Of a DNA stretch of 64,000 bases, positions 1 through 64,000 are shown one piece after another; the first letter of the stretch is position 1; the number at the start of each line of letters is the position of its first letter. The DNA lies in assembly GCA_903813345.2 (NCBI GenBank), contig CAIIXF020000006.1, positions 24,001,936 through 24,065,935 of the forward strand, written 5' to 3'. The stretch comes from Owenia fusiformis (lineage: Eukaryota; Annelida; Polychaeta; Sabellida; Oweniidae). The notes below the pieces were generated by a model. That model ran no database searches and was not told where the DNA came from. It saw only the letters and a list, made by a program, of their open reading frames with translations. The position numbers and the translations under genes were made by a program.

Positions 1-1540
1 GAAACAATTAAAAAGATCTTATTATGATTTTGTACCTTTTCCCTTTCTGTTAGTGTTATATGCAAATAGACTAGATGCGAGTAGAAATGATCTTGATTTA
101 CATCATTAAATATTCATAATTCAGTCAAAGTGATGTCATATTTGAAATCTACATTTAAAAATACATCTAAAAAAATGGTTTCGAAAATTGTTTATCAACT
201 TTGAAAAGGGGGGCGAGTTGTTTGTAGAATGAATCGGGGGATTTTTTTCATGAATTTCGCTTATGTTTTTCATCCAAAAAACATCAATACACTTTAAAAC
301 ATTTTGTTTACTTTAAGATTACACCATGTAATCCAAAAATATATTTCTCGTTTTCAAAGATAATCCATGGATTAACACCCAGGTATTTTTATTTTTCAAA
401 CTTCAGAGGGCTGGGAATCATTGATGCTCAACGCTTTTGAATACGATAAATGCTGTTTTAAATAGGTTTTACGTATGCCAATAATTTCTCAAATTATGTA
501 AGCTGAATGCATTCCATAATCCCTAGAATATTCTCTTGGTTCTCTTGGCATGGTAATCCAATGGTAGTTCCAAGCAGATTTTTAGATGGCAGGTAAGTAA
601 ATTCTTTAGTACTCGCCTTATTGGGTTGAGTCAGTGTGGATGCTATATAGATTGCACACGTATGGTAAGCTGTATAATCCTATATTACATGTAATATTTT
701 TAAATTCAAATAAAACCGTTAACCTGTACCGGTCCGCTAGCTGCGTATACCAAGGGTGAAATATGTTATTAATTAATGAAACATAACAGTATAATCTTTT
801 GATTTACAAAGTTGTATGGGATTTCATTAGTGTAAAAGTTGCTTTTGAAGCATTTTTCTATAGCCACTTTGTAGGGAAAAAATGTATAATCTTTTAATTT
901 GAAGTATGACCTGAATCGATTGCAAACTTTATATTTGCACATCTGATGTGATATACCATTTGTGTCATACTGTGAAATTAATTAATTTGCAATCGATTCA
1001 GGTCATAGTGTATTTTAGGTATTTTTGTGAAAATCAATAGAAACCAATGGCCTCTATTGGAATTGATGATATCCACATGTTAAGTGAATGGAGCCCATTC
1101 AATGGCAAGTCAATACACCCTTGCTGAACTAAATGACCTCAACCTCAGCCCATGTGGGTCCAAACGCTCAAATATTTTCCACAGTATTATGTGACATTGT
1201 ATTCTTTATGTTACACCCAAAAATGATTCATTTTGTTCATGGGGATATCATAATGGAAAGTGCACTAGACCCTTATCGTAATTGTATGATATTGTATTTG
1301 TGATTTGAATATACTCGTACACTGTGATATTTGAGAAAAAGAATGTTTTGTTTTAGTTTCATTGCAATTTATAACCCTAATATCTTAAAGCCAGAATCCT
1401 TCCTTGTCTTCCAATTTTCTAATAACCTCAGAAGTTCCTACTTTTTTAAAAAAATACAATTTTCTTAAATCATAAGATGTTGGGTAAAAATAAACACAAA
1501 ATTATGATAATCAATTAGCTCAAATCAATCTGAGAATCTT
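1..1540. other. AT-rich stretch without a recognisable gene
   Basis: No reading frame with coding character, no splice-framed exon and no tandem array is visible. The only structure seen is the short inverted repeat listed at 905-1007. Confidence 0.6.
905..1007. repeat. Short inverted repeat with about 21-bp arms
   Basis: The sequence ATGACCTGAATCGATTGCAA near 906-925 recurs as its exact reverse complement near 987-1006, with an AT-rich spacer of about 60 bp. It may be a miniature palindromic transposon remnant or a hairpin. No target-site duplication was found. Confidence 0.7.
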
Positions 1541-1545
1541 TCATG

Positions 1546-1700
1546 TCGCAGTGTTCGCGTTGACGCCGTTTTTTGCCATTTTTACGGAAATTTCAGAAGG
1601 TTGGACGTAAAAATCAAAATCAACTTACGTCCCTAGGACGCAAAAATTATAAACTGCTTCAAGATAACTTTTACTGCAGCACAGTAGCGGTGAAACATGA
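1546..1700 (+). repeat. Interspersed repeat block beginning GCAGTGTTCGCG, copy A
   Basis: The block starts with CGCAGTGTTCGCG and carries a GGACGCAAAAA motif about 100 bp further on. A diverged copy lies in the opposite orientation at 14540-14637, ending GCGCGAACACTG. The shared end motif looks like the end of an inverted-repeat DNA transposon, but the other end of this copy was not located. Confidence 0.5.
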
Positions 1701-2201
1701 TTTTCATCAAGATTTCCAAACTCACTACCTTGATATACGAGCATGCAGGTATATTTATATCGACAAATCTGATTGGCTATCATGACTACCGAAGATTTAA
1801 CAGAGTTTCCAGTATGAGACATGGATTTTGATTGGTTCCGATATATTCCGGAAAATGCCGCAATCGAAATGGAAGATCAAAACATACAATATTGCAGAAA
1901 TCCCCTGTGGTTCCCCACAAATTGAAACGATTGTTTTTCACGATTATTTTTATTATTTCCACTAGAAACCATTATCGATCTAATGTTATATATCAAGATA
2001 ATTGTCTAATGATAGATCGAGGTTTTTCATCTAAAAGTCTTCAGAATAAGGAGAAATGTTAATAAAAAGAAGCAAAAGTTCACGACCTTGACATGACCTT
2101 CAAGATCGCAAGTTTGTAAAATGTGAAAACAAAACTCTTAATTTGAGCATTTCCTTTATTCATTTCGGACTATTTTGGTATAACATTACTTAAGAATTGT
2201 G
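1701..2201. other. No feature recognised
   Basis: AT-rich sequence between two repeat blocks. Short open frames here lack splice context and do not resemble known proteins. Confidence 0.5.
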
Positions 2202-2207
2202 TGAAAA

Positions 2208-2696
2208 CAGGCCTGTCAACTGTCCCGCAATTTGCGTATTTGTCACGCATTTGCTGAAGAATTTGAAGTCACGCCAGTTATTTTTGCGTGACAGAAAATG
2301 TCACGCAAATACGCATTTTACCTGGTAATTGTCAAGCAAAAATATTTCTATAGAAAAATTTCTAAAAAAGATCGTCTACACAGCAAAAATACGAACGCCG
2401 GAAAAAAATGTACGCATTTCGTTCGGACTTATCACGCGAATTATGTATATGTCACGCATTCCGTTCGAAATTTTTCGTACCTCCCCCCCCCGCTAATCGA
2501 TGTTTGAAATGCGAGCGTAGCGAGCGCGAAAAATTTGAGGTGTTGAAAATTTGGCAAGATGTAATAAAATTTAAACCAAGGTGTTCAAAATTTGGATCAA
2601 GGTGTTCAGATTTGGACCAAGGTGTCCACATTTTGAGGGGAGGTGTTCAACATTTCCAAGTCACTCATGTTAGGTATTCCCAAGTTGACAGGCCTG
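2208..2696. mobile_element. Non-autonomous hAT-like TIR element (MITE), copy 1
   Basis: A 489-bp element whose ends are inverted copies of CAGGCCTGTCAAC. It is flanked by a perfect 6-bp target-site duplication, TGAAAA (2202-2207 and 2697-2702). A near-identical 486-bp copy lies at 33109-33594 with its own duplication, GGGTCG. Two independent copies with different duplications fix both ends. The interior has no transposase and contains several GTGTTCAAAATTTGG-like direct motifs. CAG-type ends suit the hAT group, although a 6-bp duplication is shorter than the usual 8, so the superfamily is an inference. Confidence 0.9.
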
Positions 2697-2703
2697 TGAA
2701 AAG

Positions 2704-3050
2704 GACCCAGTGACGGAAATTTACTGGCTCCCGCAGCCTGCTGCCGCAGCGCTGCCGCAGCACTCCCGCAGCCTGCTGCCGCAGCGCTCCCGCAGCATGC
2801 TGCCGCAGCGCTGCGGCAGCACATTGGAATTTATCATGCAAATTAGGCTGCCGCAGCGCTCCCGCAGCATGCAAATTAGGCTGCTGCAGCGCTGCCCCAG
2901 CGCTCCCGCAGCATGCAAATTAGGCTGCCGCAGCGCTGCCGCAGCACGCTGCGAGAAGGCTGCAGTTAACCGCAGCACTGTCGGAGCCATTTCACTCTGG
3001 GACTTGAGCTGCGGTTAACCGCAGCAATTGCAGAGAAGGCTACCATTGGC
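2704..3050. repeat. GC-rich CTGCCGCAGC tandem-repeat block, copy A
   Basis: Repeats of the self-complementary unit GCTGCCGCAGCG are mixed with GCATGCAAATTAGGCTG spacers. The block ends in CTGCGGTTAACCGCAG palindromes and begins just after ACGGAAAT. A related block in opposite orientation occupies 14130-14420. Frames open through it in several phases because the unit is short, so none is treated as coding. Confidence 0.75.
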
Positions 3051-4430
3051 CTGAGGTATTTTAGGGGGAGGGGGATTGAAAACATCTCACCCAATATGAT
3101 GGATGCCTATCTCTTCCATTATAGTTGCATGGCTGTGATTTTGTTGGGTTATATCCCCCAGTTTGCCTAACTGAACAAACATTGTCAGAAACATGGTGGT
3201 AATCAGACTCAGAGTTATTTGTACATTTTTCACACACACACTTTCTACCTTGTTTACGACTTGATTGCCTATATGAGTTAACAAGAAAGCAATGCACAAT
3301 TTTTGGATTTCTTAAATCTTAATATTGAATTTTCATAGATTTCCTCTTGTTTGACTTGAGTCTCATGGTTTTAGCCCTTTCCCGACCCCTTATTTTATTA
3401 GCGTAATATTTGTTCAGTTTCGAGATGCTTTGGGGCATTTTATTGTTTTTATCAATGAGGGCCCAAGTGAAATAAGTCAATGGGAAAATATTGACAATAA
3501 ATAGGTAATACTCTATTAATTCTTAGCTAACAAACAACTAAAAAAATTATCACGCAAATTAGAGAGAATTACGTTAATAAATACATAGGTGTTCATAATA
3601 AGGTATTGTTACCATTCAATGCTCATGTAGAATATTGACTGATTATAAAATGAAAATTACATTGTAACAACAAGGTAGTGTTAGATGAGAATTATCAGAG
3701 TATTACCTATTTATTAGCTATATTTAAAACCTTTTTCTTGCATTACTCTTACCCATTATGCATTATTGTCTACAAAATTCATTTTCTACTATACGAACCC
3801 AAAACATCAAATAATATGCAAAATTGGGTAGGGATACACAAATTCGAAGTATATGTTATTCCTGTGAATATTCAAATCTGGCCATGCAAAGCGTACTAAT
3901 TAAGGTAAAGTCCAAAGTTTTTTCAAAATTCTCTTGCAAAAACTACAGATTTTGTCAAAAATCTCCAATAAAAGTACCACTTTTTGCAGAATTTACCACA
4001 AAAACTATTGCTTTTATTAGAAAAAAATTTGAGATAATCTGCTTTTTTTAAAAAAGTACTGTTTTATTTCAAATCTACCGTAAAAACTTCAGTTGTTTTA
4101 AAATTTACCTCAAAAACTCCCGATTTTTAAAAATCTACGGCGAAAACTACCAATTTTTTTAAAAACTACCAGATTTTGGAAAAATCTCCCATAAAAGTAC
4201 CACAATTTTTGGAAATCTCACGCAAATTGTTCATTTTAGGTTGGCCCGGGACGTAAGACAATATAAGCAATTATTATGGGACATCACTGGTGATTTTACC
4301 CATTCAGAATTGTCCTGAAGGCCAGAAGGCTCAGTTATTGAAGGACCCTCTATGCCTCCGGCAGTATTTATCTTCATAATCTTTATAAAATACCTTGTAT
4401 TTTTACTGCATGGGACAATCCTCATACACA
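3051..4430. other. Non-coding stretch with one palindromic element
   Basis: AT-rich sequence. From about 3900 to 4230 it holds a degenerate series of phrases like CAAAAACTACAGATTTT and AAAATCTCC at 40-60 bp spacing. No exon was recognised. The inverted repeat at 3496-3715 is listed separately. Confidence 0.5.
3496..3715. mobile_element. Candidate MITE with 19-bp perfect terminal inverted repeat
   Basis: AATAAATAGGTAATACTCT at 3496-3514 is repeated as its reverse complement at 3697-3715. The similarity continues inward for about ten more bases with mismatches. The 220-bp length and lack of coding sequence suit a miniature inverted-repeat element. Target-site duplications are not clear. Confidence 0.6.
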
Positions 4431-4442
4431 ACACATTTACAC

Positions 4443-4500
4443 CCTATGCTTAGTGAGCGGACCTAATTTCAAGGGTGATGGTAAAGACGAGGCATGGCGC
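4443..4500 (+). pseudogene. Diverged copy of the 13840-13768 exon
   Basis: Translation gives SGPNFKGDGKDEAWRP, nearly the same as the minus-strand exon at 13840-13768 (SGPNFKGDGKDETGRP), and the preceding CACCCTATGCTTAG acceptor region is shared too. Here the similarity stops after about 55 bases, there is no GTAAGT donor, and the next exon is absent nearby. The frame then drifts on to a stop at 4681-4683. I read it as a broken copy of a repeated gene or transposon exon. Confidence 0.55.
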
Positions 4501-4993
4501 CCAAAAACCAAAGAATATCAGTACCATAACATTTTAAGTCGTATTATTGCAGCATTAGGTGATGGTATTGTGATATTTTATGCTGTTTTAGAAGTGAAAG
4601 ATGTTAAACTATGCATACCGTTTGTTTTACATCCAATAAAACGAATAGTTAAGATGAAACAGTCGTTTAAAGATACAATTTGAATTTACCGCAAGAAATT
4701 ACAACCTAATATTGTCAATATGTCAATAATTCCTGATCGATGTCACATATAAAGATACATGTACCTAGATATGTTTTATTTTTTCATATATGCGAAATAA
4801 GGCGGTCTCTAGTTATGTACATCCAATACAAAATGAATGTTTACTATTCGGCGATCAGAATTTCGATGACGAGCAATGGCGATGTAATTTGCGAAGAGAA
4901 GTGGCTATGGGCAAGCACTTAGCTGCTACGTGTACTGCTAAATTCAGCTAAAATGTACACTGTCAATTAATAAATTAATGAATTTGGGCAAGG
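4501..4993. other. No gene recognised
   Basis: AT-rich DNA between the exon remnant and the poly-T that marks the 3' end of the LINE on the minus strand. Short frames here have no splice or homology support. Confidence 0.5.
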
Positions 4994-6237
4994 TTTTTTT
5001 TTTTTTTTTTTTTTTTAAATGAACGACAAAATATGTACATAATATTTACAGTGTACAATACATAATCAATTAGATGAGCACTTAACTATTTTTCGACATG
5101 TTTAAAAATCAATCAGAATTAAAAATACTGTCAGCTAAAAAATATATGCTGGTCTTATTCTGTTTACCACTGGCTATACAACTTTTAAATTGGATAATCT
5201 TCATAGATGTAGTCTTGGATTATCCAGGGTTACCAAATAATATTTCATTACATGTAATATCTGGGAAATGCTTATCCCATAAATATTTAACTTTTCTGCA
5301 TTCATAGAAATAATGCACCAGGTTGTCCTGAACTAAACAATCTTGACACAGTTCATTTTGTACTTCATCAATTTGATATTTATACATGAATTTTCTGGTA
5401 GGATATATTCTATGCATAATTTTCCACTGTAATTCTATCATTTTTGTTTCTATAAATAATTCTTTTGTAAGGGTCCATTGTTTTTCACTAAATCTATCTG
5501 GACCAATGAGCAATCTATCTTTAGTTAATTCAATTCTTACATTTTTACATGTTAAATCTTTTACACTAATGTTTCTAAACGATAAAGACTCACTGTGCTG
5601 TGGAATAGTTCTATTTATTAACAGTCTTGAAATAATAGAATTGACTGTTGTATACTAAAACCAAGTTTCACCATTTCTTACGAGAGTTTCACACAGTCGT
5701 TCATAAGATATCATTGTGTTATTTACAAGTACATCTGAAATATAAATTAGACCTGATCTGATCCAATTTGTAAAAAATATAGGGTTTTGTCTAAATAATA
5801 CAATTCTGTTATTAAACAAATTATCATTTTCAATTCCATGGTTCTTATTGCAATCTAACCATGTTATTAACAATTTTTTATAAAAGTTTGACTTAATGTT
5901 ATCAATACCTATGAATTTAGCCTCTGATACAGAAGACTTAAACACACTCATGTTTTTGCCTAGTTTATTAAAATACAATGAGGGTAATACTCTAAATGCA
6001 CCATTGCCTGGTGTTGACAGGTTTTTAACCCACTTTAATAAATAAGCTTTCTGGATATCATGTACATTAATCATTTTTAAACCACCTTTGTTATAATCCT
6101 GTATTATGATATCTCTTTTTACTTTTTCTGGCACCCGTTTCAGGTCTTCCTCTTTAAATTTGCTTTTTGACCAGAGGAATTTAAACATGAGAACATTGAT
6201 TCGATTAAGCAAGTTGTCAGGCATAACAAAAGTTTGC
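4994..6237 (-). pseudogene. L1/Tx1-type LINE, 3' part of ORF2 with poly-A tail
   Basis: On the minus strand the frame from about 6235 to 5220 reads as the region after the reverse transcriptase of L1/Tx1-type LINEs. It has the phrase MPDNLLNRINVLMFKFLW, then KGGLKMINVHDIQKAYLLKW, then a C-terminal segment with LQWKIMHRIYPTRKF and a CQDC...HYFYEC metal-binding motif. One in-frame TAG at 5655-5657 interrupts it. The 23-base T run at 4994-5016 is the poly-A tail seen from the other strand. The missing upstream part continues at 10761, beyond the inserted 6238-10760 element. Confidence 0.9.
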
Positions 6238-6339
6238 TAGCTATGGCCAATAGGGTACCTCTAGCAAACTGAAAACAATCTGCTTCTCCATTGACTCCTA
6301 TGTTAAATCACTTACACATTGCATTTTTTCTGTAAGATT

Positions 6340-7885
6340 GTTGACAATCTGCAATCTGAATTGCAATCTGTTCTATACTTCTCTCTCAATGTTACAATGT
6401 GCAGATTGTTGCAATGTGTGCAGTCTGCAATCTGGATTGTACAATCTGTTTTATACTTCTCTCAGAATGGCCAACAATCTTAACAATGTTAGCAATGTTG
6501 CAATGTGCAGATTGTTGCAATGTGTGCAATCTGCAATCTGGATTGTACAATCTGTTTTATACTTCTCCTTTCAGAATGACCAACAATCTTAACAATGTTA
6601 GCAATGTTGCAATGTGCACATTGTTGCAATGTGTGCAGACTGCAATCTGGATTGTACAATCTGTTTTGTACTTCTCCCCTTAGAATGGTCAACAATCTTA
6701 ACAATGTTAGCAATGTTGCAATGTATAGATTGTTGCAATGTGTGCAAACTGCAATCTGGATTGTACAATCTGTTTTGTACTTCTCCCCTCAGAATGGTCA
6801 CAATCTTAACAATGTTAGCAATGTTGCAATGTGCAGATTGTTGCAATGTGTGCAATCTGCAACCTGGATTGTGCAATCTGTTTTATACTTCTCGTCTCAA
6901 AATGGCCAACAATCTTAACAATCTTAGCAATGTTGCAATGTACAGATTGTTGCAATATGTGCAAACTGCAATCTGGATTGTACAATCTGTTTATACTTCT
7001 CTCAGAATGGCCAACAATCTTAACAATGTTAGCAATGTTGCAATGTACAGATTGTTGCAATGTGTGCAAACTGCAATCTGGATTGTACAATCTGTTATAT
7101 CCTTCTCCCCTCAGGATGGTCAACAATCTTAACAATGTTAGCAATGTTGCAATGTACAGATTGTTGCAATGTGTGCAAACTGCAATCTGGATTGTACAAT
7201 CTGTTTTATACTTCTCCTTTCAGAATGACCAACAATCTTAGCAATGTTGCAATGTGCAGATTGTTGCAATGTGTGCAAACTGCAATCTGGATTGTGCAAT
7301 CTGTTTTATACTTCTCCTTTCAGAATGGCCAACAATCTTAACAATGTTAGCAATGTTGCAATGTGCACATTGTTGCAATGTGTGCAAACTGCAATCTGGA
7401 TTGTACAATCTGTTTTATACTACTAAGAATGGCCAACAATCTCAATGAACAATCTTAACAATCTAAGCAATGTTGCAATGTGCAGATTGTTGCAATGTGT
7501 GCAAACTGCAATCTAGATTGTACAATCTGTTTTATACTTCTCCCCTCAGAATGGTCAACAATCTTAACAATGTTAGCAATGTTGCAATGTGCAGATTGTT
7601 GCAATGTGTGCAAACTGCAATCTGGATTGTGCAATCTGTTTTTACTTCTCATCTCAGAATGGTCAACAATCTCAACAATCTTAGCAATGTTGCAATGTGC
7701 AGATTGTTGCAATGTGTGCAATCTGCAATCTGGATTGTGCAATCTGTTTTATACTTCTCTCAGAATGGTCAACAATCTTAACAATGTTAGCAATGTTGCA
7801 ATGTGCAGATTGTTGCAATGTGTGCAATCAGCAATCTGGATTGTGCAATCTGTTTTATACTTCTCTCAGAATGGCCAACAATCTT
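6340..7885 (+). repeat. 109-bp tandem array, left arm of the foldback element
   Basis: About fourteen copies of a unit with modal period 109 bp (range about 100-117). Each contains AACAATGTTAGCAATGTTGC, then GCAGATTGTTGCAATGTGTG, then TGCAATCTGGATTGTACAAT, then a TTTATACTTCTC spacer. Frames open through all phases because the unit has few stops, so they are not genes. Confidence 0.95.
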
Positions 7886-8824
7886 ACTCACAGTACTGCC
7901 TTTATTAATATTCCAAAAGAATTATCTTATTTTAATAGTTTTTTTAACTATTGTATTTCTAGGGAAGTTATTGTATCGTAATGGATGGCTGTGGGTTTTG
8001 AGTTCTATGATGGTCCAAAGGCTCAATCCAAGAGAGACCTTATTAATTAAATGTATAATCCTCTTTGGTCTTATAGCTTTTCACAATTGTAAACAACAAA
8101 AGGCTGAAGACGGAGATACAAGATGTCATCGATTTTAGATGGATTTGTAGTTTTGACCAGATCAGAGTGCACTCACCCGCTTTCAGTAAAGGGTTAAATC
8201 AAATTTGACCAGGCAATTGTTGGTAACACTTTTATTTTTTGATAGACAATGACCATTGTTAGAACACACATTTCAAAAGTTGAAACTAATTTGATTTCCA
8301 GTGAATAATTTGGATTCAGATGTCATCTTGAAAATAGAATAGGCCTAAATGGATTCCCCTCTCAAAGGATATCAAAGACTAGAGATGAGTTTAAAGTAAT
8401 TAACTTTTGAAAACTTTTTCGGATGGGATTTCTATTTTCTAAAATAATATGCTTTATTTCAAAATGATACAAGATACTTTTTTAAAGACCATTCGCAAAT
8501 CTTGTTAGCGCAAAATTAATGAATATAATTTTATGTACATATATTTTTCATTGACGCACTTGATATTTAGTGAACAATTTCTGCGTATTAAATTTTCAAA
8601 AAATTTCCATAATGATTGAATTATGAAACATTTATTAGTTATCACATAACAATGATAAATATAGGACTTTGCAGAATAGAAAGTTTAAAATGGAAATGTC
8701 TTATTGAAATGTGAAAACTCTGCATTGAGCAAGTGTAAAAAGCTCTAACATTGAAATAGCTGATAGATATTCCAGTATACTCATATGAGCAGAGATATAG
8801 AATTTCAAGCCGAAATATTAGGAT

Positions 8825-8961
8825 AATTCATTTGTTTACTCCTTGACTATTTATGAAGTTTGGGGTATGGTTTACTCCAATTATACATAGCCAATTTGAT
8901 GCATGCTAAATTATTAACTAGGTCATATTACTAAGCATGTTTTGAGTAAACAAATGAATTG
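8825..8961. repeat. 17-bp inverted repeat
   Basis: AATTCATTTGTTTACTC at 8825-8841 recurs as its reverse complement at about 8945-8961 inside the foldback core. It could be the ends of a very small palindromic insertion. Confidence 0.6.
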
Positions 8962-9301
8962 GATAATCTTCCATTAAGTATGTCATAGAAAGGTTAATTG
9001 AGTAAAAGTTGAATAATAATTTTATAATATTTAGATTTTCATAATCTTCACATCTGAAATTATTAACAGAATAACATGTTTTTGCCAAGATTCTATTACA
9101 TGATAAATCCAAACAGTTTGGGAAAAGTTTAGGAAAAGTTATCATTACATTGCATCCCATGTAATTCTATTTTCAATATAAGAAATAAAATAAATCAGAC
9201 TGAGATTTTTATGATTTATCTATAATAACAATACAATGCGATACAATACAATCTTAGTTGCAAGTGGTGTTCTGAATCAGAGCTTTCAAAGCATTAAGGA
9301 A

Positions 9302-9718
9302 TCAGCTGTAATTCATGACAAAAACTGTTAACATGAATTTTTTGAAATGTTGCTTTATTTCATGGTCTTTATTGCATTTCTCCATTTTCCAAGCCAACTG
9401 ATTTTCGTTTATACTGGAACTTATAGGTGGGAAGCGAACTTCTTCATTATACTTTTCCATGTAAACATCTGTTGTGAGTTTGCCATCAATCTTGGTCAAA
9501 CTGTCAGAAAAATCTAACAATTCCTCACCAGTCATGATGTCAGCATTTGCTTTGCTGAAGACAACTGCGGATTTGTTCAATAATTCTTTCTTGCCCAACC
9601 CAAGGGCTTCCAGATCATCAAATGCAGCAATGGCATCATGCCTCTTAAATTGTCTGCTGTATGATGATAGGAATCGTGAAAGATATACTGTTTTTCCTGG
9701 ATATGTTTTAATCTTCAA
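9302..9718 (-). CDS. Exon-like ORF of unknown function in the foldback core
   Basis: About 138 residues of balanced composition and no low complexity, so it reads like real or recently real protein. It contains the phrases FDDLEALGLGKKELLNKSA, FSKANADIMTGEELLDF and TDVYMEKYNEEVRFPPI. There is no ATG at the beginning. The bases just upstream on the minus strand (CATATTTCTAAG) look like a splice acceptor, so it is more likely a terminal exon than a complete gene. I recognise no domain. It may be element-encoded or a captured host exon. Confidence 0.45.
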   Translation of the reverse strand: MKIKTYPGKTVYLSRFLSSYSRQFKRHDAIAAFDDLEALGLGKKELLNKSAVVFSKANADIMTGEELLDFSDSLTKIDGKLTTDVYMEKYNEEVRFPPISSSINENQLAWKMEKCNKDHEIKQHFKKFMLTVFVMNYS

Positions 9719-10204
9719 CTTAGAAATATGAACATGTTCACATTGACTTCATTTCAACTAACACCTATGATATATGGATGAATCAAAGTTTGAATAAGTT
9801 TACATTTCACTGTAACTCCAACTGGCTCTGTATTGGCCATGTTAATTAATATTCATTATCTTGAACAGTATTTAATTTCTTCTTAATGAGCAGATATCAC
9901 TTTGGGGAGAGACTGCACATAAACAGCATCTCATTAATACCATATGATACGATGAAACAAAGCATGGGGGCTACATACAACTCTCCCACTTCAAAAGAGA
10001 GTTCTTAATAAAAAATAAACAAAGTAATGCAAGTAATTAAAACTATATTTCAGCACGTTCATAATAAAAGATTTAAAATTCTTGCACCAATCTTTAACTG
10101 ACTCCAATAGTGTACACATTATATTGCACATTATATTTGCTATTGAGTAACCATCTAAATAGTTTACTATTACAAAGATTGTGTATATCGTATAATAATA
10201 TTAA

Positions 10205-10735
10205 TTATTAACATTGCACAATCCACATTGCAACAATATTCATATTGCAACAATGTTAAGGTTATATTAGATTCTGAAAGTATAAACAATATTGCAACAA
10301 TCTGCACATTGCAACATTGCTAAGATTGTTAAGATTGTTTGCCATTCTGAGAGAAGTATAAAACAGATTGCAACAATCCAGATTGCAGATTGCACACATT
10401 GCAACAATCTGCACATTGCAACATTGCTAAGATTGTTGCCATTCTGAGAGGAGATGTATAAACAGATTGTACAATCCAGATTGCAACAATGTTATATTTC
10501 ACATTGTCAGATTGCAACAATCCAGATTGCAGATTGCACACATTGCAACAATCTGCATATTGCAACATTGCTAAGATTGTTGCCATTCTGAGAGGAGATG
10601 TACAAACAGATTGTACAATCCAGATTGCAACAATGTTATACTTCACATTGTCAGATTGCAACAATCCAGATTGCAGATTGCAACAATGTTAACTTTCACA
10701 TTGTTAGATTGCAACAATCCAGATTGCACATTGTT
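10205..10735 (-). repeat. Inverted tandem array, right arm of the foldback element
   Basis: The same vocabulary as the left array (ATTGCAACAATCCAGATTGC, AACATTGCTAAGATTGTT) but reverse-complemented, in about four to six irregular copies at spacings near 97 and 145 bp. It is much shorter than the left arm, so the arms are unequal. Confidence 0.9.
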
Positions 10736-10760
10736 TTTGGGTACCTACTGGCCATGATTG

Positions 10761-12375
10761 AAGTTTGCATTAAATAACTAAACTGAGATGTCAATTATGA
10801 CTTAATCAGTGTAATTCTACCCAGTAATGTTAAATGTCTACTTTGCCAGCTTTTCATTATTTTCTCGCATTTTTCGAATTTAGACTGCACATTGTCATCT
10901 AAATCAAATATATGTTTTGTTGTGGAAAAAGATACACCTAACATTTTCATAACATTGTTTGGGAATAGCTTCCATTTAATATCTAAAAATTGTTCCTGGC
11001 TATATATTTGTCTGCCAAGCCACATGGCTTCTGTTTTACGTTTATTTACATCTTAACCTGATATTTCTTTAAATGAGCTATAAACAGTAAATAGTTGTCT
11101 AAGTGATGCTTCATCTTTAACAAAATTTGTGGTATCATCAGCATACTGTGATATCTTAACTTGTTTATTGGATATCAATATATACCTTCAATTTGATCAC
11201 ACTGATGAATTTTACAAGCTAATATTTCACACGCTACAATAAATGCCAATGGGGCGAAATTACAGCCCTGCCGAATGCCCCTTTCAAGTCTAAAGGACTC
11301 AGAAATCCAACCATTGTTATTTATACAACTAACTGTTTCATTATTTAAAACATTTATCCAGGTCAAAAATGAATCACCAAAGCCAAATCTTCTAAATGAA
11401 TCTAAAATAAAGTCTTTAGATATACTATCATACGCAGCCGAAAAATCCACTCCTACAATTATGCCATCTATTTCTTTATCTAATGAATATTCAATAATAT
11501 CATCAATTAATCGAAGAGTCATACCAGCATATCTACCATTGATATATCCACACTGATCTTCATTAACAATCGATTTAATCACTGATTTCAACCTATTTGC
11601 AAGAGATTTGGCTGCTATCTTATAATCACTGTTTAGAACTGATATGGGGCGCCAGTTAGGCAGTTCCTCTCGGGGAAGGTTCCTTTATAAATTAATGTTA
11701 TAACTGCTTGTCTTTGAGACCATGATAATTGACCATTTACATAGCCATCATTCAATGAATTCACCACTAGATTGTTAATTTTACTCCAAAATACTTTCAT
11801 AGATGCTGATGTTAGTCCATCCAATCCTGGACTTGAGTTATTGTCCATTGTTTTTAGGGCTTGGCTACATTCTTCTATAGTTAGAAGACCTTCACAATGA
11901 TTGCGCTCCAGCTGAGACAGTTTGGGGAGATCAATGCCTTGGATAAATTGATCTAGCTTTATGGGGTCATAATTAAGGATACTCTTGTATCGAGTAGTGT
12001 AAAATTGCACTTGTTCCTTCATAATATTCTCCTTTGATGTGACAGTAACACCACCTGCTGTTCTGCATGATGACATTGTTTTCTGCTGTGCTTTAGCTTT
12101 TTCCAGGTTCAGGAAATAACTGGTGTTCCTCTCACCCTGCTCAGCCCAAATGGCCTTCGAACGAATTTGAGCCCCCCTGGCTATGGAAATACACAAAGTG
12201 CTGAATTCTGTTTGTAACTGGGTCACCTTCGCTACTAAATTAGGATTGTTAGAATCATTCGCAAGTTCTGAGGATGCTATTTTAAGTTTATCTCTCACAG
12301 ATTTTAACTTTGAATGATTAATTTTGGCATTTTTCTTGCTGTACAGTATAGATTGTCTCTTTATTCTAGACTTGG
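10761..12375 (-). pseudogene. L1/Tx1-type LINE, reverse transcriptase part of ORF2
   Basis: Minus-strand frames give, in order, a pre-RT region (RSKAIWAEQGERNTSYFLNL), the finger motif SSPGLDGLTSASMKVFW, then RPISVLN, then DFSAAYDSISKDF and RGIRQGCNFAPLAF. The catalytic box QYADDTT follows near 11120-11150, and the end is LLGRITLIKS. The frame is broken by single-base shifts near 11670 and 11175, a TAA near 11055 and a stop at about 10796-10798. It is therefore dead. It continues on the far side of the foldback element at 6229. The 5' end is truncated near 12375: no endonuclease domain is seen. Confidence 0.92.
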
Positions 12376-12569
12376 TTTGTCATAGGCTTCAATCAATGGT
12401 AAAAACTTGCAAAACATGTAGTCACTTGATTTTATGATTTATCAAAAAGTGTTGGTTGTTGAACGAATAAATAGAATAACTTAAAAGAATTTTAAAATTG
12501 TATAAATGGTAACTGGCCCACACTTTTTAACAAATGTTGACAAAGTCATAAAAAATCACTTTATTTACA

Positions 12570-13205
12570 TGACAAGTGTAGTCAGAGGCTGTTAACATGG
12601 CAGATAGAGTCAGAGATTGTTAACATGACAGATGTAGTCAGAGGTTGTTAATATGACAGATGTAGTCAGAGATTGTTAACATGACAGATGTAGTCAGAGG
12701 TTGTTAATATGACAGATGTAGTCAGAGATTGTTAACATGACAGATGAAGTCAGAGGTTGTTAATATGACAGATGAAGTGAGAGGTTGTTAACATGGCAGA
12801 TGTAATCAGAGGTTGTTACCATGGCAGATGTAGTTAGAGGTTGTTAACATAACAGATGTAGTCAGAGGTTGTTACCATGACAGCTGTAGTGAGAGGTTGT
12901 TACCATGACAGATGTAGTGAGAGGTTTTTAACATGGCAGATGTAGTTAGAGGTTGTTAACATAACAGATGTAGTCAGAGGTTGTTACCATGACAGATGTA
13001 GTGAGAGGCTGTTACCATGACAGATGTAGTGAGAGGTTATTATGGCAGATGTAGTCAGAGGTTTTTAACATGGCAGATGTAGATAGAGGTTGTTAACATA
13101 ACAGATGTAGTCAGAGGTTGTTACCATGACAGATGTAGTGAGATGTTGTTAACATGGCAGATGTAGTCAGAGGTTGTTAACATGACAGATGTAGTCACAA
13201 GTTTC
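12570..13205. repeat. 28-bp minisatellite, about 22 copies
   Basis: Tandem units of CAGATGTAGTCAGAGGTTGT followed by TAACATGA, with point changes (TTAACATGG, TTACCATGA, AGTGAGAGG). Alternating variants suggest a higher-order structure and stepwise amplification. It lies just beyond the truncated 5' end of the LINE. Confidence 0.95.
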
Positions 13206-13232
13206 TGCACTGTGGGATAAACTTTTGTCAGA

Positions 13233-13356
13233 TTAATTTGAGACAACATAATCACTGTTAACACATTGTGTAAATTGTTTATTGATCAGGTGGTGTATTA
13301 TTTCATCAAAGTCTTTCGATTTTCCGTGACAGTAGTAACACTGGAATCCCACATAT
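13233..13356 (-). CDS. Zinc-finger-like terminal exon of a two-exon fragment
   Basis: After an acceptor (TTTATTTTCAG) the minus strand reads YVGFQCYYCHGKSKDF and DEIIHHLINKQF, then TAA at 13233-13235. The CxxC pair followed by an HH pair after about 16 residues resembles a single C2H2-type finger. The first base of the exon completes the codon left open by the exon at 13840-13768, giving an uninterrupted frame across the predicted intron. It could be part of a small host gene or of a spliced transposon gene, since the upstream exon has a second copy at 4443. Confidence 0.6.
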
Positions 13357-13767
13357 CTGAAAATAAACAGGATAAATGTAATCTCTATTCCACGGCTCGT
13401 CCAAACATGCTTTTATTACCATAACCATTGCTCTTCCTTTCGAGGAATCAAAATCTCCTGATTTGACTGCAATTACAGCTCAAATTGGGAAATGGATGGG
13501 TTTACGATATAAATACGTTCATCAACAATAATTACATGCAATATCAAGGAATTCTATGCAGGAGAAGTATCATTATTTTGAAAATAATCAAAAAAAAATA
13601 TGCAGAAAATTAATTTTTCTTTTCACATCACTTCGTATCCATTTCACATATAAGTATGAATCTTTCTTACATTACAAATCTAATTATGGGCATCTGAAGC
13701 ATCAGTGCACCTAGTTACAGGCCAGCACATGGCCAATAAAGAGTAGAACTTAGAGAAATAAACTTAC

Positions 13768-13840
13768 TGCTGGTCCGCCATAGTTAGGTTTGGGCGCCCT
13801 GTCTCATCTTTACCATCGCCCTTGAAATTAGGTCCGCTCA
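13768..13840 (-). CDS. Small internal exon (SGPNFKGDGKDET...MADQ)
   Basis: A 73-bp exon between an acceptor ending TATGCTTAG and a GTAAGT donor. It encodes SGPNFKGDGKDETGRPNL and TMADQ. It ends in phase 2 and joins in frame to the exon at 13356-13233. The same coding sequence occurs, diverged, on the opposite strand at 4443-4500. No earlier exon was identified. Function unknown. Confidence 0.55.
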
Positions 13841-14129
13841 CTAAGCATAGGGTGATTTATGCTTGACCACTTTGACTGTATGAATAGAATTAAAATTTAG
13901 CCTTTATAAATTCACAAAGAAAATGAGATTTGCCCATCTAAACTGGAATAACACAGCAATACTTACATTTTATCTCTCACAAAATAGACATGCAGAATGT
14001 TCAAGTATGTCAGTAACTTCTGAATCTATATTTGATTGGTCATTTTCATACTATTATTATAAAATCATAAAATTACCCAAATCTCTTACAGTTGAACATG
14101 CTTTGTCAGCCATCTTTCTTTTGGTATAA
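13841..14129. other. No feature recognised
   Basis: AT-rich sequence upstream of the small exon on the minus strand. A short frame at 13923-14129 lacks support. Confidence 0.4.
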
Positions 14130-14420
14130 AAAGAGCGGGAAAATACTGCAGCCCTGTCGGAGCCAGCTCCGAGAAGGCTGCAATTAACTGCAGCGCTGTC
14201 GGAGCCAGCTCCGAGAAGGCTGCAATTAACTGCAGCGCTGTTGGAGCCAATTCGCTGCTGCAGCCCTGTCGTAGCCAGCTCCGAGAAGGCTGCAATTAAC
14301 TGCAGCGCTGTCGGAGCCAATTCGCTGCAAATATGATTACCTGCAGCCAACATTTGGAGCCAATTTGCTGCGGCAGCGCTGCGGCAGCGCTGCAGCAGCG
14401 CTGCCGCAGCAATGTATTTC
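14130..14420. repeat. GC-rich CTGCAG/CTGCCGCAGC block, copy B
   Basis: Three to four tandem units containing GAGAAGGCTGCAATTAACTG and CAGCGCTGTCGGAGCCA, ending in GCTGCCGCAGC repeats next to ATTTCCGT. It is the inverted counterpart of the block at 2704-3050, whose unit has CTGCAGTTAACCGCAG. Confidence 0.75.
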
Positions 14421-14539
14421 CGTAAGGGGATGCATCAAATTACAATATATGTCATTTTTATCCCATTTTAGTGTAAGCACTCTATTATCACCCACTTTAT
14501 TTTCACTTTCACAATATTTTCTTGAACTTTGTGAAGAAA

Positions 14540-14637
14540 TAAGAGGGACGCAAAAAAATTAGATGGGGACTCAAATTTTTCAAATGGGTTGCGTCCCTGG
14601 GACTCAGAAATTTTAATGGCTAGCGCGAACACTGCAT
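14540..14637 (-). repeat. Interspersed repeat block GCAGTGTTCGCG, copy B
   Basis: Reverse-complement relative of 1546-1700. It has GCGCGAACACTG at its right end and GGGACGCAA motifs inside. The shared order of three blocks here and at 1.5-4.5 kb, but inverted, is discussed as a finding. Confidence 0.5.
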
Positions 14638-14654
14638 GTGTATGCTGTACACAT

Positions 14655-14770
14655 ACCCAGCTGCCTGGGAGTTGAACCCAGACCAAGTACTTTTACATTC
14701 TTGGTGTGCCCACACAACTGTGAAGGTATGGTGCAGGGTGGGATGGGGGATTTTTCAGTGCCTTCGTACC
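14655..14770 (-). repeat. Possible tRNA-derived SINE remnant
   Basis: The minus strand contains GGGTTCAACTCCC, close to the pol III B box, with a loose A-box-like AGTTGTGTGG about 38 bp upstream. A 3' tail and flanking duplications were not found, so this is weak. It does not fold into a complete tRNA that I can see. Confidence 0.3.
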
Positions 14771-14823
14771 ACCCTTAGAGATATCATTACAGATATAAAG
14801 ATATACTCCAGAGATACTCAGTA

Positions 14824-15175
14824 TACTGTCAACCCCTAAAGATTTTCTCGCGGGACAGATTTTTTAGACCAAGTGCCCAAAATTTGCGGGATTTTGCGGG
14901 ACATCTACTAAATTCGCGGGATTTCGCGGGACATTTAAGGGATTTGCGTGATTGTGCTAATAGGCCAATTTTTTTTTTAACAAATTCGCGGGATTTCGCG
15001 GGACCATTCGAGGGACAAACACCCTAATTGCGGGACAGTTAACAGGGGTACCACCAAAAACTTCATAGAGGGACAGATTTTTTAGACAAAGTGCCCTAAA
15101 TTTGCGGGATTTCGCGGGACATCCACCTAAATTTGCAGGATGTCCCGGGACATTCAAGGGATTTGCGTGATTGGG
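14824..15175. repeat. CGCGGGAC-rich repeat, partly duplicated
   Basis: Two similar units of about 110 bp (around 14850-14960 and 15066-15175). Each has GGGACAGATTTTTTAGAC, AATTTGCGGGATTT and AAGGGATTTGCGTGATTG. The right part ends GCGGGACAGTTAACAGG, resembling the reverse complement of the CCTGTCAACTGTCCCGC end of the MITE at 2208. It may be a distant relative of that family. Confidence 0.55.
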
Positions 15176-15516
15176 AATAATGTAAAAGCGTGTAAAAGTA
15201 CTTAAATCAAACTTTCAAATACTGATTAATCAAATATAATGCAAGGTTACATTGTAACTTAAATAAACGTCAACACAATTTCACAAAATACGCATAGGAA
15301 TATTATTATACTTCATTGTAATTTATCAAAAACAAAAAACATGCTTCAGGTGTGAGTACCGTAATCTAATACGAAATTCAAAAATTCGGAACAATACTTT
15401 GCACTTCTGGCGTCGTGACCAACTATGAAACGCTTACCCCCATAATGTTATATATTAAAACGTACCTATTCATATACTGTAGGCATCCCAATTGAAAAAA
15501 GCCTATGGAAAATCAT

Positions 15517-15763
15517 CTCCAATTATCACCTAACTTACTATTGATAATTAGTTGAAAGTTAGGTGTAAAAATTCACATGCAAATGAGCTAATTATCAACT
15601 TAATTAACGCTTAATTTGCAACTTAATTAACGATTAACTACCATCAATATGCAAATGAGCTATTTACGTAAATTAGTTGAAAGTTAGTTGTAAGTTTGAT
15701 GTAAGTAAATCTCTAATTATCACCTAACTTACTATTGATAATTAGTTGAAAGTTAGGTTTAAG
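15517..15763. repeat. Direct repeats of about 50 bp with AT-rich spacer
   Basis: The phrase AATTATCACCTAACTTACTA followed by TTGATAATTAGTTGAAAGTTAGG occurs at about 15518-15563 and again at about 15713-15757. Other TTAGTTGAAAGTTAGTTG and ATGCAAATGAGCTA echoes lie between. It may be a short tandem duplication. No coding content. Confidence 0.7.
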
Positions 15764-16189
15764 TCAGATTTGTGACATCTCAAAAATGACTCGCTTCTTT
15801 TTTGCTTCTCTTCACTCGGAGATTTTTGCTTCATCTTGAACTATTTTGTGACGGAATATTCATCTTAATTAGGATCTTTCAGAACAGACAACATTGAACT
15901 TGAACTATTGAAATTTCACAGCAAGAGGAGGGAAAACCCCATGATTCAATTGATGACATACGATTTCCTCCTTCGCACACCTCCTTTTGTCGAAAACGTA
16001 CCCTCCATCTTGGTTTTCAAAGTTTTCAAATTGACCTAGTTTTAAACCAATCAACGATCGACTCGCTAAACCAATCAGCGACGATGTCATCTCAATACAG
16101 ATTTACATTATAAGCGTATGTCATCTTTGAACCCTGGGGTTTCTCCCCCTCTTTTTTCAAGCTATTCTATTGTGAAAATTTTTAAGATT
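15764..16189. other. No gene recognised
   Basis: A frame at 15905-16090 on the minus strand has no homology or splice support. Otherwise AT-rich single-copy-looking DNA. Confidence 0.4.
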
Positions 16190-16215
16190 CATGGGCTTTC
16201 AATTGAAAGCCCATG
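16190..16215. repeat. Perfect 26-bp palindrome
   Basis: The 13-base left half CATGGGCTTTCAA is followed directly by its exact reverse complement with no spacer. It may be the fused ends of an excised element, or a cruciform. Confidence 0.85.
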
Positions 16216-16273
16216 ATATAGGGGTTCGATTAATCTACATCAAATTATAGGAAATGAGGTTACTTTTCTAGAT

Positions 16274-17148
16274 AGGGTTTGTAGAAAAAACCGGGTACTG
16301 GGTAGTAAATCCTCCATGCTGGGTTCAAACTTGGTACCCGGTCGAAAAAAACGCGTACCCAAAAAACAAAATATACGAATATACAACATAATTAGATCAT
16401 TAGAAAACGTGTAAGATTTGTTTTGAATTATAAAAATGTATGTTACTTCCTTCAAAATTGAGCTAGAAGATTCAAATAAAAAGCATTTTAAGGCTCTTTT
16501 CTTCCTCTATCATCATGGTCATATTTCCATTGGTAATGAAGGGGGGGGGGGGTGCGATCGCACCCCCTCCTGGCTACGCCAATGACATTGTAAGATGATT
16601 TGAAAAACAAGACAAATCAATCTTACTCTATTTTCAATACTTCGTATGTTGGTACATGAATTGTTTTGATTATGATTTAAACCTGTAAATAGCTATCGTT
16701 GCTTTAGCAGAGAGGTGACGTGTGTTAATTTAAATGATGCAACGTGTAAGATTTTGATTATTAATCATAATTTAAGTTATCCCAATTTTCGATAAAATGT
16801 CCACTGAATTGTAAATTGTTATGTCTTACAATGTCATAGGCGTAGCCAGGAGAGGGTGCGATGGTGCGATCGCACCCCCCTCCCATAACCAATGAAAATA
16901 TGGCCATGACGATAGAGGAAGAAAAGAGCCTTAAAATATGCTTTTTATTTGAAGCTTCTAGCTCAATTTTGAAGGATGTTACATAAATTTTGTAAATTCA
17001 AAACAAATCTTACACGTTTTCTCATAATCTATTATGTTATATATTCGTATTTTTCGTTTTTTGGGTTCCCGTTTTTTTGACCGGGTACCAAGTTTGAACC
17101 CAGCATGGAGGATTTACTACCCGGTACCCGTGTTTTTCTACAAACCCT
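16274..17148. mobile_element. 875-bp palindromic TIR element with 8-bp duplication
   Basis: Two arms of about 335 bp face each other: AGGGTTTGTAGAAAA... from 16274 and its reverse complement ending at 17148. They share TACCCGGT, CTCCATGCTGGGTTC and GGTGCGATCGCACCCCC segments, with a spacer of about 215 bp. The element is flanked on both sides by TTCTAGAT (16266-16273 and 17149-17156). An 8-bp duplication is typical of hAT elements. No transposase is present, so it is non-autonomous. A 12-base G run (16542-16553) lies in the left arm. Confidence 0.9.
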
Positions 17149-17156
17149 TTCTAGAT

Positions 17157-17985
17157 ATCAGCGTCCATTTATTGTAACTCGCGTTTGCTAATATTTGCTC
17201 AGTTCTGAGATGAAGGCCACACGGATAGTAAAAAGGCCAACGTTGGAACTATTTGTGACCTACATCCCTATTTTCGTAATTAAAGGGTTCCGATTAGCAT
17301 CCCGTATAAAAACAATATGGCGGCTCCAGGCGAATCAACTGGATCAGTCCATTTTTAAGAAATAAGGGGAGTTCTGTAAAATCCAGTTTATTGAAATTGT
17401 CTTTGAGATAAAGTAATCCGTTTATAATGATTTTGAAAACGTTATCCAAAGAGTGATTGCGTTCAAAGAATACATGTACAACAGCCAATATAAATCCTTG
17501 TATTAGAAACCGGTTTGTCTTGCTTTGTTTCATTTGTAGGATGTTTCATATGCCAAGCTGTGTGCTATTACGTTATGGGGAAATTTAGATGCCAATTTTC
17601 CCTTATTATACACAAATAGAAGATCCTGAAACTTCACCCATAAATGTGGAATTGATTTGTCAAAATAAAAATCACCCTTTTATAAATGTGTGACGATCTA
17701 TAATATACTTATGCTATATAACAGTTAGAGGTGTTGACACAACGACCTCGAACCTGTGAACCCTTGAGTATTATTCCGGGATTGGGCCTTTTATACTAAA
17801 CGGTGAGCAACACCAGAAACGAGCGTTCGATTTGCTAAACGATATGCGTCACCCTTTAAAATGAAAGTTGAACCTTTCCCCTTTATTTTGATACCAAACA
17901 ACAGCATGCTAGGTACTTAAAATTAGGTAAACTTTACTCCTCAAAAGTGCAAAAACTTAGCTTCTTATAAAAGATAAGATAATCA
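17157..17985. other. No gene recognised
   Basis: Ordinary AT-rich sequence. A minus-strand frame at 17294-17533 has no recognised domain or splice context. Confidence 0.4.
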
Positions 17986-17989
17986 CAAT

Positions 17990-18138
17990 ATAGGGGATTG
18001 CAACAATTTTGGAAATTCGCGGAGGTCAAAGCCACATTTGCGGGACTTCGCGGGACATTGCGGGACACGCGAATTAGCCTAATTTTGATCAAATTCGCGG
18101 GATAATCCCGCCATTCGCGGGACACTTGACAGCTCTGG
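17990..18138 (-). repeat. CGCGGGAC-type repeat ending CTTGACAGCTCTGG
   Basis: Contains GCGGGACTTCGCGGGACATT and ends GCGGGACACTTGACAGCTCT. Read on the minus strand this is a CAGAGCTGTCAAGTGTCCCG start, close to the CAGGCCTGTCAACTGTCCCG start of the MITE at 2208. It looks like one end of a related hAT-like element; the other end was not found. Confidence 0.55.
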
Positions 18139-18139
18139 A

Positions 18140-20229
18140 CTCTTGAGATAAATGATAAAATTATTGATGATGACTTAAATAAGTTCATGACTAAGTTCCA
18201 CCATAATATAATTGATAAGTCATTGCCGCCCTGTCCTATGAAAACAAATGAATCTTTGACTTACATAAATATTTCTCGAAAAAATATGAATGATAACTAA
18301 CGGAACCTTGATTCATCTAAAAAAGGTGGAGAAGATAATATCACTAACAAAATGTTGAAACTTGTGGCTGACTCTATCGATGTTGAACTAGTTAAACTAT
18401 TTACTATTTTCTTGGAGACAAATACATTTCCTGATTGCTGGAAATTGGGTATAATTGTTCCTATATATAAGAATAAAAAGTCAAAAACAGACCCATCTAA
18501 CTACAGACCAATCTGCCTCCTCAATAATCTCTCAAAGCTTTTTGAACGAATAATTTATACAGCAATTTTTGACCATGTTTCCTCGAAGAACTCATTTATG
18601 AAAATCAGTCCGGGTTCTTACCAGGCCATGATACACAGAAGCAACTATTTTCTATTGTTAATATGTTAGCCGATAATTTTGACTCTAACCTCGCAACCCG
18701 CGGAATCTTCTTAGACGTGGAAGGTGCATTTGACGCAGTCCCACATTTTTTGTTACTCCATAAGATGAAATCTTATGGATTAGGCAACAATATTAGAGTT
18801 ATTGACCTCATATCTAACAGATAGGAAATTAAAAGTAAGGATCAATGATACTTATTCAGACATTTCATGTAATGATGAAGCTGGTGCAAATACTCCTCAA
18901 AATCGAGACTCCAGATCCTATGAAATAAATAGTGGGGTTCCCCAAGGATCAATTCTTGGCCCCCTATTATTTTTGTTATATATTAATGACTTAGCAGACT
19001 CAGTTCATAATTGTAAACTTTTTTTATATGCTGATGATAGTTCGATCTTCTTGACAGTACCAAAGAATGAATCAATTGAAGCAACAAATCAAAAAATTCA
19101 ATCAGATATCAATGAAATGGCTAATTGGTCCACTAAATAGAAACTCAAATTTAAGGCATCTAAGAGTAAGGAGGTTATCGTTCAATCTAAACACACACGA
19201 AAAGTTAAGAAACAAATTCCAGTAACAATGAATAATGAGCAAATACCTCTTGTTAATAGCCATAAACATTTAGGCATCATTTTAGACAAACACCTTAGCT
19301 TTGAAGAACACATTAACTCAGTGATTACTAGGTGTAATAAAATGTTAAATCCATTAAAAGCACTCAAATTTTCAGTAAGATCAAAACACTTACAGACAAT
19401 TTATATGGCATTCATTCTCCCACATCTCGAATATGGCAATATTATTTTTGACAGCGCATATCTAAACCTCTTAGCAAGTTTAGATAGAGTCCAATATAGA
19501 GCGGGTCTTATTATAAGTGGTTGCATCCAAGGGTCAAACTCTGAGAAGGTGATGGCATGTCTTGGATGGAGATCCTTATCCAATCGAAGAAAAGAAAAAA
19601 AACTAGTTTTTATGTTTGACTTTGTAAATAATTATAAGATGCCTTCATATGTTTCAAATGTTTTTGAACAGTATAAGAATCAGGTAAATCACCAAAGACT
19701 TCGACATAGCAATGATTTTAAGATCCCATTCAAAGCATCTGCTAAACTTAGAAAGTTTACAGCTTTATCCAGTATTAAATTATGGGATAATTTACCTGAT
19801 GAACTGAAACAAGCACACTCACGCAACTCATTTAAGTATAAAATTAGAGCATTTTTGAATGGGAAAAAGAAAGAATTCACAACCCCAAGATTAAACCTAT
19901 CCAAAGATAAAGAAATTGTCTTAAATAAAATGAGATGTGATCTCATTTTTAGGCAGCATCTTTTTACACATAACTTCAAAAATATTCCAAATGCCAAATG
20001 TAAATGTGGTCACTCTACTAAATCAACCAAACACCTATTGCTCCATTGCCCTCTTTTTAACATTCAAAGACTCAATTTTCACAGAGAACTAGGGGGACTG
20101 CCATCCTTTAATTTAAACTCTTTTAATAATAGAAAACAGGAAGACAGGGTAGACTTTCTACTTTTTGCAGATCCTTCTCTTGACACAACCAGAACAACCG
20201 CAACGCCAAAGCGTAGCGAATCCCATTGA
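18140..20229 (+). pseudogene. Jockey/CR1-group LINE, reverse transcriptase ORF2 (degenerate)
   Basis: Plus-strand coding in order: LDSSKKGGEDNI; ETNTFPDCWKLGIIVPIYKN; SNYRPICLLNNLSKLFERI; FLDVEGAFDAVPH; SGVPQGSILGPLLFLLYIND; the catalytic box FLYADDSSIF; then HKHLGIILDKHLSFEEHI and LPHLEYGNIIFD. A C-terminal zinc-type motif, CKCGHSTKSTKHLLLHCPLF, ends the frame at 20229 ([14 protein letters not shown]). Stops near 18298 and 19138 and frameshifts near 18610 and 18790 make it inactive. The 5' end, including the endonuclease, is missing. Clade is inferred from motif style only. The end of the ORF recurs at the start of the LINE tails at 39921 and 52342. Confidence 0.92.
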
Positions 20230-21034
20230 ACAGAAATGGCTGGCATTTTTACAAACGAAATATATCTGTATATAGCAAATATCATAAAATAACACACATA
20301 AGAAAGGCCACCATTTTCAAAATGGTTGCTCACTAGCCAAGTTGTCATCAGAAGAAGTAATATGCTTTTTTTTTATAGTATTCACAGATCAAATATGAAC
20401 AAAATCGCTCCACCACTTTTCAAGTAAAATACTTTAAAATGGTGGCCGCCTTCTACCAAAAGTGTCATTAGACAGTGTGCCATGGTTATAGTATTCACAT
20501 ACCAAATATGAACAAAATCGCTCCACTACTTTTCAAGTTACAGCAAAATTCGTAAAATAATGAGTAAAGGCCGAATAAAATACGTTTAAATGGTGGCCAT
20601 TTTTCAAAATGGCCGCCTTCTACCAAAAGTGTCATTAGACAGTGTGCCATGCTTATATAATTCACATACCAAATATGAACAAAATCGCTCCACTACTTTT
20701 TGAGTTATTGTAAAATATGTTAAAATGGCGGCCATTTTCCAAAATGGCGGCCATTTTTCAAAATGGCCACCTCCTACCAAAAGTGTCATTAGACAGTGAG
20801 CCATGCTTATAGTATTCACATACCAAATATGAACAAAATCGCTCCACTACTTCTTGAGTTATAGCAAAAATCGTAAAATAATGTGTAAAGGCCGCCATTT
20901 TTCAAGATGGCTGCCATGTGCTTCTTTAAAATCTACATTTCTAGCTTTATCAATGTCCTATATAATTTTTTTACATTTAAAACATATTGCTATTACAGTT
21001 TTACATAATGTACCTAAATTACTGTAAAATCGGC
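20230..21034 (+). repeat. LINE 3' tail: 110-165-bp tandem repeats with AAAATGGCGGCC motifs
   Basis: Directly after the LINE stop codon come about four units containing AATATGAACAAAATCGCTCC, ACTTTTCAAGTTA, AAAATGGCGGCCATTTT and CTACCAAAAGTGTCATTAGA. The same tail, with the same order of parts, follows the same ORF end in two other copies in the window, so it is a 3' UTR belonging to this LINE family. It is broken at 21034 by the next element. Confidence 0.85.
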
Positions 21035-21042
21035 GGGTGCAC

Positions 21043-21165
21043 CCCAGTTGTCCGAAACCCAGTTGTCCGAAACCCAGTTGTCCGAAACCCAGTTGTCCGA
21101 AACCCAGTTGTCCGAAACCCATTTTTCCGAAACCCAGTTCTCCGAAACCCAGTTGTCCGAAAAAT
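21043..21165 (+). repeat. 15-bp tandem repeat, left arm
   Basis: Eight copies of CCCAGTTGTCCGAAA, with the sixth and seventh copies varied to TTTTTCC and TTCTCC. Because 15 is divisible by 3 the array is open in several frames and yields pentapeptide repeats. These are not evidence for a gene. Confidence 0.95.
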
Positions 21166-21829
21166 TTAGTCATACTTTACCAGATAAAGGGGGACGCACC
21201 TCAAGCCAGTTTCATGTCATGTATTTGGCAAAATTAATGGCATGGATGCATTCTGATGTATAGATCTCTCTCTCACTTTGAATTGCATCCATTACACGGC
21301 GTTACCAGAATGACAGGAACGGGGGATTTATTTTACATTGTGATTCTAAAAAAGGTCATCAAAACACAATATATATTACGGAACAGTTGATCTTATCTTA
21401 TTCAATATATTTTATATAGGCAAAATAAAATGAAACATTTTGAAACCGATAAAATAAGTTAACGCATAAAACTTTAAGAATAAACAGTACACATATCACG
21501 TTGTCAAAATGTTTCGTCGCATTTAATTTCTTAGTCTCTGTCTCTTATCAAATCGTAAAATGTAAAAGAACAAAACATTCTAAACGTAATCACTTGGGAT
21601 TAACTGGAAACGAAGACAGGCTGTCCTCGTATCAAATTGGATGTTCTCCAATTCGCAAGAAGTTTCATTTTCGCCATGTACTCACTTCATCTTTTTGAAT
21701 TTAATCTCTATTTCTCGAACAGAGTACCTAAATGAAGAATAATTTTTGGTTTCAAAAGATGTACACGACGTCAACTTTACTAAATAAACGCCCAGTAGGC
21801 TCATTTGCGTGAAAAGCCGGTAGTTGTAT

Positions 21830-22650
21830 TTATACACTCCCCTCCATAAGTTTGGCAACCTTAGCTCCCCCATTGAACTACGTGTTAAAGCCTCTTTACG
21901 TTTGAAATTTTATTTACGATGAAATAGCGTATAATATTGATGGAAACGTAACTTTACTTTATTTCCAATACCTCCTAATTTTCTAGATTTTTTCCTCCAT
22001 AACAAGAGATCGAAAATTGAACCGATAAATTTGATGATTTTTTTAAAATCGTCATTCCCGTATAATCCAAGGGGAAATAGAGAGTTCGGGGCAAATCAGA
22101 ATCTTTTCAGTAAAAGATTCAGCAAATTTTTTTTGGTATAAAAAATTGAATTGTCTGACTTTTTTGTTCACTAAGTTTTAATTTATTTGATGAATACTAA
22201 ATTTATAGCGCTTCAAAGTCATTTTTGAAAATAATTTTTCGACTTATATTTCAATGGGAGAGTTTTCTTGAAAACCAATTTTGACTTTAAAGCCCGGTAA
22301 CTTTGTTGAACCTGAAGAAACATATCAATTCTTTGTTAAATAAAGTTAGCAAATTCAATTGCCTGCCTTACTCATATTTTGCAAGGACTTGGATGGATGG
22401 ATATTCTGTCATATGACGTGCGGTAAATCTACCATTTCCCATTGGATGACATGGGAATGACGATTTTCAAAAAGTCATCAAATTTATCATCAATTTTCGA
22501 CCTATTGTAATTTAGGAAAAAAATTGGAAAAAATTGATAAAATTTGAAGGTATTGGAAATAAAGTCAAGTTACGTTTCCATCAATATTATAGTTATTTCA
22601 TCGCCGGTTAAGTAAATAAAAATTCAACTTATGGAGGTGAGTGTATCTTC
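21830..22650. repeat. Large inverted repeat (palindrome 1 of the foldback element)
   Basis: Sequence from about 21836 to 22075 (CTCCATAAGTT..., TAATATTGATGGAAACGTAA, GATAAATTTGATGA) recurs reverse-complemented at about 22455-22645 with scattered mismatches. The arms are 190-240 bp and the loop about 370 bp. Likely a non-autonomous element or part of the arm structure. Confidence 0.8.
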
Positions 22651-23374
22651 TATTGACGGAGGATAATGTTTAAAGGGGCTACAGTGCCTGTGCGTAGGAA
22701 AACTACGCTTGCCTTGGGGACTCCGTACTGCGTATCCAGTTTTTCACACGCCGCAGGGTCGCCGTATAGAAATTATAACTCGGAGTTATAATATTTGTTC
22801 ATTTCTGTGGTCCCGTAGAAATCAACTGGCTCAACAAGATTGAATCATTATTTGTCAATGTTTCACGATCACTTTTCATTTGATATTACATCCTAGCACT
22901 ATGAATAACATTTATAAATTGCCCTGATGTAAATAAAATGAAAAAAGTATTATTTATCAACAGAAATTTAAAATTCACCATGCGGCTGCCGTGGGAAGTC
23001 CTATTGATCCTCATAAATTATCCCCTACTCATACTAAGTTAAAATGTGCCCATCGTGCGCCTAATGCTAATGGCGCTGTCACACTGCTCGTGTCCCGTCC
23101 CGTCTCTCAACGTACAAAGCATTCAGGCCAAAATTTAAGGAATAAGCTATAGTGAGCTGTTTCAGAACGCCGTCTGAAACGCCTTCTGATTCTGAACCCA
23201 CTGTATTCATTGGACGGTGGGAGGTCGTCCATGCTTACACTTTCAGTATCTGACCCTATTATCACACCAAACTAGTTCTCACTACGCTCTCGAGAACGGG
23301 CTTAAACTGTGTGGACGGATTGGAAGTACCGTATGGGGTCTACTTGCCTACTCGAAAGGGTAGTTCCAAAATTT

Positions 23375-23810
23375 CCACGTGGTCATCACTTTCTGCAATC
23401 ACGCGGTCTTCGACCGTTAATTGGAATTTTTGACCTACCAGATGCTTGAAAATCAAGGATTGCGAGTCTGATACTGCACCGTTTTTCTTCCATTATACCA
23501 TTACCTTCTGTCAGTGCATTACTTTATTGTAAAGAGTCTCTCGTTCTAGCAGCATTTTGGTCCCCACTCCCCAGCTGTTAGAAGGCCTTCTTACAGCTGG
23601 GGACCAAAATTACGCTGGAAGTAGGAACTCTGTTTAAGATAATAACGTACCATCAGAAAGAGATTTTTGTCATGCTTTGAATGGAACAAGTTTGAAGAAA
23701 AACGGTGCAGTATGAGACTCGTAATTGATTTTCAAATATCCGGTAGGTCAAAAATTCAAATTAACGGTCGAAGTTAGGACCGCGTGGCGACGTGGGGCAA
23801 AGGTTGAACT
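23375..23810. repeat. Large inverted repeat (palindrome 2) centred at 23585
   Basis: The centre is AGCTGTTAGAAGGCCTTCTT followed by ACAGCT, with almost no loop. The arms run about 200 bp outwards and share CTTCGACCGTTAAT, TTTTTGACCTACC, GAGTCTGATACTGCACCG (or TCTCATACTG) and ATTTTGGTCCCC. The left arm has a 7-bp addition near the centre. Near-loopless palindromes of this size are unusual. Confidence 0.85.
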
Positions 23811-24847
23811 GTCTCAGAATGTATTGGGAACGAGGTAGAAATAAAGAATTCATATGAACGAGTCATGCAAGATACTAAAGAGATACAAATGCATTTTGAT
23901 ACTCAGTTTTTGGGCAATTAAAACTCCCTGTCTGCATTGAGTATAGTTATTTATTGTCCGGTGTATAATTTTGAAACATTATCCTAAATTTTCACAAAAC
24001 TTTTTCAATGATTCTGCAATAGTTAATGGTTGACATCTATGGCACACTAAAAACGAATTTTTTTATGCAGGGTACGTACATGATACAGATCAAATCTTGG
24101 CTCTACTACAAACTATTACACACTTACTTCAACAGTTCAATATATCGCAAAAACACAGTTTTGATTTTGAACAATATCACCAATGGGAGAAATTCTTAAA
24201 TCTAAATGTTTGGAAAGGAATACGTTTCTACTAAAACATACAAACCTCTTATATTATGATGAAAAAAGGATAGACATCTGATATGTATATATGCCACATA
24301 TATCACATATATAAGTTATACGAAATGAGCATATTTTATTGATTTATCGAAAATTTGGACGAAATCTTAACAATGGGTGGTACTGAACAACCAAAATCTT
24401 CTTTTTAGATATTTTTCAGGGTAGAAATATTATCAATTGATATTGGAAAACATAATTAACCATATTTTATTGAGAAAAGGGAATGAAAAAATTATCAAAT
24501 GAATATATATAATTGTCACGGACGTCCATACGTTATTCGAATGAGATAGATATTCCTTTCGCCAGAATATTCTCTTCGACTGTGATGATTGTCTAAAATG
24601 TTGGCGGCAGTCTTGAATTTTCACCAAGAAGGAGTGCGATTCGTGCTGGACAATGCGGTTCAAAATTTGTAGAATGTCCATATAAGTCTATGTGCCGAGA
24701 ATCTAGTAAGAATATATATGATCGTGAACTTTCGGACCCATTATTGACCGGGCTAACCGATGTCAACGTGATACCAATGTTATGCTGTCCTGATTCGCGA
24801 GGTTGCGACAAGATTCGTTACCGCTAAGACATTTAATTTTTTAATTT

Positions 24848-24983
24848 TCGGAGAACTGGGTTTCGGAGAACTGGGTTTCGGAGAACTGGGTTTCGGAGAA
24901 CTGGGTTTCGGAGAACTGGGTTTCGGACAACTGGGTTTCGGACAACTGGGTTTCGGACAACTGGGTTTCGGACAACTGGGTTG
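24848..24983 (-). repeat. 15-bp tandem repeat, right arm (inverted)
   Basis: Nine copies of the reverse complement, TTTCGGACAACTGGG. The five inner copies (first from the left) carry the GGAGAACTGGG variant and the outer four GGACAACTGGG. The variant blocks imply local homogenisation. Confidence 0.95.
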
Positions 24984-24988
24984 ACCCC

Positions 24989-25212
24989 GTACTAAAATGG
25001 CCGCCATTTTTAAATGAGCAGCCATTTGAAAATCGACTTTCGAGCAGAACTTCTACCCCCATAGGGTATATGTGTACAAAATATGAACAAAATCGGGCCA
25101 ACGGTATTTGAGTTATTGCCCGGACGGACGGACGGACGGATGGACGGACGTACGTATGGACGTACGGAGGCGTTCCCTATATCCCTCCGAACTTCGTTCG
25201 ATGGGATAATTA
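24989..25212 (+). repeat. 3' end of the interrupted LINE tail
   Basis: Resumes the tail at ACTAAAATGGCCGCCATTTT, continues with AATATGAACAAAATCGG, a GGAC-rich microsatellite (25120-25170) and the family's terminal phrase GAACTTCGTTCGATGGGATA. The same 3' end is seen at 53989 and, inverted, at 38187. Confidence 0.88.
25120..25170. repeat. GGAC microsatellite in the LINE 3' end
   Basis: Runs of GGAC with GGAT and GTAC variants. The same position in the other two tail copies carries a similar run, so it is an integral part of the family's 3' UTR. Confidence 0.9.
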
Positions 25213-25475
25213 CAAATAAAAAGGCTATTGAATTAACAGCCGAATTTTTACACTCTATTGTCAAGGAAGTTAAACAGTCCTATATTCATTAATTTGTACA
25301 TATATCTCTGACCTGTCTTCACGATTATTTTCATGTTCATAAATATATTCTATATCTATCATTTTTACATTGTGACCTATTTTAACTTATATTGTAACTA
25401 CTTCAACAGGGCCAATAATGCTTCGGCGTAGGCCCTGTATCTGTTTGTATGATGTATTATGAAATAAAGGAAATA
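25213..25475 (+). pseudogene. Probable 3' end of another LINE
   Basis: A short frame (KKAIELTAEFLHSIVKEV then stop near 25292) resembles the C-terminal phrase of the LINE at 27338 (KEIEIVAEFIHKCN). It is followed by ATAATGCTTCGGCGTAGGCC and a GAAATAAAG end at about 25470. Only the last part of the ORF and UTR remain. Identification rests on that resemblance. Confidence 0.45.
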
Positions 25476-26030
25476 TAAAAATTAAAAAATATATATATAC
25501 TCCAGTAACCGGAAATTAAACAGGACACACAGTGATAAAAATCACACTTTGAATAGCAAAATGGTAACCATATAATTTACCCAGCATGCCCAAAACCTCA
25601 TCAGATCTTAGCACTAGTCTGCAACTGCACAATTGCCCTTGAGTCATTACAGTGGCGGGATTGGCCTTGTGAATCAGTTACAACTGATCCATTCAGAAAA
25701 TTAACCACTTGGATTAATACCACTTATACAGTATTTATTTTCCACTGCGAACATCTAAAATTCGTTGTCATGAGGCACCCTATAGCAACTTAAAAAGGAC
25801 TATAGGAAATCAGTAATCTGGACACTGAGTTGACACAATTATATGAGACCCTGGCCTTATCGTGTCAATAACGCCACTCAACCACTATTTACTACACCAC
25901 TAGTCTTTGTTTGCTTTTTATTGATTTAATGATATTCCAAGGGAAAGAAGTATTAGCATAATCTAAAATAATTAGTGACTTTCCATATTGAGCTTAATAC
26001 TACTTTTCCCTTGGCCTATGGATTTGATTG
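25476..26030. other. No gene recognised
   Basis: AT-rich DNA between LINE remnants, no repeats or exons noticed. Confidence 0.4.
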
Positions 26031-26034
26031 ATGG

Positions 26035-26300
26035 AGAAAAGTGAAATTCAACGTACCCTGGATTACCACCAGGATACTGAGAATGATCCGACAGAAACAA
26101 AGACGATATAATGTTGCCAAACGTTCAAATGAACCTCATCATTGGCATAAATACAAATCACTAAGGAAATTTATCCATACTGAAATTTGTAAAGAACATC
26201 AACGCTACATCAACGATATGCTCGACATTGATGAAAGCGAAATCATAAATGAGAATGTTCAACACAAAGGCATTACCAAACGCTTCTGGAGCTACATAAA
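26035..26300 (+). pseudogene. CR1/Jockey-type LINE, 5' piece (pre-RT region)
   Basis: Encodes PWITTRILRMIRQKQRRYN, then HHWHKYKSLRKFIHTEI and GITKRFWSYI. This is the basic linker between endonuclease and reverse transcriptase in CR1/Jockey-group LINEs. The frame is cut at 26300 by an inserted element and resumes at 28336 (KSKRKDASGISVL). The LINE's own 5' end is truncated near 26035. Confidence 0.88.
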
Positions 26301-28335
26301 CACACTACCCTACCTCGATAGCGCATGCGCGAATTTTTTGGCTTTCAATCAGGTCGCTTTTGAGTATATCGACTGCTTAGTGAAAAGGTTAATACGTTTG
26401 GTGCTCGGAGTGAGTCAATATTGCTATTCGCTGAACTTCAGTGGTGCAATAGTGAAGTCCATGTTCCAAGTTATATGATAGTTGAAGAAATAATGTAAAT
26501 AATATCGTTTTAAATTTTAAAATATTTGATATGTCATAGTACACGGTACACAGCTGCAAAAGTTGATCAATACAGGGTACAAGGAATGTAAATTGTTCAC
26601 TAGTACAGGGAGCGAGAAAGTAAGCTGATTATACAGACATACTATGTCCCGATCTCATGTATATTTACGTTGCAAACGGTGAAAATAATACTAAAAAGGC
26701 CGCCTGTTGATGCTTTGAGGTGTCATCAATTGTTATTTAATCCAAATAAAGTAAACATTATTTAGTAGATTTAGACACGGGCTTTCAGGTCGTAAATGCA
26801 TTTTAGTCATTAAATTAACAAGAACGCTAGATTATACGTGTTACTAGGGTATCACATTGAAATAAAATAACAAAATTAAATATAAACACGTAAGTGATAA
26901 ATGACTATTGGCTATCAGGATTAATGACTATCCGCTATTCAGAATAATTAAAATTGCGTGAACTACATGTAAAGAATCTTTCTATATAACCCCTTGAATG
27001 GTCTAATTCACTACCGTCCTCAAAAACCGATCATTTAAAATAGTTTGTTCAAAATACCATCATGCCACGACATTTTGTTCTTCACGATTTGCTGTAGAGG
27101 TGATACATGAACTTTATTACACATTCATACCCATAAAAGGTTAAGTGTACACAAAGTAAACACTAATTTTACAATATATCAATACAACAGAAAACAGTAT
27201 ATATAACAACACACAAAATTAACACTTCATAATAAATAAATAAGTAAATAAATGAACAAATAAATATGCATCATGGATAAGCACATGAATGGTGATTGTG
27301 ATACGCGTCCATTGTTTATGTCATATATCACACCCTTCTATGTTATATTACATTTATGAATAAATTCTGCTACAATTTCAATTTCTTTATTTTCACAAGA
27401 CATACAATATTGGAAAAAAAGTGAATCGTCCTCCATGTTGAAAAGGTGTTTAATTGGGTTGCCGTGTGATACAAGTTTATCGAGCATTTTCTTTCTATAT
27501 ATACTGTATTTTTTACATGAACGCATTATGTGTTTTTCGTTTTCTATTAAATTGCAAACCTCGCAAATTCTTTCATCGATCTTTAATTTTGGGCGTTCGT
27601 ATCTACCCGTTTCTATTTTTAATTTGTGGTTACTGATAATTAATTATTTGATATGACGTCGTATTTCTCTATTATTGTAAAAAAACTAATACCAGCTCGA
27701 TGTAGTCTTATATGACGTGTTGAATGTCAGATGTTTTTGGATGGTATCTGCTCCAGTGATTTTGCATTTAATCATGAAACCCTCATCACAAGACACCTCG
27801 AAACAAACATTATCCTCCTTGTGACAAGAGGAAAAATGTTTCACAATATGTTATGCCTTACGGCAAAGTAAAGATACATTTCTGGGACGACTATTTTGCA
27901 TCTTAAGATTTTAGAAAAACAATTAATTCACAAAAGTACAGTTGAATAACATACTGGAAAACGTATCCACATATAACACGATGACAACCAGTTTAAATAA
28001 CAGTTTACAGGGGTTTTGTTACATATCAATGTAACATTTTCGAAGGGAAACTTACATGCTCCCTGTACGTTGACAGATTTACTGAAATGTATCGTGTATT
28101 GCATTAAGTTTTGCTTCACTGCGCCCACTATTATCTATCTTTGCCTATAGTGGTTTTTTGCCAACAATATTCTACAAACTGCTTGATGAATCAATTCTAT
28201 GTCTGGTAGAACACTAAAAATAAATGTAAAATGTATTTTACGTTCAGAAATATGGAATTAAACCCACGTCCTCCATTTGCAACTTAGCTGTACCCTGTTT
28301 CCCTTTTAAACGTGGTCACGTGGTAGGGTAGTGTG
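26301..28335. mobile_element. 2035-bp TIR element with 5-bp duplication ATAAA
   Basis: The ends are perfect 14-bp inverted repeats, CACACTACCCTACC, flanked by ATAAA (26296-26300 and 28336-28340). Taking it out restores the LINE frame FWSYI-KSKRK exactly. A CAC-start with a 5-bp duplication is compatible with Transib-like elements, but the termini do not match a consensus closely and no transposase is seen. The superfamily is left open. It contains a LINE 3' end on the minus strand (27229-27655). Confidence 0.9.
27229..27655 (-). pseudogene. LINE 3'-terminal fragment inside the TIR element
   Basis: On the minus strand: SNHKLKIETGRYERPKLKID, then a CEVCN...H...C metal-binding motif (ERICEVCNLIENEKHIMRSC), SIYRKKML, and IEIVAEFIHKCN before the stop at 27338. 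A short 3' UTR follows. The AAATAAATAAGT-type microsatellite at 27229-27268 is the tail of the insertion. Only the C-terminus survives, a typical 5' truncation. Confidence 0.8.
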
Positions 28336-30038
28336 ATAAAGTCGAAACGCAAAGATGCATCAGGTATCAGCGTGCTTCGTAACAAAGATGGCGACAAAAT
28401 AACAGACGCCGTCCAGAAAGCAAACATCCTCAATGACCAATACAATTCTGTATTCACAGATGAGGATGCTACTCTACCGACAATGGTACCTAGTCAAATT
28501 CCTGAAATGCCAAACATCAAAATTTCGACAAAAGGAATTCACAAATTGCTAACTGGCCTAAATCCATCAAAAGCCACTGGAACCGATCTTATTCCGACTA
28601 GGTTCCTGAAGGAATGCAGTGACAGCATATCACCATTCCTTCAAATAATTTTTCAACAGTCTATCGATGAAGGCTTAGTGCCTTTGGACTGGAAAAATGC
28701 CAATGTTACTGCTATCTACAAAAAGGGACGAAGAGATGAGGCTGTGTATTACAGGCCTGTATCTCTGACGTCAGTTCCATGTAAAATAATGGAATATATT
28801 ATATTCCATCATGTTATGGCCCACTTTGACCTCTATGAAATTCTAGTAAACTTCCAACATGGATTCAGGTCAAAGCACTCATGTGAAACCCAACTTGTCA
28901 ATACAATAGAGAATATAGCTCGGGCCCTCGACAACAATAAACAAACAGACATGTTGGTATTAGACTTTTCCAAAGCTTTTGACACGGTGGCTCACAAATG
29001 CCTCTTGCTCAAACTCGACTATTATGGAATTCGCAATAATCGTGGCTTGTGGGAAGATCACAACAGGTAGTGCTCGATGGTGAATCAAGTTCAAAAACTC
29101 CAGTAAAATCAGGAGTTCCTCAAGGAACAGTTCTTAGACCACTCTGTTTCCTTGTTTATATCAATGATATGGGCAATAACCTATCATCCTCAGCAGCCAG
29201 TCTTAAGCTATTTGCTGACGACAGCCTTTTATTCATGACAGTCACTAGTCCGGCCTTATTTAGAGTATGCCAGTTCGGCATGGGATCCATACCGACAAAA
29301 AGATATTGATATGTTGGAACAGGTACAGAGAAGAGCAGCCAGGTTTGTAACCAAATGTCACTCAAGGGTACCAGGCTGCGTCACCAAAGCTCTTCAAGAC
29401 CTACAGTGGGAGCCACTGAAGGAGCGTCGAGAGGCTACTAGAGTTTTCTTTTTCTACAAAGGAAAGCAGAACCTAGCAGCCATCGACGTGCCTCCATACT
29501 TCCGCCAACAGGTCAATACCAACACTAGGTTGTATCATTCTTCTAAGTTCATACAATCATCAACTAGAACGGATGCATACCAATTTAGCTATTTCCCTAG
29601 GACAATAGCTAAATGGAACACTCTACCTGGTGACATCTTAGACTGTGACAGTAGTTTTAAATCATCATACTATGCCTATGTCAATAACTGCAATTAAATA
29701 GGTGTGTTTTTAATATAGATCTATGTTTTAATGTAAAAGGTCCCCAGTGCAGAGCAACAAGCCTGCACTACTGGTAAATATGGGTGATGTCAATGCGGTA
29801 GCCTGACAGTCGCCCAAGGGTATTTCAACATAAAGGGACTTCCTAGGGGGGGGGGGGGGGGGGGGGGGGTACAGGGATCAACCAGGAAGGTTTGTTTCAA
29901 TTCTAAAATGAGTTGTAAACCAGAGATCTATTTTTAAATGTTAAGGTTTTAAATCATATTCTATTCAAATTCTATCACTGTTAAATTATATATCTGCTTT
30001 ATATGGGCTTATTAGCCTTTTGCAGATTATTCACATAG
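28336..30038 (+). pseudogene. CR1/Jockey-type LINE, reverse transcriptase and 3' UTR
   Basis: Continues from 26300. Motifs in order: LNPSKATGTDLIPTRFLKE; PLDWKNANVTAIYKKGRRDE; YRPVSLTSVPCKIMEYII; FQHGFRSKHSCETQLV; VLDFSKAFDTVAHKCLLLKL; SGVPQGTVLRPLCFLVYIND; catalytic KLFADDSLLF. A frameshift lies near 29040. About 130 codons are missing between the ADD box and YASSAWDPYRQKDIDMLEQV, a clean internal deletion near 29245. The ORF ends at 29697. The following 340 bp, with a 24-base G run, is taken as 3' UTR. Confidence 0.9.
29846..29869. repeat. Homopolymer run of 24 G
   Basis: An uninterrupted G tract in the LINE 3' UTR. It could form a G-quadruplex, and its length is likely uncertain in any assembly. 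Confidence 0.9.
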
Positions 30039-30436
30039 ACATAGACTAATGTTGTCGCGATTAATCGATACATCGCGATATACATCGCCAAAGCTGATTC
30101 TGGCGATGCATTGATGTCTGAAACAAAACATCGATGTTTTTAAAAAAAATTAATTTGCTAAAAATCACCTTTTCTTATCATATTTTGATGCAAATCGCTT
30201 ACCTTTCTCATGTCTTATTTCATTTTCCTTGATGTTTTCTGATAATCTTTCGCTTTAAAACTGTTTTAGCTAGTTGAAATGAAACATTAATCTAAAAAAA
30301 ATTCACTTACTTTTATTTCAACAATACTAGAAGTTCCGGGATGTACCAGCGTACACTTATTAATTTGTTATGTTCGGTATTTTAGGGTTACCTGTATTTT
30401 ACAAGCGACCAGGCGACCCAAGCGGGCGCTTTTATT

Positions 30437-31727
30437 TTTTTCATAGGGGTGGTAGGATCAAAAACACATTCCAAAATTGATTTATGGACTATCTTTGAGA
30501 TTATGTTGTCATAAAAAAAAAAGCTAACATACTTGGGCCTTAGGCCTACCCGAATTAAAAGTATCCAAATTGTCCTTGAAAATAAGAAATCAAGTTTACT
30601 GAAGCAGGGTTTAAATTCTTGTCAATCGTTTGTGACGTCACAGGCGTGCTACTTAACCAACAACAAAACAAACAAGTATATGGTATCGTTCAGTGCCTTA
30701 CACTACTGATGGTATCAGGCCGGAGTATCAGGGCTAGACAACTTTTTTCTCCAAGCAGATCTTGACAAAGAGTTTGCTGCATTATCTTGTTGGACCTATC
30801 TTGTTGTTGTCATCTTCCGGTCAGGTCAAGGTGTCACTCCTGTAAATCATTGAAAAATATTGAACAAAATTACAGAATTCAAGTTCTGGGGTACATATCG
30901 CCATTTTCAAACGAATTAGCCCATACAATGACTATATTTCTGCGTTCCCCTAAACATAACCTTCATCTTGACACTATATTTAAGATAGGGTTTGTGTCTC
31001 GATTTTTGAATATCACTACGCCAACATAGGGACTCATTTTGAAGTAAAATCCCTGCTTCACCGATGAAAATTAACGAATAAAGTAGTTCAGGTTTAGTGG
31101 TTTACAGGACTACATTCTTGCTATTTTATTCTAAATATGGCACATTAAGAAAGTGCTTGGCCTCAGCGTTACATACATACCTAAAATGGCCATAGTAGAT
31201 AAACTTAAACCTACTATACACACCATTGAAGTTGGCATGGCTTCGTTTTTAAAGTATTAAAACCGGAGGTGGTATTTACCGGAGTAACACCTCAAGGACA
31301 CTGGATTTTTAACTTCCGGTCAAGATTTTAATTACACTAAATTTAGGAACTTTCCAAACAGTTTCGGCCTTTTAAATCCTGTGTAATATTTTGCAATATT
31401 GTTCAGTTTACTTATGCCATGCTCAGTTTGTCCCGATTTTGAATGATTTTCGTTCGATGGGATAACAAATTGGTGCTATCTTGTGAAGAGCAAGAAAAAA
31501 CGAACCTCGCGCGGATTGCCCTGATTCCTCCCAATTACACATCCCAACCTTGCTTCAGTAAACACGATCTCTTATTTTCAACGACAATTTGGTTACTTTT
31601 AATTCGGGTAGGGAACTTTTTCCAATTGTGGTTACCAATATAGTTACACGAAGACAGAATCTCAAAGATAATCATGCAATAAAATAATTTTGGAATGTGT
31701 TTTTGATCCTACCACCCCTATGAAAAC
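30437..31727. repeat. Inverted repeat with about 190-bp arms inside the hAT-like element
   Basis: CATAGGGGTGGTAGGATCAA followed by AAACACATTCC at 30437 recurs reverse-complemented at 31690-31727. The similarity extends through ATCTTTGAGATT, CCTACCCGAATTAAAAGTA and TTTACTGAAGCA. The region is a foldback structure with a loop of about 900 bp. Confidence 0.85.
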
Positions 31728-31734
31728 AAGGCAC

Positions 31735-33000
31735 AGGACGTGAACGAGATCACACCATCAAATAGGTGTAGAACTTGATATCGCCTATCATGTGTGCGAA
31801 TTTGAAGGAAATCCAATAAGCGTTTTTTTCTAAAATAGTGATGACAAGATTTATCAAAAAAACCTTCAAAATGGCCACCAGAAAACAAGATGGCCACCCA
31901 AAAGTTAATCAACTCTAGTTCTTGATATCCTCTTTCATGTGTGGGAATTTGGGGCAAATCTGATGAGGGGTTTTCTTGAAATGGCGATGAGAAGATTTAT
32001 CGAAAAACCTTCAAAATGGCCGCCAGAAAACAAAATGGCCACCCAAAATTTAATAAGTTCTAGAACTTGATATCCCCTATCATGTACAGGAAATCCGATG
32101 AGCAGTTTTCCTGAAATGGCAATGACAAGATTTTTCGAAAAACCTTAAAAATGGCCACCAGAAAACAAGATGGCCGCCCAAAAGTTAATCAGCTCTATAG
32201 TAATTGATATCCTCTATCATCTGTGCGAATTTGAAGGAAATCTGATGAGCGGTTTTCCTAAATTGGCGATGACAAGATTTTTTCGAAAAAACTTCAAATG
32301 GCCACCAGAAAACAAGATGGCTGCCACAAAGTTAATCAGCTCTAGTACTTGATATCCTCTATCATGTATGTAAATTTGAAGGAAATCCGATGAGCGGTTT
32401 TCCTGAAACGGCGATGACAAGATTTTTCAACAAACCTTCAAAATGGCCACCAGAAAACAAGATGGCCACCCAAAAGTTAGTCAGCTCTAGTACTTGATAT
32501 CCTCTATCATGTGTGTAAATTAAAAGGAAATCCGATGAGCGGTTTTCCTGAAATGGTGATGACAAGATTTTTCGAAAAACCTTCAAAATGGCCACCAGAA
32601 AACAAGATGGCCGCCCAAAAGTTAATCAGCTCTAGTATTTGATATCCTCTATCATGTGTGTAAATTTGAAGGAAATCCGATGAGCGGATTTTCTGAAATG
32701 GCGATGACAAGATTTTCCGAAAAATCTTCAAAATGGCTGCCAGAAAACAAGATGGCCGCCCAAAAGTTAATCAGCTCTAGTACTTGATATCCTCTATCAT
32801 TTGTGTAAATTTGAAGAAAATCCAATGAGCAGCTTTCCTGAAATGGCGATGACAAGATTTTTCGAAAAACCTTCAAAATGGCCACCAGAAAACAAGATGG
32901 CCACCCAAAAGTTAATCAGCTCTAGTACTTCATATGCTCTATCATCTCTGCGAATTTGGAGAAAATCTGATGAGCAGTTTTCCTTAAACGGCGATGACAA
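31735..33000. repeat. 145-bp satellite, about nine units
   Basis: The unit contains CTTGATATCCTCTATCATGT, GTAAATTTGAAGGAAATCCG, GCGATGACAAGATTTTTCGA, AAAATGGCCACCAGAAAACA and AGATGGCCGCCCAAAAGTTA. The period is 145 bp over most of the array. Long frames on the minus strand arise from this periodicity and are not genes. Each unit has two ATGGCCGCC/ATGGCCACC sites. Confidence 0.95.
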
Positions 33001-33108
33001 AAAGCGGGACGATCATGACAACGATCACGACCACGATATGACCACGACCAGTATGACAACTATATCCCACCGATGGTGTGATAAAAATAAAAGTGCCCGC
33101 CTGGGTCG

Positions 33109-33594
33109 CAGGCCTGTCAACTGTCACGCAATTTGCGTATTTGTCACGCATTTGCTGAAGAATTTGAAGTCACGCCAGTTATTTTTGCGTGACAGAAAAT
33201 GTCACGCAAATACGCATTTTACCTGGTAATTGTCAAGCAAAAATATTTGTGTAGAAAAATTTCTAAAAAAGATCGTCTACACAGCAAAAATACGAACGCC
33301 GGAAAAAAATGTACGCATTTCGTTCGGACTTTTCACGCGAATTACGTATATGTCACGCATTCCGTTCAAATGGGTGCTATCCCCCCCCCGTTGATGGATG
33401 TTTTAAATGCGAGCGTAGCGAGCACGAAAAAATTGAGGTGTTCAAAATTTGGCAAGATGTAATAAAATTTAAACCAAGGTGTTCAAAATTTGGATCAAGG
33501 TGTTCAGATTTGGACCAAGGTGTCCACATTTTGAGGGGAGGTGTTCAACATTTCCAAGTCACTCATGTTAGGTGTTCCCAAGTTGACAGGCCTG
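33109..33594. mobile_element. Non-autonomous hAT-like MITE, copy 2
   Basis: A 486-bp copy of the element at 2208-2696, with inverted ends CAGGCCTGTCAAC and a perfect 6-bp duplication GGGTCG (33103-33108 and 33595-33600). The interrupted sequence (CCGCCTGGGTCG / GCCTGTAAAATAC) matches, inverted, the left arm of the host element around 30385-30430. The empty site is therefore visible in the window. Confidence 0.93.
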
Positions 33595-33783
33595 GGGTCG
33601 CCTGTAAAATACAGTTAACCGTATTTTAGTGCATTAGCGTTCGGTATTTCAGTGCACTTTTCTCAGACTTTTTCCCTCGATGTACATCGCGATGTGCAAC
33701 GATGTTTACTACTGAAAATTGCCAATGCATCGATGTACGATTATGGCACATCGCGACAACACTAACATAGACAAAGGACAAGA

Positions 33784-34420
33784 GTAAATCCTAAACGGAA
33801 TCTTTATTGATGTTTGACCAATCACTAAATATTTCTCTGACAAGGGCTGAACCAAATGTAGAGTCCATTTCACTGTTAAAGTGCGTCAGTAAAAGCTATA
33901 AAATAAGAAATCAAAATATCATTTTGCAATAATATATGGAAAAATATATTCCTATTGAACATGAATGACATTTGTATATCTTGGATTGCTTCTAGTTTGG
34001 CTTAGAAAGTGTGTGGCCTCTTATATTTGGATGCTTCTCTGCCATGTTATTTTCAATAAGATTAACATGCCTGAAATTCTTCAAATTACAAGACGGCACA
34101 GGCTTATTGCACAAAAAACTAAAAAATCTGAAATAAACAAATGTCATTCATGTACATTACGAATATACTTTTCCATATATTATTGCACAATGGTCTCCCA
34201 ATTTCTTATTTTTGCCGTTCTACTGACGCACTGAAGCAGTGAAATGGACTCTAGGTGCATTCATGCACCCTCTGGGTCTCTGAGGATCGTGTTGGCCCCA
34301 GGCTAATGCAAGTCCATACGACAATCTAACGCATTAGAGGCGGTGTTCACCGTCTAAACCAAATGCTGAAATGTGATTGGTCAAACATCAATAATATACC
34401 ATATGCCGTATAGGATTTAC
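33784..34420. mobile_element. GTAAATCCTATACGG MITE, copy split by a second insertion
   Basis: Left end GTAAATCCTAAACGG with GTTTGACCAATCAC; right end GTGATTGGTCAAAC with CCGTATAGGATTTAC. A complete, uninterrupted copy is at 56625-56753. The present copy is opened at AACCAAATG by the element at 33859-34356. Confidence 0.85.
33859..34356. mobile_element. 498-bp insertion flanked by 9-bp duplication AACCAAATG
   Basis: AACCAAATG occurs at 33850-33858 and 34357-34365, and the uninterrupted relative at 56625 has it once (GAACCAAATACTGAAA). Within it, TAGAGTCCATTTCACTG is repeated inverted at about 34235-34251, but the extreme right end is only TCTA. The repeat is therefore subterminal on that side. 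An 8- or 9-bp duplication would fit hAT or Mutator types. No transposase seen; a frame at 33965-34234 is unsupported. Confidence 0.75.
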
Positions 34421-35002
34421 CCTCTCGTCCCATAGACAAATGGACTTTTCAGTGGGCGATAATATAGTGTTTTTCGTTATCCTTAATTTTGAATCTCTTG
34501 AAAGGAATATTTTCCTAAACCATCACCTTGAATAATCATAACTATAAAACTTTATAAAGTGTATATTTGTTTTGGTGCTCCAAAACATTTACTTACATTG
34601 CTAAACATGAATATCTTCAGAATATTTCATATTTTTTTAAATCGGAAGTAGAGCCTTCAAAATGACGTCATTGTGCGTCAAAAATGATGCGCAGTAGAAT
34701 TATTTTATTTCCGTAAAAATCACAGGTGTCAGCAGAATTTCACAGGTGTCAGCAGAATTCGTGATCACCTTTACAATAGGTTAGGTAAGGTAACTTCCGA
34801 CTTATAGGTCCATTTATTTTGTCATCTAAGGACCACCATAGTCTTCGGTACCCCCGTAGATACCTTTCAATCCATGGCATTTAAAAATCTATTGCGGGGG
34901 TTCACTCCCCCGGGTTCACTCGGACAGATCATAGGCCAAGGGTAAAGTAATAGTAAGCCGTATATAGAAGAGACTCTTCTATATATACCCCCATAAATGT
35001 GG
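34421..35002. other. No gene recognised
   Basis: Unremarkable AT-rich sequence with a small tandem duplication, CACAGGTGTCAGCAGAATT, at about 34720-34760. Confidence 0.4.
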
Positions 35003-35092
35003 GGTTATTTTGAGTTTTTTTGATATTTAGGACATTTGTTTCTCAAAATAAGTAACAAATGTCCTAAATAAATCTATCAAAAATCCTCAAAA
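35003..35092. repeat. Hairpin of about 90 bp
   Basis: ATTTAGGACATTTGTT at 35023-35038 faces its exact reverse complement at 35052-35067, with further complementarity outwards (TATTTTGAG and CTCAAAATA). It may be a very small palindromic transposon. Confidence 0.75.
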
Positions 35093-35257
35093 TAGGCTTT
35101 GTATAAAAAACCTCCTACCTCATACCCACCTACCCACGTACGTGGGGCATGATACAATCTTTGGAGGGTTCAGTTTTAAAGATCTTAATTTATTAAATCT
35201 TAGTTTATGATAATTATAGATGCGTTTGTAACGACCCTTAATAACAAGTTGCTACTA

Positions 35258-35494
35258 CAGTTGGGGACATAAATAAATGACAGGTGGATTTGCTTAAGTG
35301 AGGATTTCCCATGTTAAAAATAAGAGAATTTACAAGAGGCCATACATCAGTGGATGAGATTATACAAAATGTAAAATATACAAATTTTAAGGGATATATA
35401 TCTAGACAATATTGGAAATTATGGGCTTTCAGACCACTATAATTAGGAAATGGTGATCGAAAATTGACCTGTCATTTATTTTTGTCCCCAACTG
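35258..35494. mobile_element. 237-bp Tc1/mariner-like MITE
   Basis: Inverted ends CAGTTGGGGACA, followed by AAATAAATGACAGGT, with a TA dinucleotide on each side (35256-35257 and 35495-35496). TA duplication and a CAGT start are typical of Tc1/mariner elements. There is no coding sequence. Confidence 0.85.
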
Positions 35495-35496
35495 TA

Positions 35497-35630
35497 CATC
35501 CCAGCTGGGTTTGATTCCCACTCGGGACATCGAATTTAGCACACTTTCTTTCAATTTCTTTATCTGGCTTGTTGGACCTATGCTCGCGGTCGTTAGTTAT
35601 TTATTCCCCTAGAAAAAAAATCAGTCTTAT
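35497..35630 (+). repeat. Possible tRNA-derived SINE fragment
   Basis: AGCTGGGTTTGATTCCCACT carries a good pol III B box (GGTTTGATTCC) followed by a non-tRNA body ending in an A-rich stretch near 35615. The A-box half is absent, apparently displaced where the MITE inserted. Weak but plausible. Confidence 0.4.
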
Positions 35631-35674
35631 TCTTATACATGTAAGTAATCTATAGTAAAAGAGCTCTCAGTATA

Positions 35675-36566
35675 CAGGGTGTTCAGGAAATAAAGATAAT
35701 AATGTCGTAACTTTTTTATTTATTCATGAATTTTAATAAAAATTGCAAGGATTATAGTTTAAACATATTTAAACTTACTTTTGGAGTTTCAGGTTCAAGC
35801 CATTTGATTGGTCAGTTCTGTGGTTGGCATAGCAACATGAGTAGGGCTAAGGTGGGGCATATGGAATAACTGCAGTAGTTTCTGTGTAACAATTAGCATG
35901 TCAATCCATTTTTGACTCCATATTTAAAGCCTTCTTGGTGCATCTCCATGATAAAATTCTTCTCTGGTTTTGTTTCATGATATAAAAGTCAAACAACTCT
36001 TTTTTATGATATTCAATGGGATTTTCAAGGCTTAACGCGGGCATAACGGAGAAAGCAACCCTGGATGCAGTTTCTCTTCCACTGGATAATGCCCCCTCCC
36101 ATAGTGCTGGCATCATCACTATGGCACATGCATTAAACAAACTTCAGGAAATAAGTAAGACGAATTCCGTGAAGTCTTTGAAGAAGGTTCAAGAGGCAAA
36201 GAGTATTAGAGTTTGTGTCTAAAATGGAGGAAATTTTAAATTGATAAATTGGCAAAGAATTTCAGGCTTATAGTTAATTATAACTACATTGTATGTTCAA
36301 GCATCCATTTTAGGTCATAAACATGATAGAATCTCTTTTTAAAACATTTAAAACATGCAAATATACTGCAGTTATTCCATCTGCCCCGCCTTAGCGTTAC
36401 TCGTGTTGCTATGACAACCACAGAATGGACCAATCGAATCGCCTCAAGCTGAAACTCCAACAATAAGTTAAAATATGTTAAAACTACAATCTCAGAAAAG
36501 TTCATTGCAATCCATGAACAAATAAAAAAGTTATGACATTATTATCTTTATTTCCTGAACACTCTG
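35675..36566. mobile_element. 892-bp mariner-like element with about 200-bp inverted arms
   Basis: The ends, CAGGGTGTTCAGGAAATAAA and CAGAGTGTTCAGGAAATAAA (inverted), are flanked by TA. The arms share GATAATAATGTCGTAAC, TTGGAGTTTCAG and GTTGCTATG-type segments. A central plus-strand frame includes PLDNAPSHSAGI, which recalls the second catalytic aspartate region of IS630/Tc1/mariner-type transposases. It is too short to assign. Non-autonomous or decayed. Confidence 0.8.
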
Positions 36567-36739
36567 TATATACATGTCTAGACCACGCATTAACAACTCA
36601 GTACACTATTGGACATTTTAAACATTTTTCACGTATTCCTGGGCCTCAGTGTTATCTCATTGCAAGACTTATGCCTAACACAACCGTCACCATGTTATAA
36701 GTGTTTTTAAGTTTCGTAAGGATCCTGCCATGCACATGG

Positions 36740-37245
36740 TATTGTTATTGTGAAAAACCTGGTATAACCGTGAGAATGCTATATTATATTGCAAGGCATG
36801 TCATGACCATGGTAATGTTAAAGTGGCAATGGAATTGTAAGGCCTGTCATGACTGCAGTAATGTTAAAGCCTGATATTACCGTGACAATGCTATATTATA
36901 TTGCAAGGCCTATCATGACCATGGTAATGTTAAAGTGGCAGTGGGTGTAAGGCCTGTCATGACTGCGGTAATGTTAAAGCCTGATATGACCGTGACAATG
37001 CTATATTCTATTGCAAGGCCTATCATGACCGTGGTAATGTTAAAGTGGCAATGGGTGTAAGAGCTGTCAGGACCGTGGTAATGTTAAAGCCTGATATGAC
37101 CGTGACAATGCTATATTATTTTGCAAGGCCTATCATGACTGTGGTAATGTTAAAGTCTTATATGACTGTGGCAATGGGTGTAAGGCCTGTTATGACTGCG
37201 GTAATGTTAAAGCCTGATATGACAGTGACAATGTTTACATTCTTG
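36740..37245 (+). repeat. Complex minisatellite with about 110-bp higher-order period
   Basis: Built from TATGACCGTGACAATGCTAT, GCAAGGCCTATCATGACCAT and GGTAATGTTAAAG phrases, repeated about four to five times with internal 27-40-bp sub-repeats. A short piece of the same array occurs reverse-complemented at 39925-40003, beyond the LINE tail. Confidence 0.88.
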
Positions 37246-37364
37246 AATGAGATTAGTTTGTGGAAATGAATTATGACTTAAAGTAGAAGTAGTAGTCTAG
37301 ATTTACATAAGGTAGATAAATGATGAAATTTTTCATTACAGTATTCTCATGCTACTAAATCACA

Positions 37365-38173
37365 GATACTAGTTTTCTGCATGAAAAAAATCAAAATTCT
37401 GCAAGAAAAAAAGCAAATTCTGCAAGGAGAAAATCGAAATTCTGCACAAATTTTCAAAAAAAGTCCAAATTCTGCAATCTTTTAAAACGATGAAAATTGA
37501 CGTAGCAAGGGAAACGGAAGTCAGCTACTTTCTAGGTAAGAACTGCGCGTCATTAGCGAACTCACTTTAGCGAATTTAAACGTGATAGAATGTTGAATTT
37601 CACGGTGAAATCATACTTGTACTCAATGATTGATTGTTGGACATAAACAGACACTCTTCAAATACCCCGCAAAGGTAGGAGATTGTAAAATATGTAATTT
37701 CTGGAAATTCTGGTAATTCCGCTAGACTATATCCTATTTAGTCTGAATTATATTCAGACCATAAGGCACCTATGTTAAATTTTGGTACTATTCTAAATAT
37801 TTGTTTACATAGGAAGTGCTATTCAAAATGGCCGATTTGGTAAAATTAATTTGTTACTTCAACTAGCTTTATTTCCACTTGACAATATGCTGTGTTACTT
37901 TTTATTGCATTTAATTGTACCTTACTATTTAATTGAAATTTTGTAATGTTTATTTTATTGAAAAAATTGTTCCTCCAATTGATAATTTTGTGCAAAAAAT
38001 TTCACTGCAATTTCCACAGGAAAGTAGTACATCATAACAGACTGACTTCTAGTCAGTCTGTTGGATACATACTAGTAATTCCGCGGGATTTTCATGAAAA
38101 TCAGGGATTCTGCAAAAAATTGAAGTTTTGTCAAATTCCGTCCACGCCGCGGAATTACGGAATACTAGTATCT
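37365..38173. repeat. Candidate inverted-repeat element with AAATTCTGCA motifs
   Basis: AGATACTAGTTTTCTGC near 37365 is partly inverted near 38155-38173 (CGGAATACTAGTATCT). The left side has four irregular AATTCTGCA repeats (37390-37470) and the right side AATTCCGCGGGA and GATTCTGC echoes. The boundaries are tentative. Confidence 0.4.
38036..38062. repeat. Perfect hairpin, 11-bp arms
   Basis: AACAGACTGAC and GTCAGTCTGTT separated by TTCTA. Confidence 0.8.
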
Positions 38174-38186
38174 ATGCTAAATGTAA

Positions 38187-39921
38187 TTATCCCATCGAAC
38201 AAAGTTCGTGGGATATAGGGAACGCCTCCGTCCGTCCGTACGTACGTACGTCCGTCCGGGCAATAACTCAAATACCGTTGGCCCGATTTTGTTCATATTT
38301 TGTACACATATACCCTATGGGGGTAGAAGTTCTGCTCGAAAGCCGATTTTCAAAATGGCCACTCATTTCAAAATGGCGGCCATTTTAGTGCCGATTTTAC
38401 AGTAATTTATGTGCAATATGTAAAACTGTAATAGCAATATGTTTTAAATGTAAAAAAATTATAAAGGACATTAATAAAGCTACAAATGTAGATATTAAAA
38501 AAGCACATGGCAGCCATCTTGAAAAATGGCGGCCTTTACTCGTTATTTTACGATTTTTGCTGTAACTCGAAAAGTAGGGGAGCGATTTTGTTCATATTTG
38601 GTATGTGAATACTATAAACATTGCACACTGTCTAAAGACACTTTTGGTAGAAGGCGGCCATTTTGAAAAATGGCCGCCATTTTAACGTTTTTTACTATAA
38701 CTCGAAAAGTAGGGGAGCGATTTTGTTCATATTTGGTATGTGAATACTATAAGCATGGCACACTGTCCTATGACACTTTTGGTAGAAGGCGGCCATTTTG
38801 GAAAATGCCTTCATTTTAACATATTTAACTCGAAAAGTAGTGGAGCGATTTTGTTTATATTTGGTATGTGAATACTAAAAGCATGGCACACTGTCTAATG
38901 ACACTTTTGGTAGAAGGTGGTCATTTTTAAAAATGGCCCCATTTTAACGTAATTTACTATAACTTGAAAAGTAGTGAAGTGATTTTGTTCATATTTGATT
39001 TGTGAATGATCATGAGCCTTGCACACTGTCTCATGACACTTTGGATAGTAGGCGGCCATTTTAAAAAATGGCTGTCATTTTACATTTTTTACTATAACTC
39101 GAAAAGTAGTGGAGTGATTTTGTTCATATTTGATGAATACTCTAAGCATGGCACATTGTCTATAAAACTTTGGGGAGTAGTCGGCCATTTTGAAAAATGG
39201 CCACCATTTTTATGTGTGTTATTTTACAAGTACATGTGTGCGATTTTTCAAAAATTTTATAGGTGGCTTCTTAAAAGCATATTATTTCTTATTTCGAAAA
39301 GTAGTGGAGCGATTTTGTTTATATTTGGTATGTGAATACTAAAAGCATGGCACACTGTCTAATGACACTTTTGGTAGAAGGTGGCCATTTTTAAAAATGG
39401 CCCCATTTAAACGTAATTTACTATAACTTGAAAAGTAGTGAAGTGATTTTGTTCATTTTTGATTTGTGAATACTCATGAGCCTTGCACACTGTCTCATGA
39501 CACTTCAGATAGTAGGCGGCCATTTTAAAAAATGGCTGTCATTTTACATTTTTTACTATAACTCGAAAAGTAGTGGAGTGATTTTGTTCATATTTGATAT
39601 GTGAATACTCTAAGCATGGCACATTGTCTAATAAAACTTTGGGGAGTAGTCGGCCATTTTGAAAAATGACCACCATTTTTATGTGTGTTATTTTACAAGT
39701 ACATGTGTGCGATTTTTCAAAAATGTTATAGGTGGCTTCTTAAAAGCATATTATTTCTTCTGATGACAACTTGGCTAGTGAGCAACCATTTTGAAAATGG
39801 TGGCCTTTCTGGTGTGTTGTTTTATGATATTTGCTATATATTTCGTTATAAAAATGCCAGCCATTTCTGTTCGATGGGATTCGCTACGCTTTGGCGTTGC
39901 CGTTGTTCTGGTTTAATATAA
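38187..39921 (-). mobile_element. 5'-truncated LINE copy: 3' tail only, minus strand
   Basis: Read on the minus strand it begins CCAGAACAACGGCAACGCCA, followed by AAGCGTAGCGAATCCCAT, which is the end of the ORF at 20229. It continues through about eight tail units and ends with the GGAC microsatellite and GTTCGATGGGATAATT. A 465-bp block is recently duplicated inside (38829-39293 and 39294-39758), so the array has higher-order structure. Confidence 0.88.
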
Positions 39922-39924
39922 CCA

Positions 39925-40003
39925 TTGTCACTGTCATACTGTGCTTTAACATTACCATGGCCATGACAGGTCTTACAACCATTGCCACAGTCATATAAAT
40001 CTG
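39925..40003 (-). repeat. Inverted fragment of the 36740-37245 minisatellite
   Basis: On the minus strand it reads ATGACTGTGGCAATGGTTGT, CATGGCCATGGTAATGTTAA and ATGACAGTGACAATGG, the phrases of the plus-strand array 2.7 kb away. Confidence 0.8.
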
Positions 40004-40120
40004 GGGTAGAATAGTACCTAAGCTTTTGAGAGATGACATGTTGTGTTCCAGTTTATCTCGAGATCACAATTCATGTTGAAAACATTTTTGATTGATGTGT
40101 ACTTGTATATTTCTAGGAAA

Positions 40121-41920
40121 ATGGCGTCTAATTATAATGATGCACAGACTAACAGCATTCTCGAGGCTGCTGATTCAACTATGGGGAAACTCCTCTTCCC
40201 AATACATTGTCCCAACTCCAACTTCACAAGCCGTATAAAGGACCTATGGCAAGACGATGTCTTCTGTGACATAACATTATCAGTTGATGGAAAACAATTT
40301 AACTGCCACAAAATAATCTTGGCTGCCAACTCGCCCTATTTTCACTCGTTGCTGTCAAACGGAATGTCAGAAACATCAAAAAAAGTTGTTGAACTAAAAG
40401 ATATTTCCAGCCATGCAATGGAAAACATTCTCAACTATATTTACTTCAAAAATACATCAATAGGAGTGACTGAGGCAATTGAAATGTTGAAGACTGTTGA
40501 CATGCTTCAAATTGATAACAGCTTGAGAAGCCATTTGATGAATTATCTCATAAAACATGTTGCTGATGATAACTGTCTTGATATTTTAAACTTAACCAGC
40601 TGCATTAAACTCCCTGGCCTTTGGAAAGTCGCAAAAGAACATGCTTTAACAAACTTCAAAACAGTTTGGCGAACCGATGGATTGTTGGATTTATCAAAAG
40701 ATGTCCTCAGTGGGTACCTGGGTGATGATGGTTTGTTACTTGATAAAGAGGAAAATATTTTCAACTCTGTGTGTCGATGGATTGAAGCTGACTTCCAAAT
40801 GAGAAAGCAGTATGCAGGAGAGCTTTTCAAGACTGTGCGATTTTGCTTTATTGAGCCAAATATTCTGATTGATGATATAGAGGTGCATCCTTTCATGGAA
40901 GAGTTCTCCAGTCTTCGCAAGCATGTCATGACTGCCTTACGTCATCAGACGACACCATGCTACCAACACCAGGAACACTATTATAAGTGCAAGCCAAGGA
41001 TGTGCAACATTACCATTTGTCTTGTAAATCCCAGAAAAAGAGGATATAACCTTGTAGGACGTTTAACGAATAAAAACTCTCCAGTTTGCGTGAGGAAACT
41101 CTCATATGACACAATCAATTCAAGAGAGCATATTAACATTAGTAAGATCTCACGTTCCTGCCTAGTTGGGAGAACACTTTTCGTTTGTGATGGCACCAAT
41201 TTATGTAAATATACATTCAACCAAGAAACTGGACCGTACCCTGATAAAGGTTGGCAGAAATGTACAAACCGCACACAACAAGGAAACATAAGTGAATTCA
41301 CATTCACTCTTTGTGGTGACTACATTTATTTGATTGGGGGAGAACATCACGAGACAGGTGTAAGTTCAATCATAGATACCTACAATTGGCAGAAAGATCT
41401 CTGGGAGGTTCCCGATGGATTTGGTGTTGCATTACTTCATCCAGTTCGCTCCCACACAGCAGTGTCATTAAATAGTTCCATCTATATTTTTGGAGGATCT
41501 AATGCTGCTGGAAAAATCTCAAAATTTTTACAGATTTATAACACGCGGGATGGTCGGATATCAATGGGTCCCATGATGCTTCATTCTCAGTACTATAGTA
41601 CAGCTGTGTGTTACAATGATGAGATCTACAGCTTCTCTTCCAAACAAGTCATGAAATATACACCTGCAGAATCAAAATGGACTCAGCTTAGTATACCCTT
41701 ACCCCCTCTTGCAATACCTATGGTGTACCCCTCAGCAACAGTCTTTGGGAAGAACATCTTCATATTTGGGGGACTCGCCACAAAGGATCAAGCAGACTGC
41801 AACACGTTTGAGTATGACATCACCAAAGATAGCTATACAAAGGTTAACTCTTTTAAACCAGCATTTATGCTTGATGGTATTGCCACTCTTGTACACAACA
41901 ATCATCTTAAGTGGTTATAA
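40121..41920 (+). CDS. BTB-BACK-Kelch protein (KLHL family)
   Basis: Kelch-like proteins are usually substrate adaptors of Cullin-3 ubiquitin ligases. The chosen start (MASNYNDAQ) gives 599 residues, the usual family length, and has a good AAAATGG context. An in-frame ATG at 40043 exists but lies before a likely splice acceptor (TATATTTCTAG at about 40116). Domains: BTB at about 42-143 (DVFCDITLSVDGKQFNCHKI), BACK at about 148-255, and Kelch repeats from about 310 to the end (YLIGGE, IYIFGGSN, IFIFGG). Four blades are clear; the first repeats are diverged. All coding sequence is in one exon, so the gene may have only 5' UTR introns. I cannot assign a particular KLHL number. Confidence 0.93.
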   Translation: MASNYNDAQTNSILEAADSTMGKLLFPIHCPNSNFTSRIKDLWQDDVFCDITLSVDGKQFNCHKIILAANSPYFHSLLSNGMSETSKKVVELKDISSHAMENILNYIYFKNTSIGVTEAIEMLKTVDMLQIDNSLRSHLMNYLIKHVADDNCLDILNLTSCIKLPGLWKVAKEHALTNFKTVWRTDGLLDLSKDVLSGYLGDDGLLLDKEENIFNSVCRWIEADFQMRKQYAGELFKTVRFCFIEPNILIDDIEVHPFMEEFSSLRKHVMTALRHQTTPCYQHQEHYYKCKPRMCNITICLVNPRKRGYNLVGRLTNKNSPVCVRKLSYDTINSREHINISKISRSCLVGRTLFVCDGTNLCKYTFNQETGPYPDKGWQKCTNRTQQGNISEFTFTLCGDYIYLIGGEHHETGVSSIIDTYNWQKDLWEVPDGFGVALLHPVRSHTAVSLNSSIYIFGGSNAAGKISKFLQIYNTRDGRISMGPMMLHSQYYSTAVCYNDEIYSFSSKQVMKYTPAESKWTQLSIPLPPLAIPMVYPSATVFGKNIFIFGGLATKDQADCNTFEYDITKDSYTKVNSFKPAFMLDGIATLVHNNHLKWL

Positions 41921-42674
41921 TTAATGAACAAAAAGCCCTGGTGCTGCATTCTTTCAGTTGCTTCAAGTAAACCACAAATGCATCATGAGTCTAAGAATGC
42001 TATGGAAATATTGGAAAATGTGCATGCCAAAATTGAATTTTCCCAGGGGTTTAAGTTGGGACTTCATGATAGCTGAATATTCCCTGAATGGTGAGTGCAT
42101 GTTCTTTTAACTCACTTTGACATGGGTGGAATATTTTTGGATAATCAATGAAAGAACAAGTCAAGTACCACAGTATGTAATAATACTGCATGATATAATT
42201 ATACATATTTTGTATATAAGAATAGATCGAGTAAAGATATAAGGGTCATTCATCAAACGTCAATGTATGGGGCTATTTCGACATTGGCTTATAATTTCAA
42301 TCTACGCAGTCTGTCATGTTTTTTTGAAATCTCAAAAATAAATGTAAATCGCCAATAGGTGAGATCTTAATCCAAGACAGTCAAACCCAGATATTATAAT
42401 TATATGCCTAAATAACCCCATTTTTGAAGTAGTCCCGGGATGAAGTTTAATAGACGGCAGGGTCTAACATATTATTGTCATACCATAGCGTCAAATAATG
42501 ACTAAGTTAAAGTATGATAGTGATTTTTTATATATTTTTTATACGGTATTTAATCCACCAAATACTCAAGTTCCTGAACATTGTATATGTGTAAGCTGTG
42601 AATGATGATAAGAGTGCATTTTTATTTCATATCCAAAAACAATTAACACCAAGACTATACATGTTGCATTTCTA
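41921..42674. other. 3' flank of the Kelch gene
   Basis: AT-rich, non-coding, probably including the 3' UTR. A possible AATAAA signal lies near 42337. No other feature seen. Confidence 0.4.
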
Positions 42675-42676
42675 TA

Positions 42677-43649
42677 CAGAGTGTCTCAAAAAAAATGTTA
42701 CACTCACAAAAAGTTCAATATCTTTCATAATTTTGACTTTTCCCTAAAATATACATTGTATACCAAAAGACAAATCTTTTTCGAATGATTTGACACCATC
42801 AAATTCAAAATCTGTCATTGATTGGCTCCACATGACAGCTTTTAGTGTCCCATGGTAAAATCTGACTTGCGCCAACGTCTTAGTGATTGGATTGACCAAA
42901 TGACAAAAGAGGAACAGTTTCTTTAATATTTAACTTTCTTCTGAGTGGAAGCTTGACCTTAAACTGAGTCATTATGTAATTTTCCTATTTGTCCTACATA
43001 TGATCATTGGGTATAAGACATAAACATGTGGTCCCCTCAACATGTTCTCCAAATTAAATTTGAGGTACCCTTGCCCATGCGCGCATGAATTGTAAATCAC
43101 ACTTATTCTATCAATTTTTTGCAGAAGTTCATTAAGGTCAGTTTGTGATGCTATAAACCACTTTCAGAGGCCATTCAAAAACTCAAGGGTGTAAAAAGGG
43201 ATGACCCTGGGGGCCAATCCATTGGGTAATTCAATGCTATCTTCTAATTTCCAAAGAGTTCTACCAAACGATCTGCCACAGGCCTTTGCACCATCCTGTT
43301 GCCATCATAACAAAATTGAACACTCTGACAATGAAATCTTGTATATCTATCCAGGAAAGAAACAACTGGATCATTGATCATATCAAGATATCACTGTCCA
43401 CAGCATTCACACCAAAAAAGAATTGATCAACACATGTCCAGCCACTGAGAAGTTGGCGCAAATCAGATTTCACATGAGTCTATAAAATCTGTCCTGTGCA
43501 GCCAATCTTGGACGGATTTTGAATCTGATGGTGTGAATTTATTCGAAAAAGACCGGTTTTATGGTATCTAAGTATATTTTAAGGGAAAAGTCAAAATTAT
43601 GAAAGATATTGAACTTTTTGTAAGTGTAACATTTTTTTGAGACACACTG
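42677..43649 (-). mobile_element. 973-bp mariner-like element with decayed transposase
   Basis: Inverted ends CAGAGTGTCTCAAAAAAAAT / CAGTGTGTCTCAAAAAAAT, then GTTACACT...AAAAAGTTCAATATCTTTC, flanked by TA (42675-42676 and 43650-43651). The arms are about 130 bp. The minus strand between them carries remains of a mariner transposase, so the element was once autonomous or derived by limited deletion from one that was. Confidence 0.88.
43130..43305 (-). pseudogene. Mariner transposase remnant (second aspartate region)
   Basis: Minus-strand translation gives QQDGAKACGRSFGRTLW, corresponding to the QQDGAxxH catalytic region of mariner transposases. In a shifted frame it continues DWPPGSSLFTPLSF, corresponding to the WPPRSPDLxPLDFFLWG block. 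Frameshifts and stops (near 43184) show it is dead. Confidence 0.75.
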
Positions 43650-43651
43650 TA

Positions 43652-45523
43652 TATTGATATTTTTATTGGCCTATATTCTACATAATAAGCATTTTATGTG
43701 AAAAATTATATATAAAAACAACTCATTCACAATTTATAAATAAATTAGTCATATATATCTAAGTTGATTTTAGCACTATACCTAGAGTAAATAGACCTAC
43801 ATGTATTTGATGATTTAGCTTTTCATGTACAAAGTACACAATACCAAACTTAAAACTGCTGAGGTATACATGTGGAATGAGGCTGGAATGGAACTTTATT
43901 GATAAACAAAAAAAAATATGAAAAAAGCACTATTTAGATCACTCAAAAAGATTAAAGGAAAACTAGAAGGGATAGAGATGATTTGAGAGATTAAGAAAAA
44001 AATTGTCACAATAATTTCTTACAATATATTTGGCCCATAACATTCAATATCTTGCCTGTTTTCTGAAGTCAACAATTTTGACATGATACTGTTCTTCTTT
44101 TTAATTTGTCAGCCATTTTAACTTGGTCGACTCGCAAAATCCTTAAAGCCCACCAAATAAAGTAGCTGCCAAATGCCCTGGTAATTAGCCACCAAATGTT
44201 CAAATCAAGTAGCCCCAAATTAAGTAGAAGTACAGTAATCTCTTAATTTTAAGGTTGTGTGGCCATATTTTCATTTTACCGAATTTGGATCCTCAATCAC
44301 TTCTTTATTTGATCAGATAGCCTTTCTCTTCTTTTTTCAAAAGATCAAATCAGGATTGCTTTGGAAACATTTGCTTCATGAAGATTCACTCTCTAGTCTC
44401 TATCCCATCTAATTCATTTAACTCAGCATTTACCTTTTTCAACTTTGGTCATTTTTACTTAGCCCATAGTTTAACATTGAGATTATATGCTGTAAAAAAG
44501 TTTTAAAACTGCATTATGTTGAAATCCCAAAATACATGTAATTCTTGTGTTCATAATTTTTTAAAAGATTGCCAAAATTATCCTATTTGCAGGGGTTTCA
44601 CTAGAATTTCTCACAACAGGCTGAATGAATGAAAACAACAGGCAAAATTAATGAAAATCATAAATGTAACATGGAAAAGTTGAAAAGTCCCTAAAAACAA
44701 CAGGCGATTTTGTGAAAACAACCTGGTGAGTCCTTGAGTCTGTAAACTTTTGGCATGAAGTGTTGCACCTAAGAATTAAACCTGTCTAATGGGGCCCAAA
44801 ACAAGTACAGTATCAGGCCCCTAGCTAGGGGTTCTGGGGGTTTGAGCGAACATATGATGTTGACTGTTGAGTAAAACATGTATTTTATATCATCATTTTA
44901 TACATGTAAATACTAAACTAGATTTGTTTACTTAGAAAATTTTGACCAAGATGTTTTTGTAAAATTGGAGCATGAATAAATGAATACTGTACAAAATATC
45001 TGACAATATGAATTGTGTATTGTATTTAGGTGGGTTATGTGTAACATTTAGTCACCTATAGTGCTACTAGTGTTGCAATGATACAGTGGATTTTTTTGAT
45101 TCATTCAAAAAATAAATACCCGTCATTTAACTCCGGCCAGATCACAAAGAAATCATTTAGCTGCTTATTTCATCTTTCCACCATATATGCTCAACATATT
45201 TAAATCATTTCATCAATTACACCAAGTTGGCCCCACTGTGTAAATGAAAGCAAAGCTAAAACTTTTCATGTACCTGTTATTTTGCAAAAGTCCTGAGCTT
45301 ATATATAACTGACAAGTCTACATTAGGAAGAGGATGGAAAATGGCATTTTGTTTTTCAGTGATCAGCTTCCACATTTAAAAGTTCCACACTATTTATTTG
45401 GGTGATGGTATAATAAATAAAAATTGAAATTGAATATATAAAAAGTAAGATCTACATACTGCACTGCACTCTTTTGTCATGTTTCATATTTCCATATAAG
45501 CTGCAGTAAGAACACTTAACAAG
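43652..45523. other. No gene recognised
   Basis: About 1.9 kb of AT-rich DNA without exons, arrays or inverted ends that I could identify. Confidence 0.45.
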
Positions 45524-45732
45524 GCAGGCCCGTAGCCAGGGGGGGGGGGGTCTGAACCCTGTGAACCCCCTCCCCCCAGCCCAAAATTCTCTCAAAATCA
45601 TGCAGTTTTTCACCATTTTGAGCACTTCTCACGTGGTTTTAGCCATATTTGGGCCAAAATTGTCAAATGTGAACCCCCATGGAAATTTTTGAAAACTGAA
45701 CCCCCCTTGGCAAATCCTGGCTACAGGCCTGC
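45524..45732. mobile_element. 209-bp MITE with GCAGGCCYGTAGCCAGG ends and 3-bp duplication
   Basis: GCAGGCCCGTAGCCAGG at the left and the reverse complement of GCAGGCCTGTAGCCAGG at the right, flanked by AAG (45521-45523 and 45733-45735). A 3-bp duplication suits the PIF/Harbinger or CACTA groups. The same GGCGTAGCCAGG end motif occurs within the palindromic element near 16575 and 16845. Confidence 0.75.
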
Positions 45733-45863
45733 AAGTCAAACAAAATTTTCACAGACATTATCCTGATTTTCTTTTCAATATCAATTTAATAATCAATTTT
45801 TCAAACTTAAGCGAGTTCACTACAGGGATTATCAATTATAGCACAATGAAACCTGTAAAGTGT

Positions 45864-45966
45864 ACACTTAGAAGTGGAACACCTTTATTAGTGGAACACT
45901 TAGAAGTGGAACACCTTTATTAGTGGAACACTTAGAAATGGAACATCTCTATTAGTGGAACACTTC
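45864..45966. repeat. 32-bp tandem repeat, three copies
   Basis: ACACTTAGAAGTGGAACACC followed by TTTATTAGTGGA, at 45864, 45896 and 45928, with a partial fourth unit. Confidence 0.9.
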
Positions 45967-46362
45967 AGTCCCACGACCAACTGACCTAATTTTAAAAGCT
46001 TAAGAACCAAAGGTTTTATATTTAGACAAGTATTGCTGTACCGTTTATCGTTAAGAGCATATGTCTAATTGCAAGTAAAACCACAGTAATCAACTATATC
46101 CAGGACGCAACATTTCTTTTCCCGAGTTTCACACAAGCTAAAATCAAAGGAAATTACTTCCCAATTCCTTGACACATTTTACAGTACATGATTTTGTTCA
46201 TTTTGAAGCAACTTATCAATATGGCACACACAAAAATCTCATGAATCTACAACAACTCGTCAAGAAAATATCACATAGAGCTTCTAGGAATGCTACACTT
46301 GCATGCATAATTTTCACAAAATTGTCTTCAATATCATTAAATAATCAGTATTTAATTAAATA

Positions 46363-46868
46363 CTGTAGATTGGGTTAATTTGGAGCCCGCTTTAATTTGG
46401 CGAATTTGGCGAAATTGAAAAAATCGCCAATATAAATCTTCGCCAATTTAGAATGAATCCCCGGGAATTATCTAGGGTATTTCGCCCAGTATATTTAGGT
46501 CACTTCCGATTTAGTTTTTTCCAAAAATATGAAAAAATGTCTCTCATAAATTGGCTCAGAACTGGTCAGTCACTCATTAATACTCAGGGAAAAACTAGTA
46601 CAGGAAAAGCGCGGTATAATAGCAGCATCGATCGAGGTGCAAAATGTAAAAGATGATCTCACAAAAATGTACAAACGTGGTGAATATCGCCAATGGTCCT
46701 CATAAGAAAAAATGAACATAGCCAAAGATGCCCATTCACATGGTAATTAGCAAACAGCGCGTAAGTTTAAAAAGATTTTTTGCATATCCACCAAATTAAA
46801 TAGTCGCCAATATGCCAAAAATGGCAAAATCGCCAAATTAAGTAGCGCCAAATTAACCCAATCTACAG
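46363..46868. mobile_element. 506-bp TA-flanked MITE, copy 1 (pogo/mariner-like)
   Basis: Inverted ends CTGTAGATTGGGTTAATTTG with TA on both sides (46361-46362, 46869-46870). A second copy, inserted into a LINE tail, is at 52776-53278. The middle encodes broken phrases ([17 protein letters not shown] then EKMNIAKDAHSHG) that recall the N-terminal helix-turn-helix of pogo-like transposases. That last point is tentative. Confidence 0.88.
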
Positions 46869-46870
46869 TA

Positions 46871-47401
46871 TACATGTACATGTATATACATGTAGGAAAA
46901 AAAGTGTTTCAATTATTTCATTTCCTAAAGCCAGTTAAGGGCTTTCGGTTTAAATTGATATCTAGTATCTACCTGCAATACCAAATAATGTTTCAATACA
47001 ACTTTTTATCCCTGATATTTGTGAAAAAATTCACACAAAACAATTTATAACGTGTATTATCAGATTGTGACACTACCGAATACTGAATCTTAAAATTTAT
47101 GAAATATGATTTTTCAAATATAAGGATTTTAATTTAATTGATTATCCTTCGATAACCCAACTGCAATGGAACATGCTAATCTCATTATATATCATTATTA
47201 TCCAGGATTCCAGAGTTGTGTGATTTATGTAATTAGTTAGTGACAAAATCCCACCACTTGGATATGGTTACAAAGTGTAACAATTTGTTACAGATTTCAA
47301 CTGCAGAATGATTCCACCATGACAATAAATGGTTGCTATAAACGTTGTTGCATTGTTGCATCATGAAATGGAGAATAATGACTTTAAAGAGACATACGAG
47401 A
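46871..47401. other. 3' flank of HSDL1
   Basis: Non-coding, likely containing the 3' UTR of the minus-strand gene that ends at 47402. No clear polyadenylation signal was identified on the minus strand. Confidence 0.4.
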
Positions 47402-47701
47402 CTAATCAAATTTAACATGTGGTTTGTCCATACTAGCTAAATTACTTTGCGAGTCCTCCGTTGCACTATAAAACACAGATGATGATGAGGCAGAAGGTCC
47501 TATTGTACTTATACTCCCTATACTAGAACTCGGTTCAATTGTGGTGCTGTCTGACTCCGACATCGATCCTGTGGAACCCTGGGAGCCTTTCTGGCCTGAT
47601 CTATGGCGTATACGATTGTGTGTTTGACGCCGTAGCGCATTTAGAACCCGCATGGCTCCCCACATGTAGATATTCTCTGGAATTAAGCTGAGGAACCACC
47701 A
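47402..47701 (-). CDS. HSDL1: HSDL1 exon 9 with Ser-rich tail
   Basis: Acceptor TTTTTAATCTTCCAG. Encodes [20 protein letters not shown] and then a basic segment ([16 protein letters not shown]). A Ser/Thr-rich tail ([18 protein letters not shown]) runs to TAG at 47402. The tail is likely disordered and phosphorylatable. Confidence 0.9.
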   Translation of the reverse strand, partial: WWFLSLIPENIYMWGAMRVLNALRRQTHNRIRHRSGQKGSQGSTGSMSESDSTTIEPSSSIGSISTIGPSASSSSVFYSATEDSQSNLASMDKPHVKFD

Positions 47702-50700
47702 CTGGAAGATTAAAAATAAAGTTTATGCAAACCTTTAACTTTTGTCCTATAGTATAGACCTTTTTATTGAATCCGGTCACCTTTTCTTGTACAAAAGAAA
47801 ACAGGATTTATTGAACAGACGATTCATAATGTCATAGATTGTAGGCAGCAATACTATATAGTATTTATAACCAAAATTCGAAAGTTCTCAAAAAAGGTTT
47901 TACTCAATTTTAATTTCATGGAAATAGCTTGTACATGAAACATTCAATATTGAACACTAGTGTACATGTGCTAGTGGCAAATCATGTAATTGTGTTTCCA
48001 AAATCTTAGATTTTTTTAAAATAACAAAATATGCTGCATTGATAGATGGATGGTGCAACAATCACACCTTTAGACATATAATAGGAGTTAATAGTAATTT
48101 TAGTAATCAAGGTATTCAACAATGTGTTTGAAACCCAACATATTTTTTAATCATTTTATTTCAAATTCATATCATATCATACAAAGAATATCATATAGTA
48201 AACATTCAACAAGGTTAATCAAATTAACTTTTATCACAAAAAACAGTATGCAATGGGGTAAATCTTGGTGTGGTGTGTAATACATATCTTAGTCAATCTT
48301 GGTTGCTTTTGGTTGCTTTTAAGAATTTTAAAGTAGCTTTCAGAAGAAGTCTATGTTTGTGAATTTTTTCATGTGAATTCACCACAGAAAATGTTTAAGA
48401 TAGTAATATGCTTGGTCTTGTGGTTCTTATACTTTACCTGAAGAGTGTGGGGCCAATATCCTGTAGTCCTTGTTGAATAGCTTAGAGTACAAAGGGCATG
48501 CTGAAAAGTATTGAAGAAAATTGTGAACAACCTTTATATCATTTAGCACAGTACAGCAAAGGCCAGTGTTTATGCAGTCACCTGAAATGTTAAAGGTCAA
48601 TGTTAAAGGTCAATGTTTGTGTGGACATCTCAAATATCAATGTATGTATGGTCCCTTGCCCAAGTCGGTATTTTTTACTTATCTGATCTTGAATTATGAA
48701 CATAATAGAAATCAAGATAAGTATAAGTAAGAGACCGACTTGGGCAAGGCTAGGTCACCTGAACCATGGACATCTGAAAGGTTAATATACGTTTGGTCAC
48801 TTTAAAGGTCAAAGGTCATTGAATGGGTTTTGGTATTTACTTTTTATCATTATCTATTTACTATAATTGTCCAATACTAATTTACAGGGTTGGCACTAGA
48901 TTATGGGAAATGACTACCCATTCAAATTCTCTAATTATGAGCCCTTGTCTTATTTGAGAAGCACTAAATAAATATTCCCCAAAAATGAGAGGGAGATAGC
49001 TGCTTCTCAGCTTAGTATCTCCTTCACAAGACAATTAAAAATGTATCCAACTGGTAAGTTAATTTCGGTCACTATAAAAATATGTCCCCACTCCTTGGCG
49101 GTGACATTTCATTACCTGGACATATTTAGTGGCTGATGGAACCAATAGGCTTGGTTTAGAGAGTGCATCGCTAAACCTTGTCATCCTTGTTGCGACGTAG
49201 AATGGCATGAGAGACTGAACTATAATGCCTTTAGATTTGTACTCATAATTGATTGCACGGGAAAAGTAGTCAATATACGCCTGGAAAAAGATAATGTGAG
49301 AAATGCATGGCTACAATTATATTGGATATGAGATTTTGAGAAATAGTCAATACACATGATATATGCATGTTATCATAACAGACATAAGAATTAATCAACA
49401 TAATTATATAATTATATCGCACATGAAAAATCGTCAATAAATGCCTGTAAGGGCAATACATAAACACTTGAACAAATCATGGGCTGCATCCCAAAAATTG
49501 TTTACAGAATTTTGATGAAACTTATGCAATTCTTACCAAAATCAACACTAAATTGTTCAATAGGCCTATTTTTTGTCAGCATGATTACAAAATTGGTAGA
49601 TATACTTATTAAGGTATGGTACCACAGTAAGTACACAGACCAGTAACACCTATACACACCTTGGTTGCTGCATACACCGACATCTGTGGAGTAGGTTTTA
49701 AACTAGCACTTGAAGCCATATTAATAATTGCCCCACGGCCTCTGAAACAACAATATCAAGTTTAGTTACAACCTTGGTAAGTTTAAATAGAATATAATCC
49801 AACTGATTTACCACAGACCAGGAAAAATATATAGTTACTTTTTAGAAGTGTTACAGTAAAACCTGTAAACTGGTACACCGCAATAAGTATATTTATTACA
49901 TAAATTAATTTTAATGTAAGAGATATATGAAATAACCCCGGGGATCAACATTCGTTCAGTGTAAAATAGTACTCTGGGCGGAAGTTCGCTGGCGGTCTTG
50001 AAAAAATGAAATTTCCTCCCCCACCCTTCAAACTTTAGAGGGGTACGTTTTATGATTTAAACATCATGTATTTTATTAAATGTATATATGTTTATCATAG
50101 GGCGGTTTTTATATATCATGTATATTGCCTTGCATTGTAAACAACTTGCATTGGCAATATGAATCAATATGATATGTTTTGTAAGAATATATGTTTTGTA
50201 ATAAGATTTATTAATTAAAAATAAATCCGCTCATTTTAAGCCCAACATCCATGTTTTGTATTATATTTCAGAATATTACACATTAAGTGTTCCTGTTACC
50301 CATTTACTTAACATCAAATGAAGCAAATGTACATGGTACACCTACAAAATGAAACAATATTTTGAATTACAAAATGTGTCCGACTTTTGAAGACTTTACA
50401 GTATTTAATGTTTACCTCTCCACCATACCGGGAAGTATGATTTGTGTCATCATAGTCGTTGCAACAATGTTAATATTGACCAGTTGCCAAAGTCTCTAAA
50501 AAACACCAAAACAAGAAGATAACGTGATGAATAGATCTTTAGTAAAAGCTTCCCTGAAAATGTGAAATGAATCTCTTGACAGCAGTGAGATAGTCAAACA
50601 TTCGATGTTCCACTTACACAAGTTTTATTGTAGATGCAAATTATTGGAGGACTCTATTATAATTAAATCTTACTTCAACTTGTACATCTGTGAACATCAT

Positions 50701-53700
50701 TGGATAGTCATACATTACTCCTACATTGTTTACTGAAACAACAAATCAATATTCATTGTACAATATCAACATTTTATGGGAATTCAATTGTTTAAAATCA
50801 CAATTTAGTAAAACAAATGATCAAGTGTATTTAATATATATGTATTCGTATTTCACATTTGGCATTGATAAATGGTTGGCAAAATCAAGAATTCTCTCAT
50901 ACGTGAGATCAATAATGTCTTTCAACCTGATATCCTTTCATAGGCCATGATATAAAATCCAACAATGAAATATCCCAACTTAACATTCCATTAAAAACAA
51001 ACAATCACCATAAAATATATGGTACAATCACCTCCATAGAATCTTCTCCAACATTGAATTCAAAGATGTGATACAGGAAATATACCACGAAAGGTAATAC
51101 TGCATTAGCGAAGCTTGAGTGGTTGTTCCCCGAGTGGAATATTTCCTGTATCACATAAGCTGAAACGTGTGATGACGATTTTATCACATGTCAAGGAATT
51201 TTGAAGCATTTTGATTTGGTCAGTTATGATTGTGTTAAGGGGAGGCATCAAAAGTTCAATGTCTGATAGGAAACTTAATAAATCTAGTTTTGAGTTGGAC
51301 CCCCCCCCCTCCCCCTCAAAACTAAATACAATGAAAGTTGACTTTTCACATGTTTTAGCGACTCAATTTGGACTTTCATGGGGGCAGTACTATAACTTAT
51401 TTATGATTCTTAAACATGTGCCAAAAAATAGGCATAATAATATTCCATGTTGCATGCATCTTGGTGAAGAAGGCATCTGGTATGGTAAAGTCTTTATTTT
51501 TAAACCATTCCAAGGCATTTCGAGTCAAAATGGCAAAAAAATTAAATGTTGAATTTGTCGGATAGCAAACTGAAATAGCTCTGACCCCCTCCCCCCAAAC
51601 TAGATTTATTTAGTTTTCTATCAGACATTGATCTTTTGATGCCTCCCCTAAGTAGCCTGTACTCCTGGTATCTATTATAATTTTTGATTTCGCTTTGAAA
51701 CAATTTGCCGTCATACCGTTGTATTTGTACTTGTTTGTGAAATAGTATGACGTCATATTGTTGTCCTTACCTAGAAGTGATATAATCAGTGACATCACAA
51801 CGTTGTTATTGACTCCGTAGTGATACAGCCTATCGTATCACATGAAAATTAGTCACGTGCCATGTGATACCGAATATACATCATCAAAATTGACCAATCA
51901 AAATGCTAAGACACTCCTATTCATGTGATAAAGTGTGATACAACGAAACCCTGTGACTTACCTAGAATTCCTATTTCTCTGCCTTTAAGCTTGGTCTCCA
52001 GTGCTGCATATATATCCCTACCCTGGGAGAAGTCTACTGGAATGCACTCTGTCTCCACCCCAAATTCTTGCTCTGTAACACATAGAAACATAATGTAACA
52101 TAATGTTTTGTAATATTTTCGAAGAATGCTTTTGAGATATGATCTGATAAATCCTCTTATGGTTATTGATATCTAGTGCAGACACTGCTAACTAGTGTTG
52201 GGCAATTAAAGTAAATAAATAAAAAATATGCATTATGTCATTTGTGATTGAATCTTAATGGTTCATTTTGCAATTGTGTTTAGTTGAAGAACCTAAAGCA
52301 TAAGGCAGTTAAGGTAATATAAATAATTCAAACTTGAAAACCAGAACAACGGCAACGCCAAAGCGTAGCGAATCCCATCGAACAGAAATGGCTGGCATTT
52401 TTACAAACGAGCGCAAATATCATAAAACAACACACCATTTTCAAAATGGTTGCTCTCTAGCCAAGTTGTCATCAGAAGAAATAATATGCTTTTAAGTAGC
52501 CACCTCTAAAATTTTTGAAAAATTGCACACGTACTTGTAAAATAACACACATAAAAAGGTGACCATTTTTCAAAATGGCCGACTACTCCCCAAAGTTTTA
52601 TTAGACAATGTGCCATGCTTAAAGTATTCACATATCAATTATGAACAAAATCGCTCAACTACTTTTCGAGTTATAGTAAAATATGTTAAAATGGCGGCCA
52701 TTTTTCAAAATGGCCACCTTCTACCAAAAACTTCATTAGAAATAGACAGTGTGCCATGCTTATAGTATTCACATACTGTAGATTGGGTTAATTTGGCGCC
52801 CGCTTTAATTTGGCGAATTTGGCGAAATTGAAAAATTCGCCAATATAAATCTTCGCCAAAATTTAGAATGAATCCCCGGGAATTATCTAGGGTATTTCAT
52901 CCAGTGTATTTAGGTCACTTCCGGTTTAGTTTTTTCCAAAAATACGAAAAAATGTCTCTCATAAATTGGCTCAGAACTGGTCAGTCACTCATTAATACTC
53001 AGGGAAAAACTAGAAAGGAATAGCGCGAATAGTAGCAGCATCGATCGAGGTGCAAAATGTAAAGGATGATCTCACAAAAATGTACAAACATGGTGAATAT
53101 CGCCAGTGGTCCTCAAAAGAAAAAATGAACATAGCCAAACATGCCCATTGACATGGTTATTCGTAAGTTTAACATTGCATTAACATTTTTTGCATATCCG
53201 CCAAATTAAATAGCCGCCAATATGCCAAAAATGGCAAAATCGCCAAATTAAGTAGCGCCAAATTAACCCAATCTACAGTACCAAATATGAACAAAATCGC
53301 TCCACTACTTTTCGAGTTATAGTAAAATATGTTAAAATGGCGGCCATTTTTCAAAATTTTTTTCAAAATGGCCGCCTTCTACCAAAAGTGTCATAGGACA
53401 GTGTGCCATGCTTATAGTATTCACATACCAAATATGAACAAAATCGCTCCACTACTTTTCGAGTTATAGTAAAATGCGTTAAAATGGCAGCCATTTTTCA
53501 AAATGGCCACCTTCTACCAAAAGTGTCTTTAGACAGTGTGCAATGCTTATAGTATTCACATACCAAATATGAACAAAATCGCTCCACTATTTTTTGAGTT
53601 ACAGCCAAAATCGTAAAATAACGCGTAAAGGCCGCCATTTTTCAAGATGGCTGCCATGTGCTTCTTTAATATCTACATTTGTAGCATTATTAATGTCCTT

Positions 53701-56036
53701 TATAATTTTTTTACATTTCAAACATATTGCTATTACAGTTTTACATATTGCACCTAAATTACTGTAAAATCGTCACTAAAATGGCCGCCATTTTGAAATG
53801 AGCAGCAATTTTGAAAATCGGCTTTTGAGCAGAACTTCTATCCCCATAGGGTATATGTGTACAAAATATGAACAAAATCGGTCCAACGGTATTTGAGTTA
53901 TTGCCCGGACGGACGGATGGACGGACAGACGGATGGACGGACGGACGGAGGCGTTCCCTATATCCCTACGAACTTCGTTCGATGGGATAATAAGTATGCT
54001 TCATCAAAGTTTATACTACTAACTACCACACAATATTACAGGATGAAAATATTTAGACTGTTATTCAATTCAGTGATTTTATTTCTAAATTACTTAATTA
54101 AGTTTAGTGCCCGTGGATCCCTTACCTAATTTATTTGCCTCTCGTTGTAAACGGGTCCTGCTTCTACTAATAAGAATTATATTGATACCTTGGCTCGCCA
54201 GTTCTTCTGCGAATGCACGTCCTATACCAGCAGTGCAGCCAGTTATAACTGAAAAGTTGCCAATTTTAATTTTTCATAAAAGGATCAAGGGACAGGTTCT
54301 TAGGGACAGGTTCAATTTTAGAGTAACTTTTTGATGAAAATTCCAAATTTTATACAAGGCATTAACATGACAAAATGTCACCACCTAGTTGCTCATAAGA
54401 TTATGAGTTCAATCTTAAGTCAGATTTGACAACTTGTAGATGATTTTGAAAAAAATGAAGTCTAAACAGTATTTGTTAAGTTATTGGAAGTTGTAAGAAT
54501 TTGTTACAGATGCCGATCGCCAACTGCCAATTACCAACCACTAACTGCCATCAAAAAATTACGGAGACAATAACAATATGTCACCACTTTTTGGTGGTGA
54601 CATAAAAATCATTTGCTAACATTCTATGTCATGCTCATTTTCCAAAATACCAACTGCTGGTAAATTTGACTTTTTGTCATGATAAAGCTTTGATTTTGAA
54701 AGATTAGTGGATGTTCCCTTTTATTTTTCAATCCATATTTAGTAGTCAAATTTCTCATTCCTCTTTTCAGAAAATGAAATTAAGATTGCAAGGGAAACAC
54801 AGTCATGCTTTTTTAAAAGCTTGCATCCAAAACAATACATTCTCTATTTTTTGCCGCAACACAGTTTACAGCTCAGGTGACAATGAACTACATGTATTTA
54901 TAAATCAATTTGATCTTGACAATCCCTCACATTTTTATGGGGGAGGGTTGCTGTTCTGGGACAGTCAATGCACATGACATTTCTGTACATGTATGAGCCT
55001 TACAAAAGGATGACTTCAAAATAGCAAACCTGGCACAAATTGTCCCCAATCCGTTCATATATTCTGATTATAGAGAAGTTGTGGACCCAAGAATAAAGTG
55101 AACACCTAGTTGCAATTTGAGATTGGTGAAACTTTTGGTTAAAGGACAGACTCTAAAGGCACAGTCTGAACTTTCTTTGTCCCCTCTTACTGATATTTCT
55201 AGTGCTTCTATCTGCATTATAAGAGATAACACTAACAGTTAATGTTAGGTTTCATAAACGAGGATTGCAAAAACATCCAAGCTTCTCACTGATGAAATAA
55301 TAAGCGATGTTACAGAATACATATAATTCAGAGAATCGAATGTGAAGACAGAACTGAATGGAGAACATGGAAGCATTATTGTGCATGGAAGAGTGATAAT
55401 TTCTTTACCAAAAAGCTGACAATTACCTAGATGAATGATATTAAGTCCCTAAGTCCACATCCTCGGCCCCTAATTACACCCGCGAGTGACATGATGACTA
55501 AGTATTATCTGCCATGGGTATAGCGTTATAGCGTTATAGCGTACGCCACCACGGGAACAAATGAGTGAAGCAAAAAATGAGCGTTCAGTGGGGTCAACGG
55601 CAGAAAATTTTGAAATTTGGTTGTATTTGGAGCGAATTTGCCACCATGATCTTGATCGTGTGTGCATGATCTGGTACGCCTGTGCGTACCCAGCGCACCA
55701 GGCACTACGCCCATGTCTTCCACTCTCCATATTGCCAATCTATAATCAGATTTCAATTTGCTACTGCAAGTACTATTCTAGTGTGATCTTTGTAACATAG
55801 TTGTAAAAAAGCTTACCAGCCCATTTTCCAAAACTTTTTTCCAAATTCAAGGGTGATATTTGACCACGCAAATGGTTTTTAAACAATGTGTATGCTCCAT
55901 ATGAAATATCAAACGTTTTCTTTGCAGCGTAAATAGCACCTATAATTGCTAGAATGTCTTTTGTCGAAGATATCAGTTGTGAAATGTCCCGAGAAACCTG
56001 TCTCAATAAAAATCCAAAACTGTCAGCGGAAGCCAT
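47402..56036 (-). CDS. HSDL1: Hydroxysteroid dehydrogenase-like protein 1, nine exons
   Basis: Short-chain dehydrogenase/reductase of the HSD17B3/B12-related group. Coding exons (minus): 56036-55817, 54248-54126, 52072-51962, 50732-50674, 50495-50416, 49741-49660, 49280-49116, 48500-48438, 47701-47402. All introns are GT-AG and phases match, giving 400 residues. A hydrophobic segment at about 28-40 is followed by the cofactor-binding TGCTAGIG (76-83), NNVG (153-156), catalytic Ser at about 208 and YAATK (221-225). The start MASADSF and the phrases [18 protein letters not shown] and [10 protein letters not shown] are HSDL1 hallmarks. Vertebrate HSDL1 has Phe at the catalytic Tyr; here Tyr is present, so activity is possible. 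The last about 70 residues are a Ser-rich extension not in human HSDL1. NAD(P)-dependent oxidoreductase activity is inferred. Confidence 0.93.
48438..48500 (-). CDS. HSDL1: HSDL1 exon 8
   Basis: Acceptor ATACTTTTCAG, donor GTAAAG. Encodes [20 protein letters not shown] and Q, the family's substrate-side C-terminal motif. Confidence 0.95.
48654..48749. repeat. Hairpin element in HSDL1 intron 7
   Basis: CCTTGCCCAAGTCGGT at the left and its reverse complement at the right (ACCGACTTGGGCAAGG), with imperfect TACTTATC/ATAAGTA complementarity inside. A likely tiny MITE. Confidence 0.75.
49116..49280 (-). CDS. HSDL1: HSDL1 exon 7
   Basis: Acceptor CTTTTTCCAG, donor GTAATG. Encodes [36 protein letters not shown] and [10 protein letters not shown]. 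Confidence 0.95.
49660..49741 (-). CDS. HSDL1: HSDL1 exon 6 (active site)
   Basis: Acceptor GTTGTTTCAG, donor GTGTGT. Encodes [20 protein letters not shown] and SVYAATK. Catalytic Ser, Tyr and Lys are all present with the usual 13-residue Ser-Tyr spacing. Confidence 0.95.
50416..50495 (-). CDS. HSDL1: HSDL1 exon 5
   Basis: Acceptor GTTTTTTAG, donor GTAAAC. Encodes [20 protein letters not shown] then LPGMVE. The Asn in the VNIN strand fits the SDR catalytic Asn. Confidence 0.93.
50674..50732 (-). CDS. HSDL1: HSDL1 exon 4
   Basis: Acceptor GTTGTTTCAG, donor GTAAGA. A 59-bp exon encoding [20 protein letters not shown], with the NNxG motif that stabilises the central sheet. Confidence 0.95.
51067..51155. 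repeat. 17-bp inverted repeat in HSDL1 intron 3
   Basis: TGTGATACAGGAAATAT at 51067-51083 faces its exact reverse complement at 51139-51155. Further inverted similarity (AGCATTTTGATTTGGTCA at about 51205 versus TGACCAATCAAAATGCT at about 51890) suggests a larger palindromic element around the Harbinger-like insertion. Confidence 0.65.
51239..51648. mobile_element. 410-bp Harbinger-like MITE in HSDL1 intron 3
   Basis: Inverted ends GGGGAGGCATCAAAAG with about 60 bp of further inverted similarity (TCAATGTCTGATAG, AATAAATCTAGTTT), flanked by TAA on both sides (51236-51238, 51649-51651). A 3-bp TWA duplication is characteristic of PIF/Harbinger. An internal frame is not supported as a gene. Confidence 0.85.
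51962..52072 (-). CDS. HSDL1: HSDL1 exon 3
   Basis: Acceptor GTGTTACAG, donor GTAAGT. Encodes [20 protein letters not shown] and the KGREIGIL strand leading to NNVG. Confidence 0.95.
52776..53278. mobile_element. 503-bp TA-flanked MITE, copy 2
   Basis: Same family as 46363-46868, ends CTGTAGATTGGGTTAATTTG. The host repeat unit reads TTCACATACCAAATATGAAC when intact. Here it is TTCACATA, element, TACCAAATATGAAC. The empty site is known, so the TA duplication is proven. Confidence 0.95.
53899..53950. repeat. GGAC microsatellite in the LINE 3' end
   Basis: GGAC/GGAT units at the same place as in the tails at 25120 and 38225. Confidence 0.9.
54126..54248 (-). CDS. HSDL1: HSDL1 exon 2
   Basis: Acceptor CAACTTTTCAG, donor GTAAGG. 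Encodes [20 protein letters not shown] with the glycine-rich nucleotide-binding loop, then IILISRS. Confidence 0.95.
54300..55800. other. HSDL1 intron 1, no further exon seen
   Basis: Contains several open frames (54711-54977, 55470-55756) with no splice context or homology. Treated as intron. Confidence 0.5.
55817..56036 (-). CDS. HSDL1: HSDL1 exon 1
   Basis: Start ATG at 56036 ([18 protein letters not shown]) to donor GTAAGC after codon 73 plus one base. Encodes the N-terminal hydrophobic segment and the lead-in SFGKWA to the Rossmann fold. Confidence 0.93.
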
Positions 56037-56295
56037 TCTGATTACAAAACACAGTCTGATTTTTAATTTATATTTATTAACAATGATACTTACTCGTTTC
56101 TAAACATCGAAACAAACAGAAAAGATAACCCTTAAAACGTTAAATTAGTTTGAAATTTGATTTATTTATTCATAACACAATATCATTATTGAAAACGTTT
56201 GGGGAATATAAGATGGAATGTGTACTTTCGATTTCGTTATCAGTCAGATTCCGTTTCAGCTCATACTCCTATTGGACAATCCAGATTCAACTAAA
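56037..56295. promoter_or_regulatory. Probable bidirectional promoter
   Basis: A 259-bp gap between the HSDL1 start codon (minus) and the divergent start codon at 56296. It includes an inverted CCAAT box (CTATTGGACAATCC near 56270) and an AAAATGGCGCG motif over the plus-strand start, similar to YY1 sites. No TATA box was chosen. The inference rests on the head-to-head arrangement. Confidence 0.55.
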
Positions 56296-56325
56296 ATGGC
56301 GCGAGACCAAAACAATATTGGAATG
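56296..56325 (+). CDS. First coding exon of a divergent gene
   Basis: ATGGCGCGAGACCAAAACAA gives MARDQNNIGM, followed by a GTAAAT donor in phase 0. It joins in frame to the exon at 59845-60015. The start sits head-to-head with HSDL1. It is short, so support comes mainly from the start context, donor and phase match. Confidence 0.5.
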
Positions 56326-56624
56326 GTAAATCTTCACTTAATTAACATATTTGACCTATGTTTGTTGTGTTAAGCACTACCTGTGTAACAATTGTGTATT
56401 GTTCTATCACAAGGGAACTTTTAAAGCTGTTTATTTTGTTTGAACATTCTCAATTTATTACGTAGAGTACACAGTCGTAGAGAATGTTCTGGCGAAAGGA
56501 GATTGGGATTCCAAATTCAATGTTATTGATATCTAGTATCTCGTTCGAAGAATGTATTAGACGTCCGTGGTAGAGTAGGCCTATAATTTCTTTGAGAAAT
56601 AAATTATAAATTTTATGGTGAATG

Positions 56625-56753
56625 GTAAATCCTATACGGCATATGGTATATTATTGATCAATCACAAAATGTTTCTCTGTCAAGGGCTGAACCAAATACT
56701 GAAATCTGATTGGTCAAACATCAATAATATACCATATGCCGTATAGGATTTAC
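56625..56753. mobile_element. 129-bp palindromic MITE, intact copy
   Basis: Inverted ends GTAAATCCTATACGGCATAT followed by GGTATATTATTGAT, about 34 bp and nearly perfect. The interior is TTTCTCTGTCAAGGGCTGAA. It is the intact relative of 33784-34420. Confidence 0.88.
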
Positions 56754-56767
56754 AGGCGTCCATAAAT

Positions 56768-56829
56768 TTATCCAGACAAGGCCCTTGCCAAGGGACTTTT
56801 GGCCTAGCTTAGCCCTTGGCCTGGATAAT
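56768..56829. repeat. Small imperfect palindrome
   Basis: TTATCCAGACAAGGCCC and GCCCTTGGCCTGGATAA are complementary with few mismatches, with inner CCAAGGG/GGCCTAGC complementarity. Confidence 0.7.
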
Positions 56830-56863
56830 TTCTTATTTCTCAAGGAATGCACATCGCGACATG

Positions 56864-57560
56864 ACTAAGATTTTCGACATCTAAAAAGTCACTCGACTTT
56901 TTTGCAAAAAAACTTCCAAAAAATAACAGTCGCATGAATTCACATTGTCGTACTTACAAAATGATCCACCGCCTAACTTATGCACCAGAGAACTCGGTAA
57001 TATTGTACATGTAACTATTAATTTCCGTATATTCCCATAGAAAACTGGGCTTGCTGTTCAACATTTCAAGCGAAAATTCTCTACGGAGCTTTTGTTTTTC
57101 TAACGTAATTTCTTCTAAGAAATCGGTGACCTGATAGGTTCAGTTCATCTTATGTCGAAAGGGGTGTCATCTATTTAGAATATTTATTTTCATCTTGTCC
57201 AGTCCTTGTAAAACCGCGTAGTAATGTTGAAATTATGGAATAGATTCTCTGAGAGTGGCGACATGTCTTCATCTCTACCATCTTGCGTTTGACACCCCTC
57301 ATTTTGGGCGAGTCCAAGTTAACCGCACATCCGGGTGATTAGAAAAGGGACATTTTTTTTAAAAATCGAGCGGCAACAAAGATACTTCAAGTCAAACTGA
57401 GTTTTGATGAGACTTATGAAAGAATCAATAAAAGGTAAGTGGTATACATTAGGCGGATGCCAAAAATTAAACGTGGCACCAATTTGAAACTTCTGAATGC
57501 TTTCTGTGATTCAAAATCACAAAAAAGTCGAGTGACATTTTAGATGTCGAAAATCTTAGT
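56864..57560. mobile_element. 697-bp TIR element with 40-bp ends
   Basis: ACTAAGATTTTCGACATCTA at 56864 extends to CGACTTTTTT at 56903. It faces its reverse complement at 57521-57560 with one mismatch. Target-site duplication was not resolved. No coding sequence is visible, and it lies in the first intron of the divergent gene. Confidence 0.8.
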
Positions 57561-58967
57561 CTCCAGTGAATATAATATCGATTTATTCATGCTCCTCCTT
57601 TGGCGATATTGATCTCTAATCGCAACAACACTCACATTCGTCATGTATCTAATTATCTGTATTACATACCTAGTGAAGCATTTGTATTGAAGTCAATGGA
57701 GCTGAAGGTCGGCTATATATTCCTGTATATTTCTTGCAATGAATTACATCATGACTAGATTTAAGCATTCCCTACATATTGCTCAATATATGTCAGCATA
57801 AAATTTTTACCATTTTTTCGATATTTGACGTCAAAAAACAGTAAAAATAAGATATTTTTCAATTTGCTTCAATTTGACCAATTTTTTTTTGAAAATCATC
57901 TACAAGTTACCAGGAGTTCAAATCTGACATTAGTTTTAGGATTTGACCTTTACTTGACCTTCAGTGACCTTTGAAAGGTCAAAAAAGTTGATTTTTCAAA
58001 TTGATTTTTGGATGTAAATTTTGGTCAGCTTAATCACATAAGACCTTACTGAGCTCTAAATAAGTAAAATTTTCAAGGTCAAAGGTCATCAAACTAGGTC
58101 ACACAACTGTGCTGTCTAAGTTTCTCAAAGTTCGAGACTACAAATCCAAATCAATATTTTTCTTTGAAAGTCAGGATATACATTCCTCTGAAGGTTCCAA
58201 ACTGTGTGAGCACAGGATCGTGGGTCCTATTTTTCAAAGAAGAATTACTCCTACCCCACATTGTCTACATCTTCCAAGTTTGCACAAAAAGTACACTTAT
58301 GTGCCTAGAAAAGACTTGTGAGAAGATTTGTTTTGTAAAATGTATAAAAAATGAGATTGAACCCAATTGAGGAATGCAGAAATATCCCATCATACACCCT
58401 GATCTTAACAACTTCAATTTACCATTTATATTTGAGGGTCTTAATTCAATGCATCATTGTAGGTCTTTATGTATCAATACATGTAAGGCAATAAGCAGAC
58501 AACATAAAATGGACAAACAAAAGGGTCGAGGGAGCTTGGGTACATATTTATAAAACTATAATATGTTTTTACAATTTGGATGAAACCAGGTAGAGTAGTG
58601 ACCTAGATGGATCAAAGACCTACTGCAGACTTGGACAGAATTCTTTGAGGGAGATTACTCGTATTGCTAAAATGATATTTGTACTTGTTGTGTAACCATT
58701 TGCTTGTGTTGACATTTGGCTATTTTTATGCCTTGTTTATTAGTGTATTAGTTTAAATATTTTCTCCACTGATGTCCAACAAAGTCTGCTTTTGTTGAAA
58801 ATCTTAACATCTTCATAGTTTGTAGATATCCTTCAGCATTTAGAAAAAAAACAATGAGAGATCATCTTGCAGGTTAATTTTTATGACTAGGCCTGTATCT
58901 TTAAGCAGAATAAAACACAAAACTTGATTTTTTCTTCATAGTTTTAAAATTTCTGCTGAGAGCCATG
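57561..58967. other. Intron sequence of the divergent gene, no exon seen
   Basis: Includes a stretch of GACCTTTGAAAGGTCAAA-like motifs (57950-58090) that resemble nuclear-receptor half-sites (AGGTCA) but are probably chance. Frames at 58109-58370 have no support. Confidence 0.4.
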
Positions 58968-58969
58968 TA

Positions 58970-59755
58970 CAGGATGTTAAAAAAACGCAACCCAAAGAAA
59001 TCGCTATATCTTGGAAAATACTAATCCAATTGTGTTCATATTTTCAGTAAAGAAAGAAGAGTCTGTGTATGTATAGTTCCTGTTGTTAGTTAGTTGTAAA
59101 TCATGATGTCTTGGACACCTGCTCAAAAGATAGTTGTACTAGGAAAATACGAAAAACGCAAATGGAAAATCACTATATCTTGGAAAATACTAATTCAATT
59201 ATGTTCATTTTTTCAGGAAAAGAAAGAAGAGACTCTGTATGTATAGCTCCTGTTGTTAGTAAGTTGTAAAACATGATGCCTTAGACACCTGCTGAAAAGA
59301 CAGTTGTACTAAGAAAATATGAAAAATGCAGTCAGAGTTGACTACCACAGGCACTTCAGATTTAGCACAAATTATCCTCATTCAATGTGTGGTGAATTTG
59401 TAGAGTTTCATCAAAATCACTCCAGGGACTTTACAGTCATGGTCAAAATGTCTTCTTAAGTCTGCCTGAATCAGGGTGTTTGGCTGCGATTTGATAGCAT
59501 TTCGACCATGACTGTAAAGTCCCTGAAGTGATTTTGATTTCACTCTACAGATTTACCATAGAGCCGAAACACTATGGTTAGGAAGTTATTAAGTTTTTTT
59601 GCGGTTGCAGTCATCCATGACTACGTTTTTTCGTATTTTCCTACTGAAGCTATACATACACAGTCTCTTCTTTCTTTCCTGAAAAAATAAACATAATTGA
59701 ATGAGTTGTTTTCAAGATATAGCAATTTCTTTGGATTGCGTTTTTTAACACCCTG
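58970..59755. mobile_element. 786-bp palindromic mariner-like element
   Basis: Ends CAGGATGTTAAAAAAACGCA / CAGGGTGTTAAAAAACGCAA (inverted), flanked by TA (58968-58969, 59756-59757). The arms are highly extended: GAAATCGCTATATCTTGGAA, AAGAAAGAAGAG, and near the centre GGGACTTTACAGTCATGGTC, all face inverted copies. The left arm contains an internal duplication (about 58998-59110 and 59170-59290). No transposase. Confidence 0.85.
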
Positions 59756-59844
59756 TATAAAAACTGTACATCTAATAGTAATATACTCCCCTTTTATTCA
59801 TATGATGTTCACCAATATATCGCATATATTATCGTCTGTTGCAG

Positions 59845-60015
59845 CCTGGCTCCCTAGGTGTTCTTGAAGACATGATCTTGTATATGGAGTCACAGATGGA
59901 GGCCTTGGATGTCCTGCAATCCTCTGGTCATTTTAGCCTTTCTGGTTCACAAAGGCAAAATTCACATCACCAGTCGAGCATCAGATTCAATGGTCGTCCC
60001 ATTCTGCCACCAGTG
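59845..60015 (+). CDS. Second coding exon of the divergent gene, product unknown
   Basis: A 57-codon exon between TCTGTTGCAG and GTAAGT, both strong splice sites, phase 0 at each end. It reads PGSLGVLEDMILYMESQMEA, then LDVLQSSGHFSLSG and IRFNGRPILPPV. The first half looks helical and acidic, the second polar and probably disordered. I do not recognise the protein. Further exons are not seen before the window ends, so the gene may continue beyond it. Confidence 0.65.
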
Positions 60016-60535
60016 GTAAGTTAGCATTGGTCAGGAATTTTGACACATTTTTTAATTTGGGTCAGTTTTTAAGGTAAATGATCTATGAAGTATGAAATGT
60101 TTCTCCTGCCTCCTTAGATTGACCAAGATATGGATTTTTACATTCTCAGTTTTTTATTTTGTAGAAGGTGAACAATTACAATTTCATCTTTGCCAAAGGC
60201 AATTCAATAGCAGCAGCATCTTTTTTTGATTTAAAGCAAAATCATATTTCTTGAGATAAACTACACTATTATATAAGTGATAAACTGGGTTGGTCAATAC
60301 ATTTATGTCATGCTTGAATTGAAAGTCAGGGTCACCGACTCACTATGGAGGTTAACACATTGAAGGACTTTACTTCAACATCTCATATGGTAATGTTTTA
60401 AGGGAGGTTCAAATTAAAGTAAGGATTTAATTGTTATTATTTTGCTTAGATAGTTGAACTCAAGTAAAGTAAATGTTAAATTTTGTAGATTTTCTAGTTC
60501 AACAACAAGATTAAAAGACATATTTATATTTTCTT
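60016..60535. other. No feature recognised
   Basis: Downstream intron sequence. No exon or repeat noticed. Confidence 0.4.
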
Positions 60536-60544
60536 TGTGGTTTT

Positions 60545-61595
60545 TAGCTCACATGGTGAGCTTTTGCAATCACTCACTTGTCCGTCTGTCTGTCTGTCTG
60601 TCCATCCGTCTGTTTGTCTGTCCGTCCGTCCGTCCGTCAACAATGGTGTCACGTTTTAAAACCTCTGTCGATAAGTTTCCTGTTTTAAGTATTACTGTTC
60701 AACATCAATACAGAAAACTCCCCTATGACTCCTGGTTCAAATGCTCGCCTATTTTCAAAATGGCCGTCACTTTTATCTCGCGAAATTCACTTTTGACCCA
60801 TTTCCTAGCTTTACAAATAATTTCAGGTGTCCTACATTATAAAAATACATGTCAATGTAAAGGGTAGATATGTGAAATAATTTTGTTATAAAAAATCAGC
60901 GAAAACTTATATCCATTTTTTTATTTTCAGCCATTTTAGTTAACATTGATTTGTCTATCTGACTCACGAAATCCACTTTCCGTCAATAACAGTGGCACGT
61001 TTTAAAACTTCTGTCGATAGGATTCCTGTTTTAAGTTATTTCTGTTCAACATCAATACAGAAAACTGAGACCCCTATGACTCCTGGTTCGAAAAGCTCGC
61101 CTATTTTCAAAATGGCCACCATTTTTGTCCCGCGAAATTCACTTTTGACCCATTTCCTAGCTTTACAAATAATTTCAAGTGTCCTACATTGTAAAAATCC
61201 ATGTCAATGTAAAGAGTAGATGTATGAAATAATATTGTTACGAAAAATCAGCGAAAAATTATATCCATTTTTTTATTTTCAGCCATTTTGGTTAACATTG
61301 ATTTGTCCATCTGTCTCGCAAAATCCACTTTTGGATCATTTACCTTTAACCCTCTGTCGATAGGATTCCCGTTTTAAGTTAATTTTGTTCAACATCAATA
61401 CAAAAAACTCTCCTATGATTCTTGGTTCAAAAGCTTGCCTATTTTCAAAATGGTCGCCATTCTTCTCCGATTTGTCCATCTGTCTCTCAGTCAGTCCAAA
61501 ATAGTGGCAAGTGGCTTGAAATAATTTTGTTACAAAAAATCAGCAAAAAATTATATCCGTTTTTTTTCTGTCACCATGTGAGCCCAGTACCCACG
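60545..61595. mobile_element. Interspersed element with GCTCACATGGTGA ends and 346-bp tandem body
   Basis: Begins GCTCACATGGTGAGCTTTTG and ends TCACCATGTGAGC, a 13-bp inverted repeat. After a CCGTCTGT microsatellite (60580-60640) come three units of about 346 bp (near 60650, 60999, 61345). Each unit has CTCTGTCGATAGGATTCC, ATTTTCAAAATGGCCG and CCCATTTCCTAGCTTTAC. Frames through it are repeat-derived. Confidence 0.75.
60580..60640. repeat. Pyrimidine-rich CCGT/CTGT microsatellite
   Basis: TGTCTGTC and CCGTCCGTCCGTCCGTC runs, analogous to the GGAC runs in the LINE tails. Confidence 0.85.
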
Positions 61596-61649
61596 GTACT
61601 AATTTTTTTATTTAATCTAACAAAAGGTACGATATTGTAGTCAGCTTGA

Positions 61650-62560
61650 CAGGCGGCGGGCGGCGTCTCACTTTTCAGCTTGTCTACAGGTTTCCAGCCA
61701 AACCATTTCAGGGATTCATCTGAAATTTTCAGGGATGTTTCTACATATCAACGTCAAGAACTGATTATTTTTTGGGCATTCTGGGTAAATCTTAAGGTGG
61801 CCATTTTGGATTTTCTGTCCTAAAATCTTCACTTTCAAGACTTGTCTACAGGTTTTCAGCCAAACCATTTGAGGGATTCATCTGAAATTTTCAGGGATGT
61901 TTCTACATATCAACGTCAAGAAGTGATTAGTTTTTGGGCATTCTGGGTAAATTTTAAGGTGGCCATTTTGGATTTTCCGTCCTAAAATCTTTACTTTCAA
62001 GACTTGTCTACAGGTTTCCAGCCAAACCTTTTGAGGGATTCATCTGAAATTTTCAGGGATGTTTTTACGTATCAATGTCAAGAACTGATTAGTTTTTGGC
62101 CATTGTGAGTAAATTTTAAGGTGGCCATTCTGGATTTTCCGTCCTAAAATCTTCAATTTCAAGACTTGTCTACAGATTTTCAGCCAAACCATTTGAGGGA
62201 TTCATCTGAAATTTCCAGGGATGTTTCTACATATCAACGTCAAGAACTGATTGGTTTTTGGGCATTCTGGGTAAATTTTAAGGTGGCCATTTTGGATTTT
62301 TTGTCCTAAAATCTTCACTTTCAAGACTTGTCTACAGTTTTCCAGCCAAACCATTTGAGGGATTCATCTGAAAGGGATGTTTCTACGTATGAAAGTTTAG
62401 AACTGATTAGTTTTTGGGCATTCTGAGTAAATGTTAAGGCTGCCATTTTAGATTTTCCGTCCTAAAATCTTGTCTATCGAGGCTTGTCTACAGGTTTCCA
62501 GCCAAACCGTTCAAATTTTTACATATGTTACACAGTGATAAGTTCTAGAGCTGATTAACT
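61650..62560 (+). repeat. 162-bp satellite array, left (plus) orientation
   Basis: Five to six units of 162 bp with CAAGACTTGTCTACAGGTTT, CAGCCAAACCATTTGAGGGA, ATTTTCAGGGATGTTTCTAC, AACTGATTAGTTTTTGGGCA and AAGGTGGCCATTTTGGATTT. The last unit is degraded. The same unit appears inverted at 63800-64000. Confidence 0.93.
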
Positions 62561-63212
62561 TTTCTGCGGCCATCTTGCTTTCTTGGTCAACAAGACCACA
62601 ATGCTGTGTTTTAGGTACGATATTGTTCACGTCTGTGCCTTGTTTATTTTGGGAACTGCAAGACAATATACCAGTTACCAACTTTAAGTTCCAAGACTAT
62701 TATTGATAAGGAGATTAAGTATGAGGAGTTCTTCACATTCACATTGACAATGTTTTACTCACTCTGACATTGGATATATTGAATATATTAAATATGTTGT
62801 ATACGATTATATTGGAAGCAAATGTTAAACCCAGGTCATGTGACATCCAAGGCTATTTACAAAAAGGTTCTTGACAATATTCTTAATCAAAACTCTACAC
62901 TCGATGTCATTTGGATTTCTTTGAATTAGCCCATGTTATCATAATGTTATAATTTAAACATTGATAAAATATTGAGATGAAGGACATAAATCATTGGGAA
63001 TTCCTTTTGTCTTGATTTGATTTAGAAATATTTTATTAGAATGCATACATTCTCGATAGTTGCTGATCACAGTTGGACAAGGGTTAAAAAGTTGTATTGT
63101 TAGTACCCCAGTTGAAATACTCGATTTTGATTGGTCAACGAGCGGTGAATAATTTTAACTGTACACCGCGCAGTGCATTGCCGGTGAATAATATTCTCAG
63201 CATTCCACTAAA
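62561..63212. other. Unique DNA between inverted satellite arrays
   Basis: AT-rich, no gene seen until the ORF at 63213. Confidence 0.4.
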
Positions 63213-63503
63213 ATGACGTCATTATCAGACGATAAAATGGCCGCCGCTAGCACTAGCTGTTTCAAAAATGTTGAAGATGAGGATATTATTAGTCTCTTAG
63301 AGAGTAAAGACAGTCAATATACGAAGAAAAATCTAAAACTTTGTACAAAGCTTTTAGTGGACTTCGCCCAGGAGAGTAATTTGACTCCATTGAGTGAACT
63401 TACTGCCGATATACTGAAATACAACATGAACGTCTCGAGGGTCTGGATCCAACTTCAAGTCAACTTCAAGGGTCAGAAAAATCTAAGATATTCTTCGGAC
63501 TAA
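63213..63503 (+). CDS. ORF resembling the N-terminus of Crypton-type proteins
   Basis: 96 residues starting MTSLSDDKMAAASTSC. The body, DEDIISLLESKDSQYTKKNL then KLCTKLLVDFAQES, resembles the helical region that precedes tyrosine-recombinase-derived (Crypton/QRICH1-like) domains, where an acidic LL-D-KDSxxTKK-type segment is common. The rest of the domain is absent: the frame stops right before a large palindrome at 63508, so it is a truncated gene or an exon. Resemblance is by eye only. Confidence 0.45.
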   Translation: MTSLSDDKMAAASTSCFKNVEDEDIISLLESKDSQYTKKNLKLCTKLLVDFAQESNLTPLSELTADILKYNMNVSRVWIQLQVNFKGQKNLRYSSD

Positions 63504-63507
63504 CAAA

Positions 63508-63646
63508 ACAATTATAGACCTCTCCATTCGGTTAACTGTCAAAATTATATCCCGAGACTGTAAACCGAGACCGTAGGTCGAGGTTTACAGTCTCGGGATA
63601 TAATTTTGACAGTAAACCTCTGGAGAGGTCAATAATTGTATACTGT
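63508..63646. repeat. About 140-bp near-perfect palindrome
   Basis: GACCTCTCCATTCGGTTAAC, AAAATTATATCCCGAGACTG and TAAACC are mirrored by GGTTTACAGTCTCGGGATAT, AATTTTGACAGTAAACC and TGGAGAGGTC. The loop is only about 20 bp. A palindromic MITE is the simplest reading. Confidence 0.88.
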
Positions 63647-63799
63647 TTGTACAGTATATGTATGCCATATTCAGTTTTTGTTTTAACTGTTCATGTTGTA
63701 ATCACAGGGGGGTAACGTAACTTTTAACTACTTTGGTGTACAGAGTTCCGAATTAACGTTCGCCACTCTCAATTTGCGAATAATTGGTGAAGGGTTGCA

Positions 63800-64000
63800 A
63801 ACATTTTGACAGACAAGATTTTAGGATGGAAAATCCAAAATGGCCGTCTTAACATTTATCCAGAATGTCGAAAAACTAATCAGTTCTAAACTTTCATAGG
63901 TAGAAACATCCCTGAGAATTTCAAATGAATCCCTCGAACGGTTTGGCTGAAAATCCAAAATGGCCGCCTTAAAAACTAATCAGTTCTAAACCTTCATAGG
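63800..64000 (-). repeat. 162-bp satellite, inverted orientation, cut by window end
   Basis: Reverse complement of the 61650-62560 unit (ATCCAAAATGGCCGTCTTAA, ACTAATCAGTTCTAAAC, TAGAAACATCCCTGAG). The array runs off the end of the window. Confidence 0.9.

Follow-up and report, generated by a model that had tools for sequence, protein, structure and literature searches.

Within a stretch of 64,000 nucleotides from Owenia fusiformis (the window), an old retrotransposon (LINE) is interrupted by an element of ~4.5 kb at positions 6238–10760, raising the question of what kind of element this is and which enzyme moved it. The element is a foldback transposon, displaying the tandem-repetitive inverted arms, the dispersed copies with target-site duplications and the variable arm length of that group (Table 1). 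Taken as a whole, it is probably a non-autonomous cut-and-paste foldback transposon moved by a Mutator (MULE)-type transposase.

Table 1 Features of the foldback element and of its host LINE, in window positions.
Feature	Position	Strand	Remarks
Host LINE, interrupted, downstream frame part	5655..6229	-	
Target-site duplication AAGTTTGC	left copy 6230..6237, right copy 10761..10768	.	two copies identical
Left tip TAGCTATGGCCAATAGGGTACC	6238..6259	+	genome pattern search: 15 exact and 3 one-mismatch matches, own copy counted
Left subterminal stretch	6260..6386	+	runs into the array
Left arm, formed by tandem copies of a 109-bp unit	6387..7886	+	Tandem Repeats Finder: 13.9 copies, 89% matches
Core	7887..10209	.	
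Old relative, with internal deletion, of a distinct repeat family of 1.6 kb, in the core	8220..8849	+	
148-aa open frame, exon-like	9302..9748	-	
Right arm, shorter rearranged inverted array	10210..10733	-	period of 144 bp, array related to the unit of the left arm
Right tip, pattern CAATCATGGCCAGTAGGTACCC	10740..10760	-	genome matches given in the text, own copy counted
Host LINE, interrupted, upstream frame part	10769..12379	-	already with stop and frameshifts

Both boundaries lie where the earlier note had placed them on the basis of the exact flanking 8-bp duplication and the inverted tips. The tips read TAGCT-ATGGCCAATAGGGTACC on the left and, inwards, CAATC-ATGGCCAGTAGGTACC on the right, and are inverted repeats of each other except for the outer 5 bp. 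Searching the genome for other copies that end in these termini and are flanked by 8-bp duplications, as that note recommended, yielded 18 matches for the left tip and 14 for the right, compared with 0 and 1, respectively, for reversed-pattern controls. The right-tip matches comprised nine exact ones, two with one, two with two and one with three mismatches, and the terminal stretch 6238–6345 recurs at 17 places with 94–100% identity (own copy included), in addition to one partial match at 89% and one match of 38 bp. These tips were found again at unrelated sites, with differing 8-bp duplications.

In silico removal of the insert lets the minus-strand LINE frame continue over the junction (...FSYLMQTFVMPDNLLNR...). 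The frames of the upstream part, which we take to be reverse-transcriptase-like, were already broken, with a stop some ten codons upstream of the insertion junction and frameshifts further up; therefore, the exact restoration of the reading frame claimed previously holds at the junction and not elsewhere. Six other LINE copies align to all 258 bases of the joined flanks with 93–98% identity, representing the empty site. Two observations had been named as fatal to the reading of a foldback-type transposon inside a LINE, namely LINE copies carrying the same array at the same site and a lack of other copies with these termini; instead, the array is missing from this site in all six LINE copies, and further copies with these termini exist, corroborating that reading.

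The foldback family has about 20 recognisable copies in the genome. Among the 11 two-tipped copies, nine are flanked by exact 8-bp duplications with zero shift, one by a 9-bp duplication (L011) and one by none (L004, counted in this set despite an altered right tip that the right-tip pattern missed). L016, with an exact right tip, an altered left tip and no duplication seen, was left out of this set, and one or both tips are missing in the fetched stretch for L001, L005, L006/L026, L013, L015, L017 and L018 to L023. When oriented, the duplications exhibit a T at position 5 in eight of nine cases. Five copies (L004, L005, L026, L007, L012) have one deletion derivative in common, joining core positions 523/1843, and diverge from each other by 0–1.1% over the first ~540 core bases, compared with 1.3–4.0% for the other pairs among the 14 copies analysed (excluding L014 and L017). 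As deletion derivatives are thus shared and multiplied, the copies move in trans. An autonomous copy was sought via the tip patterns (up to three mismatches), the core DNA, the open frame and the divergent relatives L021 and L022, yielding none. These two relatives display one tip followed by three units or one unit, respectively, and then unrelated DNA; the open frames of at least 75 aa in both relatives were judged by eye.

The arms face in opposite orientation and extend over 1.65 kb on the left versus 0.55 kb on the right. Among 217 inverted pairs, the 25 longest measured 64–82 bp with 89–98% identity and connect the left array with 10289–10591. The unequal tandem arrays in opposite orientation described previously are hence present, but the right one is not a simple 109-bp array: since it consists of related, rearranged pieces with a 144-bp period, it does not merely hold fewer copies of the left unit. 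The left arm was the longer one in 11 of 11 two-tipped copies (left 1,088–2,226 bp, right 191–1,020 bp), and the suggested comparison of arm copy number among copies revealed differences from copy to copy. Within the window copy, the left arm has 28 occurrences of the motif TTGCAAT in one orientation and one in the other, the right arm has 15 in a single orientation and the core has none. Seen from the nearest end, all but one point in the same direction. The count is inflated, as the arm units are copies of one another.

Assessing the history of the arms, we found the order of units conserved between copies above chance, with 61 of 153 pairs beating all 30 shuffles. For 61 right-arm units from 13 copies, the left arm of the same copy was no closer than the left arms of other copies (mean rank 5.66, expected 6.00). 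Likewise, homogenisation of the arms within a copy was not observed in a copy-by-copy comparison, where the nearest unit was closer elsewhere in 1,503 of 3,281 cases, with medians of 0.038 for the own and 0.037 for the other copy. A pooled version (0.042 for the same copy, 0.009 for all others) is biased, because far more units are searched elsewhere than in the own copy.

For the core, a Pfam scan of ten open frames gave no match of any kind. The window copy lacks ~58 bp near 9271, a stretch that nine other copies have in whole or in part. The exon-like open frame highlighted before is indeed present as a 148-aa frame with an acceptor site judged plausible by eye, yet its variant codons in six copies include ten amino-acid changing and three silent ones, showing no purifying selection among these copies. 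Searches against Pfam, NCBIfam and PDB sequences gave no match for it, and the 15 matches obtained in a protein search of the genome all fall within foldback family copies.

Genome searches for transposase domains were made with MULE and P models only. We obtained eight MULE matches and 13 matches to PF21787 (P-type), none of them at a foldback family copy, so that together with the Pfam scan of the ten core frames no transposase was detected in these copies. Four MULE loci were fetched. Two of them, L035 (599 aa) and L037 (617 aa), contain intact genes with FLYWCH and MULE domains above the Pfam cut-offs, residing in elements of 4,895 bp with the 8-bp duplication GTTTGAAA and 4,851 bp with the 8-bp duplication GTTAATTT, respectively, whose arms are inverted arrays of 16-bp tandem units. 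Intact genes in armed, duplication-flanked elements indicate that autonomous foldback Mutators live in this genome. As L034 has unequal arrays and no duplication seen, and L036 contains a gap and no flanking arms, two of the four fetched loci (of eight matches) fit fully. The tips of L035 and L037 (GGTAACC..., GGTTCC...) bear no resemblance to those of the foldback family; none of the family tips occurs in the four fetched of eight MULE loci, and none of the 9.5-kb stretches fetched for these four contains GTTGCAAT.

These data point to a Mutator-type transposase as the likeliest mover, as we infer from features shared with that superfamily. MULEs are characterised by 8–10 bp duplications and long inverted repeats over 100 bp, as described in PMC5225508, and both are found here. 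The arm unit of ~109 bp, instead of 15–16 bp, counts against the link, as do the unlike tips of L035 and L037 and the lack of a MULE match at any copy. A transposase supplied in trans from elsewhere would recognise the tips and possibly also the repeated arm sites (TTGCAAT), pair the two ends, excise the element and reinsert it, a staggered cut at insertion giving rise to the 8-bp (once 9-bp) duplication. The arms, putative arrays of transposase-binding sites, would be carried along ready-made and already diversified, and their units would later be gained or lost via unequal exchange or slippage.

Besides MULEs, hAT and most P transposases produce 8-bp duplications. Those of hAT take the form nTnnnnAn, which does not apply to this family, with a T at position 2 in three of nine and an A at position 7 in two of nine cases. 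Since P elements other than Galileo make 8-bp duplications, a P-superfamily transposase retains some probability as mover of the same non-autonomous foldback transposon, and P-type domains exist in the genome; yet we regard this as rather improbable, because inverted tandem arms flank the P-type gene at none of the five fetched loci (of 13 matches), in comparison to two of four MULE loci. The lack of a PF21787 match at any copy rules out an autonomous P element and says nothing against mobilisation by such an element. The model for such a mover is Galileo of Drosophila, which according to its descriptions shares long arms with internal tandem repeats, holds extra transposase-binding sites in these repeats and alters its arm lengths independently (PMC3573991, PMC3688188); unlike the present family, with 8 bp in nine of 11 copies, Galileo is reported to have 7-bp duplications, besides its P-superfamily transposase (PMC3573991, PMC3688188).

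Alternatively, the transposase might belong to an undescribed superfamily, or to a known one outside those searched, with the 148-aa frame a remnant of its own gene. The confinement of the frame, which has no Pfam, NCBIfam or PDB match, to family copies (15 of 15) and of the tips, which outside the family and the relatives diverged from it match at most one genome place with up to three mismatches, would agree with this, but MULEs of the same genome already make 8-bp duplications and tandem inverted arms, rendering it unlikely; the codon changes argue against present function, not against such an origin. A more elaborate version, in which an undescribed superfamily left the 148-aa exon as gene relic, handles the two ends differently (always-longer left arm, unlike outer 5 bp) and chooses its target in an oriented, asymmetric manner (T at position 5, eight of nine), appears quite improbable. 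The frame could also derive from a host gene by capture of a fragment, in the manner of Pack-MULEs, within an otherwise ordinary non-autonomous Mutator element. Its exon-like appearance with the acceptor site and the non-coding remainder of the core speak for capture, but the genome protein search retrieved no parent gene, all 15 matches lying in family copies, and we deem it unlikely as well; this alternative concerns the core only and is compatible with the preferred reading. A satellite-like array duplicated or inverted in place could account for the tandem repeat making up much of the element, but is refuted by the empty-site LINE copies, alongside the recurrent tips and the 8-bp duplications at unrelated sites, and retains practically no probability. 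Helentron/Pearl-like tandem-repeat elements lack target-site duplications and terminal inverted repeats, both of which are present here.

The family is new, and the type of mobile DNA is already known; literature searches listed no paper on the family, a weak negative. Compared by description, its closest counterparts are Tetris and Tm1. Tetris of Drosophila virilis, whose authors placed it in Mutator from evidence of the same kind as that used here, is described as likewise non-autonomous and of foldback form, with no transposase found, arms whose long tandem repeats (~220 bp) vary in number and duplications of 8–10 bp (PMC4079207). By that description, the present family differs in its unit of ~109 bp, an array starting ~150 bp from the tip, a right arm that is rearranged and, in all 11 two-tipped copies, the shorter one, and outer 5 bp that differ between the tips. 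Tm1 of root-knot nematodes, as portrayed in PMC3169594, shares foldback arms whose repeat number varies and differs between the ends of a single element, outermost bases that are not inverted (7 bp in Tm1, 5 bp here) and a transposase missing from most copies, one copy carrying a Phantom-like Mutator transposase; unlike here, its unit is ~14 bp, its duplications are mostly 9 bp and a putatively autonomous copy is known. The Muta families of Aedes aegypti, as reported in PMC5225508, resemble ours in having duplications of 8–9 bp and long inverted repeats, with subterminal tandem repeats in 10 of the 12 families with long arms, and in their non-autonomous derivatives with varied cores; they differ in short subterminal units of 9–15 bp and in a known transposase, Muta1 moving in yeast. 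Within the same genome, L035 and L037 share the 8-bp duplications, the inverted tandem-repeat arms and a length of ~4.9 kb, and differ in encoding intact FLYWCH and MULE proteins and in the sequence of tips and 16-bp arm units.

The family bears on how foldback transposons acquire and maintain repetitive arms. Here, one genome harbours intact MULE-encoding elements with short-unit arms as well as a non-autonomous family of recent spread, in which the arms have long units, are consistently unequal and show a unit order traceable from copy to copy. This offers a direct view of the growth, shrinkage and movement of arms, and the presence of a transposase in the same species makes the idea of arms as binding-site arrays testable.

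L018, considered as a longer copy with core genes, was rejected, its extra 3.3 kb being nested other DNA with pieces recurring elsewhere (144 matches). A relative of the L018 exon lies in L032, together with a 1,221-aa frame, against which the 148-aa core frame gave no match better than E = 5. The core stretch 8306–8827 has 21 other genome matches, mostly at 73–80%; the six fetched places represent a repeat family of its own, 1.6 kb in length and with the tips TAGTCC, which was dropped as a lead to the transposase given its 4-bp duplications. One member, L024, has an altered right tip and no duplication seen. Both tips are present in four of the six fetched members, three of these four being flanked by 4-bp duplications (AATA, TCTA, AACA).

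Raw sequence together with tandem-repeat and inverted-repeat searches bore out the earlier note's proposal of a foldback transposon at 6238–10760 within a LINE. The 8-bp duplication AAGTTTGC flanks the element on both sides and, as had been claimed, the arms lie in opposite orientation, separated by a non-repetitive core (see table). Outermost at each tip stand five bases that differ between the two ends (TAGCT left, CAATC right); inward of these, the tips form inverted repeats, ATGGCCA-A/G-TAGG...GTACC. An empty-site join of 258 bases was built by removing the insert and one duplication and fusing the flanks. The minus-strand LINE frame runs unbroken over this junction, so that the claimed restoration of the reading frame holds there; further upstream it does not, the host LINE having decayed beforehand, with a stop some ten codons upstream of the junction, and frameshifts in the upstream part. 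Six genomic LINE copies align with the join over all 258 bases at 93–98%, and a seventh (C12:8886497) spans the junction with a first piece of 180 bases. The foldback element is absent from the corresponding site in all seven, and the shared array raised by the earlier note as the counter-case was found in 0 of 7. The insertion into the LINE is real, and by the features tested the window element is a foldback transposon.

Coordinates of features in the window and at other genome loci
Feature	Location	Description	Source
Left array of the foldback element	window 6387–7886	109-bp unit, 13.9 copies, 89% matches	tandem-repeat search
Right array, related and inverted	window 10210–10733		repeat searches
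Old relative of an unrelated 1.6-kb repeat	window 8220–8849	within the core; the repeat has 4-bp duplications	
28-bp minisatellite	window 12567–13197	22.6 copies, adjoining the interrupted LINE	
Second foldback-like element	window 21043–24982	around a 3.7-kb core	
627-aa frame	window 40037–41920	uninterrupted, presumably BTB-Kelch-like	
Common 162–163-bp tandem unit	window 61668–62508; L034 (MULE locus) 3584–4027		by-eye comparison
Complete MULE elements	L035 2523–7417; L037 1303–6153	4,895 bp; 4,851 bp	
Nested DNA with 250-bp inverted repeats	L018 2094–5430; L032 2887–7267		
TAGTCC-tipped 1.6-kb repeats	L024 1896–3508; L025 1976–3550		

The tips recur genome-wide. With the window copy counted, the left tip has 18 matches at ≤3 mismatches (15 exact) and the right tip 14 (9 exact), compared with 0 and 1 for the reversed-pattern controls; the sole 3-mismatch match of the right tip may be due to chance. 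Sequence was examined at 20 tip- or arm-bearing places, to which seven stretches were added: three from divergent relatives, two from a different repeat and two as extensions. Eleven copies are two-tipped, including L004, whose right tip is altered, and nine of the eleven have an exact 8-bp flank duplication, no two the same (AAGTTTGC, TTCAAACT, CTCATTTT, GCTGTGTC, AAGGTTAG, GACTTTAA, ATTTTCCT, CATGTTTA, AACTTGTC), in line with the family that the earlier note led us to search for. The duplication of L011 is nine bases, sliding the borders adds one or two matching bases in L007, L009 and L014, and no duplication was found at the element flanks of L004. Among 2,000 random place pairs in these loci, 8 match at ≥8 bases, a control that runs high because the loci are repetitive. 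Position 5 of the duplication, oriented by the element, is T in 8/9, a mere hint of a preference from nine sequences. L020 (C13:14000–16508) and L004 (C13:29501–32031) have their right end and right flank in common, and probably arose by local segmental duplication, not by two insertions.

In all eleven two-tipped copies the left arm exceeds the right in length, at 1,088–2,226 bp versus 191–1,020 bp, where the upper right-arm figure, from L011, takes in a unit-free stretch. The number of full left units per copy is 5 to 17 in 18 of the 20 loci. The 196 full left units show a mean difference of about 10%, nearly the same within copies (0.095) as between copies (0.101). In one-copy-at-a-time comparisons the nearest unit was closer elsewhere in 1,503 of 3,281, with median distances of 0.037 in one other copy and 0.038 in the own copy; right-arm units, likewise, are no closer to the left arm of the copy they belong to than to those of other copies. 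Unit-type order is conserved above chance: 61 of 153 copy pairs had a lower cost than any of the 30 shuffles (median z −1.18), the signal being weak in most pairs. Expansion is evident in local runs, for instance the five similar units that follow one another in L003. On the simplest reading, a diversified array would have been in place before the family spread and would have been carried along at every transposition, the arrays later gaining and losing units without homogenisation.

The core contains a minus-strand frame of 148 aa. L017 and the window copy have it open; frameshifts or short deletions interrupt it in L002, L011, L014 and L018, and L001, L003, L008 and L010 have a truncated version. 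It had no matches among Pfam, NCBIfam and PDB sequences, and all 15 of its genome protein matches fall within copies of the family. In six copies compared over 76 codons, 10 variant codons change the amino acid and 3 are silent, about what would be expected without selection. Nine other ORFs of 47–115 aa inside or overlapping the core gave no Pfam matches. One core-deletion derivative recurs with the same breakpoints in L004, L005, L026, L007 and L012, another in L001, L003, L008 and L010. Over the first ~540 core bases, divergence within the L004 group is 0–1.1%, compared with a median of 2.5% for all pairs of 14 copies. These recurrent breakpoints and low divergence indicate that deletion copies have multiplied, which requires transposase supplied from elsewhere.

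Genome searches for transposase domains yielded 8 matches for MULE (PF10551) and 13 for P-type (PF21787), none of either set at a foldback family copy. Four of the eight MULE loci were examined. L035 and L037 each hold a complete element with an 8-bp duplication (GTTTGAAA and GTTAATTT, respectively), inverted arrays of 16-bp tandem repeats as arms, and an intact FLYWCH+MULE frame (599 and 617 aa); from these features both are apparently autonomous foldback Mutators of the O. fusiformis genome. In L034 the arrays flanking a MULE gene share a 15-bp unit and differ in copy number (about 3 versus 20), with no duplication visible, and L036 has a gap and no tandem inverted arms. Such arms were absent around P-type genes in the five loci examined of 13 matches. 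As foldback Mutators with 8-bp duplications occur in the same genome, a Mutator-type transposase is the best candidate, and the window element is probably, though not provenly, a Mutator; the tips and arm units of L035 and L037 are unlike those of the family, so we infer this link rather than observe it. At the MULE locus L034, the tandem unit shared with the window lies immediately inward of the left array, which suggests that longer-unit arrays can belong to, or be inserted in, a MULE element.

The family is new, but the kind of element is already known. Nearest in form is Tetris of Drosophila virilis, described as non-autonomous, with arms of ~220 bp units and 8–10 bp duplications, and assigned to Mutator in an account that reports its transposase as not found (PMC4079207). 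In the nematode Tm1 elements the outermost bases are described as not inverted and the number of repeats as differing between the ends, one copy having a Phantom-like Mutator transposase (PMC3169594); Aedes Muta elements are described as having subterminal tandem repeats together with duplications of 8–9 bp (PMC5225508). According to accounts of Galileo, repetitive arms are also possible in the P superfamily, its arm repeats containing extra transposase-binding sites (PMC3573991, PMC3688188). The family is valuable mainly as material: its copies are recent, its arrays can be traced, and candidate transposases occur in the same genome.

The second foldback-like element of the window has arrays of a 15-bp unit, CCCAGTTGTCCGAAA (8 copies), inverted as TTTCGGAGAACTGGG (9 copies); by eye, no target-site duplication was seen, and the unit is similar to the one in the arms of the L035 MULE element. 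The nested DNA of the family copy L018 and of L032 carries a zinc-finger-like exon and an LLLDIGRYL exon, and a relative in L032 adjoins a 1,221-aa frame, which we take to resemble YqaJ-type nuclease proteins. The separate TAGTCC-tipped family, represented also by L028, L029, L030 and L031 and by the old copy inside the foldback core at window 8220–8849, has 4-bp duplications (AATA, TCTA, AACA) in three of the four copies having both tips.
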